Source: Guyparkeria hydrothermalis (GTDB lineage: Bacteria > Pseudomonadota > Gammaproteobacteria > Halothiobacillales > Halothiobacillaceae). From it: a stretch of 64,000 nucleotides of DNA. Position numbers and translations under genes: made by a program. The notes under the pieces were generated by a model. It had not been told where the DNA came from and did not search any database. It was given only the letters and a program-made list of their open reading frames with translations. Positions within the stretch are counted from its first letter, which is position 1, and every line of letters begins with the position of its first letter. Of this stretch, positions 1 through 64,000 are shown piece after piece. The stretch covers positions 682,001 through 746,000 of the forward strand of contig NZ_JAJSED010000001.1 in assembly GCF_023555385.1 (NCBI RefSeq). The letters run 5' to 3'.

Positions 1-210
1 CACCGAAACGATGGCGTGCTGGTGGACGTCCATCCCCGTGGTTTCGAAATCCAGCGCCACCATCTCGACCTCGCCGATCGGCGTGTCGGGATCCGGCATG
101 CCGGCTTCATAGAACGCACGCAGGGCCGGATCCTGTGAGCGGCTCGCACGATCCGCGAAATAGCGCGGCCACGTAGCGGCCTCGTCGGCTTTGGCTCTCC
201 TTCGTCCCAT
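1..210 (-). CDS. DEDDh-family 3'-5' exonuclease (DnaQ-like), N-terminal part only
   Basis: The first 70 codons of a gene that runs off the left edge. The start ATG (210-208) overlaps the TGA of the upstream DUF294 gene by one base (TGATG), so the two are translationally coupled. Residues 52-59 read ALDFETTG, the ExoI motif of DnaQ-like exonucleases, with catalytic D54 and E56. The family removes nucleotides from DNA or RNA 3' ends using two metal ions. The later ExoII and ExoIII motifs are outside the window. A complete paralog in the same arrangement lies at 49094-49813. The family is clear from the motif; the substrate is unknown. Confidence 0.85.
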   Translation of the reverse strand, partial: MGRRRAKADEAATWPRYFADRASRSQDPALRAFYEAGMPDPDTPIGEVEMVALDFETTGMDVHQHAIVSV

Positions 211-2108
211 CAGCGATTCGGCATCGGATAACGAAAGCGAAGGAATTTCTGCGCGTTGCTCAGTACCTGGAAGGCATCCTTGAGGTTATGGCGCTCTTCG
301 TCGGATACGTTTTCCGGCTCGATGTTGTTGTCGGGCGCGTGATGGTGCTTGAGGTCGTGTGCCTGGTGCCGGATGCGCACCATCGACAGGAATTCCAGCG
401 CATAGCGCAGCCGATCCGCCTGACCGGCCGGCAACGTGTCCGCCCGGGTGATGTCATCCAGGCGATCGAACGAGTTCTGCGACCGTGATCCCACGGACAG
501 GGCATGCACACGGATTACGTCGATCAACGGCGCCGTGCCACGGCGTTTGATGTTTATGGAATTGTTGTGTCGGCCATCCTGCTCCATGACGAAGGTGCGG
601 AAGAACCCGAGTGGGGGTGTCCGATTGAGCGCGTTGCGCGCCATCGACGCCAGGAACAGCGGACTTTGGCTGGCCCGTTCCGCAATCCGGTCCTGCAGCT
701 GCTCAACGAACCGTTCCTCCCCGTAGACCGGCTCGAGGTCGAAAAAGATCGAGCTGTGCAAAAGGCGCTCGGGATCCGGCTGATTGATCCATTCTTCGAA
801 ATACCGGCGCCAGACGGACAGTGGCTGCCGCCACTTGTCGTTGGTCGCCATGATGCCACCCTCGCAGTACGGGTACCCGCAGGCATTCAGTCCGTCACTG
901 ACGCGCTTGGCCAGGGCTGCGAACCAGGCATCATGCTGTTCCGGGACGAACGAGTCGTCCAAAATCAGGGCATTGTCCTGATCGGTCGAGATGGACTGAT
1001 CGTTCCGCGCCATCGATCCGTTGACCATAAAGCAGTACGGCACCGGCGGCGGGCCCAATTCGTCCTCGGCCAGTTCGATCAGTCGGCGGATCAGGCTGCG
1101 CCCGATGCTCGACATGGCTTCGCCGATCATCTGTGCGGTCGCCCCTTCGTCGACCAACCGGATGAAGGCCGCTCGCACATCCGGCATCAGGCGCACAAGG
1201 CCCTTCACGCTGCTCTGATTGAAGATATTGCTGACGAGGTAAAGGCTGCTGTGCGTCTCGTAGCGGACGATGTCCGAGAGATGCACCACCCCGACAGGCC
1301 GGCGGCGGTGCAACACCGGCAGGTGGTGCACGTTGTTGCGCAGCATTGCCAGCATGGCCTCGTAGACCGATTCCTCCGACTGGATCGTGATCAGATGCTC
1401 GTGCTTGATATCCGCCAGTCGGGTGTCGGCAGAACCGCCGGCGGCGAGAACGCGTACTCGGAAATCGTGGTCGGTCAGTATGCCGGTTACACGCCAGTAA
1501 TCGCCCTGCTCGCCGGTGAACGCCCGATCGTCGTTCTGGTCCGTTCGTGCGGCCAACAGGATCGAGGAGACATAGTTCTCGGTCATCATCCGAGCGGCAT
1601 CCCGAACGGAGGCCGTCTCCTCGATCGTCACGGGAGAACGGCTCAACAGCCGACGCACCCGGGTGACCATCAAGTCGTTCTCGCGCTCGTTCTGTTCGAC
1701 CGCCGCCTTCAGGCGGGGCCCAGAGAGCTCGACGAAATCGGCGAAATGATCGTCCTCGTTGCTGAGGCGATCGAACACGGCGGCGGGGATCAGATAGAGA
1801 AGCGTGTCCTCGATAGCCTTGGCGGGGAATCGCACCTGTCGCTTATGCAGCAACCCGGTCTGACCGAAAATATCGCCTTCACTCAGCCGGTTGTAGAGTT
1901 CGCCATTGTGGCGGTAGACCTCGACGGCACCGCTGCGAACGTAACGCAAGGTGTCGATGGGTTCACCATATTCCTGAATCATCGTGCCATCGCGGTAGTA
2001 GGCCACCTCGACCGACTCGGCGATCCGGTCCAGCCACTCCGACTCCAGCCGGTCGAAAGGCGGGTAGCGCTTCAGGTGTTCCCGAATTTCCTGGACTTCG
2101 GCTTCCAT
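210..2108 (-). CDS. cNMP-binding / CBS-pair / DUF294 nucleotidyltransferase-like signalling protein
   Basis: A 632-residue cytoplasmic protein with a cyclic-nucleotide-binding fold (about 15-135), two CBS motifs (about 150-285) and a DUF294 nucleotidyltransferase-like domain. The last contains G364-S365 and the TDQDNAL metal motif (D376, D378), followed by the helical DUF294 C-terminal domain (about 490-625). The order matches the family of putative GlnD/GlnE-like nucleotidyltransferase regulators. Since both G-S and D-x-D are kept, catalysis is possible, but the substrate is unknown. It is coupled by TGATG to the exonuclease gene downstream. A diverged paralog with the same partner sits at 49815-51671. 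Confidence 0.88.
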   Translation of the reverse strand: MEAEVQEIREHLKRYPPFDRLESEWLDRIAESVEVAYYRDGTMIQEYGEPIDTLRYVRSGAVEVYRHNGELYNRLSEGDIFGQTGLLHKRQVRFPAKAIEDTLLYLIPAAVFDRLSNEDDHFADFVELSGPRLKAAVEQNERENDLMVTRVRRLLSRSPVTIEETASVRDAARMMTENYVSSILLAARTDQNDDRAFTGEQGDYWRVTGILTDHDFRVRVLAAGGSADTRLADIKHEHLITIQSEESVYEAMLAMLRNNVHHLPVLHRRRPVGVVHLSDIVRYETHSSLYLVSNIFNQSSVKGLVRLMPDVRAAFIRLVDEGATAQMIGEAMSSIGRSLIRRLIELAEDELGPPPVPYCFMVNGSMARNDQSISTDQDNALILDDSFVPEQHDAWFAALAKRVSDGLNACGYPYCEGGIMATNDKWRQPLSVWRRYFEEWINQPDPERLLHSSIFFDLEPVYGEERFVEQLQDRIAERASQSPLFLASMARNALNRTPPLGFFRTFVMEQDGRHNNSINIKRRGTAPLIDVIRVHALSVGSRSQNSFDRLDDITRADTLPAGQADRLRYALEFLSMVRIRHQAHDLKHHHAPDNNIEPENVSDEERHNLKDAFQVLSNAQKFLRFRYPMPNR

Positions 2109-2198
2109 GATTCCCTCGCTCGTGGCTCCGGCGTTCGGATCATTGTTTCTGCCCTACAGTGTGGCAGTTGCGCCCTGTTTTTCGAGAAAAACGGGCAC

Positions 2199-2223
2199 AA
2201 AAAAAGGCGGGCCGAAGCCCGCC
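2199..2223 (-). terminator. Rho-independent terminator of the porin gene
   Basis: A seven-base-pair GC stem (2206-2212 with 2217-2223) closes a four-base loop. On the minus strand it is followed by a run of seven T. It lies just beyond the porin stop codon. Confidence 0.85.
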
Positions 2224-2249
2224 TTGCACGATCCTCGATTCAGCGTCGC

Positions 2250-3584
2250 TTAGAAGTAGTAACCGACGTTGATGTTGAAGATCGTGTTGCTCTCACCGTC
2301 GCTGGTCATCCCGTTCGCGACAAACGGCTGGTTCTTGCCGTTGATGATGTCGAAGTAGGTATACAGACCACCAGCCGATACTGCCATGCCGGTCACGTTC
2401 ATGTACGTGTCCTCATAGTCGGCATTCTTGTCGTAGATCAGGCTGTAGTCGTTATAGAACGTCAGCGACGAAACCGGGCCCCACTCGACCGGCAGTGTGT
2501 AGGCTACGTTCGCGGTCAGTGCCTTGGCAGACATCGGGCCGGTATACGCACCTGCATAATAGCCATAGGTCATGTATTGAGCCGCCGGGTCATCGACGTC
2601 GTATTCCCAGTCGGTGTACTGGAGTTGGACGTTCCAGCGATCGTAATCGGCAATCAGGTGCGCTGCGGCCGCATAGTAGTCGCCGTCACCTTGAGATGCA
2701 TCTCCTTCAAGTTGACCGTACTTCACGGACGCGCCCGGCTTGAGCGTCAGCTTGTCACTGACCTTGTAGTCGTATTCCGCACGAGCCGCCAAAGTGTTAA
2801 TGGCTTGGGTAGTGCGAGCACGGCCCGCGCTGGTTTCTGCATCCGTGTCACCCGTGAACCCGGAATAGCCACCGTTGTATCCGATCACGTTGGCATCATA
2901 GGTATCGGTGTCACCCGAGCCGTCGAATTCCGGACCCCACGTGCGCTCGTCGTTCTTCATGAACGCCAGGTCGAAACGCCAGTCGCCCGGGGTGTAGGTC
3001 GTGCCAATACCGAAGTCGTAGTTGTCTTCGAGGCCGACGTAGTACAGCGACGAGAAGTAGAAGTTGTGCGAGTTGTACGGCAGGACACCGAAGGGAGTCT
3101 GGAAGACACCCGCTTTCGCCATCAGCTCATCGGTAAACTCGTAGCCCACCCAAGCGTGGTGAATGGTGGTGAAATACTCGTACCAACGCCACTCCGCGGA
3201 GAGAATCACGTCGTTGATTTCGCCATCGAAGTTCAGGCGGAACGTATCGAACTTCAGGTCGCCACCGCGATCTTTGGCAGCCTGGTCGTTATCTGCGACC
3301 GTGTAGTTAAACCGCACGGCACCACCGACATTGATGTCCGGCCCCGATTCTTCTTCGGCTGCGGCGACTTTTTCCGCTTGTTCTTCCTGTTTCTGCTCGA
3401 TTTTGTCGTTGCGCGCACGCTCCTGCTCAAGCTCGGACTGCAGGTTTTCGACTCGCTGCTTGAGCGCCTCGAGTTCCTGCATGATCTGCTCAGCGCTCGC
3501 GTTATGCTCAGCCGCCGTGACGGTCATCGGAGACGTACCGAGAGCTACGCCGATGGAGAGTGCCAACAAGTGCTTCTTCATCAT
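2250..3584 (-). CDS. Phosphate-selective porin O/P-type outer-membrane protein
   Basis: 444 residues. An N-terminal signal peptide (cleavage near residue 25, TAA/EH) is followed by a charged coiled coil (about 30-75) rich in E, Q and R. A beta-barrel domain then extends to a C-terminal aromatic YYF, the usual recognition end of outer-membrane barrels. The coiled coil plus barrel and the length fit the OprO/OprP family (Porin_O_P), trimeric channels for phosphate or other anions. The barrel is rich in Tyr, Asp and Gly. Specificity cannot be read from sequence; no pho genes are adjacent. It is monocistronic, with its own terminator. Confidence 0.75.
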   Translation of the reverse strand: MMKKHLLALSIGVALGTSPMTVTAAEHNASAEQIMQELEALKQRVENLQSELEQERARNDKIEQKQEEQAEKVAAAEEESGPDINVGGAVRFNYTVADNDQAAKDRGGDLKFDTFRLNFDGEINDVILSAEWRWYEYFTTIHHAWVGYEFTDELMAKAGVFQTPFGVLPYNSHNFYFSSLYYVGLEDNYDFGIGTTYTPGDWRFDLAFMKNDERTWGPEFDGSGDTDTYDANVIGYNGGYSGFTGDTDAETSAGRARTTQAINTLAARAEYDYKVSDKLTLKPGASVKYGQLEGDASQGDGDYYAAAAHLIADYDRWNVQLQYTDWEYDVDDPAAQYMTYGYYAGAYTGPMSAKALTANVAYTLPVEWGPVSSLTFYNDYSLIYDKNADYEDTYMNVTGMAVSAGGLYTYFDIINGKNQPFVANGMTSDGESNTIFNINVGYYF

Positions 3585-3717
3585 CGATCCCTCATTTTGT
3601 CATTGCTTTTCTACGGCTCTTTTCACTCAAAAGTGCCGTTGCGGACCACGCTAACATGCGGTTCAACCCCCCCTTTTCAGGGAACGAGAGCTGGCACAGT
3701 TAACGATCGTCCCTCCC

Positions 3718-4680
3718 TCAGGACCCCGACTCGCACCCAACGTCGCGGTCCACTGGCTCGGTAATCCATACAAAATCGTAGGCTGGCGCCGCCTGTGCAG
3801 GCGTCTCCACCGAATCGATCGGCAACATGCCAATTGCAACCACGCCCTGCCGGTTTCCCGCCGACCGTTGCAGCCAGAAACCGGCACCGCGGTCCAGGCG
3901 AGCGTGCTGGTTGCCCATCACTCCCACAACGAGGTGCTCGGGATAATCCCTGTGCGCCTTCAGTAGCGCATCCGCCATCAACATATCCCGCGCAACCTGC
4001 GCCCGCGCCAGGCCACGTGCCGATTCGGCATCGATACGCCCGCAATGCGCTTGCTGGAGGTCCTCGACGAGATTGGCCTGATGTATCTCGGGTAACGCCA
4101 ACCCCGGCCCAAATCGCTCGATCGCCTCGACCTCCTGCGTCTGCAGTTGATCCTGCCAGGCCTCTTCACCCGCCATCGCCACAGCAAGTGCCTTTCGCCG
4201 AGGCAGGTTCAAGGGCCAGAGCGGCCATTGCCGCGCTGTCGCCTGTTCGAACAGTCCGCCGTAGTGCTTCCAGCCCCATCCTTCGAAGTCGAACCCGCCC
4301 TGCTTCGCCCGTTGCTTCGGTCCAATCGCATCGAGATCCACATTCATCACGTCGGGCGAGCCCGGCACCCCCAAATCCAGTTGCTCCAGTGCGAGGACAA
4401 TCGGGCGATCCAACGCGCGCAACATCGTTAGTTGTTGGCGATGCACAGCAGCCGAATCGTGGACTTCACCCAGCAGAACCACGTCAGCGGCCTGAATCCG
4501 ATCGAGAACCGTGGCTTCGTGAACCGCATCACCATTGCGGTCCAACCACGTGCCTACCTCGACCGCCGGGGTGCCCGTCGCCGCACACCCTCCCAACAGC
4601 GTTGCGAGAACAAATCCGGCCAGCCAATGCGTCAGGCCGCGCAGGAATCCGGATCGGTCTTGACGGGCGATTGCCGTCAT
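3718..4680 (-). CDS. ChaN-family lipoprotein (haem-binding/iron-regulated type)
   Basis: About 320 residues from the ATG at 4680; an in-frame ATG at 4704 is the alternative, and a longer open frame to 4806 is not supported. The N-terminus has a positively charged region, a hydrophobic segment and a lipobox LLGGC (C32), so it should be a lipid-anchored envelope protein. The body matches the ChaN/DUF399 (Tiki-like) family, with LLGEVHDS, LALEQLDL and MGNQHAR segments typical of its conserved His and Glu positions. ChaN of Campylobacter binds two haems at a dimer interface. A haem role here is inferred from family only. Confidence 0.75.
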   Translation of the reverse strand: MTAIARQDRSGFLRGLTHWLAGFVLATLLGGCAATGTPAVEVGTWLDRNGDAVHEATVLDRIQAADVVLLGEVHDSAAVHRQQLTMLRALDRPIVLALEQLDLGVPGSPDVMNVDLDAIGPKQRAKQGGFDFEGWGWKHYGGLFEQATARQWPLWPLNLPRRKALAVAMAGEEAWQDQLQTQEVEAIERFGPGLALPEIHQANLVEDLQQAHCGRIDAESARGLARAQVARDMLMADALLKAHRDYPEHLVVGVMGNQHARLDRGAGFWLQRSAGNRQGVVAIGMLPIDSVETPAQAAPAYDFVWITEPVDRDVGCESGS

Positions 4681-4704
4681 ACGCCGGTCATGCACCTGCT
4701 TCAT

Positions 4705-5177
4705 CCTCGATTCGGCCCCGTTTGGTTGGAATGGATCACGCACGCGGCTTATCGAGACACGCGCAACTGGGCAGAGCTTAGACAACCTCAGCGTGATTGC
4801 CGGCAAACCGGACCTCTCGCGGCCCGCGCGCAGCTCAAATCACGTGGTGTCAGCCAGACTGGGACGGAAAAGGCGTTGTCCACACCTCTCCGAAATTTGG
4901 ATCGTGGATGGGTGAAACGTTGCCAGAAACGCGCTTGGAGAGCATGAGTCGTTTTACTGGCCCATCCAGGAGTCGCGCGGGTGCACAAAAACCACAGTGG
5001 AGAGCCCGGCGCGTAATTGTTTGCTTGCGTTCCGGTGCAGATGGGTTACTGTCGGCCTCGTGAGAGTCGCGGCAAGGCCCTTAGGGAAGTCCGATTGTCA
5101 TCCGTCCGAGGTGTGTGCGTGCTGAGCGCTCCGGTCGGTCCTCAGATTCAGCACGATTTTGAGAGTTTGTTTTCGAG
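4705..5177. other. Intergenic region between chaN-like and RRM genes; long leader of the RRM gene
   Basis: No convincing gene. The two flanking genes diverge, so promoters for both should lie here. A weak sigma70-like match for the plus strand is TTGCTT (5021-5026), 18 bases, GTTACT (5045-5050). It would give a 5' leader of about 120 nt before the RRM gene, long enough for post-transcriptional control as seen for other small RRM/cold-shock genes. Confidence 0.35.
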
Positions 5178-5462
5178 ATGATCAATATTTACGTGGGCAA
5201 CCTGCCCTACTCCCAGGATGACCAGGGCCTTCAGGCCGCCTTCGAGGCCTTCGGCGAAGTCAAGTCCGCCAAGGTCATCAAGGACATGGCCACCGGTCGT
5301 TCCAAGGGCTTCGGTTTTGTCGAGATGACGGACAAAGATGCCGGCATGCAGGCAATCGAAGCACTGAACGACTCGGACATGGACGGTCGCAACCTGCGTG
5401 TCAACGAGGCACGTCCGCGCGAGCGCAACAACGATCGCGGCGGTTTCCGCCCGCGTTTCTAA
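5178..5462 (+). CDS. Small RNA-recognition-motif (RRM) RNA-binding protein
   Basis: 94 residues, a single RRM. RNP2 is IYVGNL (4-9) and RNP1 is KGFGFVEM (43-50), with the aromatic residues that stack on RNA bases. The tail (80-94) is basic and Arg/Gly rich (RERNNDRGGFRPRF). This matches bacterial Rbp-type single-RRM proteins, which bind single-stranded RNA and are often cold- or stress-induced. It is a stand-alone gene with a long leader and a strong terminator. Confidence 0.9.
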   Translation: MINIYVGNLPYSQDDQGLQAAFEAFGEVKSAKVIKDMATGRSKGFGFVEMTDKDAGMQAIEALNDSDMDGRNLRVNEARPRERNNDRGGFRPRF

Positions 5463-5488
5463 GAGACGCGCTCCGCGAAAGCGTACGA

Positions 5489-5515
5489 AAAGCCGGCCCT
5501 CGGGCCGGCTTTTCT
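5489..5515 (+). terminator. Rho-independent terminator of the RRM gene
   Basis: An eleven-base-pair stem AAAGCCGGCCC (5489-5499) with GGGCCGGCTTT (5502-5512), two-base loop, followed by T-rich sequence. The methyltransferase gene on the opposite strand ends just beyond. Confidence 0.88.
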
Positions 5516-5531
5516 GTTTCTGCGGGCCGAG

Positions 5532-6308
5532 TCATGCTGGGCCCGGAGACGACTCGGCGCCGCCTCGGGGCAGTACGGCGTAGCGCAACAGATCGAACCG
5601 CCCTGCCTCGATCAGCTCGGACTCCTCAACCCCAGGGACCTCGAACGCCAGCGAATACAACCCTCCTTCTCGGGGAAGCTCACGCTGGCACTTTCGCCAC
5701 AGGCGAAGCATCGGCTGAGGCGAAAGGAAGGCAAACACCATGTCGTGATCGCGCCAGGACACAGACCAGAAATCGGCAAAACGGATCGAGCAGTTGTCCA
5801 ATCGCCGACACCGCCACCGGGCAAACAGATAGAGCAACGGGGCCGTTTCGAAGCCGGTGAAGTGCGTATCCGGATGCCGACTCGCCAAGGCAGCCATGAT
5901 GTGACCGTCGCCGCAACCCAGATCAACGAATGAATGCACGTCACGCATCGCAATCTCGTCACCCAATGCTTCGATGACCGGACGGCCGGACCGGTATAGC
6001 GGGACCTGGTGACGGATGGCGTTGAACTGCACCAGGAACAGCAGCCCGGCGGCGGCGAGGAACCAGCCCGGATGTATCTCCAGTCCGCCCCAGATGACCA
6101 GCGGAGCGATCAGGAACACCCCGCGCCACCAGGCCGGCAGCAAGGCCCAGCCCATCAGCATGCCGAGCACACCCGCCCCGATGGCAATCAGCCACGTCGG
6201 TACGCCGTCACCGCTCCACTCGACGTACAGCCGGGCGAGAAACAGACTGGCCGCAATGGCCAGCCCCAGTACGGCAAATCCGCTGATCAGGCTCAGGTAG
6301 CGACGCAT
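5532..6308 (-). CDS. Membrane-anchored class I SAM-dependent methyltransferase
   Basis: 258 residues from the ATG at 6308. This start is chosen because it follows a GGGGA ribosome site and lies 13 bases after the motB stop. The N-terminal 96 residues contain about four hydrophobic segments (4-26, 39-56, 62-76, 79-96). A compact Rossmann methyltransferase follows, with motif I DLGCGDGH (129-136) and an acidic end of strand 2 (GFETAP). The substrate is unknown. It is last in the pepN-motA-motB-methyltransferase run, and the membrane anchor beside the motor genes may be coincidental. Confidence 0.75.
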   Translation of the reverse strand: MRRYLSLISGFAVLGLAIAASLFLARLYVEWSGDGVPTWLIAIGAGVLGMLMGWALLPAWWRGVFLIAPLVIWGGLEIHPGWFLAAAGLLFLVQFNAIRHQVPLYRSGRPVIEALGDEIAMRDVHSFVDLGCGDGHIMAALASRHPDTHFTGFETAPLLYLFARWRCRRLDNCSIRFADFWSVSWRDHDMVFAFLSPQPMLRLWRKCQRELPREGGLYSLAFEVPGVEESELIEAGRFDLLRYAVLPRGGAESSPGPA

Positions 6309-6321
6309 CGTCGTCCCCTGA

Positions 6322-7326
6322 TCACTCCGATGGGCCGTCGGTATTTCCGTCCGGCGCGACCGTGCCCTTGGCCGGAGAATCCCCTGGAGCGTCCCCGGTG
6401 ATCGCTCTGCCGGCATCCAGCAACTGCCGTGCATCGACCCCCTTTGCGTTGGTCGGCTGCAGGATGCGGCGCGTGGCCGACTCCTTCATGACGGTCATCG
6501 AGATGCGGCGGTTCTGCGGATCGAGCGGATCATCATCGACGAACGGCAACGCGGCGGCCATGCCGATCACGCGCAGCACCTTCTCGTCACTGTAACCGTA
6601 TTGGGCCAGCGTCCTGCGTGCCGAGTTGGCGCGTTCCGACGACAGCTCCCAGTTGCTGCGCCCGGGCCGGCCGAATGGTCGTGCGTCGGTGTGGCCGACA
6701 ATCGACAAGCGGTTCGGCATCTCGTTGAGTACCGGCGCAAGGGAGTGCAGGATTTCGTCGGCATAATCCTGCAACTCGTCCGAGCCCAGCTCGAACATGG
6801 GGCGGTTTTCCTTGTCGATGATCTGGATACGCAGGCCGTCGCGAGTGATATCGAGCTTGATCTGGTCCTTGAACGCCTTGAGTGCGGGGTCTACCTCGAT
6901 CAGGGACTCGACGCGTTCCTTGAGCTTCTGGATCTGCTCGCGCTCGAGTTCCTCGACCCGCTGGCGGATCTCTTCCTCGGTCATGTCCTGCGTGTCGCGT
7001 TTCTCGGGCGTGGGCTTCTCGCCGTCGTGTACCTGCCCTTCCTGACGCGTGAGGTCATCCCCACCCGCGTCGATCAGGCTCTCGCTCATGCCGGCATTCT
7101 TGCCGCCCTCCAACGTAACCTTGGTGGGATTGGCGAAATATTCGGAGATACCTTTAAGCTCTTCCTCGCCCATGGAGCCCAGCAGCCACATGAGGAGAAA
7201 GAAGGCCATCATGGCGGTCACGAAATCGGCGTAGGCGATCTTCCACGCCCCTCCGTGGTGACCGCCATGGCCCTTCTTGACCTTCTTGATGACGATCTGC
7301 TGGTTCTGATCCGGCTGCTCGGCCAC
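6322..7326 (-). CDS. motB: Flagellar motor stator protein MotB
   Basis: 334 residues. A short basic cytoplasmic N-terminus (KKVKKGHGGHHGG) precedes a single transmembrane helix with the proton-carrying aspartate D34 in AYADFVTAMM. A linker and plug follow, then a C-terminal OmpA-like peptidoglycan-binding domain (about 180-290, with SIVGHTDARP). MotB anchors the stator to the cell wall and, with MotA, forms the ion channel that powers rotation. The ion is probably H+, by similarity to MotB rather than PomB; this is not certain. Starts 26 bases after motA. Confidence 0.95.
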   Translation of the reverse strand: MAEQPDQNQQIVIKKVKKGHGGHHGGAWKIAYADFVTAMMAFFLLMWLLGSMGEEELKGISEYFANPTKVTLEGGKNAGMSESLIDAGGDDLTRQEGQVHDGEKPTPEKRDTQDMTEEEIRQRVEELEREQIQKLKERVESLIEVDPALKAFKDQIKLDITRDGLRIQIIDKENRPMFELGSDELQDYADEILHSLAPVLNEMPNRLSIVGHTDARPFGRPGRSNWELSSERANSARRTLAQYGYSDEKVLRVIGMAAALPFVDDDPLDPQNRRISMTVMKESATRRILQPTNAKGVDARQLLDAGRAITGDAPGDSPAKGTVAPDGNTDGPSE

Positions 7327-7352
7327 GTCGCACCTACTCCGTTATCAACGGG

Positions 7353-8207
7353 TCACTTGCTCTGCTTGAGGTAATCCTCAAGCTCCGCGAATCCCGGACG
7401 ATCCGAGGCGTACAGCACCTTTCGACCGAACTCCACCGCCACCTGAGGTGGGTAGCCGTTCATGAAGGCAATCAAAGCGGCCTTGATGCTCTGCTGGTAC
7501 TTGGTCGAGTCGTTGATCTTGTGTTCGAGGTTGTTCGCCACCGGATTGATGAACGCGTAGGCCGCCAGGATACCGAGGAAGGTCCCCACCAGCGCCGCCG
7601 CGATCAGCTTGCCGAGTTCCGACGGCGGCAGGTGGACCGATTCGAGGGTGTGCACCACGCCCAGGACCGCGGCGACGATACCGAATGCCGGCAGCGCCTC
7701 GCCCATCTTGGCGATGGACGACCGGGGAAGATCGGCTTCCTCGTGGTGCGTGTCGATGTCCAGGTCCATCAAGTTGTCGATCTGGTGGACGTCGAGCGTG
7801 CTCGAGACCATCAACCGCAAGTAATCGGTGATGAACTCCACCGTGTGGTGATCCTTCATCACCGTCGGTGCACTCTGGAACAGCTCGCTGTTGTCGGGGT
7901 CGTCGATATCCTCCTCGATCGCCATCAGACCTTCCTTGCGGGCACGCGTGAAGATCGCGTACAGAAGACCCAGCGTCTCCATGTTCAGCTTCTTGCCGTA
8001 GCGGGACCCTTTGAACGCCGTACCGAATCCACCCAGTGTCGCCTTGAGAGTCTTGGGGGAATTGCCCGCCACCAGTGCCGCCCCGGCGGCACCGAAAATG
8101 ATCAGGTACTCGATCGGCTGGAACAGGATGATCAGGTGACCACCGGCCAGCGTAAAGCCGCCGATGACGCTCGCCAGCACCACCAGCCAGCCAATTGCAA
8201 CCATCAT
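7353..8207 (-). CDS. motA: Flagellar motor stator protein MotA
   Basis: 284 residues, four transmembrane segments: two near the N-terminus (about 2-22 and 33-52) and two near 170-222, around a large cytoplasmic domain that contacts the rotor protein FliG. The pattern, the length and the following motB identify it. Together they form the MotA5B2 stator. The gene begins 30 bases after the pepN stop, so transcription may be shared. I see no sigma28 promoter in the short gap. Confidence 0.95.
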   Translation of the reverse strand: MMVAIGWLVVLASVIGGFTLAGGHLIILFQPIEYLIIFGAAGAALVAGNSPKTLKATLGGFGTAFKGSRYGKKLNMETLGLLYAIFTRARKEGLMAIEEDIDDPDNSELFQSAPTVMKDHHTVEFITDYLRLMVSSTLDVHQIDNLMDLDIDTHHEEADLPRSSIAKMGEALPAFGIVAAVLGVVHTLESVHLPPSELGKLIAAALVGTFLGILAAYAFINPVANNLEHKINDSTKYQQSIKAALIAFMNGYPPQVAVEFGRKVLYASDRPGFAELEDYLKQSK

Positions 8208-8237
8208 CGCGTGTCAGTCTCCAAACAGAACGTAATT

Positions 8238-10895
8238 TTATTTCAGAGCTTTGCCGGCGATTTCCGCCAAATCGGTCGAACATTCCGGACGATCGATCAT
8301 TCGCTCCAGCTCCGCCCGCATCCGGTCGGCACGCGCGCCATCGTAGCGACGCCAGCGGCTGAACACGGTCGCCAGGCGAGCCGCGATCTGCGGGTTGAAA
8401 CCGTCGATCTCGATTATCTTGTCGGCAACCCAGCGATATCCTGAACCCGACGTGGCGTGAAATGCCACCGGATTGGCCCGGGAAAAGGTCCCGACCAGCG
8501 CGCGCACGCGGTTCGGGTTGCGGAGCGAAAACGCTGGATGGGCCTCCAGTTTCTCCAGCGTCGACCGATCGTCCGGGGCAACGACACGCGCACGCAGCGC
8601 CAACCATTTGTCCATGACCAGCGGATCGTCCGCCCACTCCTCGGCGAAGGCCTCGAGCGCCTCGTCCCGCTCGTCACTCTGGCGAACGGACAGCGCCGTC
8701 AGTGCGCTGAACCGCTCGGACATGTTGTCCGTCTCGGCCATCTGTTCGGTTGCCAGGCGGCGCCATGCCGGGTGATCGAGCGCGTTGAGATACATCAGCG
8801 CCTGCGCGCGCAGCGCACGGCGGCCCACATCCTTGCCGTCGAAGCGGTATTCGCCCTCGACAGCCGCCTTCTCGTGGACCAGAACCAGCGTCTGCGACCA
8901 CTCGTTCGCCAGTTGTTCGCGCAACTCGACCCGAGCGCGATGAATCGCATCCACGGGCACGTCCTGGGCGAACTGCTCGGCAATGTAGTTTTCCGACGGC
9001 AGTGCGATGCACTCGGCTACGAAGCGGGGATCGGCACCACCCTTGGTGCTGACGCCCGAATGCAGCAACTGGCCGAATGCTCGGCTCAGCCCATCCGGCA
9101 GCGAGCTTTCGGGCCACTCCCGGCATTCCTGAGCGGTGCGGACACGCGCCACCAGGGTTTTCAGCACCAGGCGCTGGTAGGCATCCCAGCGATTGAATTC
9201 GTCGGTGTCCGAGGCCGCAAGCAGCGCCAGGTCCTCATCGGTAAAGGCGTGCTCGACCTTGATCGGCGCGGTGAAACCACGATTGAGCGACAGCACGGGC
9301 AACTGGCCGGCCGATGTCAGTCGAAAACGGCGCGTTTCGTTCGTCCGGCTCAACACCAGCGTGCACTCGCTTCCATCGTCTCCGTCCGGCGCGCCCAGCG
9401 GCACCGGCTTTCCGTCGGTGTCGAAGGCCGCCATGCGCAGGGGTATCAGGAACGGGTCGCTATCCGACTGCCCGGCGACCGACGGCACTTCCTGCTCGAA
9501 CTCGACCACCAGTTCATTGCCCTCGAGTCGCTTGCGAACGTGCAGGGCCGGGGTGCCCGCCCGGTCATACCAGCGCCGGAACTGGGCCGTATCGAAGTCG
9601 GCCTGCTCGGCCATGGTGTCGATGAAGTCCTCGATGGTGACCGCCTGACCGTCGAAACGCTCGAAATAGCGGTCGGTGCCGCGCCGGAATGCTTCCCAGC
9701 CCAACAGGTTTCGCCACATCCTCACCACCTCGGCGCCCTTGTTGTAGACCGTGGCGGTGTAGAAGTTGTTGATCTGTTCGTATTCCTTCGGCTGAACCGG
9801 ATGGGCCTGCGGACCGGCATCCTCGGCGAACTGCACCTGACGCAGCAGATTCACCTCCTCGATCCGCTTGACCGACCAGGAGCCCACGTCGGCGGAGAAT
9901 TCCTGATCACGGAAGACGGTGAAGCCTTCCTTGAGCGACAGCTGGAACCAGTCGCGGCAGGTGACACGGTTGCCCGACCAGTTGTGGAAATACTCGTGCG
10001 CGACCACCGACTCGATGCCTTCGTAGTCCTGGTCGGTGGCGGTTTCCGAACGGGCGAGGATGAACTTGGAGTTGAAGATGTTCAGCCCCTTGTTCTCCAT
10101 TGCCCCCATGTTGAAGTCGTCGACGGCGACGATGTTGAACACGTCGAGATCGTATTCCCGGCCGTAGGTCTCCTCGTCCCAGGCCATCGACTTGATCAGC
10201 GAACGCATGGCGTGATCGCAGCGGTCGATGTTGTGCGGCTCGACATAGATGCCCAGGTCGATCGTTCGCCCGGAGCAGGTGGTGAACTGGTCGTGGATCG
10301 ACTTCAGGTCCCCGGCCACCAGGGCGAACAGGTAGGACGGTTTCGGGAACGGGTCCTCCCAGACCGCCATGTGCCGGCCGTCGTCGAGGTCACGCTGCTC
10401 GATCGGGTTGCCGTTGCTCAGCAGCACCGGGCAGCTCGCCTTGTCGGCGACCAACGTGACGCGATAGCGACTCAGGACATCGGGGCGATCCGGAAAGTAC
10501 GTGATCCGGCGGAATCCTTCCGGCTCGCACTGGGTGCAGAAATTGCCCGAGGACTGGTACAGGCCGTCCAGTGCGGTGTTCTCGACCGGATCAACGCGGC
10601 AGACCACAGTCAGAGTGAACTGCTCCGGCACGCCGGGGATGGAGAGCCCGTCGTCGCGACAGTCGTACTGATCGACGCTCAATGTCTGGCCGTCGAGCGC
10701 GACCGACTCGAGTTCCAGTTCGTCGCCATCGAGCCAGAGCGGGGCCTGGTGGTGGCCATTGCGTCTGCACGTGAGCTCGGAGACGACACGCGTGCCGCGT
10801 GGCGCGAGTTCAAAGGTCAGATCGACGTGGTCGACGAAATAGTCAGGTGGTTGGTAGTCGGCGAGGCGGATAGTCTGCGCTTGGCGTTCAGTCAT
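8238..10895 (-). CDS. pepN: Aminopeptidase N (M1 zinc metallopeptidase)
   Basis: 885 residues, close to E. coli PepN (870). The substrate-anchoring GAMEN motif is at 264-268. The zinc site HEYFH (H300, E301, H304) is followed by the third ligand E323 in LKEGF. The long helical C-terminal domain (about 540-885) caps the active site, as in PepN. It removes N-terminal residues from peptides in the cytoplasm. It is the first gene of the minus-strand run into motAB. Confidence 0.96.
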   Translation of the reverse strand: MTERQAQTIRLADYQPPDYFVDHVDLTFELAPRGTRVVSELTCRRNGHHQAPLWLDGDELELESVALDGQTLSVDQYDCRDDGLSIPGVPEQFTLTVVCRVDPVENTALDGLYQSSGNFCTQCEPEGFRRITYFPDRPDVLSRYRVTLVADKASCPVLLSNGNPIEQRDLDDGRHMAVWEDPFPKPSYLFALVAGDLKSIHDQFTTCSGRTIDLGIYVEPHNIDRCDHAMRSLIKSMAWDEETYGREYDLDVFNIVAVDDFNMGAMENKGLNIFNSKFILARSETATDQDYEGIESVVAHEYFHNWSGNRVTCRDWFQLSLKEGFTVFRDQEFSADVGSWSVKRIEEVNLLRQVQFAEDAGPQAHPVQPKEYEQINNFYTATVYNKGAEVVRMWRNLLGWEAFRRGTDRYFERFDGQAVTIEDFIDTMAEQADFDTAQFRRWYDRAGTPALHVRKRLEGNELVVEFEQEVPSVAGQSDSDPFLIPLRMAAFDTDGKPVPLGAPDGDDGSECTLVLSRTNETRRFRLTSAGQLPVLSLNRGFTAPIKVEHAFTDEDLALLAASDTDEFNRWDAYQRLVLKTLVARVRTAQECREWPESSLPDGLSRAFGQLLHSGVSTKGGADPRFVAECIALPSENYIAEQFAQDVPVDAIHRARVELREQLANEWSQTLVLVHEKAAVEGEYRFDGKDVGRRALRAQALMYLNALDHPAWRRLATEQMAETDNMSERFSALTALSVRQSDERDEALEAFAEEWADDPLVMDKWLALRARVVAPDDRSTLEKLEAHPAFSLRNPNRVRALVGTFSRANPVAFHATSGSGYRWVADKIIEIDGFNPQIAARLATVFSRWRRYDGARADRMRAELERMIDRPECSTDLAEIAGKALK

Positions 10896-11147
10896 GTTGG
10901 CCCTGAAAGAGTGGCTGCGGTGTGGTTCGCATGTCCGATCGTAGTGCCCCGCGACCGGTTATGGGCGCGGGATCACGGAGCGCGTTCAGCATATCAGGAA
11001 GCGCATGGATTCCGTGCCCTGGCCCGTGCGCCCACGGGAGGCAATCACCACGACCATCAGGCATAATGCGCCCCCTTTGATTACGGGATAAGGCGGCAGA
11101 CACGCCTTACTCCGCGCGCCAACCAATTTCCGGGAGTTGCCGACGCT

Positions 11148-12035
11148 ATGCTTTTTTCGCAGATTGCCGCCTTCGACCTCGCCGATTGGCCGGAAGCGTC
11201 TTTGGAGACGCTCTCCGACAAGCTGGCCGAAAAGCGTTTCGCGCCCACCTTGTCGCAGCAGGTGGAGTCGATGGGTTGGGCACCGGTGGTCGACGAGGCG
11301 CTCGCCATGGAAACCGACGGTGCGTTCGGGCTGCTGTTCCGCCGCGAGGAGCGGGCCGTCCCGCCGCGCGTGGTTCAGGATCACGCGGCCAAGAAACTCG
11401 CCGAGGAATCCGGGGAACGCGAGCCGTCCCGGGACGAATTGCGACAGGCCCGTGAAACCGCCCTGCTGGAACTGCTGCCGCAGGCGTTTCCCCGCCAGGC
11501 CGAAACGCGCGTACTGATCGACGCGCGCAACAAGCAGGTCTGGTTGGCCAATGCCGCCGAAAAGCGCAACAGCCAGATCAGCTCCCTCCTGCGCGAAACG
11601 CTGGGCCAATGGCGCATCACGCCGGCGTTCGGCTCCGAGGAACACGGCAGTCGACTGTCGCGCTGGCTGCTCGAAGGCCCGCCGGCCGGATTCGAGCTCG
11701 GCGACTCGGCCAAGCTGCTCGAGCCGCGCGATGGCGGCACCATCACCGTGACCCGTCTGGGCCTGCCGGACGAGAATGTGCTCGCCCATCTGCGAGACGG
11801 CATGACGGTCGAGCAGCTCGAACTGGTCTGGCGCGACCGGTTGCGCTTCACCATGCGTGCCGACGGCCACCTGACCAAGGTCAAGGCACTCGACACGCTG
11901 GATGACGAGTTCGACGACGACGGTCTCGATGACCCGGCCACCCGCCTCGAGGCCGAACAGCGCTTGACGCTCGATGTGCTGCGCGAACTCACTCGCGTAC
12001 TGCACAAGGCACTCGAGCGCCCCGAGGCCAGCTAA
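11148..12035 (+). CDS. rdgC: Recombination-associated protein RdgC
   Basis: 295 residues, the usual RdgC length (about 300). It starts MLFSQIAAF, like the MWFKN-type RdgC N-terminus, and shows family features including LPQAFPRQAETRVLID in the middle and a conserved C-terminal half. RdgC is a ring-shaped dimer that binds duplex DNA and restrains RecA-promoted strand exchange. It is transcribed divergently from pepN. A CATAAT -10 candidate lies at 11063-11068, without a clear -35. This family is largely restricted to beta- and gammaproteobacteria. Confidence 0.92.
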   Translation: MLFSQIAAFDLADWPEASLETLSDKLAEKRFAPTLSQQVESMGWAPVVDEALAMETDGAFGLLFRREERAVPPRVVQDHAAKKLAEESGEREPSRDELRQARETALLELLPQAFPRQAETRVLIDARNKQVWLANAAEKRNSQISSLLRETLGQWRITPAFGSEEHGSRLSRWLLEGPPAGFELGDSAKLLEPRDGGTITVTRLGLPDENVLAHLRDGMTVEQLELVWRDRLRFTMRADGHLTKVKALDTLDDEFDDDGLDDPATRLEAEQRLTLDVLRELTRVLHKALERPEAS

Positions 12036-12067
12036 CACCGCCTGCGACGCGAGGCGTTGGCCATCAT

Positions 12068-13559
<1,492 letters not shown>

Positions 13560-13637
13560 CCCTTCCCAGGGGCGACGCCGGCCGGCTGGTCGGGCCACGG
13601 CCCGAGCGGGCATCAAGCACGAGAAGGGGAATCCGCC

Positions 13638-15071
13638 ATGGCCCTGCCCGAGAACTGGAGCGAGTACCTGCTTGAGCACCCTTTGCCGGTGCGGCGGGCC
13701 ATTCACGAAGGTATCTCGCGCGAGTTGCGGAACGAGTCGCCGGACTTTCCCCGGCTGGTCGGTTGGCTCCGCCGTGACCCGGCTGCCTCGAGCATGGTGT
13801 TGGGCGCGGCCGCACGTGGCCAGCGTGAACGCCAGCGCAGCGCACCTCACAACCTCGAACACGCGCTGACCCTGCTGGGCAGCAACTGGGCGCGCAAGCA
13901 CCTACCGGAAATGCCCACCGTCGAGGAAACACTCTCGACCCATGCTCAGCGAGCCGGTTACCTGGCTGCCTCCTCACGCGCCATGCGAGCGGCCAGATTG
14001 ACCGAGACCTGGCTGATCGAACGTCGGGAAACCGGCTTCGAAATGGTCTCGACCGCCGCCCTTCTCCACAATCTGGTCGAACTTGCGCTGTGGCGCGACG
14101 AGCCATCGTTGGCCCGCCAGGCGCTGAGCGAGTCGCGCCGCCAGTTGATCGAATTCACCCGCACTCACCGGGACGACGGCGCCACGCTGGATCAGTGCTT
14201 TTCGCTGGGCCACGCCTTTCAGACGGTGCTGGCCGATTCCGGCATCGACCTGACCGAACTCGAGACAACACTCACCGAGCGGTACTACCTGCCAGTGATG
14301 CTGCTTGCCGAGGAGGCGAGTATCCCGGTGCTGGGCTCGCACCATCAGGTCATCCTGGTCCTGGCGCGCCGACTGGCGTTTGCCACGGAATTCGGCTGGC
14401 ATCACCCGATTATCCGGCGGCTCACGGCCCTGATCGCCGAGCAGCTGCACCTCTCCCCGAGCGCGGCATGGCAGCTGACCGTCGCCAAGTCGATCCGCGA
14501 TGCGCGCGAGTTTGACGACATTCCGATGTACCACCCGGCGCACATGCTGGTGCAGCACGATGACGACCGCGACCTGCTCTGGCCCCTGCCTGACGACTAC
14601 GGACTCGATCCGGCGCAAAACGATTGCCACGCGAGCGCCCGCACCGCCACGGCTTCCTCGGGGCGGCGGCTGGGTGACATGATCCGGGCGCTTGCCGGGA
14701 TTGAGGGGATGAAGGAAATCGCGCTCTATAGCAACGTCTCGCAATCCGAAGCCCAACGCCGCTTTCACTGGCAAAGTCCGGCCGAGACGGCCAGCCTGCC
14801 GGAGTTTATCGACCTCCAGGCAAGCCCCCTGCTCCCTCGCCTTCAGTCACGGCTGGAGCCTTTGAGCATCGACCACAACAACGTCGGGCGCCTGACCCCC
14901 TATCTGGATGCCTCACTGGCCGATGCCGGCCACACGAACCTGATCATCGCCCCGCTGGCCGTCGACGGGCAGCTTGTCACGACCCTCTGCTGTCGGGGCG
15001 ACAGCAACCTGCCGCATGGCTCGGTACTCGAGACGATCGAGACCGTACAGGCAGACACAACCTCCGGCTGA
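13638..15071 (+). CDS. HDOD-domain protein
   Basis: 477 residues, cytoplasmic. The N-terminal part (about 15-215) resembles the HDOD domain: a helical unit related to HD hydrolases that usually lacks the metal residues (note LEHALTLLGSNWARKHLP, the typical A-x-x-LLG pattern). The C-terminal third (about 400-470) may be GAF-like (NLIIAPLAVDGQLVTTLCC). HDOD proteins act as signalling scaffolds in motility, c-di-GMP and stress responses. No partner gene is adjacent. The start ATG follows GAGAAGGGG. The domain call is moderate and the function unknown. Confidence 0.65.
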   Translation: MALPENWSEYLLEHPLPVRRAIHEGISRELRNESPDFPRLVGWLRRDPAASSMVLGAAARGQRERQRSAPHNLEHALTLLGSNWARKHLPEMPTVEETLSTHAQRAGYLAASSRAMRAARLTETWLIERRETGFEMVSTAALLHNLVELALWRDEPSLARQALSESRRQLIEFTRTHRDDGATLDQCFSLGHAFQTVLADSGIDLTELETTLTERYYLPVMLLAEEASIPVLGSHHQVILVLARRLAFATEFGWHHPIIRRLTALIAEQLHLSPSAAWQLTVAKSIRDAREFDDIPMYHPAHMLVQHDDDRDLLWPLPDDYGLDPAQNDCHASARTATASSGRRLGDMIRALAGIEGMKEIALYSNVSQSEAQRRFHWQSPAETASLPEFIDLQASPLLPRLQSRLEPLSIDHNNVGRLTPYLDASLADAGHTNLIIAPLAVDGQLVTTLCCRGDSNLPHGSVLETIETVQADTTSG

Positions 15072-15087
15072 CCTCCACCCGGGGCCA

Positions 15088-16176
15088 TCAACCGCTCGAG
15101 CCGCGCGAACGGTCCCCGCTCAGGCGATCGATGGCCCATCGGATGTGACGGTCCACCTGGTCGCCGGCCTCGCCCAATTCCTGTGTGAGTGCTGCGAGCG
15201 CCTCTCCGGCCGCATCGGCTTGTGGCGGGATATTGCCCAACGCCACCGCCAGATTGCGCCGCCAGCGTCTCCAGCCGATGCGGCGAATCGCGGACCCTTC
15301 GGTTCGTGCGAGAAACGTCGCCTCGTCCCAGCGAAACAACGTGACCAGCTCCGTGGCGTCCAGGTCATGGCGTGGCTGAAAGTCGTCATCCTGAGTGTAA
15401 CGAGCGAAGCGGTTCCATGGGCACACCAGCTGACAGTCGTCACAGCCGTAAACCCGGTTTCCCATCAACGGCCGGAGCGACTCCGGAATATCCTCGTCGG
15501 CCTCGATGGTGAGATAGGAAATGCAACGACGGGCATCCACGACACCGTCGGCCACGATCGCCCCGGTGGGACAGACATCGATGCACGCCGTGCAGGTGCC
15601 GCAGTGATCGGCGACCGGCTCGTCCACCGGCAGGTCGAGATCCAGGAACAGCGCGCCGAGAAAGAACCAGGAGCCCCCACTTCGATTGAGCACGAGCGAG
15701 TGCTTGCCCTTCCACCCGAGGCCGGCTCGCTCGGCAAGCCCCGTCTCGTAAACCGGAGCCGAATCGCAGAAGGCACGGTAGGTAAAGGGCCCCACCTCGT
15801 CGCTGATGCGACGCGCCAATTGCGCCAGCCGCTTGCGCACCAGTTTGTGATAATCCCGTCCCAGGGAGTACCGGCTGACGTAAGCCAGAGCGGGATTGCC
15901 CAGCACCTGCTGCGGGCTCCGTGATTCGGGTGGGAGGTAATCACGGCTGACCATCAGCACCCGCCGAGTGCCGGGCACCAGCTCGTCGGGACGAAAGCGC
16001 AGCAGGCCGTGCCGCTCGAGAAACGACATCGACGCGCCGTGGCCGGCCGAGAGCCATTCCCGGAAGCCGCGTTCGTAGTCGGACAGGTCGATGTCAGCGA
16101 CACGGGCCTCGGTAAACCCGAGCTCCTGGGCCCACCCCTGGATGCGCCGCTTGAGTTCGGACGGATCCACGCTCAC
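15088..16176 (-). CDS. queG: Epoxyqueuosine reductase QueG
   Basis: 362 residues. It reduces epoxyqueuosine to queuosine in tRNA wobble position 34 using cobalamin and two [4Fe-4S] clusters. The cluster ligands are visible: C192, C195, C198, C202 and C218, C245, C248, C252. D138 in FCDSAPV is the conserved acid near the cobalamin. The start is GTG (16176-16174). It overlaps the crcB stop by four bases (GTGA), so the pair is coupled. Confidence 0.95.
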   Translation of the reverse strand: MSVDPSELKRRIQGWAQELGFTEARVADIDLSDYERGFREWLSAGHGASMSFLERHGLLRFRPDELVPGTRRVLMVSRDYLPPESRSPQQVLGNPALAYVSRYSLGRDYHKLVRKRLAQLARRISDEVGPFTYRAFCDSAPVYETGLAERAGLGWKGKHSLVLNRSGGSWFFLGALFLDLDLPVDEPVADHCGTCTACIDVCPTGAIVADGVVDARRCISYLTIEADEDIPESLRPLMGNRVYGCDDCQLVCPWNRFARYTQDDDFQPRHDLDATELVTLFRWDEATFLARTEGSAIRRIGWRRWRRNLAVALGNIPPQADAAGEALAALTQELGEAGDQVDRHIRWAIDRLSGDRSRGSSG

Positions 16177-16553
16177 GTCGCCAGCCGTTCAGCCACCAGC
16201 ATGCCGCCTCGCGCCGCGACCAGGCAGAGCACGATCGTGCCGCCCACGTAGGCGAATGCCGACACCCATTGCTGGCGCTCCAGTAACGCCAACGTATCAA
16301 CCGAAAAGGCGGACATCGTGGTGAATGCACCGAGAAAGCCGGTAAGAATCGCCAGGCGGTACTCCAGCGGCACCTGCCAGCGCGCAGCCAGCCAGACCCC
16401 GAGAAACCCCATCAAGGCCGATCCGAGCACGTTGACCGAAAAGGTACCCCAGGGAAAACCGCGACCGGCAACGTGCATGAACACCGACGTCACCAGATAG
16501 CGCGCCATGGCACCGAGCCCGCCCGCGAGTCCGATCAGCAGATATAGCTTCAT
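16173..16553 (-). CDS. crcB: Fluoride ion channel CrcB/Fluc
   Basis: 126 residues and four hydrophobic segments, the standard size of a Fluc subunit; channels are dual-topology dimers that export F-. Family motifs are GGLGAMARY near the N-terminus and GFLGAFTTMSAFS (the conserved TM3 break with the Thr/Ser track and the following Phe). The start at 16553 is chosen over an upstream in-frame ATG because the protein then begins MKLYLLIGLAGG, with GGAGG upstream. It precedes and overlaps queG. I could not identify a fluoride riboswitch upstream. Confidence 0.92.
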   Translation of the reverse strand: MKLYLLIGLAGGLGAMARYLVTSVFMHVAGRGFPWGTFSVNVLGSALMGFLGVWLAARWQVPLEYRLAILTGFLGAFTTMSAFSVDTLALLERQQWVSAFAYVGGTIVLCLVAARGGMLVAERLAT

Positions 16554-16672
16554 GCCGTGGCAGTGCCTCCTCGTGCGTGGTTTCGGGCGCGGACGCGCCC
16601 GAGCAGCCGAGCCTATCACGCACCGCTGCCGTTTCGGGCGCAGACAGACCCGTTACAAGTGCCCCTTGCCTG

Positions 16673-17220
16673 TCCTTGCAACTCAATCCAAGTGTCCTAA
16701 GCTCCGGGTCGGGCAAAGGCAATATAAATCGAACCGCATGAAAGCCTAGCGTTCCGAGAAACCGTCTTAATCCAGACAACGTCAAGGAGATCGCATGAAG
16801 AAATTGCTACTCGCCAGCACCATTGCGGGATTGTCCCTTGGGCTGAGTGCGCCGACCATCGCCGCCGATGGCAACTATGAGGCCTATCAGGCGTCAGTCG
16901 ACGAACGGGGCGACTCCGGCGTTTCCGGGACGGCGATCTTTACCCCGGGAGAGGAACAGATGACCGTCCGGATCAAAGCCGAAAATGCCGATGGCATGTC
17001 GGCCGGCATCCACCGTGGTCTGTGCCGTTACGCCGAGAACAGCGAGGGTGCTCCGGAAAACCTCGCCTTCAAGAAGGAACCGGAATTCCAGTGCACCCCG
17101 TTCCAGGATGGACAGTCAATGACAACCGTCGACATGTCGATCGGCGAGTTGATGGGGCAACCGCACTCACTCGCTATCTATGACGGCGATAAGATCGTTG
17201 CCTGTGGCGTGATCCAGTAA
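16673..17220 (+). repeat. Direct duplication unit, copy 1 (upstream region plus gene)
   Basis: The upstream region and the gene are repeated at 17399-17955. Shared non-coding blocks are a distal TCCTTGCAACT followed by AAGTGTC (copy 1 from 16673, copy 2 from 17399) and a proximal block from CCTAGCGTTCC to the start codon (from 16745; 17480 in copy 2). The proximal block includes the GGAGATCGC ribosome site. The whole transcription unit was therefore duplicated, promoter included. Confidence 0.75.
16795..17220 (+). CDS. Small exported CHRD/Cu-Zn-SOD-like-fold protein, paralog 1
   Basis: 141 residues. A clear signal peptide (1-23, cleavage after TIAA) precedes a roughly 118-residue mature periplasmic protein. 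The ending HSLAIYDGDKIVACGVIQ and the GIHRGLC segment resemble the CHRD/Cu-Zn superoxide-dismutase-like beta-sandwich pattern (His, then VACG-x-I at the end), but I do not see a full metal-ligand set. Three Cys are present in the mature part (RGLC, EFQC, VACG). About 70% of residues match the next gene, which lacks the middle Cys. The specific function is unknown. Confidence 0.65.
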   Translation: MKKLLLASTIAGLSLGLSAPTIAADGNYEAYQASVDERGDSGVSGTAIFTPGEEQMTVRIKAENADGMSAGIHRGLCRYAENSEGAPENLAFKKEPEFQCTPFQDGQSMTTVDMSIGELMGQPHSLAIYDGDKIVACGVIQ

Positions 17221-17241
17221 TGCGCCACCACCTCAGACAAC

Positions 17242-17269
17242 AGCCCCCGGCACACCGGGGGCTTTTTTT
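17242..17269 (+). terminator. Rho-independent terminator after paralog 1
   Basis: A nine-base-pair stem AGCCCCCGG / CCGGGGGCT (17242-17250 with 17255-17263), CACA loop, then a T run. Confidence 0.92.
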
Positions 17270-17529
17270 ATAACTGGCTCCGACCTGCCGCTTCGTTCCC
17301 CCCTACCTTGCGTCCTTTTGACCGACGCTGTTACGCCAAGCGGCAAAAGCTATTACGCATCTCAAACGTGCCATCACGCAGAAGAAAGCCGGCGCGATTC
17401 CTTGCAACTAAAAGTCAACCTAAGTGTCTCAGCCCCCGGAGCAGGCGCGGGCGCGATACCGACTCGAGTCCGTCAAAGGCCTAGCGTTCCAAGAAACCGT
17501 CTAAACCCAGACAACGTCGAGGAGATCGC
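17270..17529 (+). promoter_or_regulatory. Duplicated leader of paralog 2
   Basis: No gene between the terminator of paralog 1 and the start of paralog 2. It contains the copy-2 version of the upstream blocks described for the duplication (17399-17435 and 17480-17529). The segments kept between the copies, notably CAA-Y-C-Y-AAGTGTC, are candidates for a promoter or regulator site. No standard sigma70 hexamer pair is evident in both. Confidence 0.45.
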
Positions 17530-17955
17530 ATGAAGAAACTGCTACTCGCCAGCACCATTGCGGGATTGTCCCTTGGACTGAGTGCGCCGACCATCGCGGC
17601 CGAAAACAACTACGAGGCCTATCAGGCGTCGATCGACGAACGGGGTGACTCCGGCGTTTCCGGCACTGCGGTCTTCAATCCTGGAGAAGAGCAGGTGACC
17701 GTCGTGGTGAAAGCGGAGAATGCCGACGGGATGTCAGCCGGCATCCATCAAGGTATCTGCCGTTACGCCGAGGAGGGTGAGAACGCGCCGGAGCATGTCG
17801 CGTTCAAAAAAGAACCCAAATTCGAGGGCAGCTCTTTCGAGAACGGACAGTCGAAGGCAACGGTCGACGCGACGCTCGATAACCTGATGAAGACCCCCCA
17901 CTCGCTGGCCATCTACGACGGCGAGAAGATGGTTGCCTGCGGCAATATCCAGTAA
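17530..17955 (+). CDS. Small exported CHRD/Cu-Zn-SOD-like-fold protein, paralog 2
   Basis: 141 residues with the same signal peptide as paralog 1 (identical through residue 24) and the same ending HSLAIYDGEKMVACG-N-IQ. The mature part keeps GIHQGIC and VACG but has Ser in place of the middle Cys region (KFEGSSF for EFQCTPF). The two remaining Cys could form one disulfide. Divergence is concentrated at surface-like charged positions. Like paralog 1 it has its own leader and terminator, so the copies can be expressed separately. Confidence 0.65.
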   Translation: MKKLLLASTIAGLSLGLSAPTIAAENNYEAYQASIDERGDSGVSGTAVFNPGEEQVTVVVKAENADGMSAGIHQGICRYAEEGENAPEHVAFKKEPKFEGSSFENGQSKATVDATLDNLMKTPHSLAIYDGEKMVACGNIQ

Positions 17956-17979
17956 CCGCTACTGAGTTGCTTGGAACAA

Positions 17980-18005
17980 AGCCCCCGTCTCGCGGGGGCT
18001 TTTTC
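17980..18005 (+). terminator. Rho-independent terminator after paralog 2
   Basis: AGCCCCCG / CGGGGGCT stem (17980-17987 with 17993-18000) and TTTTT. It may also slow transcription arriving from tsaB on the other strand. Confidence 0.88.
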
Positions 18006-18042
18006 GTGGTCTGGTCGGTACGTAATACCCGCCCGGAATTCG

Positions 18043-18732
18043 CTACGTCGCGACCTTGGCCACGTTATCGCGCAGATAGTGCGGAACGGCCTTGTCGGCT
18101 GACATCCAGTCATCGGCACTCGTTCGCCGCAGCAGTTCAAGCGCCTCCTCGGCGTGTGGCAATGCATCCGGAGCGTGGAGCGCGACCGAGTCGGATTCGG
18201 CCATCTCCGGATAACGCCCGAAGCCGCTGCCCGCCACGACCAAGGGGAGCGATGCGTCTTTTCGCGGAGGGAAGGTCGGTTCGGTCACCGCCTCATCCTC
18301 CACCACGACAAGCGTTCCCCCTGCCCCAACCCGGTAGACCGCGCGATAGATTTCTCCCATGCGGGCGTCGATCGCCACCGCGATCTCCGCATCAGCCGTG
18401 CCACCCCCCTGAACGTAGCGATGCCAGGCACCGAGCGCCAGGCAGTCAAGTGACGAGACCCCCGCCAGCGGCAAATCACGCGCCATGGCGATACCCTGCG
18501 CCATGGCCGTTGCGATGCGCACGCCGGTGAACGAACCGGGGCCGCGGCCGAAACCGATCAGGTCGAGTTCGTCGAAGCCGACTCCCGTCCGCTCGAGCAG
18601 GGACTCGGCCATCGGCAGCAATAACTGGGCATGGCCGCGCGGGGCGATCTCGAAATCGGTCACGACCTGATCGCCCACCGCAACGCCGGCAGTACAGGCC
18701 TCGGTGGACGAATCCAGATAGAGAATATTCAC
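18043..18732 (-). CDS. tsaB: tRNA threonylcarbamoyladenosine biosynthesis protein TsaB
   Basis: 229 residues from a GTG start (18732-18730). It is an ASKHA-fold paralog of TsaD that, with TsaD and TsaE, makes t6A at position 37 of ANN-decoding tRNAs. The N-terminus MNILYLDSSTEACTAGVAV and the LIGFGRGPGSFTGVRIA segment are typical TsaB signatures. It lacks the metal histidines of TsaD, as expected. It lies downstream of pgi, 116 bases away. Confidence 0.93.
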   Translation of the reverse strand: MNILYLDSSTEACTAGVAVGDQVVTDFEIAPRGHAQLLLPMAESLLERTGVGFDELDLIGFGRGPGSFTGVRIATAMAQGIAMARDLPLAGVSSLDCLALGAWHRYVQGGGTADAEIAVAIDARMGEIYRAVYRVGAGGTLVVVEDEAVTEPTFPPRKDASLPLVVAGSGFGRYPEMAESDSVALHAPDALPHAEEALELLRRTSADDWMSADKAVPHYLRDNVAKVAT

Positions 18733-18848
18733 ACAGGCACCTGTCGAGGGACGGAATCGGAACGGCCCGATGAGATCGGTCAGCGCCCGGATTCTACCGG
18801 CAGTGCGCCGGGTTTCCCACCGACGTCCTGCCGCGAGCGGCCTGCCGT

Positions 18849-20528
18849 TCAGCCATCCTCGGCGTTCTGACCGGGCTCCCAGTGACTACGAATCTCGCTG
18901 AGCAGCCATTGCGTCGAGCCGTCGAAGGAACCGTCCGGACGATCCGTGCCGATGAACGGCTCGAGTTCGTTCGCCATCTGCTTGCCCAGCTCCACGCCCC
19001 ACTGGTCGAAGGAGTCGATCTGCCAGACCGCCCCGGCGACAAACACCCGGTGCTCGTACAGAGCGAGCAGCGCCCCGACGGCTTCGGGAGTCATCTGCGG
19101 GAACAGGATGGTGTTGGACGGCTGACCACCCGGGCAGACGCGGTGCGGAGCGATGCGCTCGATGGTCTCCTCGCTGGCTCCTTCCGCACGCATCTGATCC
19201 TCGATGTCTTCCTCCGTGCGACCGAGCATCAACGCACGGCTCTGCGCCACCAGGTTGGCGAGCAACTGCCGCTGCTGACTGCCGATCGGCGAATGAGTGC
19301 GAATCGCGCTGATGAAGTCGGAAGGAATCAGACGCGTGCCCTGGTGCAGCAGCTGGTAGAAGGCGTGCTGGCCGTTGGTACCCAGCCCACCCCACAGCAC
19401 CGCACTGGTATGGGAATCGACCGGCTGGCCATCGATACGGACCCGCTTGCCGTTGGATTCCATCATCACCTGCTGCAGGTGCGCGGGCAGGAACCCCAGC
19501 CGGGTGCCATAGGGGAAGATGGCCAGGGAGTCCGAACCGAGGAAATCGGCATTCCAGACGTCGATCAGGCCGAGAATCAACGGCAGGTTGTCGCGCCCGG
19601 TGTTGAGGCGGAATTCTTCGTCGAGCGCATGGGCCCCATCGAGCAGACGCTTGAAGCGATCCATGCCCAGAAACAGCGCGATCGGCAGGCCGATGGCCGA
19701 CCAGAGCGAGTAACGGCCGCCCACCCAGTCCCAGATGGGAAACATGTTGGCCGGATCGATGCCGAAGTCCCGCACGCGCTGCGTGTGGGTTGATACCGCG
19801 ACGAAATGCTTGGCGATCGCCGCCTCGTCCGGGGCGCTCTGAAGGAACCAGCGCCGCGCGGAGCGCGCATTGGCGAGGGTTTCCTGGGTGCCGAAACTCT
19901 TGGAAGCCACCACGAACAGGGTTGTTCTGGGATCGAGCACGTCCAGCTTCGAGGCCAGGTCGCTCGGCGCGATATTGGAGACGAAATGCACCCGGATGCC
20001 GCGATCCGCGTAGGAACCGAGTGCACGGCAAACCATACGGGTACCCAGGTCGGAACCGCCTACGCCTATATTGACCACGTCGGTGATCGGATCACCGGCA
20101 TAACCACGCCATTCACCCGACTGGACCGCCTCGACGAAGGTTTCCATGTGGTCGAGTACCGCATTCACCTCGGGCATGACGTCCTCGCCATCGAGGTAGA
20201 TCGGACGGTTGGAACGGTTGCGCAGTGCCACGTGCAGAACGGCACGATCCTCGCTGCCGTTGATGTGCTCGCCGTTGAACATCGCATCGCGCAATTCGAG
20301 AACCTTGCGTTCCTCGGCCAGCGCGATCAGCCCGTCGATGACGTCGTCCGTCACCCGCTGCTTCGAATAGTCGATCGACAAGCCTGCGGCATTGCCGCTC
20401 AGGCGGTTGGCGCGCTCGGGGTCGGTCTCGAACCATTCGTTCGGATGGCGGCGCATGTGTTCGGTCGCCTTGACCTCGAGCAGCTGCCATATCGGACTCA
20501 TTCGGCCGACATACCGTTCCTTTTGCAT
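18849..20528 (-). CDS. pgi: Glucose-6-phosphate isomerase
   Basis: 559 residues. It interconverts glucose 6-phosphate and fructose 6-phosphate, the branch between glycolysis/gluconeogenesis, the pentose phosphate route and glycogen. Signatures include DVVNIGVGGSDLGTRM (SIS phosphate-binding region) and VGGRYSLWSAIGLPIAL near the active site. The start is ATG 20528, which overlaps the zwf stop as TGATG and follows GGGGAGG; the adjacent TTG at 20531 would be too close to the ribosome site. It belongs to the zwf-pgi pair, with gnd just upstream. Confidence 0.97.
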   Translation of the reverse strand: MQKERYVGRMSPIWQLLEVKATEHMRRHPNEWFETDPERANRLSGNAAGLSIDYSKQRVTDDVIDGLIALAEERKVLELRDAMFNGEHINGSEDRAVLHVALRNRSNRPIYLDGEDVMPEVNAVLDHMETFVEAVQSGEWRGYAGDPITDVVNIGVGGSDLGTRMVCRALGSYADRGIRVHFVSNIAPSDLASKLDVLDPRTTLFVVASKSFGTQETLANARSARRWFLQSAPDEAAIAKHFVAVSTHTQRVRDFGIDPANMFPIWDWVGGRYSLWSAIGLPIALFLGMDRFKRLLDGAHALDEEFRLNTGRDNLPLILGLIDVWNADFLGSDSLAIFPYGTRLGFLPAHLQQVMMESNGKRVRIDGQPVDSHTSAVLWGGLGTNGQHAFYQLLHQGTRLIPSDFISAIRTHSPIGSQQRQLLANLVAQSRALMLGRTEEDIEDQMRAEGASEETIERIAPHRVCPGGQPSNTILFPQMTPEAVGALLALYEHRVFVAGAVWQIDSFDQWGVELGKQMANELEPFIGTDRPDGSFDGSTQWLLSEIRSHWEPGQNAEDG

Positions 20529-22039
20529 CAATCCTCCCCGGGGATCTTGAGATTGTTTCGCCAGCGGTGGGAATCGGAGTCGAACAGCCGGTCGGCCTCC
20601 GGCGGACCCCAGCTGCCCGCCGGATACGTCGGGATGTAGTCCCGTTCAACTGCCCAGTTGCGCAGGATCGGGTCGACCACCCGCCAGGCCCATGACACCT
20701 CATCATACCGAAGGAACAGCGTCTGGTCGCCGTTGATCGCGTCGAGGAGCAGGCTGGCATAGGCATCCAGATTGGGTGGCACGGGCCCCGTGTAACTGGC
20801 ATCCATCTGCACGGTCCGGGTCCGCATTTCCAGCCCTTCGGTCTTGATCTGCACTTCGAACCGGAAATTCTCTTCCGGCTGAATGCCGATCAGAAGCCAG
20901 TTGGGCACCGTGTTCGAGATCTGGGTCTCACGGAACAGCTGCTGGGGCGGCTCCCGAAACCGGATCGATATCTGGGAATGACTCTTGGCCAGCCGCTTCC
21001 CCGTGCGCAGGTAGAACGGCACGTCCCGCCAGCGCCAGTTGTCGATGTAGAGCTTCAGTGCCGCGTACGTCTCCGTCACCGAGTCGGCAGGAACACCCGG
21101 TTCGTCCAGGTATCCCGGCTCGTTGATGCCCTCGACGGTCCCCCGAGCGTACTGCGCGCGGAAGGCCTGAGCATGCACACCCCGATGAGAGATGGGTCGA
21201 ATGCAGCGCAACACTTTCACCTTTTCATCACGAACCGCTTCGGCATCCATCGAGGCTGGTGGTTCCATCGCCACGAGCGTGAGCATCTGCATCAGGTGGC
21301 TCTGGACCATGTCACGCAGGGCACCGGCGGAATCGTAGTAACCGCCCCGCCCCTCGATACCCTGCTGCTCGGCATGGGATATCTGGACATGATCGATGTA
21401 GTTCCGGTTCCACAACGGCTCGAGTAGCAGGTTGGCGAACCGCATCACCATGATGTTCTGCACGGTTCCCTTGCCGAGGTAGTGGTCGATGCGGAATATC
21501 TGGCGCTCGTCGAAGTACTGGTGCAGCAGACCGTCGAGCGCGTGGGCGCTGTCGACATCGTGGCCGAACGGCTTCTCGATCACGGCCCGACGACAGCCTC
21601 GGCTCTCGTCGGTCAGTCCGCAGACGCCCAGGTTGCGGCAAATCGCCCCGAAGGCCGACGGCGCGACCGCGAAATAGAAGACGACACAGTCGGGAAACTC
21701 GGCCTTTTCCAGTCGGCTCGCCAGATTCTCGAAACAACTCGACTCGTTGATATCGCCGTTTAGAAAATGCAGTTTCGGCAACAGCCGGTCGATCGCCTCG
21801 TCCTCGGGACAGGGTTCCTCTCCCCCGGCCAGACACAGGCGACGCACCTCCTCGCGCCAGGCCTCGTCATCCCAGTCGCGGCGACCGAATCCCACGATCC
21901 GGGTGCCTTCGGCCAGCCGCCCTGCCACCTCGAGTTGATAGAGAGCTGGAAGGAGCTTCTGACGCGAGAGGTTGCCCGTCGCGCCGAAGATGACGAACGT
22001 GACCGGTTGAGGTGGATTACGATGAACGGGCTTGCGCAT
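20528..22039 (-). CDS. zwf: Glucose-6-phosphate 1-dehydrogenase
   Basis: 503 residues. It oxidises glucose 6-phosphate to 6-phosphogluconolactone and reduces NAD(P)+, the first step of the oxidative pentose phosphate pathway. The dinucleotide motif is FGATGNLSRQKL (18-29), and the active-site signature is RIDHYLGKGTVQN, whose His abstracts the proton. It ends in the TGATG overlap with pgi. gnd lies 51 bases upstream on the same strand, but no lactonase gene (pgl) is present here. Confidence 0.97.
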   Translation of the reverse strand: MRKPVHRNPPQPVTFVIFGATGNLSRQKLLPALYQLEVAGRLAEGTRIVGFGRRDWDDEAWREEVRRLCLAGGEEPCPEDEAIDRLLPKLHFLNGDINESSCFENLASRLEKAEFPDCVVFYFAVAPSAFGAICRNLGVCGLTDESRGCRRAVIEKPFGHDVDSAHALDGLLHQYFDERQIFRIDHYLGKGTVQNIMVMRFANLLLEPLWNRNYIDHVQISHAEQQGIEGRGGYYDSAGALRDMVQSHLMQMLTLVAMEPPASMDAEAVRDEKVKVLRCIRPISHRGVHAQAFRAQYARGTVEGINEPGYLDEPGVPADSVTETYAALKLYIDNWRWRDVPFYLRTGKRLAKSHSQISIRFREPPQQLFRETQISNTVPNWLLIGIQPEENFRFEVQIKTEGLEMRTRTVQMDASYTGPVPPNLDAYASLLLDAINGDQTLFLRYDEVSWAWRVVDPILRNWAVERDYIPTYPAGSWGPPEADRLFDSDSHRWRNNLKIPGED

Positions 22040-22090
22040 GATGTTGACCCCGGCGGTAGCGGTGATGAGGCGTGACGGAATCCGGCAGCG

Positions 22091-23014
22091 CTAGTCCCCT
22101 CCTCGACGCTGAACCGCATGACCGCCGAACGCATTGCGCATCATGGCCAGAACGCGGTTGCCGTACCCCTCGTCGTCCTGACTCGCGAACCGCATCTGCA
22201 GGGCCAGGGTCATCACCGGCGCGGCCACGCCGAGATCGATCGCCTCGATCGCCGTCCAGCGCCCTTCCCCCGAATCGGCGACTTTCGGCTGGATGGCCTC
22301 GAGCCCCTGCCCTTCGTTCTTCAACGCCTCAGCCGTGAGGTCGAGAAGCCAGCTCTGCACCACCGAGCCCTCTCGCCACAACTCGGTGACCTGGGCGAGA
22401 TCGAGGTCGAACTCTTCCTTCTTGCGCAGCACCGCCAGCCCCTCGGCCATGGCCTGCATCATTCCGTATTCGATGCCGTTGTGGATCATCTTGACGAAAT
22501 GCCCGGAACCGGCAGGGCCAACGTGCCCCCAACCACTGTCGGGGCTCGGGGCCAGAGTCCGAATGGCGGGTTCGATGTGGGCGAAACCGGCTTCGCTGCC
22601 GCCCACCATCAGGCTGTAACCGTTCTTCAGCCCCCACACGCCCCCGGATGTGCCGCAGTCGAGGAAGTGCACACCCGCTTCTTCGACACGAGCCGCATGC
22701 GCCACGGTCTCGCTGTAGCGGGAATTGCCACCATCGACCAGCACGTCTCCGCGCTCCATTCGGGGCAGAAGTCGTTCGATCGCCGCTTGGGTCACCTCGC
22801 CGGCCGGCAACATCAGCCAGATCACGCGCGGAGCGTCCAGCGAGTCGAACACGTCCGCCTCGGTGTAGGCCGGCAACACGTTTTCCTCCTCCCGGACCAG
22901 CTCGTCGATCGGCTCGCGGCTCCGGTTGTGTGCCACCACCGTGATGCCTCCACGGGAAAGCCGGCGAGCCATGTTGGCACCCATGCGTCCAAGACCGAAA
23001 ATCGCGAGTTTCAT
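22091..23014 (-). CDS. gnd: 6-phosphogluconate dehydrogenase (decarboxylating), short form
   Basis: 307 residues. The Rossmann motif GLGRMGANM (7-15) and HNRS after strand 2 indicate a dinucleotide site; SGGVWGLKNGYSLMVGG carries the substrate-binding region, and K and N of KMIHNGIEYG are catalytic. It oxidatively decarboxylates 6-phosphogluconate to ribulose 5-phosphate. It belongs to the short (about 300-residue) GndA/YqeC-like branch rather than the 470-residue E. coli type, and members of that branch can be NAD-dependent. Coenzyme preference is not settled by this sequence. Confidence 0.9.
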   Translation of the reverse strand: MKLAIFGLGRMGANMARRLSRGGITVVAHNRSREPIDELVREEENVLPAYTEADVFDSLDAPRVIWLMLPAGEVTQAAIERLLPRMERGDVLVDGGNSRYSETVAHAARVEEAGVHFLDCGTSGGVWGLKNGYSLMVGGSEAGFAHIEPAIRTLAPSPDSGWGHVGPAGSGHFVKMIHNGIEYGMMQAMAEGLAVLRKKEEFDLDLAQVTELWREGSVVQSWLLDLTAEALKNEGQGLEAIQPKVADSGEGRWTAIEAIDLGVAAPVMTLALQMRFASQDDEGYGNRVLAMMRNAFGGHAVQRRGGD

Positions 23015-23419
23015 AACGGAATCACCCTGAGTGGAAACGAAACATCAAGAACCATCGGGCGAATCGGCATTTGCCCCATGGTTGACGAGAATTGGTCATG
23101 CAAGGTCCACGCCACGCCTACGCGTTCGCGGCGGGCCTCTTACCTGAGCGTAGTCCAGGTGAGTGTGATTTCTATGACCGCGGTAACGGCGTCCCGGACG
23201 CCCCTTGTCAGGGTCAAACCAATCCGCGAGAACTTTGGCGAGGGCGCGGCGGTCATGGTCTGTGCGGGCAAGAAGGGGCAGAAATCGATATAATGCCCGC
23301 GATTTTCTGGATGCACCCGACCGTATTCCACGGGCCACCCCCTGGGTCGGGTGCCCTCTCCGGCCGCCGCGACCCCCGGTACGGAGCCGCCTACATCAAG
23401 CCGCGAGACAACAGACGCG
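23015..23419 (+). promoter_or_regulatory. Intergenic region between gnd and ppc with the ppc promoter candidate
   Basis: Divergent promoters are expected. A perfect TATAAT is present at 23289-23294 on the plus strand, with a poor -35 (GGGCAA or CGGGCA at 17-18 bases). This implies a roughly 120-nt ppc leader and possibly activator dependence. No small gene or riboswitch was recognised. Confidence 0.5.
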
Positions 23420-26236
<2,817 letters not shown>

Positions 26237-26264
26237 GCCGCCTGCAGTCCGTGCCGTGAAAACC

Positions 26265-26292
26265 AAAAGCCACCGCGTTGCGGTGGCTTTTC
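26265..26292. terminator. Bidirectional terminator between ppc and malQ
   Basis: AGCCACCGC / GCGGTGGCT stem (26268-26276 with 26280-26288) with T-rich sequence on both strands, between two converging genes. Confidence 0.88.
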
Positions 26293-26307
26293 TCGTTTCA
26301 AAACACC

Positions 26308-27762
26308 TCAGATCAGGCGGTCGTGCGCGGCCAGCCTTATCCGGGTGCGTTCGGCCATCTCGTCATCCAGCGCACCGGCCGGTAACCGCCACGTCCAGTT
26401 GCCCTCCGAGGTGCCCGGGACGTTGATGCGCGCCTCCGAACCCAGATTCAGCAGATCCGCGACGGGCAGTATCGCCAGCGAAGCACGCGAGCCCAGAGCC
26501 ACCTCTACCAGCGCATCGGGCATCGGCGTGGCCGGATCGATGCCGGCAACGGTTTCCAGTTCTCGCCTGATCCCGGCGCGCTGGGCATCGTCAAGCGACC
26601 ACCACCATCCGAGCGTGGTGTCGTTGTCGTGCGTGCCCGTGTAGACGACGCTTTGCGGCCTATGGCGGTCGGGCCGGTGCGGGTTGCCCTCGCTGCCGTC
26701 GAAAGCGAACTGCAGCACGACCATGCCGGGCAGGCCGAAGCGATCGCGCAACGCAGTCACCTCGGGCGTTATCACTCCAAGGTCCTCGGCCACCAGCGGC
26801 AGGTCGCTGTCCCCCACCCGCCTGAGTGACTCGAGCAGGTCATCGCCTGGCGCCTCCACCCAGCGTCCGCTGGTCGCATCGTCATCCTCGGCCGGAATGG
26901 CCCAGTAGGCCGAAAACGCGCGGAAGTGGTCGATGCGCACCCAGTCGTACAATTCGAGGTGACGCGCCAACCGGGATCGCCACCAGGCAAAGTCGTCTTC
27001 CGCCATCCGCTCAAAATCGAACAACGGATTACCCCAGCGCTGGCCGGTCGCCGAAAAGTAGTCAGGCGGGACACCGGCCACCACGCTGGGCCGACCATCG
27101 ACGTCCAGATCGAACAGCGCCCGATTGGCCCAGACATCGGCCGAGTCACCGGCGACAAAGATCGGCAGATCGCCGAACAGGCAAATGCCGTTCTCCCGCG
27201 CCTGCCCCCGGAGCGCTTTCCATTGGCGATCGAGCAGGAACTGTTCGAAGGCCGCCGCCTCGATGCTACCGGCGTGCTCCTGCACGAACGCCTTCATGAC
27301 CGACGCCTCCCGATCACGCAGCCCGCTCGGCCAGTCGAACCACGACCGACCACCCTGAGTCGCGCGCACCACCATGAATCGACAATAATCGTCCAGCCAC
27401 TCGGCCTCCCGTTCACGGAAGGCGATGAACCCCTCGTACAGCGCCGGACTGGCACCCCCTCCCCGACGACGCTCGGCAACCGGTGTTCCGGGGGCGAATG
27501 CCGGGTCCGCGGCCAGATCCCGTTCATCGAGCAACGACGGCTCCAGGGCGAACGACGACAGGCACTGGTAGGGCGAACCGTCAGGATGCGTCGGACCGAG
27601 CGGCAGCATCTGCCACACCGACAGCCCCGAGCGGACCAGGAAATCAATCAGCTCACGCGCTGCCCGACCGAACCCCGGTTCCGACAGGCTGGCAACCGGC
27701 AGGAGCAATCCCGCACGCCGCCGAGTCGCCGGCGGCTCGCAGTGGCCGAGATCGTCGTTCAT
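26308..27762 (-). CDS. malQ: 4-alpha-glucanotransferase (amylomaltase, GH77)
   Basis: 484 residues, the compact GH77 form (about 500) rather than the 694-residue E. coli enzyme. It transfers maltosyl and longer units between alpha-1,4-glucans and releases glucose. Conserved regions are WQMLPLGPTHPDGSPYQCLSS (start of the barrel), VRIDHFRAF with the nucleophile Asp, VAEDLGVITPEV with the acid/base Glu, and YTGTHDNDTT with the stabilising Asp. It overlaps the GH57 gene by four bases (ATGA). It helps remodel glycogen or malto-oligosaccharides. Confidence 0.95.
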   Translation of the reverse strand: MNDDLGHCEPPATRRRAGLLLPVASLSEPGFGRAARELIDFLVRSGLSVWQMLPLGPTHPDGSPYQCLSSFALEPSLLDERDLAADPAFAPGTPVAERRRGGGASPALYEGFIAFREREAEWLDDYCRFMVVRATQGGRSWFDWPSGLRDREASVMKAFVQEHAGSIEAAAFEQFLLDRQWKALRGQARENGICLFGDLPIFVAGDSADVWANRALFDLDVDGRPSVVAGVPPDYFSATGQRWGNPLFDFERMAEDDFAWWRSRLARHLELYDWVRIDHFRAFSAYWAIPAEDDDATSGRWVEAPGDDLLESLRRVGDSDLPLVAEDLGVITPEVTALRDRFGLPGMVVLQFAFDGSEGNPHRPDRHRPQSVVYTGTHDNDTTLGWWWSLDDAQRAGIRRELETVAGIDPATPMPDALVEVALGSRASLAILPVADLLNLGSEARINVPGTSEGNWTWRLPAGALDDEMAERTRIRLAAHDRLI

Positions 27763-29462
27763 GCCTGGCCGCGGCGCATCGTTCCGCCGGTCTTCTCGCG
27801 CCCATCGTCGGGAACGGGCTCGCAGACGGGCATGTCCAGCGCCTCGGGTGGCGTTTCCTCGATCAGTTCGTACAGCCGGGCAAGCTGGAGACGGAACAGC
27901 CGATCGAAGTCCCGCACGGCGTCGGCCGGACTGTCGTCATCGAACCACCAGAACCAGTCGGATCCCTCGCAGACCGCAAGCTGCCGCGCGTTGCGTCGGG
28001 CGGTTTCGTCATCCCAGAACCCTTTTTCCTCGGCGGACAAATACGCCTCGCGTGCCTCCACCAGCCGATCCCAGGCGCGGTTCTTGGCCGCTTCCCCCAC
28101 CCAGGTGGCAAGATTTCCGTACACCCAACTGCCAGCCACGAGCGCACGCAAGGTCACTGCCGAGGGTTGCCCGGACAGATACTCGGAGAACGTGGTCATC
28201 TGCAGACGCGGATGATCGGACAGTCGCTTGTAGAGCCCGTCGAGCAGCCAGAACCCGTTGTCGGGGTAATGCTCCCAGGCATTCTCGCCGTCGAGAATGA
28301 TCGGCACGATCGGGGCGTCGACCTCGAGGTGCTTGCAGGTATCAGCGATCGAGACCAGGTGGTGAACCAGATCCCCGACGGCATCGTCGGCATGCCAGTT
28401 CTGGTAGTCGAACCCGATGCGATCGGACAGGCCGTCATCGCGGAAGAACAGACGGATGGATTGGTCCGGACGCTCATACGATCGGTGCTGACAGTGCAGT
28501 TCCTGCCGCGCGTGATTGAGGCTGTTGCGCAGCACCTGCTGGCCACTGGCCATCCAGTCGAAACCCGCCTGTGCCAGCAGACGACACGTCGGATCGGAAA
28601 TCGCCCCTTCCGACGGCCAGCACCCCGCCGGTTCGACGCGCAGCAGACGACGAAACACCTCGCGGCCGTGCTCGATGTGCCACAGCGCCCGGTCCTCGCC
28701 ACCCGGGTAGTCGGTCGCCTCAGGCTGAGGAGCGGCCGGCTCGCTCTCCGTTCCAGCCCGCAGGTCCTGAAGCAGTGGCACGATCGGGTGGGCGTAAGGT
28801 GTCATCGACAGCTCGACCTGCCCGCGCTCCGCCAGCGTCCGGTAGCGCTCGAACAATCCGGCGATGGTTTCGCCGATCAGCTCAACCAATGCCTGACGTG
28901 ACTCGGCGGAGAAATTCCCGCCCTGCTCTTCCAGGCTGGCAATGAGCGGATGGGTCTGGCGCAACGTCTCACCACACCAGGCCAGGTGGTACCAGGTCGA
29001 GAGATCGCCCAGAAAGGCATCATCGGCGTAACGCCCGGGCGCATCCGTGGCAGAAAGCGCCTCGGCCACATCGATCAGTCGATCGAACGTCGGGAAGCGG
29101 TCGATCATCCGCTCGCGGTTGGCGCGCTGCAACGCGAAGAGCGCGCGGCTGCGCTCCTCGCCGACCAGCGCTCCCGGATCGGCGAGGCTCTTGAGAACCG
29201 CATCGCGCAGGCCCTCGCTCTTCCCCGACTCTCGATATCGTGCGATTTGGGTGGCGTAGTCCTCCAGCTGCTCAAGGAGGATCGGTACGAAATTAACGAC
29301 CGCGCGCGCTTCGGGCCAGCGCTCGAGGTGCGCGGCCATGTCGACGTAATCCTTGAGCGCGTGCAGGTACGTCCAGGGCTGCTGATAAACACCGTCGCGC
29401 GGATCGCGGTATTCCGGCTGATGCATGTGCCAAAGGAACACCACGGGAAGCTTGTTCATCAT
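27759..29462 (-). CDS. Glycoside hydrolase family 57 protein (alpha-amylase / glucanotransferase type)
   Basis: About 567 residues from ATG 29462, where ATGATG follows GGGTGAC; an open frame to 29615 is not supported. The N-terminus FLWHMHQPEYRDP is GH57 motif 1, WPSEGAISD carries the family nucleophile Glu, and LDGENAWEHY is motif 4 with the acid/base Asp. GH57 enzymes act on alpha-1,4/1,6-glucans. Whether this one is an amylase, a transferase or a branching enzyme cannot be decided here. It lies between glgC and malQ, coupled to malQ by ATGA, so a role in glycogen turnover is likely. Confidence 0.88.
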   Translation of the reverse strand: MMNKLPVVFLWHMHQPEYRDPRDGVYQQPWTYLHALKDYVDMAAHLERWPEARAVVNFVPILLEQLEDYATQIARYRESGKSEGLRDAVLKSLADPGALVGEERSRALFALQRANRERMIDRFPTFDRLIDVAEALSATDAPGRYADDAFLGDLSTWYHLAWCGETLRQTHPLIASLEEQGGNFSAESRQALVELIGETIAGLFERYRTLAERGQVELSMTPYAHPIVPLLQDLRAGTESEPAAPQPEATDYPGGEDRALWHIEHGREVFRRLLRVEPAGCWPSEGAISDPTCRLLAQAGFDWMASGQQVLRNSLNHARQELHCQHRSYERPDQSIRLFFRDDGLSDRIGFDYQNWHADDAVGDLVHHLVSIADTCKHLEVDAPIVPIILDGENAWEHYPDNGFWLLDGLYKRLSDHPRLQMTTFSEYLSGQPSAVTLRALVAGSWVYGNLATWVGEAAKNRAWDRLVEAREAYLSAEEKGFWDDETARRNARQLAVCEGSDWFWWFDDDSPADAVRDFDRLFRLQLARLYELIEETPPEALDMPVCEPVPDDGREKTGGTMRRGQA

Positions 29463-29511
29463 GTCACCCATTCCCGAACTTGGCAGCAAGCCGATCGCCT
29501 GACGAGGCGAT

Positions 29512-30783
29512 TTAGCGCACCATGTGAAGCTTCTGGCCGAGCATCTGCGGGGTGACCAGCACGACGCCGTTGGGACTGACCTCGAAACGTTCGCGATCCG
29601 CGTTGGCATCGACACCGATCTTCATGTCGGGCGGGATGATGCAGCCCTTGTCGATCACGGCACGCCGAACCTCGGCGCCCTCGCCCACCTGAACGTTCGG
29701 CAGGATGACCGCATCCTCGACATAGGCCTGTTCGCGCACCATCACGTTGGAGAACAGGAGCGAATGGCGCACCACGGCCCCCGAGATGATGCAGCCGCCG
29801 CTGACCATCGAATCGATGGCCGTGCCCCGACGGCCGTCCTCGTCGAAGACGAACTTGGCGGGCGGCAGTTGCTCCTGGTAGGTCCAGATCGGCCATTCCG
29901 TGTCGTAGAGATTCAGATCCGGCTCCACCCCGATCAACTCGAGGTTCGCCGACCAATAGGAGTCGATCGTCCCGACATCACGCCAGTAGGACTGCTCGTC
30001 CTGACCCGGCTCTCGGAACGGATAGGCGAAAACCTGATGCTCCTCGATCAGTCGCGGGATCACGTTCTTGCCGAAGTCGTGTTCGGAGTCCGGATCGTCC
30101 GCGTCGCGAATGAGCTGTTCGAACAGGAAATCGGTACGGAAGACATAGATGCCCATCGAGGCCAGTGAATGATCCGGCGAACGCGGCATGGTGGGCGGAT
30201 TCTCGGGCTTCTCGACGAAACTGTGAATCCGGCCTTCCGAGTCGATATCCATCACGCCGAACGAGCGGGCCTGCTCGACGGGCACCTCGATGCAGCCCAC
30301 CGTCAGATCCGCCTCCTTCTCGACGTGATAGGCGATCATCGGCCCGTAATCCATCTTGTAGACGTGGTCGCCGGCAAGGATCAGCGTGTACTCGGCATCG
30401 TGCGCCCGCAGGATATCGATGTTCTGGTAGACCGCGTCGGCCGTGCCGCTGTACCACGACTGGTCGTTGACACGCTGCTGGGCGGGCAACAGTTCGACGA
30501 ATTCGCCACGAGCCACGTGGTTGCCGCCCCAGCCGAGTTGTACGTGCTTGATCAGCGAATGGGCCTTGTACTGCGTGAGCACCCCCATCCGCCGGATGCC
30601 GGAGTTGACGCAGTTCGACAAAGGGAAATCGATGATGCGGAACTTGCCCCCGAACGGGACGGCCGGCTTGGCCCGCCAGTCGGTCAGCTGGCGCAGGCGC
30701 GAGCCACGACCTCCGGCAAGCACCAGGGCCAGGGTGTCCCGGGTGATACGACTGACGAGTCGTTTGGGGCTATCGACAATCAT
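29512..30783 (-). CDS. glgC: Glucose-1-phosphate adenylyltransferase (ADP-glucose pyrophosphorylase)
   Basis: 423 residues from ATG 30783, with GGAGAGG upstream; in-frame ATGs at 30807 and 30855 are less likely. It makes ADP-glucose from ATP and glucose 1-phosphate, the committed step of bacterial glycogen synthesis, and is usually allosterically controlled. The nucleotidyl motif is [20 protein letters not shown], and FVEKPENPP holds the sugar-phosphate Lys. The C-terminal part is a left-handed beta-helix with hexapeptide spacing. It heads the glgC-GH57-malQ run and is divergent from glgB. Confidence 0.96.
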
Positions 30784-31056
30784 GTGGCCAGACCTCTCCA
30801 ACTCCATCCAATGCGAGGTTGTCACGGACCCGCTCCGGCCCGTCATCCTGATCAAGCCTAGAGACTAGCTCATCCGCATTTCCGTTGGATAACAAATTTC
30901 CCGACGCCGGGGAACCTGCCGCGTCGCGACGAGCGACCCGCAGGCAAATTCGCCGGACCTCTCGAGCTATGCCATAGTCAGTGTTCGGCGGCGAGCACCT
31001 TCAAAAGGGGCTCGCTCGGCCTGCGTCCGACATGATCAATCTCGAATCGAGACCGA

Positions 31057-33228
<2,172 letters not shown>

Positions 33229-33260
33229 CGCCGGCGAGGCGCCGGGCGCGGATGATGAGC

Positions 33261-33309
33261 CCGTGGTCGGAACACAGCAATCGGATAACATGCGATACTC
33301 CGACCACGG
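33261..33309 (+). other. Perfect 10-bp inverted repeat between glgB and glgA
   Basis: CCGTGGTCGG (33261-33270) and CCGACCACGG (33300-33309) are exact inverted copies separated by 29 bases. There is no T run, so it is not a classic terminator. It would lie in the 5' region of glgA on a glgB-glgA transcript. Confidence 0.6.
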
Positions 33310-33376
33310 TCCCCTGCCCGGATACGGCCGTGCCGTGAACTGACCACCCGCTCAATCGAATCGAGGAGATACCGAC

Positions 33377-34831
33377 GTGTCGCTGTCTGTGTTGTTCGCG
33401 ACCAGTGAAGCCTATCCCCTGATGAAGACCGGGGGACTCGCCGACGTCTCCGGCGCCCTGCCGGCGGCGCTGACCGAGCTCGGCGTCACTGTCCGTCTCG
33501 TCCTGCCTCGCTATGGCGATCTCGCGCTGCGCGAGGACCAGACCACGGAACACGTGGCTCACATTGATGTGCTCGGCCAGCCGGTGGACATCCTGCAGAC
33601 CGTGATGCCCGACAGCGGCGTGCCCGTCTACCTAGTGGACCACCCCACCTTCTCGGCCCGCCAGGGCAACCCCTACATGGGACCGGACGGGAATTCCTGG
33701 CACGACAACCCGGATCGCTTCGCCCTGTTCGCTCGGGCGGCCGTCGCCCTGGCAACCGGCGACGTCGACCCCGAGTGGCAACCGGACGTCGTGCACGCCA
33801 ACGACTGGCAGACCGGCCTGATTCCCGCCCTGCTTCACGAGGCGGACAAGCCCAAGACGGTATTCACGCTGCACAACCTCGCATATCAAGGGGTCTTCGA
33901 CCGGTCGACGTTCGAACGTCTTGGCCTGCCCTGGAGCCTGTGGCGCCCCGACGGGCTCGAATACTGGGGCAACATGTCGTTCATCAAGGGCGGCATTGTC
34001 TTCGCCGACCGCATCACCACGGTCAGCCCGAATTACGCCAGGGAGATCCAGACCCACGAGTTCGGATACGGCCTCGACGGGCTGCTCCGCCATCGCCGCG
34101 ACTCGCTGGTAGGCATTCTCAACGGCATCGGCTCGGACTGGGATCCGGAACAGGACACCGCTCTGGTGACGAACTATTCGCAAGCGGATCTTGCCGGCAA
34201 GAAAGAAAACAAGGCTGCCCTTCAGAAAGAGCTCGGCCTGCCGATACGGGATGATGTGCCCTTGATTGTGCACGTCGGCCGGCTGGTCGAGCAGAAAGGC
34301 ATCGACCTGCTGATCCAGGCGCTGTCGATGCTCGGTCAGCGAGACGTGCAATTCGCCTGTCTCGGCAGTGGCGAGGCGCGGTTCGAACAGGCGCTGCGCG
34401 CTCGCGCCGAGGCCGATCCGGAACGGATCGCGGTGCGAATCGGCTACGACGAGGGTCTGGCCCACCGCATGGAAGGAGGGGGAGATGCGTTCATCATGCC
34501 GAGCCGGTTCGAGCCCTGCGGCCTCAACCAGCTCTACAGCCTCAAGTACGGCACGGTGCCGATCGTCCACCAGGTGGGCGGCCTCGCCGACACGGTCACG
34601 CCGGTCACCCCGGCGAGTCTGCGCGACGGCACCGCGACGGGCATCGTGATGAACCATCTGGACATGAACGCGATCCTCTGGTCGATCGACGAGTTCGACG
34701 CCCTGTTCCGCCGCCCGGACGACTTGTCCCGGGTCCGGAAACGGGCCATGGCTCAACATTACGACTGGGGTGCCAGCGCACGTTCCTATCTCGACCTCTA
34801 CCGAGCGATCACGAAACCCGACGCGCAATGA
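33377..34831 (+). CDS. glgA: Glycogen synthase (ADP-glucose, GT5)
   Basis: 484 residues from a GTG start (33377), with GAGGAG upstream. It extends alpha-1,4-glucan chains from ADP-glucose. KTGGLADVSGALP (17-29) is the ADP-glucose-binding signature, and the C-terminal half has FIMPSRFEPCGLNQLYSLKYG, the conserved GT-B donor and acceptor region. The gene ends in an ATGATGA context with the DUF1631 gene, whose ATG overlaps the glgA stop, so the downstream genes are likely made with it. Confidence 0.97.
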   Translation: MSLSVLFATSEAYPLMKTGGLADVSGALPAALTELGVTVRLVLPRYGDLALREDQTTEHVAHIDVLGQPVDILQTVMPDSGVPVYLVDHPTFSARQGNPYMGPDGNSWHDNPDRFALFARAAVALATGDVDPEWQPDVVHANDWQTGLIPALLHEADKPKTVFTLHNLAYQGVFDRSTFERLGLPWSLWRPDGLEYWGNMSFIKGGIVFADRITTVSPNYAREIQTHEFGYGLDGLLRHRRDSLVGILNGIGSDWDPEQDTALVTNYSQADLAGKKENKAALQKELGLPIRDDVPLIVHVGRLVEQKGIDLLIQALSMLGQRDVQFACLGSGEARFEQALRARAEADPERIAVRIGYDEGLAHRMEGGGDAFIMPSRFEPCGLNQLYSLKYGTVPIVHQVGGLADTVTPVTPASLRDGTATGIVMNHLDMNAILWSIDEFDALFRRPDDLSRVRKRAMAQHYDWGASARSYLDLYRAITKPDAQ

Positions 34832-37113
34832 TGAACCGATTCCAGACCAGTCCCGCCCAGGTCCGCGACGAACTGGCTCGCCTGATGGGAGCCGCCTTGC
34901 ACGAGGGTGTCAGACGATTGTTCGCGCGGGTCGAACGCCAGCTGTTCGACCTCGCCTCCAACGAATCTGACGAGGACCGCCGTGCAGAGGCATTCCAGGC
35001 GATTGCCGAGGCACGACGCGAACAGGAGGGCTTCTCCCGCGGGCTGGCGGAGAAGCTGCTCGCCCCCGAAACGGACGCGGCACAACCGGACTGGCATGAG
35101 CTGATTGGTGACCGCTCGCGCGGCATCCAGTTCGAGGATGCGCTCGCCGACGCCAAGCAGCGCTGCGGGATCGAACACGCCCAGTTCGAGGCCCGGATCG
35201 GGCAGCTTCACAGCGACGATCCGGATGCCGTACCGGCGCACCTCTACACCATGGAGTCCATCAGCCGAGCATTCCTCGCCCAGAGCGGCGAGCTGCCGGT
35301 CGCACTTCGTCTGCGGCTGATCGCCCACTGGCCGGAGCAGGTACTCAACCGGCTGGCGCCGGTCTACTCCGTCCTCAACGACTATCTCATCCAGGTGGGA
35401 GTCCTTCCCGGGATCAAGCGACTGCGAGACCCGCTGGAAGACGCCGAGCCGACACTGCATGTCGCCCCGCCACCGGAAACGGCACCCACAGCCCCGCAAC
35501 GGGCCGGCCCGTCACCCGAGGAGCTCGCCGAACACCTGGTGCCCCTGGTCCGGGCCACCATCGGCGGAGACGACCAATACCTGTTCCGTTTCGAACGCGA
35601 TCAGGACTGGCGCGCAGATGCCTTTGCCGAATTCGTCATGGAGCGGATCGAACCGACACTACCCATCGGTAACTGGCCTGCACGCAGCCGGGACCTCATC
35701 CGCCTGGTCGGCATGACCTTCGCGGACGTGCTGAATGACGAATTGATCGACCCCCGCCATCGACGCCAGATCGCCTCGCTGCAGCTCGCCATCCTGCTGC
35801 TCGCGGTGCGCGATCGGCATTTCCTGTCGGATGCCGATCATCCCGGCCGCCGCATCATCAACCTGATGGCGCTGATCGGTTCGGACCCGGACCTCAAGAC
35901 CAACGTGCAGGACACAGCCGACATGCTGGTGCCGATCCAGCAGGCCGTCATCGACAAGCCGGATCAGCTGCGAAGCCTCGCGGACCAGATGCACGACATC
36001 TCCCGCGGCAAGCGGGTGGAACACGAGGAGACGCGCACGGCCCCCGCGCGCGATCGCCTCGCGCTGATCGAGCAACGCTGCCAGACGCGCGTCGAGAAGA
36101 TCCTCGCCGGCCACGTCGCCGACATGCCGCTGCGGGATGCGACCCGCACGGTACTGAACAGGACCTTCCAGCCCTTCATGGTGCGCACCATGATCAACCA
36201 GGGCCGCCAGAGCGCGCCCTGGTCGGGCATTATCGGCCTGCTCCAGGACACGCTCACCCTGCAACTCGACCCGACCCTCGAGCAGCCGGACGTCGACGAA
36301 TACCGTCGCCAGGCCACCCGATTGTTCAACGAAACGGCTGGCGACGGTCTGTACACCGAGGAACAACAGGCGCTCGACGGCTTCGTCGAATACCTCGAGG
36401 AACAGGCCCGACACAGCCTGGAGATGCCGGAAATGAGCATCCCGGAGCGCCCCGCTGCCAGCGAACCCGCCTCGGCGCCGCCACAGGCGGAACCGACAGC
36501 GGAGGATGTCGCACCGAACCCGGCGGCGGAGCAGGAGCCGGTCGAAGCCGAGGCACTCGAGTCGAACCTTGACACCGCAGCGTCAACCGATGACACACCG
36601 GAGCTCGATTCCAAGCCGGTCGAAGCCACGGAGCACACGGCCAGCATCGACATTCCGTCACCGGTCGACCTCAGTGCGCCCGAGCCGAGCGAACCCTCGC
36701 CGGACGTCGCTGTGGTCGAGGAAGTGGAAGCCGAAGCATCTCCCGAGGACGCGGAGCCGGCACCGGAAGACGAAGCGCCCGCCTCCGGCGTTCCTCGCGA
36801 TGGCCTGCTACTTGCATCATTGGACTTCGTGCAAGAGTTCTTCGACCAGCAGGCGCAGAGTGAGGAATGGTTCGAGGTCCATACCGGCCCCGGCCGCGCG
36901 CTGCGGCGCCTGAAGATCCGCAATCTCGATACCGAGAACGGCGTCGTCAACTTCGCCAACCGCACCGGACAGGCGAAGCTGAGTCTTCCGGTGGCGCAGG
37001 TCATCGAGGACCTGCTCGAGGAACGCACCCGCCTGGTTTTCGACAACCCGCGCTTCGTCCGCGCCACCGAGCGGCTGCGAAGTCAACTGGAGGAGCATCG
37101 CGATGAGTTCTGA
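34828..37113 (+). CDS. DUF1631 family protein
   Basis: 761 residues, cytoplasmic, no membrane segments. The first 540 residues match the helical DUF1631 family of proteobacteria (start FQTSPAQVRDELARLMGAAL, and DRHFLSDADHPGRRIINLMALIG). A disordered Ala/Glu/Pro-rich stretch (about 535-650) follows. A C-terminal part (about 660-755) reads FEVHTGPGRALRRLKI and resembles the DUF1631 tail. It overlaps glgA by four bases and the PilZ gene by 11. The function is unknown; linkage to PilZ suggests signalling. Confidence 0.8.
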   Translation: MMNRFQTSPAQVRDELARLMGAALHEGVRRLFARVERQLFDLASNESDEDRRAEAFQAIAEARREQEGFSRGLAEKLLAPETDAAQPDWHELIGDRSRGIQFEDALADAKQRCGIEHAQFEARIGQLHSDDPDAVPAHLYTMESISRAFLAQSGELPVALRLRLIAHWPEQVLNRLAPVYSVLNDYLIQVGVLPGIKRLRDPLEDAEPTLHVAPPPETAPTAPQRAGPSPEELAEHLVPLVRATIGGDDQYLFRFERDQDWRADAFAEFVMERIEPTLPIGNWPARSRDLIRLVGMTFADVLNDELIDPRHRRQIASLQLAILLLAVRDRHFLSDADHPGRRIINLMALIGSDPDLKTNVQDTADMLVPIQQAVIDKPDQLRSLADQMHDISRGKRVEHEETRTAPARDRLALIEQRCQTRVEKILAGHVADMPLRDATRTVLNRTFQPFMVRTMINQGRQSAPWSGIIGLLQDTLTLQLDPTLEQPDVDEYRRQATRLFNETAGDGLYTEEQQALDGFVEYLEEQARHSLEMPEMSIPERPAASEPASAPPQAEPTAEDVAPNPAAEQEPVEAEALESNLDTAASTDDTPELDSKPVEATEHTASIDIPSPVDLSAPEPSEPSPDVAVVEEVEAEASPEDAEPAPEDEAPASGVPRDGLLLASLDFVQEFFDQQAQSEEWFEVHTGPGRALRRLKIRNLDTENGVVNFANRTGQAKLSLPVAQVIEDLLEERTRLVFDNPRFVRATERLRSQLEEHRDEF

Positions 37114-37498
37114 CCACGCGACCGCCTCGGCAGGCAACGAACGGCTGCAGGACCGCCGCGATTTCTTGCGGCTGGACAAGTCCGGCAAGGGCCTGCTGCG
37201 CCTGAGAAAGGAAGCCCACCCTGTTGGTAGCGGAGCGATCGTCGACATCAGCGCCAATGGCCTGAATCTGTGCTGCGATGCCGAGTGGGCCGAGCGGGTG
37301 ACGCCGGGTACTCCCGTCGAGGTGGTGGCCCGTCTCGACGAGACCAGCGAACCGTTCTACCTCATCGGCGACGTGATCTGGGTACGGGGGCTCGACGACG
37401 GCCAGTGCCAGGTCGGGATCGAGCTGCCACCTGCCGACGAGAGTCCGGATCAGTCACAGCACGACAATCGCGACTGGCGAGCCCTGTTTCTGGCCTGA
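37103..37498 (+). CDS. PilZ domain protein (c-di-GMP receptor)
   Basis: 131 residues, a single PilZ domain. Both halves of the c-di-GMP signature are intact: RxxxR as R19-DFL-R23 and DxSxxG as D48-I-S50-A-N-G53. This predicts real c-di-GMP binding. It overlaps the DUF1631 gene, and both follow glgA, so c-di-GMP levels may influence the DUF1631 partner and possibly glycogen metabolism. This regulatory link is inference. Confidence 0.88.
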   Translation: MSSDHATASAGNERLQDRRDFLRLDKSGKGLLRLRKEAHPVGSGAIVDISANGLNLCCDAEWAERVTPGTPVEVVARLDETSEPFYLIGDVIWVRGLDDGQCQVGIELPPADESPDQSQHDNRDWRALFLA

Positions 37499-37506
37499 CC
37501 TCCCAA

Positions 37507-37526
37507 GGCGGGAGCGCATTCCCGCC
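37507..37526 (+). terminator. Possible weak terminator after the glgA-DUF1631-PilZ run
   Basis: GGCGGGA / TCCCGCC stem (37507-37513 with 37520-37526) soon after the stop codon, but without a T run. It may be a processing or Rho-dependent end. A TACAAT -10 candidate for purL follows at 37578-37583. Confidence 0.35.
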
Positions 37527-37667
37527 GCACCGCATGGATGCGGTTCAATTCGTACCGGCGCCGCTCGCGCGCTGATGTACAATTCCTGCCGTCCCGACCG
37601 ACGGACGGGGCATCGACGACACGTGCCCTGACCCGACCCGAATCCACGCGAAACGCCCGACCGACCT

Positions 37668-40600
37668 ATGCGCATCATTACCGGCAACGCTGCCCGATCC
37701 CCCTTCCGACTCGCCAAGCTCGCCGAGCGCCTGCGCGACCTGCACCCCGGGATCGAGGCGGTCCATGCACGGTTCGTCCACCTGCTCGATCTGAACGACG
37801 AGAAATCCGTCGACCAGGATCGACTCGAGGAGCTTCTCGACTACGGTGAAAGCGTGGACGCCTGGTCGGACGACTGGCCGCAAGTGATCGTCGCGCCGCG
37901 GGCCGGCACAATCTCCCCGTGGTCGAGCAAGGCCACCGACATCGCCCGCATCTGCGGACTTGAAGGCGTCAGTCGCATCGAACGCGGCATCGAATTCGCG
38001 GTGTCCGGCACCGGGATCGACGCAGACGGGTTCGAGTGGAGCCGCGAGCTCCTCGAGGTCCTGCACGACCGTATGACCGAATCGGTCTACCGGGATGCCG
38101 CCTCGCTCGAGTCGCTGTTCGTCCACGCCGAACCGGCGCCGCTCGGTCGCATCGCGCTGGGCGATGACGCCCACGCCGCGATCGCTCACGCCAACGGCGA
38201 AATGGGCCTGGCCCTGAGCGAGGACGAGATCGCCTACCTGGCCGAGCAGTATCAGCACCTCGGCCGCGATCCGAGCGACGTCGAGCTGATGATGTTCGCC
38301 CAGGCCAACTCCGAGCACTGCCGCCACAAGATCTTCAACGCGGACTGGACCATCGATGGCGAGGATCACGATCTGTCGCTGTTCGCCATGATCCGCAACA
38401 CCCACCGCCGGCACCCGGAAGGCACCCTGAGCGCCTACAAGGACAACGCCGCGGTACTCGAAGGACAGGACGGCACTCGCTTCGCGGTCAACCCCGCCAC
38501 GGGCCGATACGAAACCGTCGACGAACGCATCGACTTCCTTGCCAAGGTCGAGACGCACAACCACCCCACCGCGATTTCGCCTGACCCTGGTGCGGCCACC
38601 GGCGCCGGTGGCGAGATCCGCGACGAGGGCGCGACCGGTCGCGGCGGCAAGCCCAAGGCCGGCCTGACGGGCTTTTCGGTTTCCAATCTGCGCATCCCGG
38701 AACTCCCGCAACCGTGGGAACACGCCACCGCCGACCTCGGCCGCCCGGACCGGATCGTCAGCCCGCTCGAGATCATGCTCGAGGGCCCGATCGGCGCGGC
38801 ATCTTTCAACAACGAATTCGGCCGCCCGGCACTCGGCGGTTACTTCCGCACCCTGGAGATGAACACCGGCGAGACGGATGCCGACGGCAACCGGCGCGCC
38901 TGGGGCTATCACAAGCCGATCATGATCGCCGGCGGTGTCGGCGTGATTCGTCCGAACTTGATCGAGAAGGAGCCGATCGCCCCCGGCCATCTGCTGATCG
39001 TGCTCGGCGGTCCGGCAATGCAGATCGGTCTGGGCGGCGGCGCGGCCTCCTCCCAGGACTCGGGCAGCGGTAGCGCCGAACTCGACTTCGCCTCGGTCCA
39101 GCGCGCCAACCCCGAGATGGAGCGGCGCGTGCAGGAGGTCATCGACCGCTGCATCTCGCTCGGCGACACCAACCCGATCGTCTCGGCACACGACGTGGGT
39201 GCCGGGGGGCTCTCCAACGCGCTGCCGGAACTGATCAACGACGCCGGTATGGGCGGTACTTTCGACCTGCGCAAGATCCCCAACGACGAGCCGGGGATGT
39301 CGCCGCTGGCGATCTGGTGCAACGAGTCGCAGGAGCGCTACGTGCTGGCCATCCAGCCGGGCGATCTGGAGCGCTTCGCCGCCCTGTGTGACCGCGAACG
39401 CGCGCCCTTCGCCGTGGTCGGCACCGCCACCGCCGAGCAGCACCTGCGGGTCGAGGACCCGCACTTCGGCAACAACCCGGTCGACCTGCCGATGCAGACT
39501 CTGTTCGGCCACCCGCCGAAGATGCATCGCGACGTCGCGCGCCGCGCACACCCAGCCATCGAGTTCGAGGCCGACGGCGTCGAGATCAACGCCGCCCTCG
39601 ACCGCGTCCTCGCCCTCCCCGGTGTGGGCGACAAGAGCTTCCTGATCACCATCGGTGACCGCTCCGTTGGCGGGCTGGTCGCTCGCGACCAGATGGTCGG
39701 CCCGGCCCAGGTACCGGTCGCGGACAGCGCGGTGACGGCCACGGACTTCTACCACCACCACGGCGAAGCCATGGCAATGGGCGAACGCGCCCCGGTTGCT
39801 CTGCTCGACGCTCCTGCCTCGGCTCGCCTTGCCGTGGCCGAGGTCGTGACCAACCTGGCCGGCACGGCCATCGACGGCACCGACCGGATCAAGCTGTCCG
39901 CCAACTGGATGGCCGCCTGCGGTCACGACGGCGAGGATGCGCGCCTGTTCGACACCGTGCGCACCGTCGGCATGGAATTCTGCCCGGCCCTGGGGATCAG
40001 CATCCCGGTCGGCAAGGACTCGCTGTCGATGAAGACCCGCTGGCAGGACGACGACACCGAGAAGAGTGTCACCTCGCCGGTCTCGCTGGTGGTGACCGGC
40101 TTCGCCCCGGTCAGTGACGTCCGCCGCACGCTCACCCCGGAACTGGTCTCCGATACCGACAACCGCCTGCTTCTGGTCGACCTCGGTCTGGGACAGAACC
40201 GGCTCGGCGGCTCGGCGCTCGCACAGGTCTACAACGCCACCGGCGCCACCACACCCGATATCGCGGCCGCCCCCCTGAAGGCCTTCTTCGACGTGGTCCA
40301 GGAGCTCAATCGTCTCGGCTACCTGACCGCCTACCACGATCGCAGTGACGGGGGCGCGATTACCGCCCTGCTCGAGATGGCGTTTGCCGGCCGCTGCGGG
40401 CTCGACCTTGAGATCGAGGGTCTCGGCGGCGATGCGCTCGCCGGCCTGTTCGCCGAGGAAGTGGGCGCCGTCATCCAGGTGCGCACCGGCGATCTCGACG
40501 TCGTTCGTGAGCAGTTCGCGGCCGCCGGCATCGGCGATGCACTCGTCGAACTCGGTCGGGCGACCACCGATCGCCAGGTTCACGTCGACTGGCGTGGCAA

Positions 40601-41594
40601 GACCCTGATCGACCGTCCGCTGGCCGAGCTCAAGCGCATCTGGTCGGCGACCTCGTTCCACATGAGCGCACTGCGCGACAACCCGGAAACCGCCGAGCAG
40701 GCCTACCACGCCGCCACCGACTTCGATGACCCGCAGCTCGCCGGGAGCCACGCGAGCTTCGAGGTCAGCGAATCGGTCGCCGCGCCGATGATCGCCACGG
40801 GCAAGCGCCCGCGCATCGCCATCCTGCGCGAGCAGGGCGTCAACGGCGAGGTCGAGATGGCCGCGGCGTTCACGGCGGCCGGTTTCGAGGCGGTCGACGT
40901 GCACATGGCCGATCTGATCGGCGGGCAGCACGATCTGACCGACATGAAGGGACTGGTCGCCTGCGGCGGCTTCTCCTTCGGCGACGTGCTGGGCGCCGGC
41001 TCCGGCTGGGCGCACGCGATCCGCTACAACGCCCGCGCGAGCGACGCCATGCAGGCGTTCTTCGAGCGCGACGACACCTTCGGTCTGGGCGTGTGCAACG
41101 GCTGCCAGATGTTCTCGCAGCTCGCCGACCTGATCCCGGGCGCGAGCCACTGGCCGCGCTTCCTGCGCAACCGCTCGGAGCAGTTCGAGGCGCGGCTGTC
41201 GCTGGTGGAAATCCCGCAGTCGCCGTCGGTCCTGCTGGCCGGCATGGCCGGCAGCCGACTGCCGATCACCGTCGCGCACGGCGAGGGCCGCGTGGCCTAC
41301 CGTCGTCCGGAAGACGCCAACGCCGCCTTCACGGCAATGCGCTACGTCGACGGCCATGGCGTCGCGACGGAAACCTACCCGGCGAACCCCAACGGCTCCG
41401 CCGCTGGCGAGACCGGCTTCACCACCGAGGACGGACGCTTCACCATCATGATGCCGCACCCGGAACGGGTCTGGCGCGCCAGCCAGTTCTCGTGGAAACC
41501 GGAACGCTGGTCGGACGAACAGCGCGACTCGACCACCGACCGCGGCCCCTGGCTGCGGCTGTTCGAGAACGCCCGGGTCTGGGTCGACGGCTGA
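37668..41594 (+). CDS. purL: Phosphoribosylformylglycinamidine synthase, large single-chain form
   Basis: 1308 residues, like E. coli PurL (1295). It converts FGAR, glutamine and ATP to FGAM in purine synthesis. The synthetase core has two AIRS-like halves (about 190-980), including ANSEHCRHKIFNADW and VETHNHPTAISPDPGA. The C-terminal class I glutaminase domain (about 1045-1308) has the nucleophile Cys in GVCNGCQMFSQL and the His/Glu pair in MMPHPERVWR. It sits alone between the PilZ gene and an EamA transporter. Confidence 0.98.
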   Translation: MRIITGNAARSPFRLAKLAERLRDLHPGIEAVHARFVHLLDLNDEKSVDQDRLEELLDYGESVDAWSDDWPQVIVAPRAGTISPWSSKATDIARICGLEGVSRIERGIEFAVSGTGIDADGFEWSRELLEVLHDRMTESVYRDAASLESLFVHAEPAPLGRIALGDDAHAAIAHANGEMGLALSEDEIAYLAEQYQHLGRDPSDVELMMFAQANSEHCRHKIFNADWTIDGEDHDLSLFAMIRNTHRRHPEGTLSAYKDNAAVLEGQDGTRFAVNPATGRYETVDERIDFLAKVETHNHPTAISPDPGAATGAGGEIRDEGATGRGGKPKAGLTGFSVSNLRIPELPQPWEHATADLGRPDRIVSPLEIMLEGPIGAASFNNEFGRPALGGYFRTLEMNTGETDADGNRRAWGYHKPIMIAGGVGVIRPNLIEKEPIAPGHLLIVLGGPAMQIGLGGGAASSQDSGSGSAELDFASVQRANPEMERRVQEVIDRCISLGDTNPIVSAHDVGAGGLSNALPELINDAGMGGTFDLRKIPNDEPGMSPLAIWCNESQERYVLAIQPGDLERFAALCDRERAPFAVVGTATAEQHLRVEDPHFGNNPVDLPMQTLFGHPPKMHRDVARRAHPAIEFEADGVEINAALDRVLALPGVGDKSFLITIGDRSVGGLVARDQMVGPAQVPVADSAVTATDFYHHHGEAMAMGERAPVALLDAPASARLAVAEVVTNLAGTAIDGTDRIKLSANWMAACGHDGEDARLFDTVRTVGMEFCPALGISIPVGKDSLSMKTRWQDDDTEKSVTSPVSLVVTGFAPVSDVRRTLTPELVSDTDNRLLLVDLGLGQNRLGGSALAQVYNATGATTPDIAAAPLKAFFDVVQELNRLGYLTAYHDRSDGGAITALLEMAFAGRCGLDLEIEGLGGDALAGLFAEEVGAVIQVRTGDLDVVREQFAAAGIGDALVELGRATTDRQVHVDWRGKTLIDRPLAELKRIWSATSFHMSALRDNPETAEQAYHAATDFDDPQLAGSHASFEVSESVAAPMIATGKRPRIAILREQGVNGEVEMAAAFTAAGFEAVDVHMADLIGGQHDLTDMKGLVACGGFSFGDVLGAGSGWAHAIRYNARASDAMQAFFERDDTFGLGVCNGCQMFSQLADLIPGASHWPRFLRNRSEQFEARLSLVEIPQSPSVLLAGMAGSRLPITVAHGEGRVAYRRPEDANAAFTAMRYVDGHGVATETYPANPNGSAAGETGFTTEDGRFTIMMPHPERVWRASQFSWKPERWSDEQRDSTTDRGPWLRLFENARVWVDG

Positions 41595-41607
41595 GGTGCA
41601 ACCGGGG

Positions 41608-42516
41608 ATGACCTTGGGCGAGCGCGTCCCGCCCAGTCTCATCCTGATGGCAGGCTCGACCCTGTGGGGCCTGACCTGGATCTGGCTGAAGCATGCCCAC
41701 GCCCTCGGCATCGGCCCGATCCTCCTCACCGTCGTGGCCTTCGCCACGCAGTGGCTGGTGATCGCGCCGTTCGCCTGGCGGGCATGGAAGGACCCGTCCC
41801 GCAGACCGATCTCACGCCTGGACGGCCCCTGGCTCGCGCTGCTCGCCTTTGCTTCCGGTGTCGCCGGCGTGGGCTTCACCATGGCGATGGTCTACGGCGA
41901 CGTGGTGCGGTCGATGATGCTGTTCTTCCTCATCCCGGCCTGGGGTGTGCTGTTCGGCCGAGTGTTCCTCAAGGAACCGCTCACGCCGACACGACTGCTC
42001 GCGGTGGTCAGTGCGCTGGCCGGGGCCTTCCTGATCCTTGGCCCGGACTTCGGTGACGGCCTGCGCCCGGCCGATCTGTTCGCGCTGATCGCGGGGTTCA
42101 GCCTGGCCGGAGCCAACACCCTGTTCCGCTTTCTCGCCGACCAGCCCATCTCCATCAAGCTCTCGCTCATGCAGGGCTCGACCGTGCTGCTCGGCCTGCT
42201 CGCCTGGGGGCTCTCCGCCGAGTTCGGCACGATGCCGACCCTGGAGGCAGTGGGCAGTAGCGCGCTCTACGGGGCAACCATGCTGCTGGCCGCCATCCTC
42301 GCCACTCAGTACGCGGTCGAGCGCCTGCCCGCCTCGCGGTCCGCCATCCTGATGACGCTGGAGCTGCTGGTCGCGGTCGCCTCCGCCACGTGGCTCGGCG
42401 ACCGGATTCACGGTGCCAATGTCTGGACCGGCGGCACGCTGATCCTGATCGCCGCCCTGCTCGAGGCCACCACGGCCCGTCACCATCGTCCGCCGGTTGC
42501 GCCATGCAAGGGCTGA
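41608..42516 (+). CDS. EamA/DMT-family transporter
   Basis: 302 residues from ATG 41608, preceded by GAGGTG at good distance; a GTG at 41596 is possible. About ten hydrophobic helices in two EamA repeats (about 10-140 and 150-295) are seen, the drug/metabolite transporter design. GSTLWGLTWIWLK is the usual first-helix motif. The substrate is unknown. The gene starts 13 bases after purL and overlaps rep. Confidence 0.85.
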   Translation: MTLGERVPPSLILMAGSTLWGLTWIWLKHAHALGIGPILLTVVAFATQWLVIAPFAWRAWKDPSRRPISRLDGPWLALLAFASGVAGVGFTMAMVYGDVVRSMMLFFLIPAWGVLFGRVFLKEPLTPTRLLAVVSALAGAFLILGPDFGDGLRPADLFALIAGFSLAGANTLFRFLADQPISIKLSLMQGSTVLLGLLAWGLSAEFGTMPTLEAVGSSALYGATMLLAAILATQYAVERLPASRSAILMTLELLVAVASATWLGDRIHGANVWTGGTLILIAALLEATTARHHRPPVAPCKG

Positions 42517-44525
42517 ATCCACAACAACAGGCCGCCGTTCGGCACGTCGATACCCCGCTGCTGGTGCTGGCCGGCGCCGGTTCGGGCAAGACGCGCGTGA
42601 TCGTCGAGAAGATCGTTCACTTGATCGACGACAAGGGGCTGCCCGCCCGCGGCATCTGGGCGGTCACCTTCACCAACAAGGCGGCCCGCGAGATGGGCGA
42701 GCGCATCGGCCAGCGCCTACCCGCGGAGCGGCGGCGCGGACTGAACATCTCGACCTTCCATACCCTCGGCCTCAAGCTCATCCGCCGCGAGACCCGCACC
42801 CTCGGCCTGCGGCCGGGCTTCACGGTCCTGGACGCCGAGGATAGCCTCAACCTGATCAAGTCGCTGCTGCAGCAGAACGAGGCCGCCGCCGGCCTGCTCG
42901 AGCCCAAGGAAGCCCAGTGGACCATCTCGCAGTGGAAGAACGACCTGCTCACCCCGGAACAGGCAATGGCGGCGAGCGAAGACGAGGTGCAGGCCGCTGC
43001 CGCCTCGCTCTACAGCGACTATGCCCGGCAACTGACCGCCTGCAACGCGCTCGACTTCGATGACCTGATCAAGCGGCCCGTCGAGCTGCTGCGCGACGAC
43101 CCCGAGGCACGCGAACGCTGGCAGCGTCGCGTGCGCTACCTGCTGGTCGACGAATACCAGGACACCAACGCCAGCCAGTACGAACTGGTGCGTCTGCTGG
43201 TCGGGCCACTCGGCCGACTGACCGCGGTGGGCGATGACCACCAGTCGATCTACGCCTGGCGTGGTGCCCGTCCCGAGAACCTCTCGCATCTCGCACGCGA
43301 CTTCCCGCGGCTGGAGACCATCAAGCTCGAGCAGAACTACCGCTCGGTCAACACGGTGCTCACGGCGGCCAACCAGCTGATCGCCAACGACTCGACCACC
43401 CAACCGAAGAACCTCTGGAGCGCGGTTGGTCCGGGCGAGGAACATCGCGTGCTGGTGTGCGACACGGCCGACGACGAGGCCGAGCGCATCGCCACGGACA
43501 TCATCCACCGACATTTCAAGGATGCGACGCCCTACCGGCACTTCGCCATCCTGTTCCGTGGCAACCACCAGGCCCGCCTGCTCGAGCAGCAGCTGCGCAA
43601 GCTCTCGATCCCCTACCTGCTCACCGGCGGGCAATCGTTCTTCGAGCGTGCCGAGGTCAAGGACGCCATGGCCTACCTGCGGCTGATGGCGAATCCGTCG
43701 GACGATGCCGCGCTCTTGCGCATCATCAACACCCCGCGGCGCGGCATCGGCCCGACCACGCTCGAACGGCTCGGCCAGATCGCCCGCGAACGCCACACGC
43801 ACCTGGCCGAGGCGGCCCGCTCGATCACCGCGGAGCAGCGCCTCGACAACCGCGTCCATCACCAGCTGCTGCAGTTCCTCGACTGGCTTGACGCCACTCG
43901 CCGGCGCATGGACGAGGAACCGGCGGCCGACGCCATGCGCGCGCTGCTCGATGAAATCGACTACTTCGGCTACCTGCGCGAGCAGGAAAACACCGCCAAG
44001 GCCGCCGAACGGCGCTGGACCAACCTGCAGGACTGGCTCGAATGGACCGATCGCATCGGCACGGACAACGGCAGCGGCGAGACCCTGTCGCTGACCGAGC
44101 TGGTGCAGAAGATGAGTCTGCTGGGCATTCTCGAGCAGAAGACCCGCGACCAGGACGACGACGCCGTGCGCCTGCTGACCCTGCACGCGGCCAAGGGACT
44201 GGAATTCCCGCACGTGTATCTCTCGGGCATGGAGGAGGATCTCCTGCCTCACCAGGACTGCCAGGAGGAGGACCGGCTGGCCGAGGAACGCCGATTGTGC
44301 TTCGTCGGCATCACCCGCGCCCAGCGCAGTCTGACCTTCACGCTAACCAAGCGCCGGCGTCGCTACGGGCAGTGGCGCGACGTCCAGCCCAGCCGGTTCC
44401 TAGAGGAGATCGAGGCCGAGCTGTTGCGCTGGGAAGGCGTCGGGGTGCAGAAGAGCGAGGAGGAAAACCGCGCGACCGCGGCCGAGGCAATGAGTGCGAT
44501 CCGTGCCATGCTAGGAAAGTCGTGA
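42504..44525 (+). CDS. rep: ATP-dependent DNA helicase Rep (UvrD/Rep superfamily 1)
   Basis: 673 residues, E. coli Rep size, from ATG 42504, inside the end of the EamA gene. Motif I AGAGSGKT (23-30), the Q motif LNPQQQAAV, motif II VDEYQDTN, and motifs IV-VI including LLTLHAAKGLEFPHVYL and FVGITRAQRSL are all present. It translocates 3' to 5' and helps replication forks pass protein roadblocks. The N-terminus MQGLNPQQQ is the typical Rep start and distinguishes it from UvrD. Confidence 0.95.
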   Translation: MQGLNPQQQAAVRHVDTPLLVLAGAGSGKTRVIVEKIVHLIDDKGLPARGIWAVTFTNKAAREMGERIGQRLPAERRRGLNISTFHTLGLKLIRRETRTLGLRPGFTVLDAEDSLNLIKSLLQQNEAAAGLLEPKEAQWTISQWKNDLLTPEQAMAASEDEVQAAAASLYSDYARQLTACNALDFDDLIKRPVELLRDDPEARERWQRRVRYLLVDEYQDTNASQYELVRLLVGPLGRLTAVGDDHQSIYAWRGARPENLSHLARDFPRLETIKLEQNYRSVNTVLTAANQLIANDSTTQPKNLWSAVGPGEEHRVLVCDTADDEAERIATDIIHRHFKDATPYRHFAILFRGNHQARLLEQQLRKLSIPYLLTGGQSFFERAEVKDAMAYLRLMANPSDDAALLRIINTPRRGIGPTTLERLGQIARERHTHLAEAARSITAEQRLDNRVHHQLLQFLDWLDATRRRMDEEPAADAMRALLDEIDYFGYLREQENTAKAAERRWTNLQDWLEWTDRIGTDNGSGETLSLTELVQKMSLLGILEQKTRDQDDDAVRLLTLHAAKGLEFPHVYLSGMEEDLLPHQDCQEEDRLAEERRLCFVGITRAQRSLTFTLTKRRRRYGQWRDVQPSRFLEEIEAELLRWEGVGVQKSEEENRATAAEAMSAIRAMLGKS

Positions 44526-44535
44526 GCGGGGCCAC

Positions 44536-44554
44536 GAATAAACCGGATTTATTC
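44536..44554 (+). promoter_or_regulatory. Palindromic operator candidate upstream of the RND pump
   Basis: GAATAAA-CCGGA-TTTATTC (44536-44554), a perfect 7-bp inverted repeat in the short gap between rep and the RND membrane-fusion gene. It is AT-rich in a GC-rich region. A weak TATGCT -10 lies at 44593-44598. The form suits a dimeric repressor such as TetR or MarR, but no regulator gene is adjacent. Confidence 0.35.
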
Positions 44555-44671
44555 TGAATCAGCCCCCAACGCCAGGCCGAGCCACAGTTTGCTATGCTCG
44601 CAGGCGCTTCGCGCCCATTCGGCAGGCGTGTGCAGCCGGCTTTCGTCACCGAGAAGGACCGACCGATACCG

Positions 44672-45961
44672 ATGGCCAATCACTCCCCGACACCCCGTTC
44701 AGCACGTTCCTGGCTGCTTCGCCTGGTCCTGCCACTGGTCATCCTCGGACTGGCGATTGCCGTGTTCATGGCGCTCAAGGCCAGCCGGCCCGAACCGCCG
44801 CGCGCCGCTCCCGAGGAGCGGGCCTGGCTGATCGAGACCCAGGTGGTCGAACCCGTCCGCCGGCACCCGGTGCTCACGCTTTACGGCGAGGTGACCAACC
44901 CGGACCGATTAACCGTGCGCGCACCGCTCTCGGCACGGGTTGAATCCGTACCGGTCGAGGACGGCACCAATGTCGACAAGGGCACGCTGCTGGTCGCCCT
45001 CGACCCGCGCGACTTCCAGCCGGTGCTCGACCGGGCGCGGGCCAACCTGGCCGATCTCGATGCCCAGATCCGCCAGGAGCGCGCCAGCCACGAGACCGAC
45101 CAGAATGCCCTCGCCCTGGAGCGCGAGATCGTCGCGAACGCCCAGACCGCACTCAAGCGCAACCAGGACCTGCGCAAGCGCAACCTCGGCTCGCAGGCAG
45201 ACGTCGATGCCGCGCGCGACACGCTCAGTCAGGCCCGCCTGTCGCTCAACACCCGCCGCGAGCGCCTGGCGACCTTCGATGCCCGTCTGGCTGGACTGGA
45301 GGCCCGCCGTAACGCGGCAGCCGCCGATGTCGCCGCCGCCGAGCGCGATGTCGACCGCGCCCGCGTCGAAGCCCCCGCCGACGGGCTCGTTGGCCCGGTC
45401 GAGGTCACCGTCGGCGCACTGGTGAATAGCAATGCCGCCCTGCTCGACTTCTTCCCCCGCGACGGCTTCGAACTCCGCGCACTGATCCCTGCCGCCCGGG
45501 TTGACACCCTGGCCGGGTCACTGGCCTCGGGAAGCCCCCCGAGCGCCCACAGTCGCGAAGGAAACCGTACCCTGCACCTCGATCGGCTGGCCGGCGAGGC
45601 CAGTGGCGAGGGCGTCACGGGCCTGTTCGAATTCGACCAGCCGGACACCACACTGCGCGTCGGCCAGGTACTCACCATCGAGCTCGAACTGCCCGCCGTC
45701 GACAATGCGATCGCCATCCCCCGCAGCGCCCTCTACGGCAACGATCATCTCTACCGCATCCGCGACGGACGACTGAAGCGGGTCCGCGTGGAGCGCCTCG
45801 GCGCGGCCGGCGCAGGCACGCCCGAAGCCGACGGCAAACTGCTGGTACGCGCCGAGGCGCTTTCCGCCGGTGACCGGATCGCGACCACCCAGTTGCCGAA
45901 CGCGGTCGACGGACTCAAGGTGCGCTGGCAGGACGGGGCCGGCAAGGCGGCCGTCGAATGA
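44672..45961 (+). CDS. RND efflux membrane fusion protein (HlyD/AcrA-like)
   Basis: 429 residues from ATG 44672. An N-terminal membrane anchor (about 15-36, no lipobox) is followed by a lipoyl/barrel-sandwich part (about 65-105 and 225-250), a long coiled coil (about 110-215) and the beta-barrel/MP domains. It links the inner-membrane pump to an outer-membrane channel. It overlaps the permease gene by four bases (ATGA at 45958). No TolC-like gene is nearby, so an unlinked channel is presumably used. Confidence 0.9.
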   Translation: MANHSPTPRSARSWLLRLVLPLVILGLAIAVFMALKASRPEPPRAAPEERAWLIETQVVEPVRRHPVLTLYGEVTNPDRLTVRAPLSARVESVPVEDGTNVDKGTLLVALDPRDFQPVLDRARANLADLDAQIRQERASHETDQNALALEREIVANAQTALKRNQDLRKRNLGSQADVDAARDTLSQARLSLNTRRERLATFDARLAGLEARRNAAAADVAAAERDVDRARVEAPADGLVGPVEVTVGALVNSNAALLDFFPRDGFELRALIPAARVDTLAGSLASGSPPSAHSREGNRTLHLDRLAGEASGEGVTGLFEFDQPDTTLRVGQVLTIELELPAVDNAIAIPRSALYGNDHLYRIRDGRLKRVRVERLGAAGAGTPEADGKLLVRAEALSAGDRIATTQLPNAVDGLKVRWQDGAGKAAVE

Positions 45962-48900
45962 CGGACGGGGCGTCGCCGAGCCTGCTGGAACGTTTCGCGC
46001 GCCACCGGGTTGCCCCGCACCTGGTGATGCTGCTGATGGTGCTCGGCGGGCTGTTCGGCCTGTCACGGATGAACATCCAGTTCTTCCCAAACTTCGCCGT
46101 CGACGTGGTGACCGTGTCGGTGGTCTGGACCGGCGCCTCGGCGGAAGACATCGAACGCGGCATCACCGAGCCCCTCGAGGAACGGCTGCGCTCGGTGCCC
46201 AACGTGGACACGATGACCTCGACCTCCGCCCAGGGGATCTCGACCATCACCATCGAGTTCATCCAGGGCACCGACGCGGTGCTGGCGCTCAACGACGTGC
46301 GCGAACAGGTCGATACCTTCCGCAATTTCCCGGCCGACGCCGAAACGCCCCAGATCAGCCGCGTGCCCAAGTTCGACCCGGTCGGGCGACTGCTGGTGTA
46401 CGGCGAAGTCGACCGCGAGGCGCTACGCCACTGGGTCGACCGCTTCGAGCGCGAGCTGATCGACCGGGGCATCGACCGGATCGAGGTCAACGGCGTGCCC
46501 GAACAGCGGATCGCCATCGAGGTGCCCTCCGCCACGCTGGTCCAGCTGGGCCGTTCGCTGCCGCAGCTTTCCGAGTCGGTCAACGCCCTGTCGCGCGACG
46601 TGCCCGCCGGGGAGTTCGGCAGCGCGGACGGCGGGCGCGAACTGCGTGCCGTCGAGCAGCGTCGCCGGCCGATCGAGTTCGCTGACCTGTCGGTCATCAG
46701 CTCGCCACAGGCCCGGCTCGACCTGGAACAGATCGCCCAGATCCTCCTGGAGCCCCGCCGTGATTCGCTCCTCATGCGTCACGAGGGGAAGCCGGCTGCC
46801 GAACTGGTCCTGCAACGCGCCCAGCACGGCGACAGCCTCGAGTCGGCCGAGGCGCTGCAGCAATGGATCGACGACACCCGGCCGACCCTGCCGCCACAAC
46901 TCCAGCTCAAGGCCTACGACCAGTCCTGGCAGCTGATCCGCGACCGGATCAACCTGCTGGTCACCAATGGTGCCGGCGGCCTGATCCTGGTGCTCGTGCT
47001 GCTCTACCTGTTCCTGCCCGGGCGGGTGGCTTTCTGGGTCGCCGCGGGCATCCCGGCGGCCTTCCTCGCCGCCATGGCGATCCTGTGGCTGATCGGCGGC
47101 TCGATCAACATGATCTCGCTGTTCGCGCTGATCATGGCGCTCGGCGTGATCGTCGACGACGCGATCGTGGTCGGCGAGGATGCCGATGCCCACTTCCGGG
47201 CCGGCGAACCGGCACTGAGTGCCTCCGAGGGCGCCGCCCGACGCATGTTCTGGCCGGTCATGGCCTCGTCGCTGACCACCATCGCCGCCTTCATGCCACT
47301 GCTGGTGGTCGGCGGCACGATTGGGCAGATCCTGCGCGACATCCCGGTGGTGATGATCTGCGTGATCGCCGCGTCGCTGGTCGAGGCATTCCTGGTCCTG
47401 CCGGGCCACCTGCGTGGCGCCTTCAGCGGCCAGGATGCCGCCGGGGAGAAACGCGGCCGACTGGCCCGTTTCCGCGAGGGATTCGACCGTGGTTTCGACC
47501 ATTTCCGCGACCGGCATTTCCGTCACGCGGTGCGTTTCGCGATCGGCCACCGCGGGGTGACGCTGGCCGCTGCGGTGGCCTCGGTGATCCTCGCGGTCGG
47601 TCTGCTGGCCGGTGGGCGGGTCGGCTTTACCTTCTTCCCCACGCCCGAGTCGCAGATCGTCTATGCCAATGCCACCTTCGTCGCCGGCACCGACCGCGAG
47701 CGGATGGAGGCCTTCATGCACGAACTGGAGGAGAGCCTCGCCCGCACCGAGGAGGAGCTGGGCGAGCCGTTGATCCAGACGGCCATCACCCGACAGGGCA
47801 GCACCATCGGCGCCCAGAACGCCATCAAGGGCGACCAGCTCGGCTCGATGCTGATCGAGCTGGTGCCCCCGGACGACCGGCAGACGCGCAACGCCGAATT
47901 CATCCGGGTCTGGAAGGAGAACACCGCCGTGCCGCCGGGCATGGAGAACTTCTCGATCAGTTCCCGCCAGGGCGGACCGCCGGGGGCCGATCTCACCGTG
48001 CGGCTCAAGGGCAGCACCACCGAGAATCTTAAGGACGCGGCCGTCTCGCTGGCCGAGACGCTCAAGAGCCTGCCCGGCGTCGTCGACGTCAGCGACGACC
48101 TGCCCTACGGCCGGCAACAGATCACCTTCTCGGTCAATGCCCAGGGGCGTGCGTTGGGCCTGACCACGGAAGAAGTCGGCCGTCAGTTGCGCGCGGCCTA
48201 CGACGGCGCGCTAAGCCAGATCTTCCAGTCGGGCCCCGACGAGGTGGAGGTGCGCGTCATGCTGCCGCGAGAGGAACGCCGGCATATCGCCTCGCTCGAC
48301 GACATCAGCCTCCGCACCGATGACGGCGCGTTCGTGCCGATACGTCAGGTGGTGGACTTCGGCTCGCAGCGCGGCTTCGAGGCGATCCGGCACGCCGAGG
48401 GCAAACGGGCCGTGGAGGTTTCCGCGGAGATCAACCGCGACCTGACCAGCGCCGAAACCCTGCGCTCGGCACTCCAGTCGGACACCCTGCCGGCCCTGGC
48501 CAGCCGCTTCGGTCTCGACTACAGCTTCGAGGGCCGCCAGGCCGACCAGCGCGAGACCATGGCCGATATGAAGTTCGGCCTCTACCTCGGCCTGGCGCTG
48601 ATGTACGTGGTGCTGGTGTGGGTGTTCTCGGCCTGGACCATGCCGTTCATCGTCATGACCGTGATCCCGTTCGGCCTGGTCGGCGCGATTGCCGGCCACT
48701 GGCTGATGGACATCGAACTGACCATCCTTTCTCTGTTCGGCCTGTTCGGCCTGTCGGGGATCGTGGTCAACAACGCCATCATCCTGGTCGCCTTCTATCG
48801 CGACCAGCTGGCCGCCGGCCTCGCGCCCGACGCGGCGCTCGAACAGGCGGCCGTGCAGCGGCTGCGTGCCGTGATGCTCACCTCGCTGACCACCATCGGC

Positions 48901-49083
48901 GGGCTGACGCCGCTGCTGTTCGAGACGTCCTTGCAGGCGCAATTCCTGATCCCGATGGCCACCTCGATCGCCTTCGGGCTTGGTTACTCCACCCTGCTGG
49001 TGCTGTTCGTGGTCCCCGCCCTGCTCTCGCTGCGCGAGAGCGTCCACCAGCGAGTTGCCCCGGGTTCGGTCGCCGCTGCTTGA
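45958..49083 (+). CDS. RND efflux permease (AcrB/MdtC-like)
   Basis: 1041 residues with 12 predicted transmembrane helices in two repeats and two large periplasmic porter domains. The proton-relay pair D400-D401 is in ALGVIVDDAIVV (TM4). The opening RHRVAPHLVMLLMVLGGLFG and the hydrophobic ending are typical. It exports drugs, lipophilic compounds or other small molecules in exchange for protons. The substrate is unknown; it resembles the HAE/MdtBC branch more than the metal CusA branch, since no metal-site Met cluster was noticed. Confidence 0.93.
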   Translation: MTDGASPSLLERFARHRVAPHLVMLLMVLGGLFGLSRMNIQFFPNFAVDVVTVSVVWTGASAEDIERGITEPLEERLRSVPNVDTMTSTSAQGISTITIEFIQGTDAVLALNDVREQVDTFRNFPADAETPQISRVPKFDPVGRLLVYGEVDREALRHWVDRFERELIDRGIDRIEVNGVPEQRIAIEVPSATLVQLGRSLPQLSESVNALSRDVPAGEFGSADGGRELRAVEQRRRPIEFADLSVISSPQARLDLEQIAQILLEPRRDSLLMRHEGKPAAELVLQRAQHGDSLESAEALQQWIDDTRPTLPPQLQLKAYDQSWQLIRDRINLLVTNGAGGLILVLVLLYLFLPGRVAFWVAAGIPAAFLAAMAILWLIGGSINMISLFALIMALGVIVDDAIVVGEDADAHFRAGEPALSASEGAARRMFWPVMASSLTTIAAFMPLLVVGGTIGQILRDIPVVMICVIAASLVEAFLVLPGHLRGAFSGQDAAGEKRGRLARFREGFDRGFDHFRDRHFRHAVRFAIGHRGVTLAAAVASVILAVGLLAGGRVGFTFFPTPESQIVYANATFVAGTDRERMEAFMHELEESLARTEEELGEPLIQTAITRQGSTIGAQNAIKGDQLGSMLIELVPPDDRQTRNAEFIRVWKENTAVPPGMENFSISSRQGGPPGADLTVRLKGSTTENLKDAAVSLAETLKSLPGVVDVSDDLPYGRQQITFSVNAQGRALGLTTEEVGRQLRAAYDGALSQIFQSGPDEVEVRVMLPREERRHIASLDDISLRTDDGAFVPIRQVVDFGSQRGFEAIRHAEGKRAVEVSAEINRDLTSAETLRSALQSDTLPALASRFGLDYSFEGRQADQRETMADMKFGLYLGLALMYVVLVWVFSAWTMPFIVMTVIPFGLVGAIAGHWLMDIELTILSLFGLFGLSGIVVNNAIILVAFYRDQLAAGLAPDAALEQAAVQRLRAVMLTSLTTIGGLTPLLFETSLQAQFLIPMATSIAFGLGYSTLLVLFVVPALLSLRESVHQRVAPGSVAAA

Positions 49084-49093
49084 CGGGCTCGTC

Positions 49094-49813
49094 TCAGAGC
49101 AGCACCAATAGCTCGCGCACGCCGAGGTGGCCCTCCGGGGCGACCCGGTCCTGGCACAGCGCACTGAACAACTCGGCGGTACCCAGCGCATCGACCAGCG
49201 CGTGATGGGCGTGGTAGCGCGGCAGGTGGTATCGGTTGCGCAGCGAGTCCAGTCGCAGTTCGCCCGGCCCATGATGCAGGTGACGACGCTCGAAGCCACG
49301 ACGCGCAAGTTGCAGTGTGTCGATTACCGGCACCACCGGCACCGCGCCGAAGTGTCGTCGGCAGGCCGCACTGAGAAAGGCGATCTCGAAACGGGCGTTG
49401 TGCGCCACCAGCACCCGGCCGCTCATTGCCTCGAGCACCTCGGCCAACACCTCGCGTTCCGGCCGGCCGGTGGCGGCCCGGTCGTCGGTAATGCGGTGGA
49501 TGACCGCGCTGGCCTCGGGGATCGCCATGTCGGGGCGGATCAGGCCGTGTTCGGCGGTCGACAGATCGATGGTTGGCCCGCGCATCACCACGAAGCCGGC
49601 ACTCAGCAACCGGTCGTTACGCGGATCGAGACCGGTGGTCTCGAAGTCGAGCACCACGTACTCGCTCTCGGTCCAGTCGGTATCCAGGTCGGGCAACGGG
49701 CAGTCGAGCAGCGCGGCGAGCGGCGAACCGTCCCCGGCGAGCGCCCGCTGACGCCGCCGGCGCCACTTGAGCCAGGTCGCATGCGGGAACCAGGACAGGC
49801 GAACCAGCGCCAT
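49094..49813 (-). CDS. DEDDh-family 3'-5' exonuclease (DnaQ-like), paralog of the gene at 1-210
   Basis: 239 residues. ExoI VLDFETTG (D56, E58), ExoII around VAHNARFEIAFL, and ExoIII with HHALVDALGTAEL (the DEDDh His and final Asp) are all present, so it should be catalytically intact. It begins one base after the stop of the DUF294 gene (TGAGATG), the same order as at the left edge of the window. An accessory polymerase-proofreading-like or RNA-processing nuclease is the usual guess, but no specific role is known. Confidence 0.9.
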   Translation of the reverse strand: MALVRLSWFPHATWLKWRRRRQRALAGDGSPLAALLDCPLPDLDTDWTESEYVVLDFETTGLDPRNDRLLSAGFVVMRGPTIDLSTAEHGLIRPDMAIPEASAVIHRITDDRAATGRPEREVLAEVLEAMSGRVLVAHNARFEIAFLSAACRRHFGAVPVVPVIDTLQLARRGFERRHLHHGPGELRLDSLRNRYHLPRYHAHHALVDALGTAELFSALCQDRVAPEGHLGVRELLVLL

Positions 49814-49814
49814 C

Positions 49815-51671
49815 TCAGCGGGTTCCGGTGACGTCGAAGTGCGTCTTCAGCCAGCGCTGGTGATCGTCGACCACGCGGAAGGCATCACGCAGGTGATCGC
49901 GCTCCAGTCCCGACAGGGAGGCCGGATCGAGCCGGTTGTCGAGCGGCTCGCCGCGACGCACCTGACCGGCCTGGTGCCGGGCGCGCAGCACATAGAAGAA
50001 ACGCCAGGCATCCACGAGCTCACCGGCGGCTTCCGATGACAGTCCTCCGGCGCGCGCCGCCGCCTCCAGCCGACGGACCGTGTGCAACTCGGCCAACCCC
50101 AGGGCCACCGCATGCAGCCGGGCAATATCGGCGATCGGCAACAGCCCGTAGTGCTTGAGATCGAGCCGCTCGTCGTGCTGTTCGTCGTCGACCACCACCA
50201 GCCGGCGGAAGAAGCCCAGTGGCATGCGCACGGCCAGCGCGTTGTGCGCCAGCGCCCGCTGGAAGACCGTGTTGCGGCGGGCCTGCGGGCGCACCTCGTC
50301 CCAGATCGCTTCGAGCAGCGCCTCATCACCGGCGACGACGCGCATGTCGATGAAGTTGGTCGTCAGCATCACCGAGTGCGGCTCGGGCTGCTCGATCCAG
50401 TCACGGAATTTCGCCTGCCAGCCGGTCACGGACAGCCGCCAGTCGTCGGTGGTCGCCATGGTCTCGCCGGGGCACGGGGTAATGCCCGCCTCGGCCAGCC
50501 CGTCGCTGACGAAGCGCGCCATCCGCTCGAACCACTCGCCGTGGCGCGCCGGCTCGAAGGCATCGTCAAGGATCAACGCGCTGTCCTGGTCGGTCAGTGC
50601 CGTCTGTTCGCGGCGTCCCTGGCTGCCGAGCGCCGCCCAGGCCCAGGGCACGGGCGCCGGGCCGAGCTCGGCCTCGGCCAGCTCGGTGAGCCGGCGGGTC
50701 ATGGCGTCGGTGACGGTCACCATCGCCTCGCCCAGCGGCTCGGCGTCGGCGCCCATGCTCACCAGCTGCAGTTCGAGATCCGGCAGACGCGCACCAACGC
50801 GGGCGACCGCCTCGACGTCCTCGGCCGCGAGCGCATCACGTACCAGGTGGATCGCGTGCGTCCCCTGGTGGCGCAGCAGGTCCGAGGTCGAGAGGATGCC
50901 GACCAGCTCGCCTCCCTCGGCAAGTACCGGCAGGTGATGGATGTTGTGACGCGAGAAACGCAGGGAGGCCTCGAAGGCGGGGGCCTCGGGGCCGATGGTC
51001 ACGAGGCGGTCGGTCATGATCGCGCGCAGCGGCTCGTCGACCGAACGCCCGGCGGCCACGCAGCGCCGGCGCAGATCGCGGTCGGTGACCAGCCCGACCA
51101 GCCGACCGCCCTCGACCAGCAGCAGTGCCGAAACCTGCTCCTCGCTCATCAGCGCCGCGCCCTCGCGGATGGCAGTCTCCGGACTCGTGCTGACCGGCTC
51201 ACGCCGCAACAACGAACCGACCGTGGTTGCCATCAGCGCCTCGACACGACCGCCCTGCGCCAGCTCGGTCAGTGCCCGTTCGAGCCGTTCGCGGCGCGAG
51301 CGCTCGAAGCGCCAGGCAAAGGCCGGATAGTCCTGCATCAGCGCCTCGAACACCGACTCGGGCAGGTGGTAGAACAGGCTGTCCTCGATCACGGCGAGCT
51401 GCATGTCGCCGGCCGCGTCCTCGGTGGCGTGATAGAGATCGCCCTCGCCGAGCTTCTCCTGCAGCGCGCCCTGCGAGTCGCGCACGGTCACCGCCCCGCT
51501 GCGCACGATCCAAAGACCCGGCCCGGCATCATCCGGCGGGAACGGCCGACCACGGCGCAGATAGCGCACGACCAGGCGCCGCGGCAGGACGTCCAGCGAC
51601 GACGCCGGCAGCTCGGCGAAGGCCGGCAGCCCGGCGATGAAATCCCGTATTTCCCAGAGTTCCGCAGCCAT
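49815..51671 (-). CDS. cNMP-binding / CBS-pair / DUF294 signalling protein, second copy
   Basis: 618 residues with the same domain order as the gene at 210-2108: cNMP-binding fold (about 15-135), CBS pair (about 150-270), nucleotidyltransferase-like DUF294 with G349-S350 and TDQDSALIL (D361, D363), then the helical C-terminus. The GSQGRREQT segment is closer to the family consensus than in copy 1, so this may be the ancestral-type copy. It is followed by the exonuclease and preceded 28 bases upstream by the epimerase gene on the same strand. Confidence 0.88.
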   Translation of the reverse strand: MAAELWEIRDFIAGLPAFAELPASSLDVLPRRLVVRYLRRGRPFPPDDAGPGLWIVRSGAVTVRDSQGALQEKLGEGDLYHATEDAAGDMQLAVIEDSLFYHLPESVFEALMQDYPAFAWRFERSRRERLERALTELAQGGRVEALMATTVGSLLRREPVSTSPETAIREGAALMSEEQVSALLLVEGGRLVGLVTDRDLRRRCVAAGRSVDEPLRAIMTDRLVTIGPEAPAFEASLRFSRHNIHHLPVLAEGGELVGILSTSDLLRHQGTHAIHLVRDALAAEDVEAVARVGARLPDLELQLVSMGADAEPLGEAMVTVTDAMTRRLTELAEAELGPAPVPWAWAALGSQGRREQTALTDQDSALILDDAFEPARHGEWFERMARFVSDGLAEAGITPCPGETMATTDDWRLSVTGWQAKFRDWIEQPEPHSVMLTTNFIDMRVVAGDEALLEAIWDEVRPQARRNTVFQRALAHNALAVRMPLGFFRRLVVVDDEQHDERLDLKHYGLLPIADIARLHAVALGLAELHTVRRLEAAARAGGLSSEAAGELVDAWRFFYVLRARHQAGQVRRGEPLDNRLDPASLSGLERDHLRDAFRVVDDHQRWLKTHFDVTGTR

Positions 51672-51699
51672 GTCTCGGCTCCCTGCCGTCCGCGACGGC

Positions 51700-52707
51700 T
51701 CAGCGCTCGTAGTAGTCCCGGTACCAGGCGACGAAGCGGGCGACGCCCTCCTCGACCGGCGTGCTCGGCGCGTAGCCGACGTCCGTTTTCAGGTCCTCGA
51801 CGTCGGCGTAGGTATCCGGCACGTCGCCCGGCTGCATCGGCAGCAGGTTGAGCTCGGCCTTCTTGCCGACGGCCTGTTCGATCAGCTCGATGTAGCGCAA
51901 CAGCTCGACCGGCCGGTGGCTGCCGATGTTGTACACCCGCCAGGGGGCGAACGAGGTGCCGGAATCCGGCGCGGCGGCGTCCCAGTCGTCATTGGCTTCG
52001 GCGACGTGGTCGAGCGTGCGGATCACGCCCTCGACGATATCGTCGATATAGGTGAAGTCGCGCCGGTGATGGCCGTAGTTATAAACGTCGATCGGCTCGC
52101 CGGCGAGGATGTTCCTGGTGAACTTGAACAGCGCCATGTCCGGCCGGCCCCAGGGGCCGTAGACCGTGAAGAAGCGCAGGCCCGTGGTCGGCAGGTCGTA
52201 AAGCGAGGCGTAGGTGTGCGCCATCAGCTCGTTGGCCTTCTTGGTGGCCGCGTACAGCGAGAGCGGGTGGTCGACGTTGTGGTGCACCGAGAACGGCATC
52301 TCGCTGTTCGCCCCATACACCGAGCTCGACGAGGCGTACACCAGGTGGCCGACGTCGTTGTGACGGCAGCCCTCGAGGATGTTGGTGAAGCCCACCAGGT
52401 TGCTGTCGATGTAGGCGTGCGGATTTTCCAGCGAGTAACGCACCCCGGCCTGGGCGGCCAGATGCACCACGCGATCGGGCTTCACCCGCTCGAACAACTC
52501 GGCCATGCCCTCGCGGTCGGCCACGTCCAGTTTCTCGAAGGAAAAGCCCTCCTGTCCGGTCAGGCGCGCCAGTCGCGCTTCCTTGAGGCTGACCTCGTAG
52601 TAGTCGTTGAGGTTGTCCAGGCCGACGACCGTGTCGCCGCGCTCGAGCAATCGCGCCGACAGCGCCGAGCCGATGAAACCGGCCGCGCCGGTAACCAGTA
52701 TCCGCAT
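51700..52707 (-). CDS. NAD-dependent sugar epimerase (UDP-glucuronate 4-epimerase-like)
   Basis: 335 residues from ATG 52707 with GGGAGAA upstream. It is an extended short-chain dehydrogenase: NAD motif TGAAGFIG (6-13), the Ser/Thr region YASSSSVYG, and catalytic Y152-xxx-K156 in [10 protein letters not shown]. The ending and the RYSLENP and [11 protein letters not shown] segments are characteristic of the CapI/LspL UDP-glucuronate 4-epimerases, which make UDP-galacturonate for surface polysaccharides. No glycan cluster surrounds it. Confidence 0.88.
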
Positions 52708-53003
52708 GGGTTCTCCCGTGAAGTGTTTTGTATAAGCCTGGCGGGTGGCCCGCGGGGTCGCGGGCACGCGTCTGTGGTCGATTATGCCTGCCGCGACCAC
52801 CCCCTCCAACCGCGCCCCCGACCCGATTCGCCCCTCTCGGTCACGAGGATTGGATCCACCCCGATTCGGGGCCACTTTTTGCTCACCCCCAAGGCTGGGC
52901 AGACAAAATTTTTTTTCACGGGTCGTGAGTTTTTTTGATGAGCCGGCCGCGGAGAGGCGGACATCCGAGTGCGGACGCGGACTTGCCGGTTTTGCCCCCG
53001 AGT

Positions 53004-53012
53004 TTATCCACA
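53004..53012 (+). promoter_or_regulatory. DnaA box (perfect)
   Basis: TTATCCACA, identical to the E. coli high-affinity DnaA box, about 350 bases upstream of nrdA. DnaA is known to regulate E. coli nrdAB through boxes in its promoter. Confidence 0.6.
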
Positions 53013-53059
53013 GCCTGTTCACGGCTTGCCCAGATCCTTCCCCCAGCCCTTTCACCAAC

Positions 53060-53068
53060 TCATCCACA
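53060..53068 (+). promoter_or_regulatory. DnaA box (one mismatch), overlapping the first NrdR-like box
   Basis: TCATCCACA, one change from TTATCCACA, in the same orientation as the perfect box and 56 bases from it. It shares bases 53064-53068 with the NrdR-like box, so DnaA and NrdR could compete. Confidence 0.45.
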
Positions 53069-53111
53069 GCATATAGTGGTGTTGACTCTATCCGAACACA
53101 GTATTTGCGAT
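53064..53111 (+). promoter_or_regulatory. Tandem NrdR-like box pair
   Basis: Box 1 CCACAGCATATAGTGG (53064-53079) matches the NrdR consensus ACACWATATATWGTGT at 12 of 16 positions, and box 2 ACACAGTATTTGCGAT (53096-53111) at about 11. Start-to-start distance is 32 bases, about three DNA turns, the known arrangement for NrdR. NrdR represses nrd genes when ATP/dATP fills its ATP-cone. Confidence 0.5.
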
Positions 53112-53216
53112 TTTCCCAGTTGACTTTGATCCGTCAGGGACCACAATCGGAGCTCTCGGCAGGCAATCGGCGGGAAGTCACCCACAGCCTGTCGCGCCCC
53201 GTGGAAGCGTCGCTCC

Positions 53217-53283
53217 GGCGCCTGCGGGACGAACGAACAAGGGCCGGTCATAACGGCCCACGCGTCCCGGCAATCGGGGCGCC
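53217..53283 (+). other. Structured 5' leader hairpin of nrdA
   Basis: Nested pairings: GGCGCC (53217-53222) with GGCGCC (53278-53283), CGGGACG (53225-53231) with CGTCCCG (53263-53269), and inner GGGCCG (53241-53246) with CGGCCC (53254-53259). No T run follows, so it is not a standard terminator. It lies in the likely nrdA leader, 75 bases before the start. Confidence 0.5.
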
Positions 53284-53357
53284 AGGGAAAACCAAGTCAA
53301 AGGGAAGGCGTGCCCCGCAAGGGCCAGCAACACGAATACACAGGACGGATCAGCACC

Positions 53358-56237
53358 ATGAGTACCAGTCAGACAGTCGAAACCCCCACGCAGGCCTACC
53401 ACGAGAGCTCGGGCAATGCGCCCAGCGGCATCGAGAATGCCGCCGCCACCCCGGGCCAGGTCCGTGTCATCCGACGTAACGGCAAGCTGACCGCCTACGA
53501 TCCGTCCAAGATCAAGGTCGCCATGACCAAGGCCTTCCTCGCCGTCGAGGGCGGCGGCGCGGCGGCCTCCTCGCGCGTCCACGAATCGGTCGAGTCGCTG
53601 GTCTCGCTGATCGACCAGGCACTCAAGCGTCGCCTGCCGGGCGGCGGCACCGTCCACATCGAGGACATCCAGGACCAGGTCGAGCTCGCCCTGATGCGCG
53701 AAGGCCACCACAAGGTCGCCCGTGCCTACGTCCTCTACCGCGAGCAGCAGGCGCAGAAGCGAGCCGCGGAGATGGAGGAAGAGACGACCGAGGAGGCCAC
53801 CGAGCGGGCCGCCATCAACGTCACGCGTTACGACGGCACCACCGAGCCGCTGGACACTGCCCGCCTGTCACGCCTGGTCGAGGAGGCCTGCGCGAACCTC
53901 GAGAGCGTCGATGCCCAGCGCATCGTCGACGAGACCATCCGCAACCTCTACGACGGCGTCGCCGAGCACGAGGTCAGCACCGCGCTGGTGATGAGCGCGC
54001 GCACCCTGATCGAGATCGACCCGGCCTACTCGCAGGTTGCCGCCCGCCTGCTGCTCGACTCCATGCGTACCGAAGCGCTGCGTTTCGTGCACAACCCGGT
54101 GACCACCTGCACCCAGTCCGAGATGGCATCCATCTACCCGGACTACTTCAAGGAGTACATCAAGGTGGGTGCCGAGCACGAACTGCTCGACCCGACCCTG
54201 CAGCAGTACGATCTGGACAAGCTGGGCGCGGCGCTCGACCACGAGCGTGACCTGCAGTTCACCTACCTCGGCCTGCAGACGCTCTACGACCGCTACTTCC
54301 TGCACCACGACGACGTGCGCTTCGAGCTGCCGCAGGCGTTCTTCATGCGCGTCGCCATGGGCCTGGCGATCAACGAGATCGACCGCGAAGAGCGCGCGAT
54401 CGAGTTCTACCGCCTGCTGTCGTCCTTCGACTTCATGTCCTCGACGCCGACGCTGTTCAACTCCGGCACCCTGCGTCCGCAGCTGTCTTCCTGCTACCTG
54501 ACCACCGTGCCGGACCACCTCGACGGCATCTACGGCTCGATCCGCGACAACGCCCTGCTGTCCAAGTTTGCCGGCGGACTGGGCAACGACTGGACCCGCG
54601 TCCGGGCGCTGGGCAGCCACATCAAGGGCACCAACGGTAAATCCCAGGGCGTCGTGCCGTTCCTCAAGGTGGCCAACGACACCGCCGTGGCGGTCAACCA
54701 GGGCGGCAAGCGCAAGGGCGCGGTCTGCGCCTACCTGGAGACCTGGCACCTCGACATCGAGGAATTCCTCGACCTGCGCAAGAACACCGGTGACGACCGC
54801 CGGCGTACCCACGACATGAACACCGCCAACTGGGTGCCGGACCTGTTCATGAAGCGCGTCGCCGAGGAAGGCGAATGGACCCTGTTCTCGCCCTACGACG
54901 TGCCGGACCTGCACGACCTGTCCGGTCAGGCGTTCGAGAAGGCCTACCTCCAGTACGAAGAGAAGGTCGATCGCGGCGAGATCAAGAACTTCCGCAAGGT
55001 TTCCGCCGTGAACCTGTGGCGCCGCATGCTCTCGATGCTGTTCGAGACCGGTCACCCGTGGGTCACCTTCAAGGACCCGTGCAACCTGCGCTACACCAAC
55101 CAGCACGCCGGCGTGGTGCACAGCTCGAACCTCTGCACCGAGATCACCCTGCACACCAACGACGGCGAGATCGCCGTGTGCAACCTCGGCTCGGTCAACC
55201 TGGCCCAGCACGTCACCGAGGACGGCATCGACGAGGCGAAGGTCGAGCGCACCATCAAGACCGCGATGCGCATGCTCGACAACGTGATCGAGTACAACTA
55301 CTACTCGGTCCCGCAGGCACGCAATTCCAACCTGCGCCACCGCCCGGTGGGCCTCGGCATCATGGGTTTCCAGGATGCCCTCTACAAGCAGAAGCTCGCC
55401 TACGGCTCCGACGAGGCGGTCGAGTTCGCCGATCGCTCCATGGAGACGGTCAGCTACCACGCGATCTCCGCCTCCAGTGATCTGGCCGCCGAGCGTGGTC
55501 GCTACGCGAGCTACGAGGGTTCGCTGTGGAGCCGCGGCATCCTGCCGATCGACTCGATCGAGCTCTTGGCCGAGTCCCGCGGCGAGTACCTCGACATGAA
55601 CCGCGACCAGACCCTGGACTGGAATGCCCTGCGCAAGAAGATCAAGAAACAGGGCATGCGCAACTCCAACACCATGGCGATCGCGCCGACGGCGACCATC
55701 TCGAACATCTGCGGCGTCTCGCAGTCGATCGAGCCGACCTTCGAGAACCTGTTCGTCAAATCGAACCTCTCGGGCGAGTTCACCGTGGTCAACCCGTACC
55801 TGGTGCGCGATCTCAAGGACCGCGGCCTGTGGGACGAGGTGATGGTCAACGATCTCAAGTACTTCGACGGTTCCGTGCAGGCGATCGACCGCGTGCCGGA
55901 CGAGCTCAAGAAGCTCTACGCCACCGCCTTCGAGGTCGACCCGCGCTGGCTGATCGAGGCCGGTTCGCGCCGCCAGAAGTGGATCGACCAGGCCCAGTCG
56001 CTGAACCTGTACATGGCCGAGCCCTCGGGCCCGAAGATCGACAACATGTACAAGCTCGCGTGGGTCCGCGGTCTCAAGACCACCTACTACCTGCGCGCCG
56101 CCTCCAAGACGCGGATCGAGAAGACCACGATGAACAAGCTCGACGGCAAGCTGCGCGGCGTCTCCGCCGATCCGGGCGCCGCGGCCGGCCCGAAGGCCTG
56201 CTCCATCGACGATCCCGAGTGCGAGGCCTGCCAGTAA
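53358..56237 (+). CDS. nrdA: Ribonucleoside-diphosphate reductase alpha subunit (class I)
   Basis: 959 residues from ATG 53358, with AGGACGGA upstream. Two ATP-cone regulatory domains are seen (about 35-135 and 152-245), followed by the ten-strand barrel. Catalytic residues are N591, C593 (thiyl radical) and E595 in SSNLCTEI; the redox pair is C379 and C608; Y910-Y911 carry the radical path to NrdB. The tail CSIDDPECEACQ supplies thiols for re-reduction. It converts NDPs to dNDPs. nrdB follows 95 bases later. Confidence 0.97.
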   Translation: MSTSQTVETPTQAYHESSGNAPSGIENAAATPGQVRVIRRNGKLTAYDPSKIKVAMTKAFLAVEGGGAAASSRVHESVESLVSLIDQALKRRLPGGGTVHIEDIQDQVELALMREGHHKVARAYVLYREQQAQKRAAEMEEETTEEATERAAINVTRYDGTTEPLDTARLSRLVEEACANLESVDAQRIVDETIRNLYDGVAEHEVSTALVMSARTLIEIDPAYSQVAARLLLDSMRTEALRFVHNPVTTCTQSEMASIYPDYFKEYIKVGAEHELLDPTLQQYDLDKLGAALDHERDLQFTYLGLQTLYDRYFLHHDDVRFELPQAFFMRVAMGLAINEIDREERAIEFYRLLSSFDFMSSTPTLFNSGTLRPQLSSCYLTTVPDHLDGIYGSIRDNALLSKFAGGLGNDWTRVRALGSHIKGTNGKSQGVVPFLKVANDTAVAVNQGGKRKGAVCAYLETWHLDIEEFLDLRKNTGDDRRRTHDMNTANWVPDLFMKRVAEEGEWTLFSPYDVPDLHDLSGQAFEKAYLQYEEKVDRGEIKNFRKVSAVNLWRRMLSMLFETGHPWVTFKDPCNLRYTNQHAGVVHSSNLCTEITLHTNDGEIAVCNLGSVNLAQHVTEDGIDEAKVERTIKTAMRMLDNVIEYNYYSVPQARNSNLRHRPVGLGIMGFQDALYKQKLAYGSDEAVEFADRSMETVSYHAISASSDLAAERGRYASYEGSLWSRGILPIDSIELLAESRGEYLDMNRDQTLDWNALRKKIKKQGMRNSNTMAIAPTATISNICGVSQSIEPTFENLFVKSNLSGEFTVVNPYLVRDLKDRGLWDEVMVNDLKYFDGSVQAIDRVPDELKKLYATAFEVDPRWLIEAGSRRQKWIDQAQSLNLYMAEPSGPKIDNMYKLAWVRGLKTTYYLRAASKTRIEKTTMNKLDGKLRGVSADPGAAAGPKACSIDDPECEACQ

Positions 56238-56332
56238 GGGCGGCCCGCCAACGGCAACCGAATCACGTGAATAGCGTCGGGCAACCACCCTGCCCGGCCC
56301 GGTGAAACCACCGGAACCAGAAGGAGACAGAC

Positions 56333-57538
56333 ATGCTCGATTGGAACGATCCGCTGAAGAAAGGTGACGACCAACCGCAACCGGCCGCCCAGCCGCAGCC
56401 GGCGACCCACGACGCGGCCAGCGTGATGCCCGCCGCCTACGACGACGGCCAGGAGCACCACTTCGACCCGTCCGCCGCCGAAGGCGCCGACCAGACCGGT
56501 CTGGGCGGCATCGAGACCAACGCCGGGCGCGTCGACGTCTCGGAAAAGCGCATCATCAACGCCAAGGCCGACGTCAACCAGCTCCTCCCGCTGAAGTACC
56601 AGTGGGCCTGGGAGAAGTACCTCGCCGGCTGCAACAACCACTGGATGCCGACCGAGGTCTCCATGCAGGCGGACATCGCCCTGTGGAAGAGCCGCGACGG
56701 CCTGACCGAAGACGAGCGCTACATGGTGATGCGCAACCTCGGCTTCTTCGCCACCGCCGAGTCGCTGGTCGCCAACAACATCGTGCTGGCCGTCTACGAG
56801 CAGGTCACCAACCCCGAGTGCCGCCAGTACCTGCTGCGCCAGGCCTTCGAGGAAGCGGTGCACACCCACACCTTCCAGTACATCGTCGACAGCCTCGGTC
56901 TGGCCGAGGGCGAGCTGTTCAACATGTACCGCGAAGTGCCGTCGATCACCGCCAAGGACTCCTGGGCACTCAAGTACACCCAGGACCTGTCCAAGGGCAC
57001 CTTCGACACCTCCACGCACGAAGGCGCGCAGAACTTCCTGCGTGACCTGGTCGCCTTCTACGTGGTCTTCGAGGGCATGTGGTTCTACACCGGCTTCGCG
57101 CAGATCCTCAGCTTGGGCCGTCGCAACAAGATGACCGGCATCGCCGAGCAGTACCAGTACATCATGCGCGACGAGTCCATCCACCTGAACTTCGGCATCG
57201 ACCTGATCAACCAGATCAAGATCGAGAACCCGGAGCTGTGGGGCGAGGACTTCCAGCACGAAGTGCACGAGATGCTGCGCGAGGCCTGCGAACTCGAGAT
57301 CGACTACGCCCGCGACACCATGCCGAACGGCCTGCTCGGCCTGAACGCGGAGATGTGCGAGGAGTACATGCACTTCATCACCAACCGCCGCTGCAGCCAG
57401 ATCGGCCTGGCCGAGCTCTACCCGGGCGCGACCAACCCGTTCCCGTGGATGAGTGAGGTAGTGGATCTCAAGAAGGAGAAGAACTTCTTCGAGACTCGGG
57501 TTACCGATTATCAGACTGGTGGTGCGCTTACCTGGTAA
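56333..57538 (+). CDS. nrdB: Ribonucleoside-diphosphate reductase beta subunit, class Ic-like (Phe at radical position)
   Basis: 401 residues; the first 60 are a low-complexity, Gln/Pro/Ala-rich extension, and the ferritin-like core follows. Metal ligands are E143, E174, H177, E247, E281 and H284. The position of the E. coli radical Tyr122 is Phe (F181 in EEAVHTHTF), and the first ligand, Asp84 in E. coli, is Glu (E143 in TAESLV). Both changes are those of Chlamydia class Ic enzymes, which use a Mn/Fe cofactor instead of a tyrosyl radical. A C-terminal Tyr (Y393) may serve in radical transfer. Confidence 0.95.
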
Positions 57539-57566
57539 GACGTCGGACGGCAACTCGAAACGCAAA

Positions 57567-57600
57567 AACGCCCCATTTGCACTCAAGTGGGGCGTTTTTT
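57567..57600 (+). terminator. Rho-independent terminator of nrdAB
   Basis: AACGCCCCA / TGGGGCGTT stem (57567-57575 with 57588-57596) and a T run, just after the nrdB stop. Confidence 0.9.
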
Positions 57601-57732
57601 GTTAGCAACTTCCTACCGACATCCGTTCGATTTACTAGAAATACATTACACCCCCAACTCAGGCAACGAACTACAAGCGGGACGCTTCAAGAAGAACAAA
57701 ACAAACTACCAGATAGAAAAAGGAGCATATGA

Positions 57733-58533
57733 ATGCCGAATAAGGAGTTCTTAGAAAATAGCCCTCTTTACCGGAAGTGGCCTATTTCCAAAATACCGCA
57801 CACCGCCGATCAGCTACCGAAGCCGAACATAAACATGGCTTGCCAAAAGTGTGATTCGCATCAGACATTTGTCATGACAAACACCCCTAGCGAGGGGGAA
57901 TCGTACGGCAATTATCCGACAAGCGGACTAATCTATAGGGCGCGCTACCTTTGCGTCCACTGTCAACACTATGAACGCCACTTTCTCATAAAAATTGCAA
58001 CTGATCGGCAATCTGCGACGAAAGTTGGACAATATCCACCATGGGAAATTACTGGCAACAAAGAAATTGAACGTTTACTTGGGGAGCATTCAGGTTATTA
58101 CAAAAAAGGCTTAATCTGCGAATCTCAAGGATTCGGCATTGCGGCGTTCGGATACTACCGTCGCATTGTTGAAGAAATTATTGACGGATTGCTTCAGGAA
58201 GTAGCTGAACTCCTAGCGGAAGAAGAATTGCGAACCTACGAACTGGCGCTTGAAAAAACCAAAAAAACCACTGTAACCCAAGAGAAAATTCAATTAGTCA
58301 AGGATTTACTTCCTCCCATTCTCCGCCCGGACGGAATGAATCCGCTTCAAGCTCTACACTCAGCTCTTAGTGAAGGGCTTCACGCAGAATCAGATCAGAA
58401 ATGCCTTGAGTACGCACAAGCTGTCAGGGAAGTCCTGCTATTTCTTGTGAGTCAAATCGCAGCGAGTCGAAAATCAGCTCGGGAGTTTACTAGCAGCATG
58501 CGCAAATTACTTGAAAAGCGAGCAACATCTTGA
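57733..58533 (+). CDS. Hypothetical zinc-ribbon protein, AT-rich and probably acquired
   Basis: 266 residues, not recognised with certainty. Cys pairs C37-xx-C40 and C74-xx-C77 form a zinc ribbon. The helical C-terminal half (about 125-255: SQGFGIAAFGYYRRIVEEII) is reminiscent of DUF4145-type domains, found in some restriction and defence proteins. The coding sequence is far richer in A and T than every neighbour and uses AAA, GAA and ATT codons freely, so recent transfer is likely. The start is well placed after AAGGAG. It sits between the nrdAB terminator and the repeat island. Confidence 0.75.
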   Translation: MPNKEFLENSPLYRKWPISKIPHTADQLPKPNINMACQKCDSHQTFVMTNTPSEGESYGNYPTSGLIYRARYLCVHCQHYERHFLIKIATDRQSATKVGQYPPWEITGNKEIERLLGEHSGYYKKGLICESQGFGIAAFGYYRRIVEEIIDGLLQEVAELLAEEELRTYELALEKTKKTTVTQEKIQLVKDLLPPILRPDGMNPLQALHSALSEGLHAESDQKCLEYAQAVREVLLFLVSQIAASRKSAREFTSSMRKLLEKRATS

Positions 58534-58639
58534 TCCGAGAGCGGAAAGCTCCAATACGAACTAACAGCGCTCATGCGATTTCGCACGCTTCCAAATGTAA
58601 GTGTTACGAATTTCGCTAGGCATCGAGCGCGCGAGGCAC

Positions 58640-58831
58640 TTTCTCTTGCTTGCCCAAGAGAAAGTACCCAAAGAGAACGGCACCCCTCGCCTTGGCCCTG
58701 CGGGCTTCCCTCCCGTCCGGGGTGCCGCGGACGGGTCGGTTCGACGCGACGTCCTGTCGCGGCGAACCTCGGCGCAACGTCCTTGTTGCGCCGTCCCTGC
58801 GGCACCCCGGCCGGTCGGCAAGGCGAAGGGG
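58640..58831 (+). repeat. Structured repeat element, copy A
   Basis: 192 nt. Predicted helices: P1 TTTCTCTTG/CAAGAGAAA (58640-58648, 58655-58663); P2 CCCC-CGCCTTG / CAAGGCG-GGGG (58683-58694, 58819-58831); P3 GCCC-TGC-GGGC (58695-58705); P4 GGGGTGCCGC/GCGGCACCCC (58719-58728, 58799-58808); P5 GGTTCG..GCGAC-GTCCT-GTCGC..CGAACC (58738-58768); P6 CGGCGCAAC-GTCCTT-GTTGCGCCG (58770-58793). The same helix order occurs in copy B. Confidence 0.75.
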
Positions 58832-58912
58832 ACTTCCGAGCCTGATGATTCGGTGCCAAGAGCAATTTGTTTGGTGCGGCTTTGGGTTGGGCACGCGCCG
58901 TTGGCGCGTTTC

Positions 58913-58970
58913 GCGAGCTAAGCTCGCTCCCACAGGGGATCGGGTGGTTGTGGGAGCGGCCCTTGGCCGC
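58913..58970. repeat. REPIN-like inverted pair of REP sequences
   Basis: GCGAG-CTAAG-CTCGC hairpin (58913-58927), then GCTCCCACA (58926-58934) and its exact inverse TGTGGGAGC (58949-58957), then GCGGCC-CTT-GGCCGC (58956-58970). The GCTCCCACA core flanked by a GC hairpin is the form of Pseudomonas-type REP elements. Two convergent copies make a REPIN/BIME. Confidence 0.7.
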
Positions 58971-59053
58971 GAAAGCCGCTGTGCGGCTGTCCGGCGTTCA
59001 AGTAAGTAACACGGCCTTCCTTACCAAGGGTTTCTCGGCTGGCAATCCCCGGG

Positions 59054-59247
59054 CCCCTGTGCCTTGCCTCGTCAGCGATGGCTTGCCGGGCCTGGGCGGC
59101 CTGGACGCCGCCCAGAGGTTCGCCGCGACAGGACGTCGCGTCGAACCGGGCCCGACAGCAAGCCAGCGCTGACGAGGGAAGCCCGAAGGGCCAAGGCAGC
59201 GGGGTGTCCTTGTCTTTGGGTCCTTTCTATTGGACAAGCAATAGAAA
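59054..59247 (-). repeat. Structured repeat element, copy B (inverted relative to A)
   Basis: 194 nt, read on the minus strand from 59247. P1 TTTCTATTG-CTTGTC-CAATAGAAA (59247-59224); P2 CCCCGCTGCCTTG / CAAGGCACAGGGG (59204-59192, 59066-59054); P3 GCCC-TTC-GGGC (59191-59181); P4 CCTCGTCAGCG / CGCTGACGAGG plus 14 further pairs (59177-59149, 59092-59067); P5 identical to copy A (59147-59117); P6 TGGGCGGC-GTCCAG-GCCGCCCA (59114-59093). Confidence 0.75.
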
Positions 59248-59478
59248 GGGCCTCGGGCGTTGGCAACGCGGCACAACCAGAACCGCCAAACGACACAAGA
59301 GCCCGAAACCTAACCCACCTCCACCAGAAGGCGCCCTGCTCCTCCCACAGCACACGGCGCTTGCGCTGATATACGGCAACCGGCATGCTTCATACCCGCG
59401 GATCAGACGGTTACACAGGACGTAACCAACACTGATCGCCGCTTTCTAGGACGAAATACAGGACAAGGAGAAGTCCCG

Positions 59479-60663
59479 ATGTGGATGCTAGCCGGCGTAC
59501 TCGCGCTGATCGGCCTGACCGTGTATCTCTATCGCACACGGCGCAAAGACCAGTGGAAGCTAAGACCCTTCCCTTCCAAGGTCGGGAAACGCCAGCCCGC
59601 AGTCACCGCGCCGGACGGTGCGCTGTATACGTTCAAGACTCGGCCGAATCGCCCTCCTCTCCATCGATTCGGCTATGAAAAAGCGCCCGACGTCGAAATG
59701 CGCGTCAAGCGCAAACGTTGGTGGGACCGCCCGTTCACGGCGGTCGGCATCTCCGTCACCTGTCGGACGGGCAACCCCGACTTTGACCGTGCCTTCTATC
59801 TGGTCACGGATGTGGCACCCGTCTGCCGGGCCATGTCCATGAGCCCCAGGACGCAGGCAATGATGTTGGATATCAAAGCCGCGAGCGAATCCACAGGTGT
59901 CCAGTTCCGACAGTTTGTGCTGCGGCGCGGTCAGATATGGATCGAAGTCGCTACCAAAAAGCGCAAGCAGTTCGTGGCCGCCCTCCCGACGTTGGCCAAG
60001 GTCGTCGTGCCCTCGCTGCGCGAGCTTTCCGAGGTAATGGAGACAGAGCTACCCGACACGGCGCGGCACATGAAAGACCACGTCACCCCCAAGGCCGCCC
60101 TGATCAGCAGCATCGGCGGGGCTCTGTTCATCGGCGGGATCTTCTTACTCTTGCGGCAAATATTCTTTCCACAACCGGCGCCGCTCGAGACCTGGCCCCT
60201 GGTCGAGGCGGCGCTTTTGGCCGCCCCCATTGGCTTCGGGCTGCTGGTCGTTCTGACGTTGACGTGGATGGGCCGAACTTCCCGAACCCATGTTGTCCTG
60301 CTGGAACTGCTGGTTACGGGACTCATTGGCGCCGGGCTGACCAGCTATAGCCTGTTGCGTGAAGCGAACATGGCGCTCGATTTCTCGCCGGGAGAACGTC
60401 ACGTGGTGGAGGTTCGGGAAAAAGAGGTATCCCAAGGGCGCCATACGCACTACTACCTCCACCTCGCCCCATGGCATGAATCGCAGGACTTCACGGAATT
60501 CAGCGTCAGTTCCTCGCTATTCGACGCCGTCCGTGAGGGCTTCCCACTGGTCATTGAGGAACACCCGGGCGCCCTTGGCATCGGCTGGGTGCGCCTGATC
60601 CCTCCACGCTTCCGACATGTCGAGGAATCGACGGCTTCGACCTCGCCCAGCCCGACTCCATGA
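59479..60663 (+). CDS. Hypothetical integral membrane protein
   Basis: 394 residues, not recognised. Predicted membrane segments are 2-18, 206-229, 241-264 and 272-293. A soluble domain (about 20-200) lies between the first two, and a C-terminal soluble part (about 300-394) follows. The ribosome site AAGGAG precedes the start. Composition is normal for the genome, unlike the gene at 57733. It lies just beyond the repeat island and has no obvious partner. Confidence 0.75.
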   Translation: MWMLAGVLALIGLTVYLYRTRRKDQWKLRPFPSKVGKRQPAVTAPDGALYTFKTRPNRPPLHRFGYEKAPDVEMRVKRKRWWDRPFTAVGISVTCRTGNPDFDRAFYLVTDVAPVCRAMSMSPRTQAMMLDIKAASESTGVQFRQFVLRRGQIWIEVATKKRKQFVAALPTLAKVVVPSLRELSEVMETELPDTARHMKDHVTPKAALISSIGGALFIGGIFLLLRQIFFPQPAPLETWPLVEAALLAAPIGFGLLVVLTLTWMGRTSRTHVVLLELLVTGLIGAGLTSYSLLREANMALDFSPGERHVVEVREKEVSQGRHTHYYLHLAPWHESQDFTEFSVSSSLFDAVREGFPLVIEEHPGALGIGWVRLIPPRFRHVEESTASTSPSPTP

Positions 60664-60829
60664 GCGCTCAACGGACTGGCACCGCCGGCGGGCTCCATCC
60701 GTGCCGCTGGCCGCGGGGCCGGCCCTCGAAGCGGCGATGTCGCGCCCCGGCATGACACTCCCCACCCCGTCCCTTACAATGCCCCGCAAACCAAGGCCCG
60801 CGAGGGCCTGAAAAGCGGAGAGACTTTAC

Positions 60830-61387
60830 GTGACCCAATCCAACCGCCCCCGCATTAGCGGCACCCAGTTCATCAACGCCGACGCCGCCCCGCGCGAGCG
60901 CCTGAGCATGGGCGCCTCCCACCGCGACCCGTACCAGCCGGTCACCGGCACCGGCGCCGATGCCCCGATCGACGTCCCGGCCAACGAGAGCTGCACCGTC
61001 TGCGCCCCGGCCACGCGCCAGCTGGCGAAGGACCTGTTCGAGCGCTGGAACGATGCCCTGCAGACCGGCGATGCCCGCGAGGTAACCAAGCTCTACGCCG
61101 AGGACGGCGTGCTGCTGCCGACCGTTTCCAACGTGCCGCGCACTAACCACGCCGAGATCCAGGACTACTTCGAGCACTTCCTCGAGAAGAAGCCCGTCGG
61201 CACCATCAACACCCGCAACGTCAAGATCGGCTGCAACAAGCTGACCGACGCCGGCACCTACACCTTCCGCGTCACCGACGAGGAAGGCAGCAAGGACGTT
61301 GCGGCGCGCTACACCTTCGTCTATGAGAAGCGCGGCGACGACTGGCTGATCGTGCATCACCACTCCTCGATGATGCCGACCGCCTGA
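60830..61387 (+). CDS. SnoaL/CaMKII-association-domain-like protein with a disordered N-terminus
   Basis: 185 residues from a GTG start (60830) after GGAGAGA. Residues 60-185 match the NTF2-like cone fold of the CaMKII association domain/DUF4440 group (FERWNDALQTGD, LYAEDGVLLPT, ARYTFVYEKRGDDWLIVHHHSSMMP). Such proteins often form rings. The first 58 residues are basic and look disordered, with RISGT (8-12), PVTGT (37-41) and CTVC (55-58). The catalytic or binding role is unknown. Confidence 0.75.
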   Translation: MTQSNRPRISGTQFINADAAPRERLSMGASHRDPYQPVTGTGADAPIDVPANESCTVCAPATRQLAKDLFERWNDALQTGDAREVTKLYAEDGVLLPTVSNVPRTNHAEIQDYFEHFLEKKPVGTINTRNVKIGCNKLTDAGTYTFRVTDEEGSKDVAARYTFVYEKRGDDWLIVHHHSSMMPTA

Positions 61388-61519
61388 TCCGCGACTGACA
61401 CGCCAAGGACACCCGCACGACACGGACGGTCGTGCACCAACCCGCTCGGGACCGCCGTGCCGGCAAGGGTCTACCCACCCCGGCGCGGATCACTCCACAC
61501 ATACAGGGCAAGGACGCTC

Positions 61520-61900
61520 ATGCACCGACTTCTCCTCCTCATCATCCTGATCAGCGCCCCGCTGCACGCCGCTGACGAGGGCCCCGGCATCCTGCAGATC
61601 TTCGACCAGTTCGTGGTCTCGAACACGGCGGCGGCCGAGTGTGCGGAGGTCGACGCGGACACCCTGGCCCATTTCATGGCGAACTTCCGCGTGGTCACCA
61701 GCTATACCGTCCGCGAGCTCAGGAAGCAGTACCCGGAACGGAGCATGGAGGAGATCGAGCGGGCAGTCCCAAGGAAGATCCAGGCCCTGACGGAGCGGAT
61801 GGAATCGGTCATCACCGAACGTGGCTGCTCCGACCCGAACGTGCAGATGGTCCTCAAGCGTTTCTATATGCAGGCGCGTTGGGATCCGCTGAAACGCTAA
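61520..61900 (+). CDS. Small exported hypothetical protein
   Basis: 126 residues from ATG 61520; upstream in-frame codons are rejected because this start gives a clean signal peptide (MHRLLLLIILISAPLHA, cleavage near 17-18). The mature part is helical and charged, with two Cys (in AAECAEV and ERGCSDP) that could pair. No family recognised. Confidence 0.65.
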   Translation: MHRLLLLIILISAPLHAADEGPGILQIFDQFVVSNTAAAECAEVDADTLAHFMANFRVVTSYTVRELRKQYPERSMEEIERAVPRKIQALTERMESVITERGCSDPNVQMVLKRFYMQARWDPLKR

Positions 61901-62036
61901 GGCCGCTCCCCGCGCCGATCTCCCGACCCCGGCTTCAGGCCCCGGCTTCAGGCCCGGGCTCGCTGACCCGCCACGCCGAATCGGCTAGAGTGGCGGGGAG
62001 TCTTCCAACGCCCACTCGCAACCCGGTTCACGCCCC

Positions 62037-63764
62037 ATGAACAAGGTTTCGCTCTTCCTGGGTCGACTGTTCGGCGACGTCGGCACGGTCTTCTACCTTT
62101 CCGTGCTGATCATCGGCGGCTTCGTCACACTTGCCGCCATGTACCCCGACGACGTCGAACGCGTCGCCCAGCAGGTGCTCGACTTCACCGCCAACAAGAT
62201 GGGCTGGATGTACCTGCTGGCGACCACCGGGTTCGTCATCTTCGTCCTGTTCCTGGGGCTGTCGAAGTTCGGCAGCGTGCGTCTGGGGCCGGACGAGGAG
62301 CCGCCGGAGTTCAGCTTCAAGAGCTGGCTTGCGATGATCTTCTCCGGCGGCATGGGCGTGGGCCTGGTCTTCTGGGGCGTGGCCGAGCCGATGATGCACT
62401 TCAACGAGCCGCCGATGGACCTGAGCGAGCCGCGCTCGGTCGAGGCCGCCCAGATGGGCATGCGCTACGCCTTCTTCCACTGGGGGCTGCACCAGTGGGC
62501 CAACTTCGCGCTGGTGGGCCTGGCGCTCGCCTACATCCGCTTTCGCCACAACGCCCGTGGCCTAATCTCCGAGACCTTCCGCCCGATGTTCGGCACCCGC
62601 GTCGACGGCATCGGCGGCAAGCTGATCGACACGCTCGCGGTGGTCTCGACCATCTTCGGTGTCGCCACCACGCTTGGCCTGGGCGCGCTGCAGATCAACT
62701 CGGGGCTGGCCCGCTTCGAAGGCATGGCCTACGGACCGAACTCCCAGATGCTGATCATCGCGGGACTGGGCGTGCTGTTCACCATTTCGGCGATGACGCC
62801 GCTCAAGTGGGGCATCCGCTACCTCTCCAACCTGAACATGATCATCGCCGTGGGCCTGTTCACCTATGTGCTGGTCCTCGGGCCGACCTCGTTCATCTTC
62901 CAGGAATTCACCCAGACCATGGGCGAGTACCTGGGCAATATCGTTCAGATGAGCCTGGTGACCACGCCCTACTCCAGCGAGCACTGGGTGCAGCAGTGGA
63001 CGATGTTCTACTGGGCCTGGGGTTTGAGCTGGGCGCCGTTCGTCGGTTCGTTCATCGCGCGGATCTCGCGCGGGCGGACCATCCGCGAGTTCGTGCTCGG
63101 CGTGATGGTCGTGCCGGTGCTCCTGTCGGTGCTGTGGTTCTCGACCTTCGGCGGCAGCGCGATTCACCTCGAGCTCTACCAGGGGGCGGGCATCGCCGAC
63201 GCGGTCGCCCGCGAGGTGCCGGCCGGGCTCTACACCCTGTTCGATCAGCTGCCATGGGGCACCTACGCCGGTCTGCTCGCCATCGCGCTGGTGTGCGTGT
63301 TCGTGGTCACGTCCGCGGATTCGGCGACCTTCGTGCTGGGGATGTTCACCTCCAAGGGCGTGCTCAACCCGACACGCTTCGTGCGCGTGCTGTGGGGCTT
63401 TCTGCAGCTGGCGATGGCGGTGGTGCTGCTGCTCTCCGGGGGGCTGGAGGGCTTGCGGACGGTGTCGATCATCGCCGCCTTCCCCTTCATGCTCCTGATG
63501 GTGCTGATGGCCTTCGCCCTGCACCGGGATCTGACGCAGGAGTTCTGGCAGCGCGAGGAGAAGGAGCGTCTGATCCGCCAGCGGATCGAGGCCATGCTGA
63601 TGCGCGAATCCGAGCGCGAGGCCGAGCGCGCCGCCGCCGAGGAGGTCCACCCGACCGCGCCCGACACGGTGCTCGGGCCAGAACCGCCGCATCTGGCCTC
63701 GGTCGGCCAGCAGGTCGAGATACCGAAGACGCCGGACGGCAGCGACGATACCAAGGGGAAGTGA
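62037..63764 (+). CDS. BCCT-family transporter (betaine/choline/carnitine)
   Basis: 575 residues, about 12 membrane helices. GMGVGLVFWGVAEP (105-118) is the Gly-rich BCCT motif, and WTMFYWAWGLSWAPFVGSF is the Trp-rich substrate-box region. The C-terminal tail (about 500-575) is cytoplasmic, with a long charged helix as in osmosensing BetP/BetT. It imports quaternary amines for osmoprotection. The sodium or proton dependence is not settled. It fits a salt-tolerant organism. Confidence 0.92.
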   Translation: MNKVSLFLGRLFGDVGTVFYLSVLIIGGFVTLAAMYPDDVERVAQQVLDFTANKMGWMYLLATTGFVIFVLFLGLSKFGSVRLGPDEEPPEFSFKSWLAMIFSGGMGVGLVFWGVAEPMMHFNEPPMDLSEPRSVEAAQMGMRYAFFHWGLHQWANFALVGLALAYIRFRHNARGLISETFRPMFGTRVDGIGGKLIDTLAVVSTIFGVATTLGLGALQINSGLARFEGMAYGPNSQMLIIAGLGVLFTISAMTPLKWGIRYLSNLNMIIAVGLFTYVLVLGPTSFIFQEFTQTMGEYLGNIVQMSLVTTPYSSEHWVQQWTMFYWAWGLSWAPFVGSFIARISRGRTIREFVLGVMVVPVLLSVLWFSTFGGSAIHLELYQGAGIADAVAREVPAGLYTLFDQLPWGTYAGLLAIALVCVFVVTSADSATFVLGMFTSKGVLNPTRFVRVLWGFLQLAMAVVLLLSGGLEGLRTVSIIAAFPFMLLMVLMAFALHRDLTQEFWQREEKERLIRQRIEAMLMRESEREAERAAAEEVHPTAPDTVLGPEPPHLASVGQQVEIPKTPDGSDDTKGK

Positions 63765-63799
63765 CCGTTACCGGTTCCGGGGCCTGCCCTGGGAACAAC

Positions 63800-63836
63800 A
63801 AAGCGGCCCGCGATGAGACATCGGGGCCGCTTTTTT
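63800..63836. terminator. Terminator between the BCCT and GGDEF genes
   Basis: AAGCGGCCC / GGGCCGCTT stem (63801-63809 with 63824-63832), with inner CGATG-AGA-CATCG, followed by TTTTTT on the plus strand. The minus strand has a shorter T-rich tail. Confidence 0.85.
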
Positions 63837-63862
63837 CGTTAGGAAACCAGCTCCGGGTGGGG

Positions 63863-64000
63863 TCAGCCGCGCCGGTAGCGGCAGGCCCGATTGCGCCCAC
63901 CCTGCTTGGCTTCGTACATGGCCGAGTCGGCCTGCTTGAGCAGCTCCTCGTCGTCGATGCCGTTGGCCTGCGGGTAGAAGGTGTAGCCGATACTCGCGGT
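63863..64000 (-). CDS. GGDEF-domain protein (diguanylate cyclase), C-terminal end only
   Basis: The last 45 codons of a gene entering from the right edge. The text TASIGYTFYP, then ADSAMYEAKQGGRNR, is the conserved C-terminal half of GGDEF domains (the ASIG strand and the final YxAKxxGRNR helix). The GGDEF motif itself and any sensor domain are outside the window. It would make c-di-GMP if intact. Confidence 0.85.
   Translation of the reverse strand, partial: TASIGYTFYPQANGIDDEELLKQADSAMYEAKQGGRNRACRYRRG

Follow-up and report, generated by a model that had tools for sequence, protein, structure and literature searches.

A paired, outward-folding element with a TwoAYGGAY core and a predicted triple-helix pseudoknot in Guyparkeria hydrothermalis and its relatives

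The window analyzed here, i.e. the whole 64,000-nt stretch at positions 682001-746000 of the Guyparkeria hydrothermalis genome, contains two inverted copies of a structured element, A and B, which lie head to head between an AT-rich accessory gene and a gene for a 394-aa protein (Table 1). The two copies were proposed in an earlier sequence-only reading and are confirmed by arms of 64, 59 and 24 nt, complementary at 81%, 85% and 96%, respectively; that reading had drawn both copies too short, and their extents in Table 1 are the longer ones that we now assign. It had also placed the pair beside an AT-rich foreign gene, correctly, and this turns out to be one case of a genus-wide pattern. The 266-aa product of the accessory gene has no Pfam match (E ≤ 0.001) and no PADLOC match (E ≤ 0.01), and the gene occurs in its own genome only, among the 27 family genomes searched; the 394-aa protein beside B has no Pfam match at E ≤ 0.001. 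The spacer between the units holds a separate REP-like inverted repeat (58904-58979), and a similar one was seen by eye in the spacer of another locus of the genus (L053). No sigma-70-like site was found in 58400-59500, which counts against reading the pair as RNA.

Both units fold far more stably than expected from their composition, with z = -7.95 for A on the minus strand and z = -8.89 for B on the plus strand; in neither case was any of 200 dinucleotide shuffles equally stable. The outward fold is the same in the two and comprises a long basal stem with its side hairpin, a two-hairpin branch and a separate 3' hairpin (P1), beyond which an outer stem, recovered from the alignment of relatives, is present in both. 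The GTCC and GTCCT loops of the sequence-only reading are complementary to what the folding strand presents, namely GGA loops.

Table 1. Features of the element pair and its neighbors, in window positions; triple-helix pseudoknots are predicted
Feature	Position	Strand	Remarks
AT-rich accessory gene, 266 aa	57733-58533	+	3' end toward unit A
Unit A, "L" type, subtype S-L, complete structured element	~58578-58833	-	outward, toward the AT-rich gene; from alignment and pair counts
A, outer stem UCGCGCGC ... GCGUGCGA	58581-58634	-	near unit boundary; helix 8, 97.8% of cells paired
A, predicted triple-helix pseudoknot, whole	58637-58682	-	S1 and third-strand covariation
A, pseudoknot S2 hairpin	58637-58666	-	loop GGCA is the S1 partner
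A, pseudoknot third strand UUCUCUUU	58670-58677	-
A, pseudoknot S1 5' strand UGCC	58679-58682	-
A, small side hairpin GCCCGCAGGGC	58695-58705	-	alignment helix 6
A, RF01731 core	58706-58821	-	51.5 bits
A, hairpin 2, AGGAC loop	58738-58768	-	CsrA-type
A, hairpin 1, loop ACAAGGAC	58771-58792	-	CsrA-type GGA loop
Spacer between head-to-head units A and B	58834-59050	.
Unit B, "R" type, subtype S-R, complete structured element	~59051-59309	+	outward, toward the 394-aa gene
B, RF01731 core	59058-59181	+	53.1 bits
B, hairpin 1, loop CCUGGAC	59093-59114	+
B, hairpin 2, AGGAC loop	59117-59147	+
B, side hairpin GCCCGAAGGGC	59181-59191	+
B, predicted triple-helix pseudoknot, whole	59205-59251	+	S2 loop GACA is the S1 partner
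B, pseudoknot S1 5' strand UGUC	59205-59208	+
B, pseudoknot third strand UUGUCUUU	59210-59217	+	its G opposite a U-A pair replacing C-G
B, outer stem UCGGGCG ... GCCCGA	59253-59306	+
394-aa gene beside unit B	59479-60663	+	also present at this site in relatives (L064, L065)

The element had not been recognized as a named family, which is wrong for its core: both units match Rfam RF01731 (TwoAYGGAY, clan CL00106) above the cut-off of 43 bits, A alone being listed in the whole-window scan, and each has the two neighboring GGA-loop hairpins, enclosed in a multi-branch, by which we judged membership. TwoAYGGAY is a candidate RNA from 2010 (PMC2864571), and CsrA binding was predicted for it from its loops by Gardner and Eldai in 2014 (PMC4333381); Rfam still types it solely as "Cis-reg". 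The RF01731 model covers the middle of the unit only, its 168-position match stopping before the pseudoknot module and the outer stem. Pairing, dispersal and a triplex go unmentioned in the available portions of the RF01731 accounts (PMC2864571, PMC4333381 and PMC11701678), and a narrow search of the open-licence literature found no paired or triplex description of the element. In the G. hydrothermalis genome (2.39 Mb, a single contig), RF01731 has 10 matches over the cut-off, to which B adds one from a separate scan, and the genome has 11 modules at six sites; the pair is not, as the sequence-only reading had allowed it might be, a matter of only two copies in simple decay. Matches to the family turned up in 19 of 57 relatives but in none of 14 control genomes; the model reached its cut-off in 2 of the 19 loci from named genomes that were tested, both from Halothiobacillaceae, and one Pseudomonas unit scored 29.9 bits, under the cut-off. 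Among the relatives, G012 is Halothiobacillus sp. DeMMO4_1: of 328 60-mers sampled from its stretch L127, 192 recur in the named record L180. Our data suggest that TwoAYGGAY is one module of a larger paired element.

The structure was assessed on 89 distinct units extracted from 50 loci of the genus by a motif search, which missed degenerate units for that reason (e.g. the L units of L064 and L069). For 27 representatives (80% identity filter, the row of L064 being kept regardless), RNAalifold predicts 70 pairs, 36 of them with changes on both sides, so the compensatory change first read from A and B is upheld in relatives; 95.9% of the 1,870 alignment cells pair, and the covariation score is 0.370 as against 0.139 in shuffled alignments (0 of 500 reach the observed value) and at most 0.075 when the structure is slid. 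Among the 49 pairs predicted from both strands in the 89-unit alignment, the outward strand has G-U in 114 cells vs A-C in 28, an excess suggesting that selection acts on the fold of this strand, which is also the more stable of the two in 79 of the 89 units. Folded single-stranded DNA would likewise give more G-T than A-C, which argues against inferring RNA from this excess alone. The secondary structure and the identity of the folding strand are, by comparison among relatives, established.

The 3' end of the unit is predicted to form an H-type pseudoknot with a third strand. The NNCA loop of P1 is complementary to an upstream UGNN tract (S1), and a pyrimidine linker parallels the P1 purine strand base for base. 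The linker/purine types are UUUCUUU/AAAGAAA (89 units), UUCUUUU/AAGAAAA (54), UUCUCUU/AAGAGAA (11) and UUGUCUU/AAUAGAA (7), the last of which has a G over an inverted U-A pair; a G.TA triplet is known in DNA triplexes. The linker matches at 6 or more of 7 positions in 171 of 206 distinct modules, the others being 12 without an upstream TGNN and 23 with a third-strand score under 6/7; since modules were collected with the pattern TTGNNC(A/G)(A/C)GCAA and the third strand was taken as the best of a few registers, conservation of the pattern and of the third strand is partly a product of that selection. S1 is complementary in 168 of these 171 units (shuffled mean 67, maximum 86) and, after collapse to 26 distinct types, in 22 of 26 (shuffled mean 9, maximum 17); over the same 26 types the third strand fits at 170 of 182 positions (shuffled mean 140, maximum 157). 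Units with an asymmetric stem tell two readings of these tracts apart, Hoogsteen pairing and strand switching of two pyrimidine tracts: 62 of 71 show a full mirror match and 0 of 71 a direct repeat, and strand switching was rejected on this count. Covariation of S1, and tracking of the S2 purine strand by the predicted third strand, are established by comparison. The window units themselves carry UGCC/UUCUCUUU (A) and UGUC/UUGUCUUU (B), so that the C-G to A-T change in P1, reported by the sequence-only reading, is answered by a change in the predicted third strand. Covariation, the bias to one strand, and the concerted change of S1 and third strand all support the selection on structure that this reading had proposed.

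The GGA loops raise the question of CsrA. Hairpin 1 has GGA in 88 of the 89 genus units; hairpin 2 has GGA in 57 and CGA in 32, and this loss counts against CsrA binding. Among 88 units from named genomes, 54 have two perfect GGA hairpins with 5-bp stems on the sense strand (antisense 2 of 88; one mononucleotide shuffle of each, 0 of 88), one has three, 13 have one and 20 none, the last group counting against CsrA binding; the 33 with fewer than two do not show the two or more loop-exposed GGA hairpins, present in A and B, that we looked for as a mark of CsrA/RsmA-sequestering sRNAs. Of 157 units with exactly two GGA hairpins, 147 have their GGAs 28 or 29 nt apart, and this spacing, where both hairpins exist, is fixed as judged by comparison; we infer that such a frame would suit a CsrA dimer. 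A further GGA in the P1 loop (64 of 89 units) was considered as a third CsrA site and rejected, because its pairing in S1 of the pseudoknot accounts for it. The csrA gene has one match in the G. hydrothermalis genome (G000) and was matched in 27 of the 30 genomes searched. Two aspects of its distribution count against CsrA binding: sister-genus genomes without the element (G013, G015 and G017) have csrA as well, and no csrA match was found in G010, an element-bearing draft that is 94% complete.

Neighboring units no more than 1.5 kb apart are frequently head to head, an arrangement that comparison establishes: 34 of 38 neighbors in the genus (group g1) and 17 of 27 in the loci from named genomes are so arranged. 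The order is rarer in groups g2 (5 of 12) and g3 (0 of 2), and its lack of universality counts against the explanation that we favor below; in all these sets the remaining neighbors are mostly tail to tail. Head-to-head partners, compared at a slightly looser threshold, often carry different 3' modules, as in 21 of 23 cases from named genomes, 5 of 5 in g2 and 19 of 34 in g1. The named-genome loci were chosen by an exact hairpin pattern, from a search with one form of the P1 hairpin that returned at least 120 stretches, with 82 matches scanned; among the matches listed are Pseudomonas, Xanthomonas, Pseudoxanthomonas, Thioalkalivibrio, Stenotrophobium, Selenomonadales and Ruminococcus, and because some of the loci are from Halothiobacillaceae, named-genome counts do not stand purely for other families.

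A covariance model of the 3' module detects it at E ≤ 1e-6 in 80 of the 369 genomes sampled from the class and at E ≤ 1e-7 in 35 of 299 from the phylum, and certain other phyla have the module too; the class-wide scan took 16 candidates per genome under stricter filters, making its counts per genome lower bounds. Module number ranges from 0 to 149 between related genera. The relative G011 has 149 copies of the 3' module, many identically scored, and the module is absent from 7 of 8 genomes of the sister genus g4. A Y1 transposase (RAYT) was found in 15 of the 30 genomes searched and in none of G000, G005, G011, G014 and G016, and mobilization by RAYT was accordingly rejected for the genomes without a Y1 match. 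The copy number in G011, the near-absence from g4 and the missing Y1 match together look like recent non-autonomous spread. Carriage by plasmids or phages was also rejected, neither collection giving a blastn match. Two observations on array and unit form belong here. Loci of G011 (L112-L119 and L270-L289) are arrays of alternating CA-type and GG-type units, often near contig ends, mostly head-to-head at ~408 nt and tail-to-tail at ~205-278 nt. By eye, units in L162 and L164 (Pasteurellaceae and Hydrogenophilus) have the same 3' module, but where the two GGA hairpins would stand there is one long hairpin with UUUGAGCGNAGCGAGUUU, and they are possibly a second class of the same element; L220 (a Bordetella MAG) resembles them but is longer.

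Within the genus, an AT-rich outer flank is present at 23 of 28 L-type units (S-L and M-L) vs 1 of 49 units of the other main subtypes, a post hoc contrast, since the subtypes (S-L, M-L, S-R, R and N-L) were defined after flank GC was known, and one in which orthologous sites are not independent, the L-type units representing roughly ten separate sites. Eight units of odd spacing stand outside it, with AT-rich flanks in 3 of 5 (o125), 0 of 2 (o101) and 0 of 1 (o100); clearly AT-rich flanks are the exception among the named-genome loci (3 of 123 units). The neighboring gene turns its 3' end to the L unit in 26 of 28 cases when that gene is picked automatically; taking the gene that Pfam supports at L053 and L065 raises this to all 28. 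At five sites (nrdB, trpE, dnaE, lysS and L053) the L unit and the core gene are conserved and the gene between them differs in every genome; the names nrdB, trpE, dnaE, lysS and dapC/dapD were assigned to genes by eye, and the assignment of rlmM is backed by Pfam. In a comparison of 45 ORFs, main cargo genes had no matches between loci, the few inter-locus matches being to apparent core genes, unit sequence or island ends. The cargo includes an XcyI-type restriction-modification pair, AAA/OLD/GajA-like ATPases, an FRG protein and a PIN protein, and 9 of 17 hand-chosen neighboring proteins match a PADLOC model, some weakly. As judged by eye, homology on the core-gene side ends at varying points within or past the last codons, and on the unit side at the outer stem (S type) or ~150 nt past it (trpE site, M type). 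The junctions at the trpE, dnaE and nrdB sites thus vary, no fixed recombination site is seen, and an attC-like junction is not supported. In three genomes a Tn7-like set directly follows nrdB (L067 in G003, L068 in G001 and L070 in G002), where elsewhere there is a single AT-rich gene. It consists of three ORFs of equal lengths across the genomes, which in L067 have Pfam matches to a TnsA-like protein, a Mu/rve transposase and TniB, and extends from ~100 nt past the nrdB end to near position 4500 of the locus sequence; G002 and G003 also have an element pair ~19 kb farther along the same contig.

What we state most strongly, on comparative grounds, is the existence of a paired, outward-folded element with TwoAYGGAY as its core and a predicted triple-helix pseudoknot at its 3' end. 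As to what it does, the element probably acts as RNA, and we put at about even the chance of the full explanation, namely that A and B are outward-read structured RNAs, probably binding CsrA, that have spread as a non-autonomous mobile element. A and B would then be two different non-coding RNA units, head to head, each laid out as a basal stem with side hairpin, two GGA-loop hairpins, the 3' H-type pseudoknot and an outer stem, with the pyrimidine linker occupying the S2 major groove as a Hoogsteen-paired third strand. Transcription would diverge from the spacer, one CsrA/RsmA dimer could bridge both GGA loops, and the triplex knot may protect the 3' end of the RNA; with their ends so protected, the copies could jointly serve as a dispersed CsrA sponge, or each as a local CsrA-responsive RNA. 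The pair would spread as a non-autonomous mobile element. We read the bordering of defence-like turnover spots by two unit subtypes of the genus as history rather than as a demonstrated recombination function: pair and cargo would share safe sites after core genes. A bolder version, which we offer tentatively and regard as rather doubtful, is a widespread mobile class of two-part RNA in which two unlike outward RNAs, both combining two CsrA-binding hairpins with a triplex pseudoknot like that of telomerase RNA, spread free of RAYT and in some lineages border sites of anti-phage exchange.

The main rival reads the units as DNA. They would bound, on the left and on the right, a cassette platform or non-autonomous transposon that functions in folded single-stranded form, like integron attC sites or REP elements, and the genes at L ends would be exchanged cargo. 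Much of the data above would fit: partners that differ in type, AT-rich flanks concentrated, if post hoc, at L units, L units facing the 3' ends of neighbors, cargo that differs between genomes at five conserved sites, and heavy amplification in G011. Yet the junctions vary (by eye), the AT-rich flank is not general among named-genome loci, no Y1 transposase/RAYT was found in five of the genomes searched, and conserved GGA loops with a triplex pseudoknot are not known as features of attC and REP sequences; we consider this rival possible, though clearly short of probable.

It is improbable, in our estimate, that the pairs are bidirectional terminators or insulators between operons, kept by foreign genes to limit read-through. 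All six sites in the G. hydrothermalis genome are intergenic by the ORF reading and both window units are highly stable, as such a role would have it, but neither A nor B has a T-run after P1 or after the outer stem, and terminator-like matches number four against 1.3 expected, one of them, in A, overlapping the pseudoknot linker. Furthermore, nrdB has an ordinary terminator of its own (inverted-repeat pair I8), as one cargo gene at the trpE site appears by eye to have, and termination does not need GGA loops or third-strand covariation. We regard as very unlikely a functionless repeat family that retains its structure as a relic of some earlier role or through gene conversion between copies: S-L units from most sites are 92-98% similar and module number differs widely between related genera, but compensatory change, one-strand bias and third-strand covariation across genera are unexpected from decay or conversion.

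Other RNAs were considered and set aside. A sub-threshold match to sRNA-Xcc1 (RF02221; 48.4 bits, cut-off 53) lies elsewhere in the genome, at 1143309-1143396 (+), and is the only one there; the sRNA-Xcc1 family is linked to integrons, and the match may mark an attC-like site. The model does not match the element itself, and the link to sRNA-Xcc1 and integrons was dropped; sRNA-Xcc1 is described as an 88-nt RNA (PMC2996969). RsmU of Xanthomonas is a 3'-UTR RNA reported as limited to Xanthomonas (PMC7694677), and judged by this description no link to the element was found. The skipping-rope RNA, a further candidate, brought up nothing relevant in the literature among the matches listed, and the available portion of a language-model paper on RNA structure holds nothing on the element (PMC12513839).

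Roughly one in five of the genomes sampled from the class have the 3' part of the element, which is also found in other phyla. Should the element be transcribed and its RNA bind CsrA, a CsrA sponge in multiple copies would lie hidden in many genomes; should it function as DNA, defence genes would seem to be moved by a route as yet unknown. The larger paired element and the predicted triple-stranded knot go beyond the known TwoAYGGAY core, and to our knowledge comparative evidence for Hoogsteen pairing is uncommon.

Under the favored reading as CsrA-binding RNA, the units compare with the CsrB/CsrC/RsmX/Y/Z sRNAs, which also expose GGA in hairpin loops; they differ in that they have just two GGA hairpins, spaced at 28-29 nt, occur as many dispersed copies and carry a predicted 3' triplex pseudoknot, and CsrA binding is here a prediction. 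As modeled, the 3' module would resemble triplex pseudoknots in the order of its parts (S1, a pyrimidine L1 along S2, the S1 3' strand, a short L3 and the S2 3' strand) and in its parallel third strand, a topology known from telomerase RNA and SAM-II. It would differ from these in its long third strand, with 7-8 triples and C over G-C, in the G over U-A of one unit subtype, and in being, by prediction, a module of a repeated element without known ligand. REP elements, with units of ~20-40 nt, are mobilized by RAYT. The present element is like REPINs and BIMEs in that palindromic units stand between genes in inverted pairs scattered over the genome, and unlike them in that its units are ~260 nt, its partners usually differ and it is present in genomes without a Y1 match. 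With integron attC sites it shares structure conserved over sequence and folding on the bottom strand of the gene that abuts it by its 3' end; unlike them, it shows no fixed junction by eye and no cassette array, and its units stand in head-to-head pairs.
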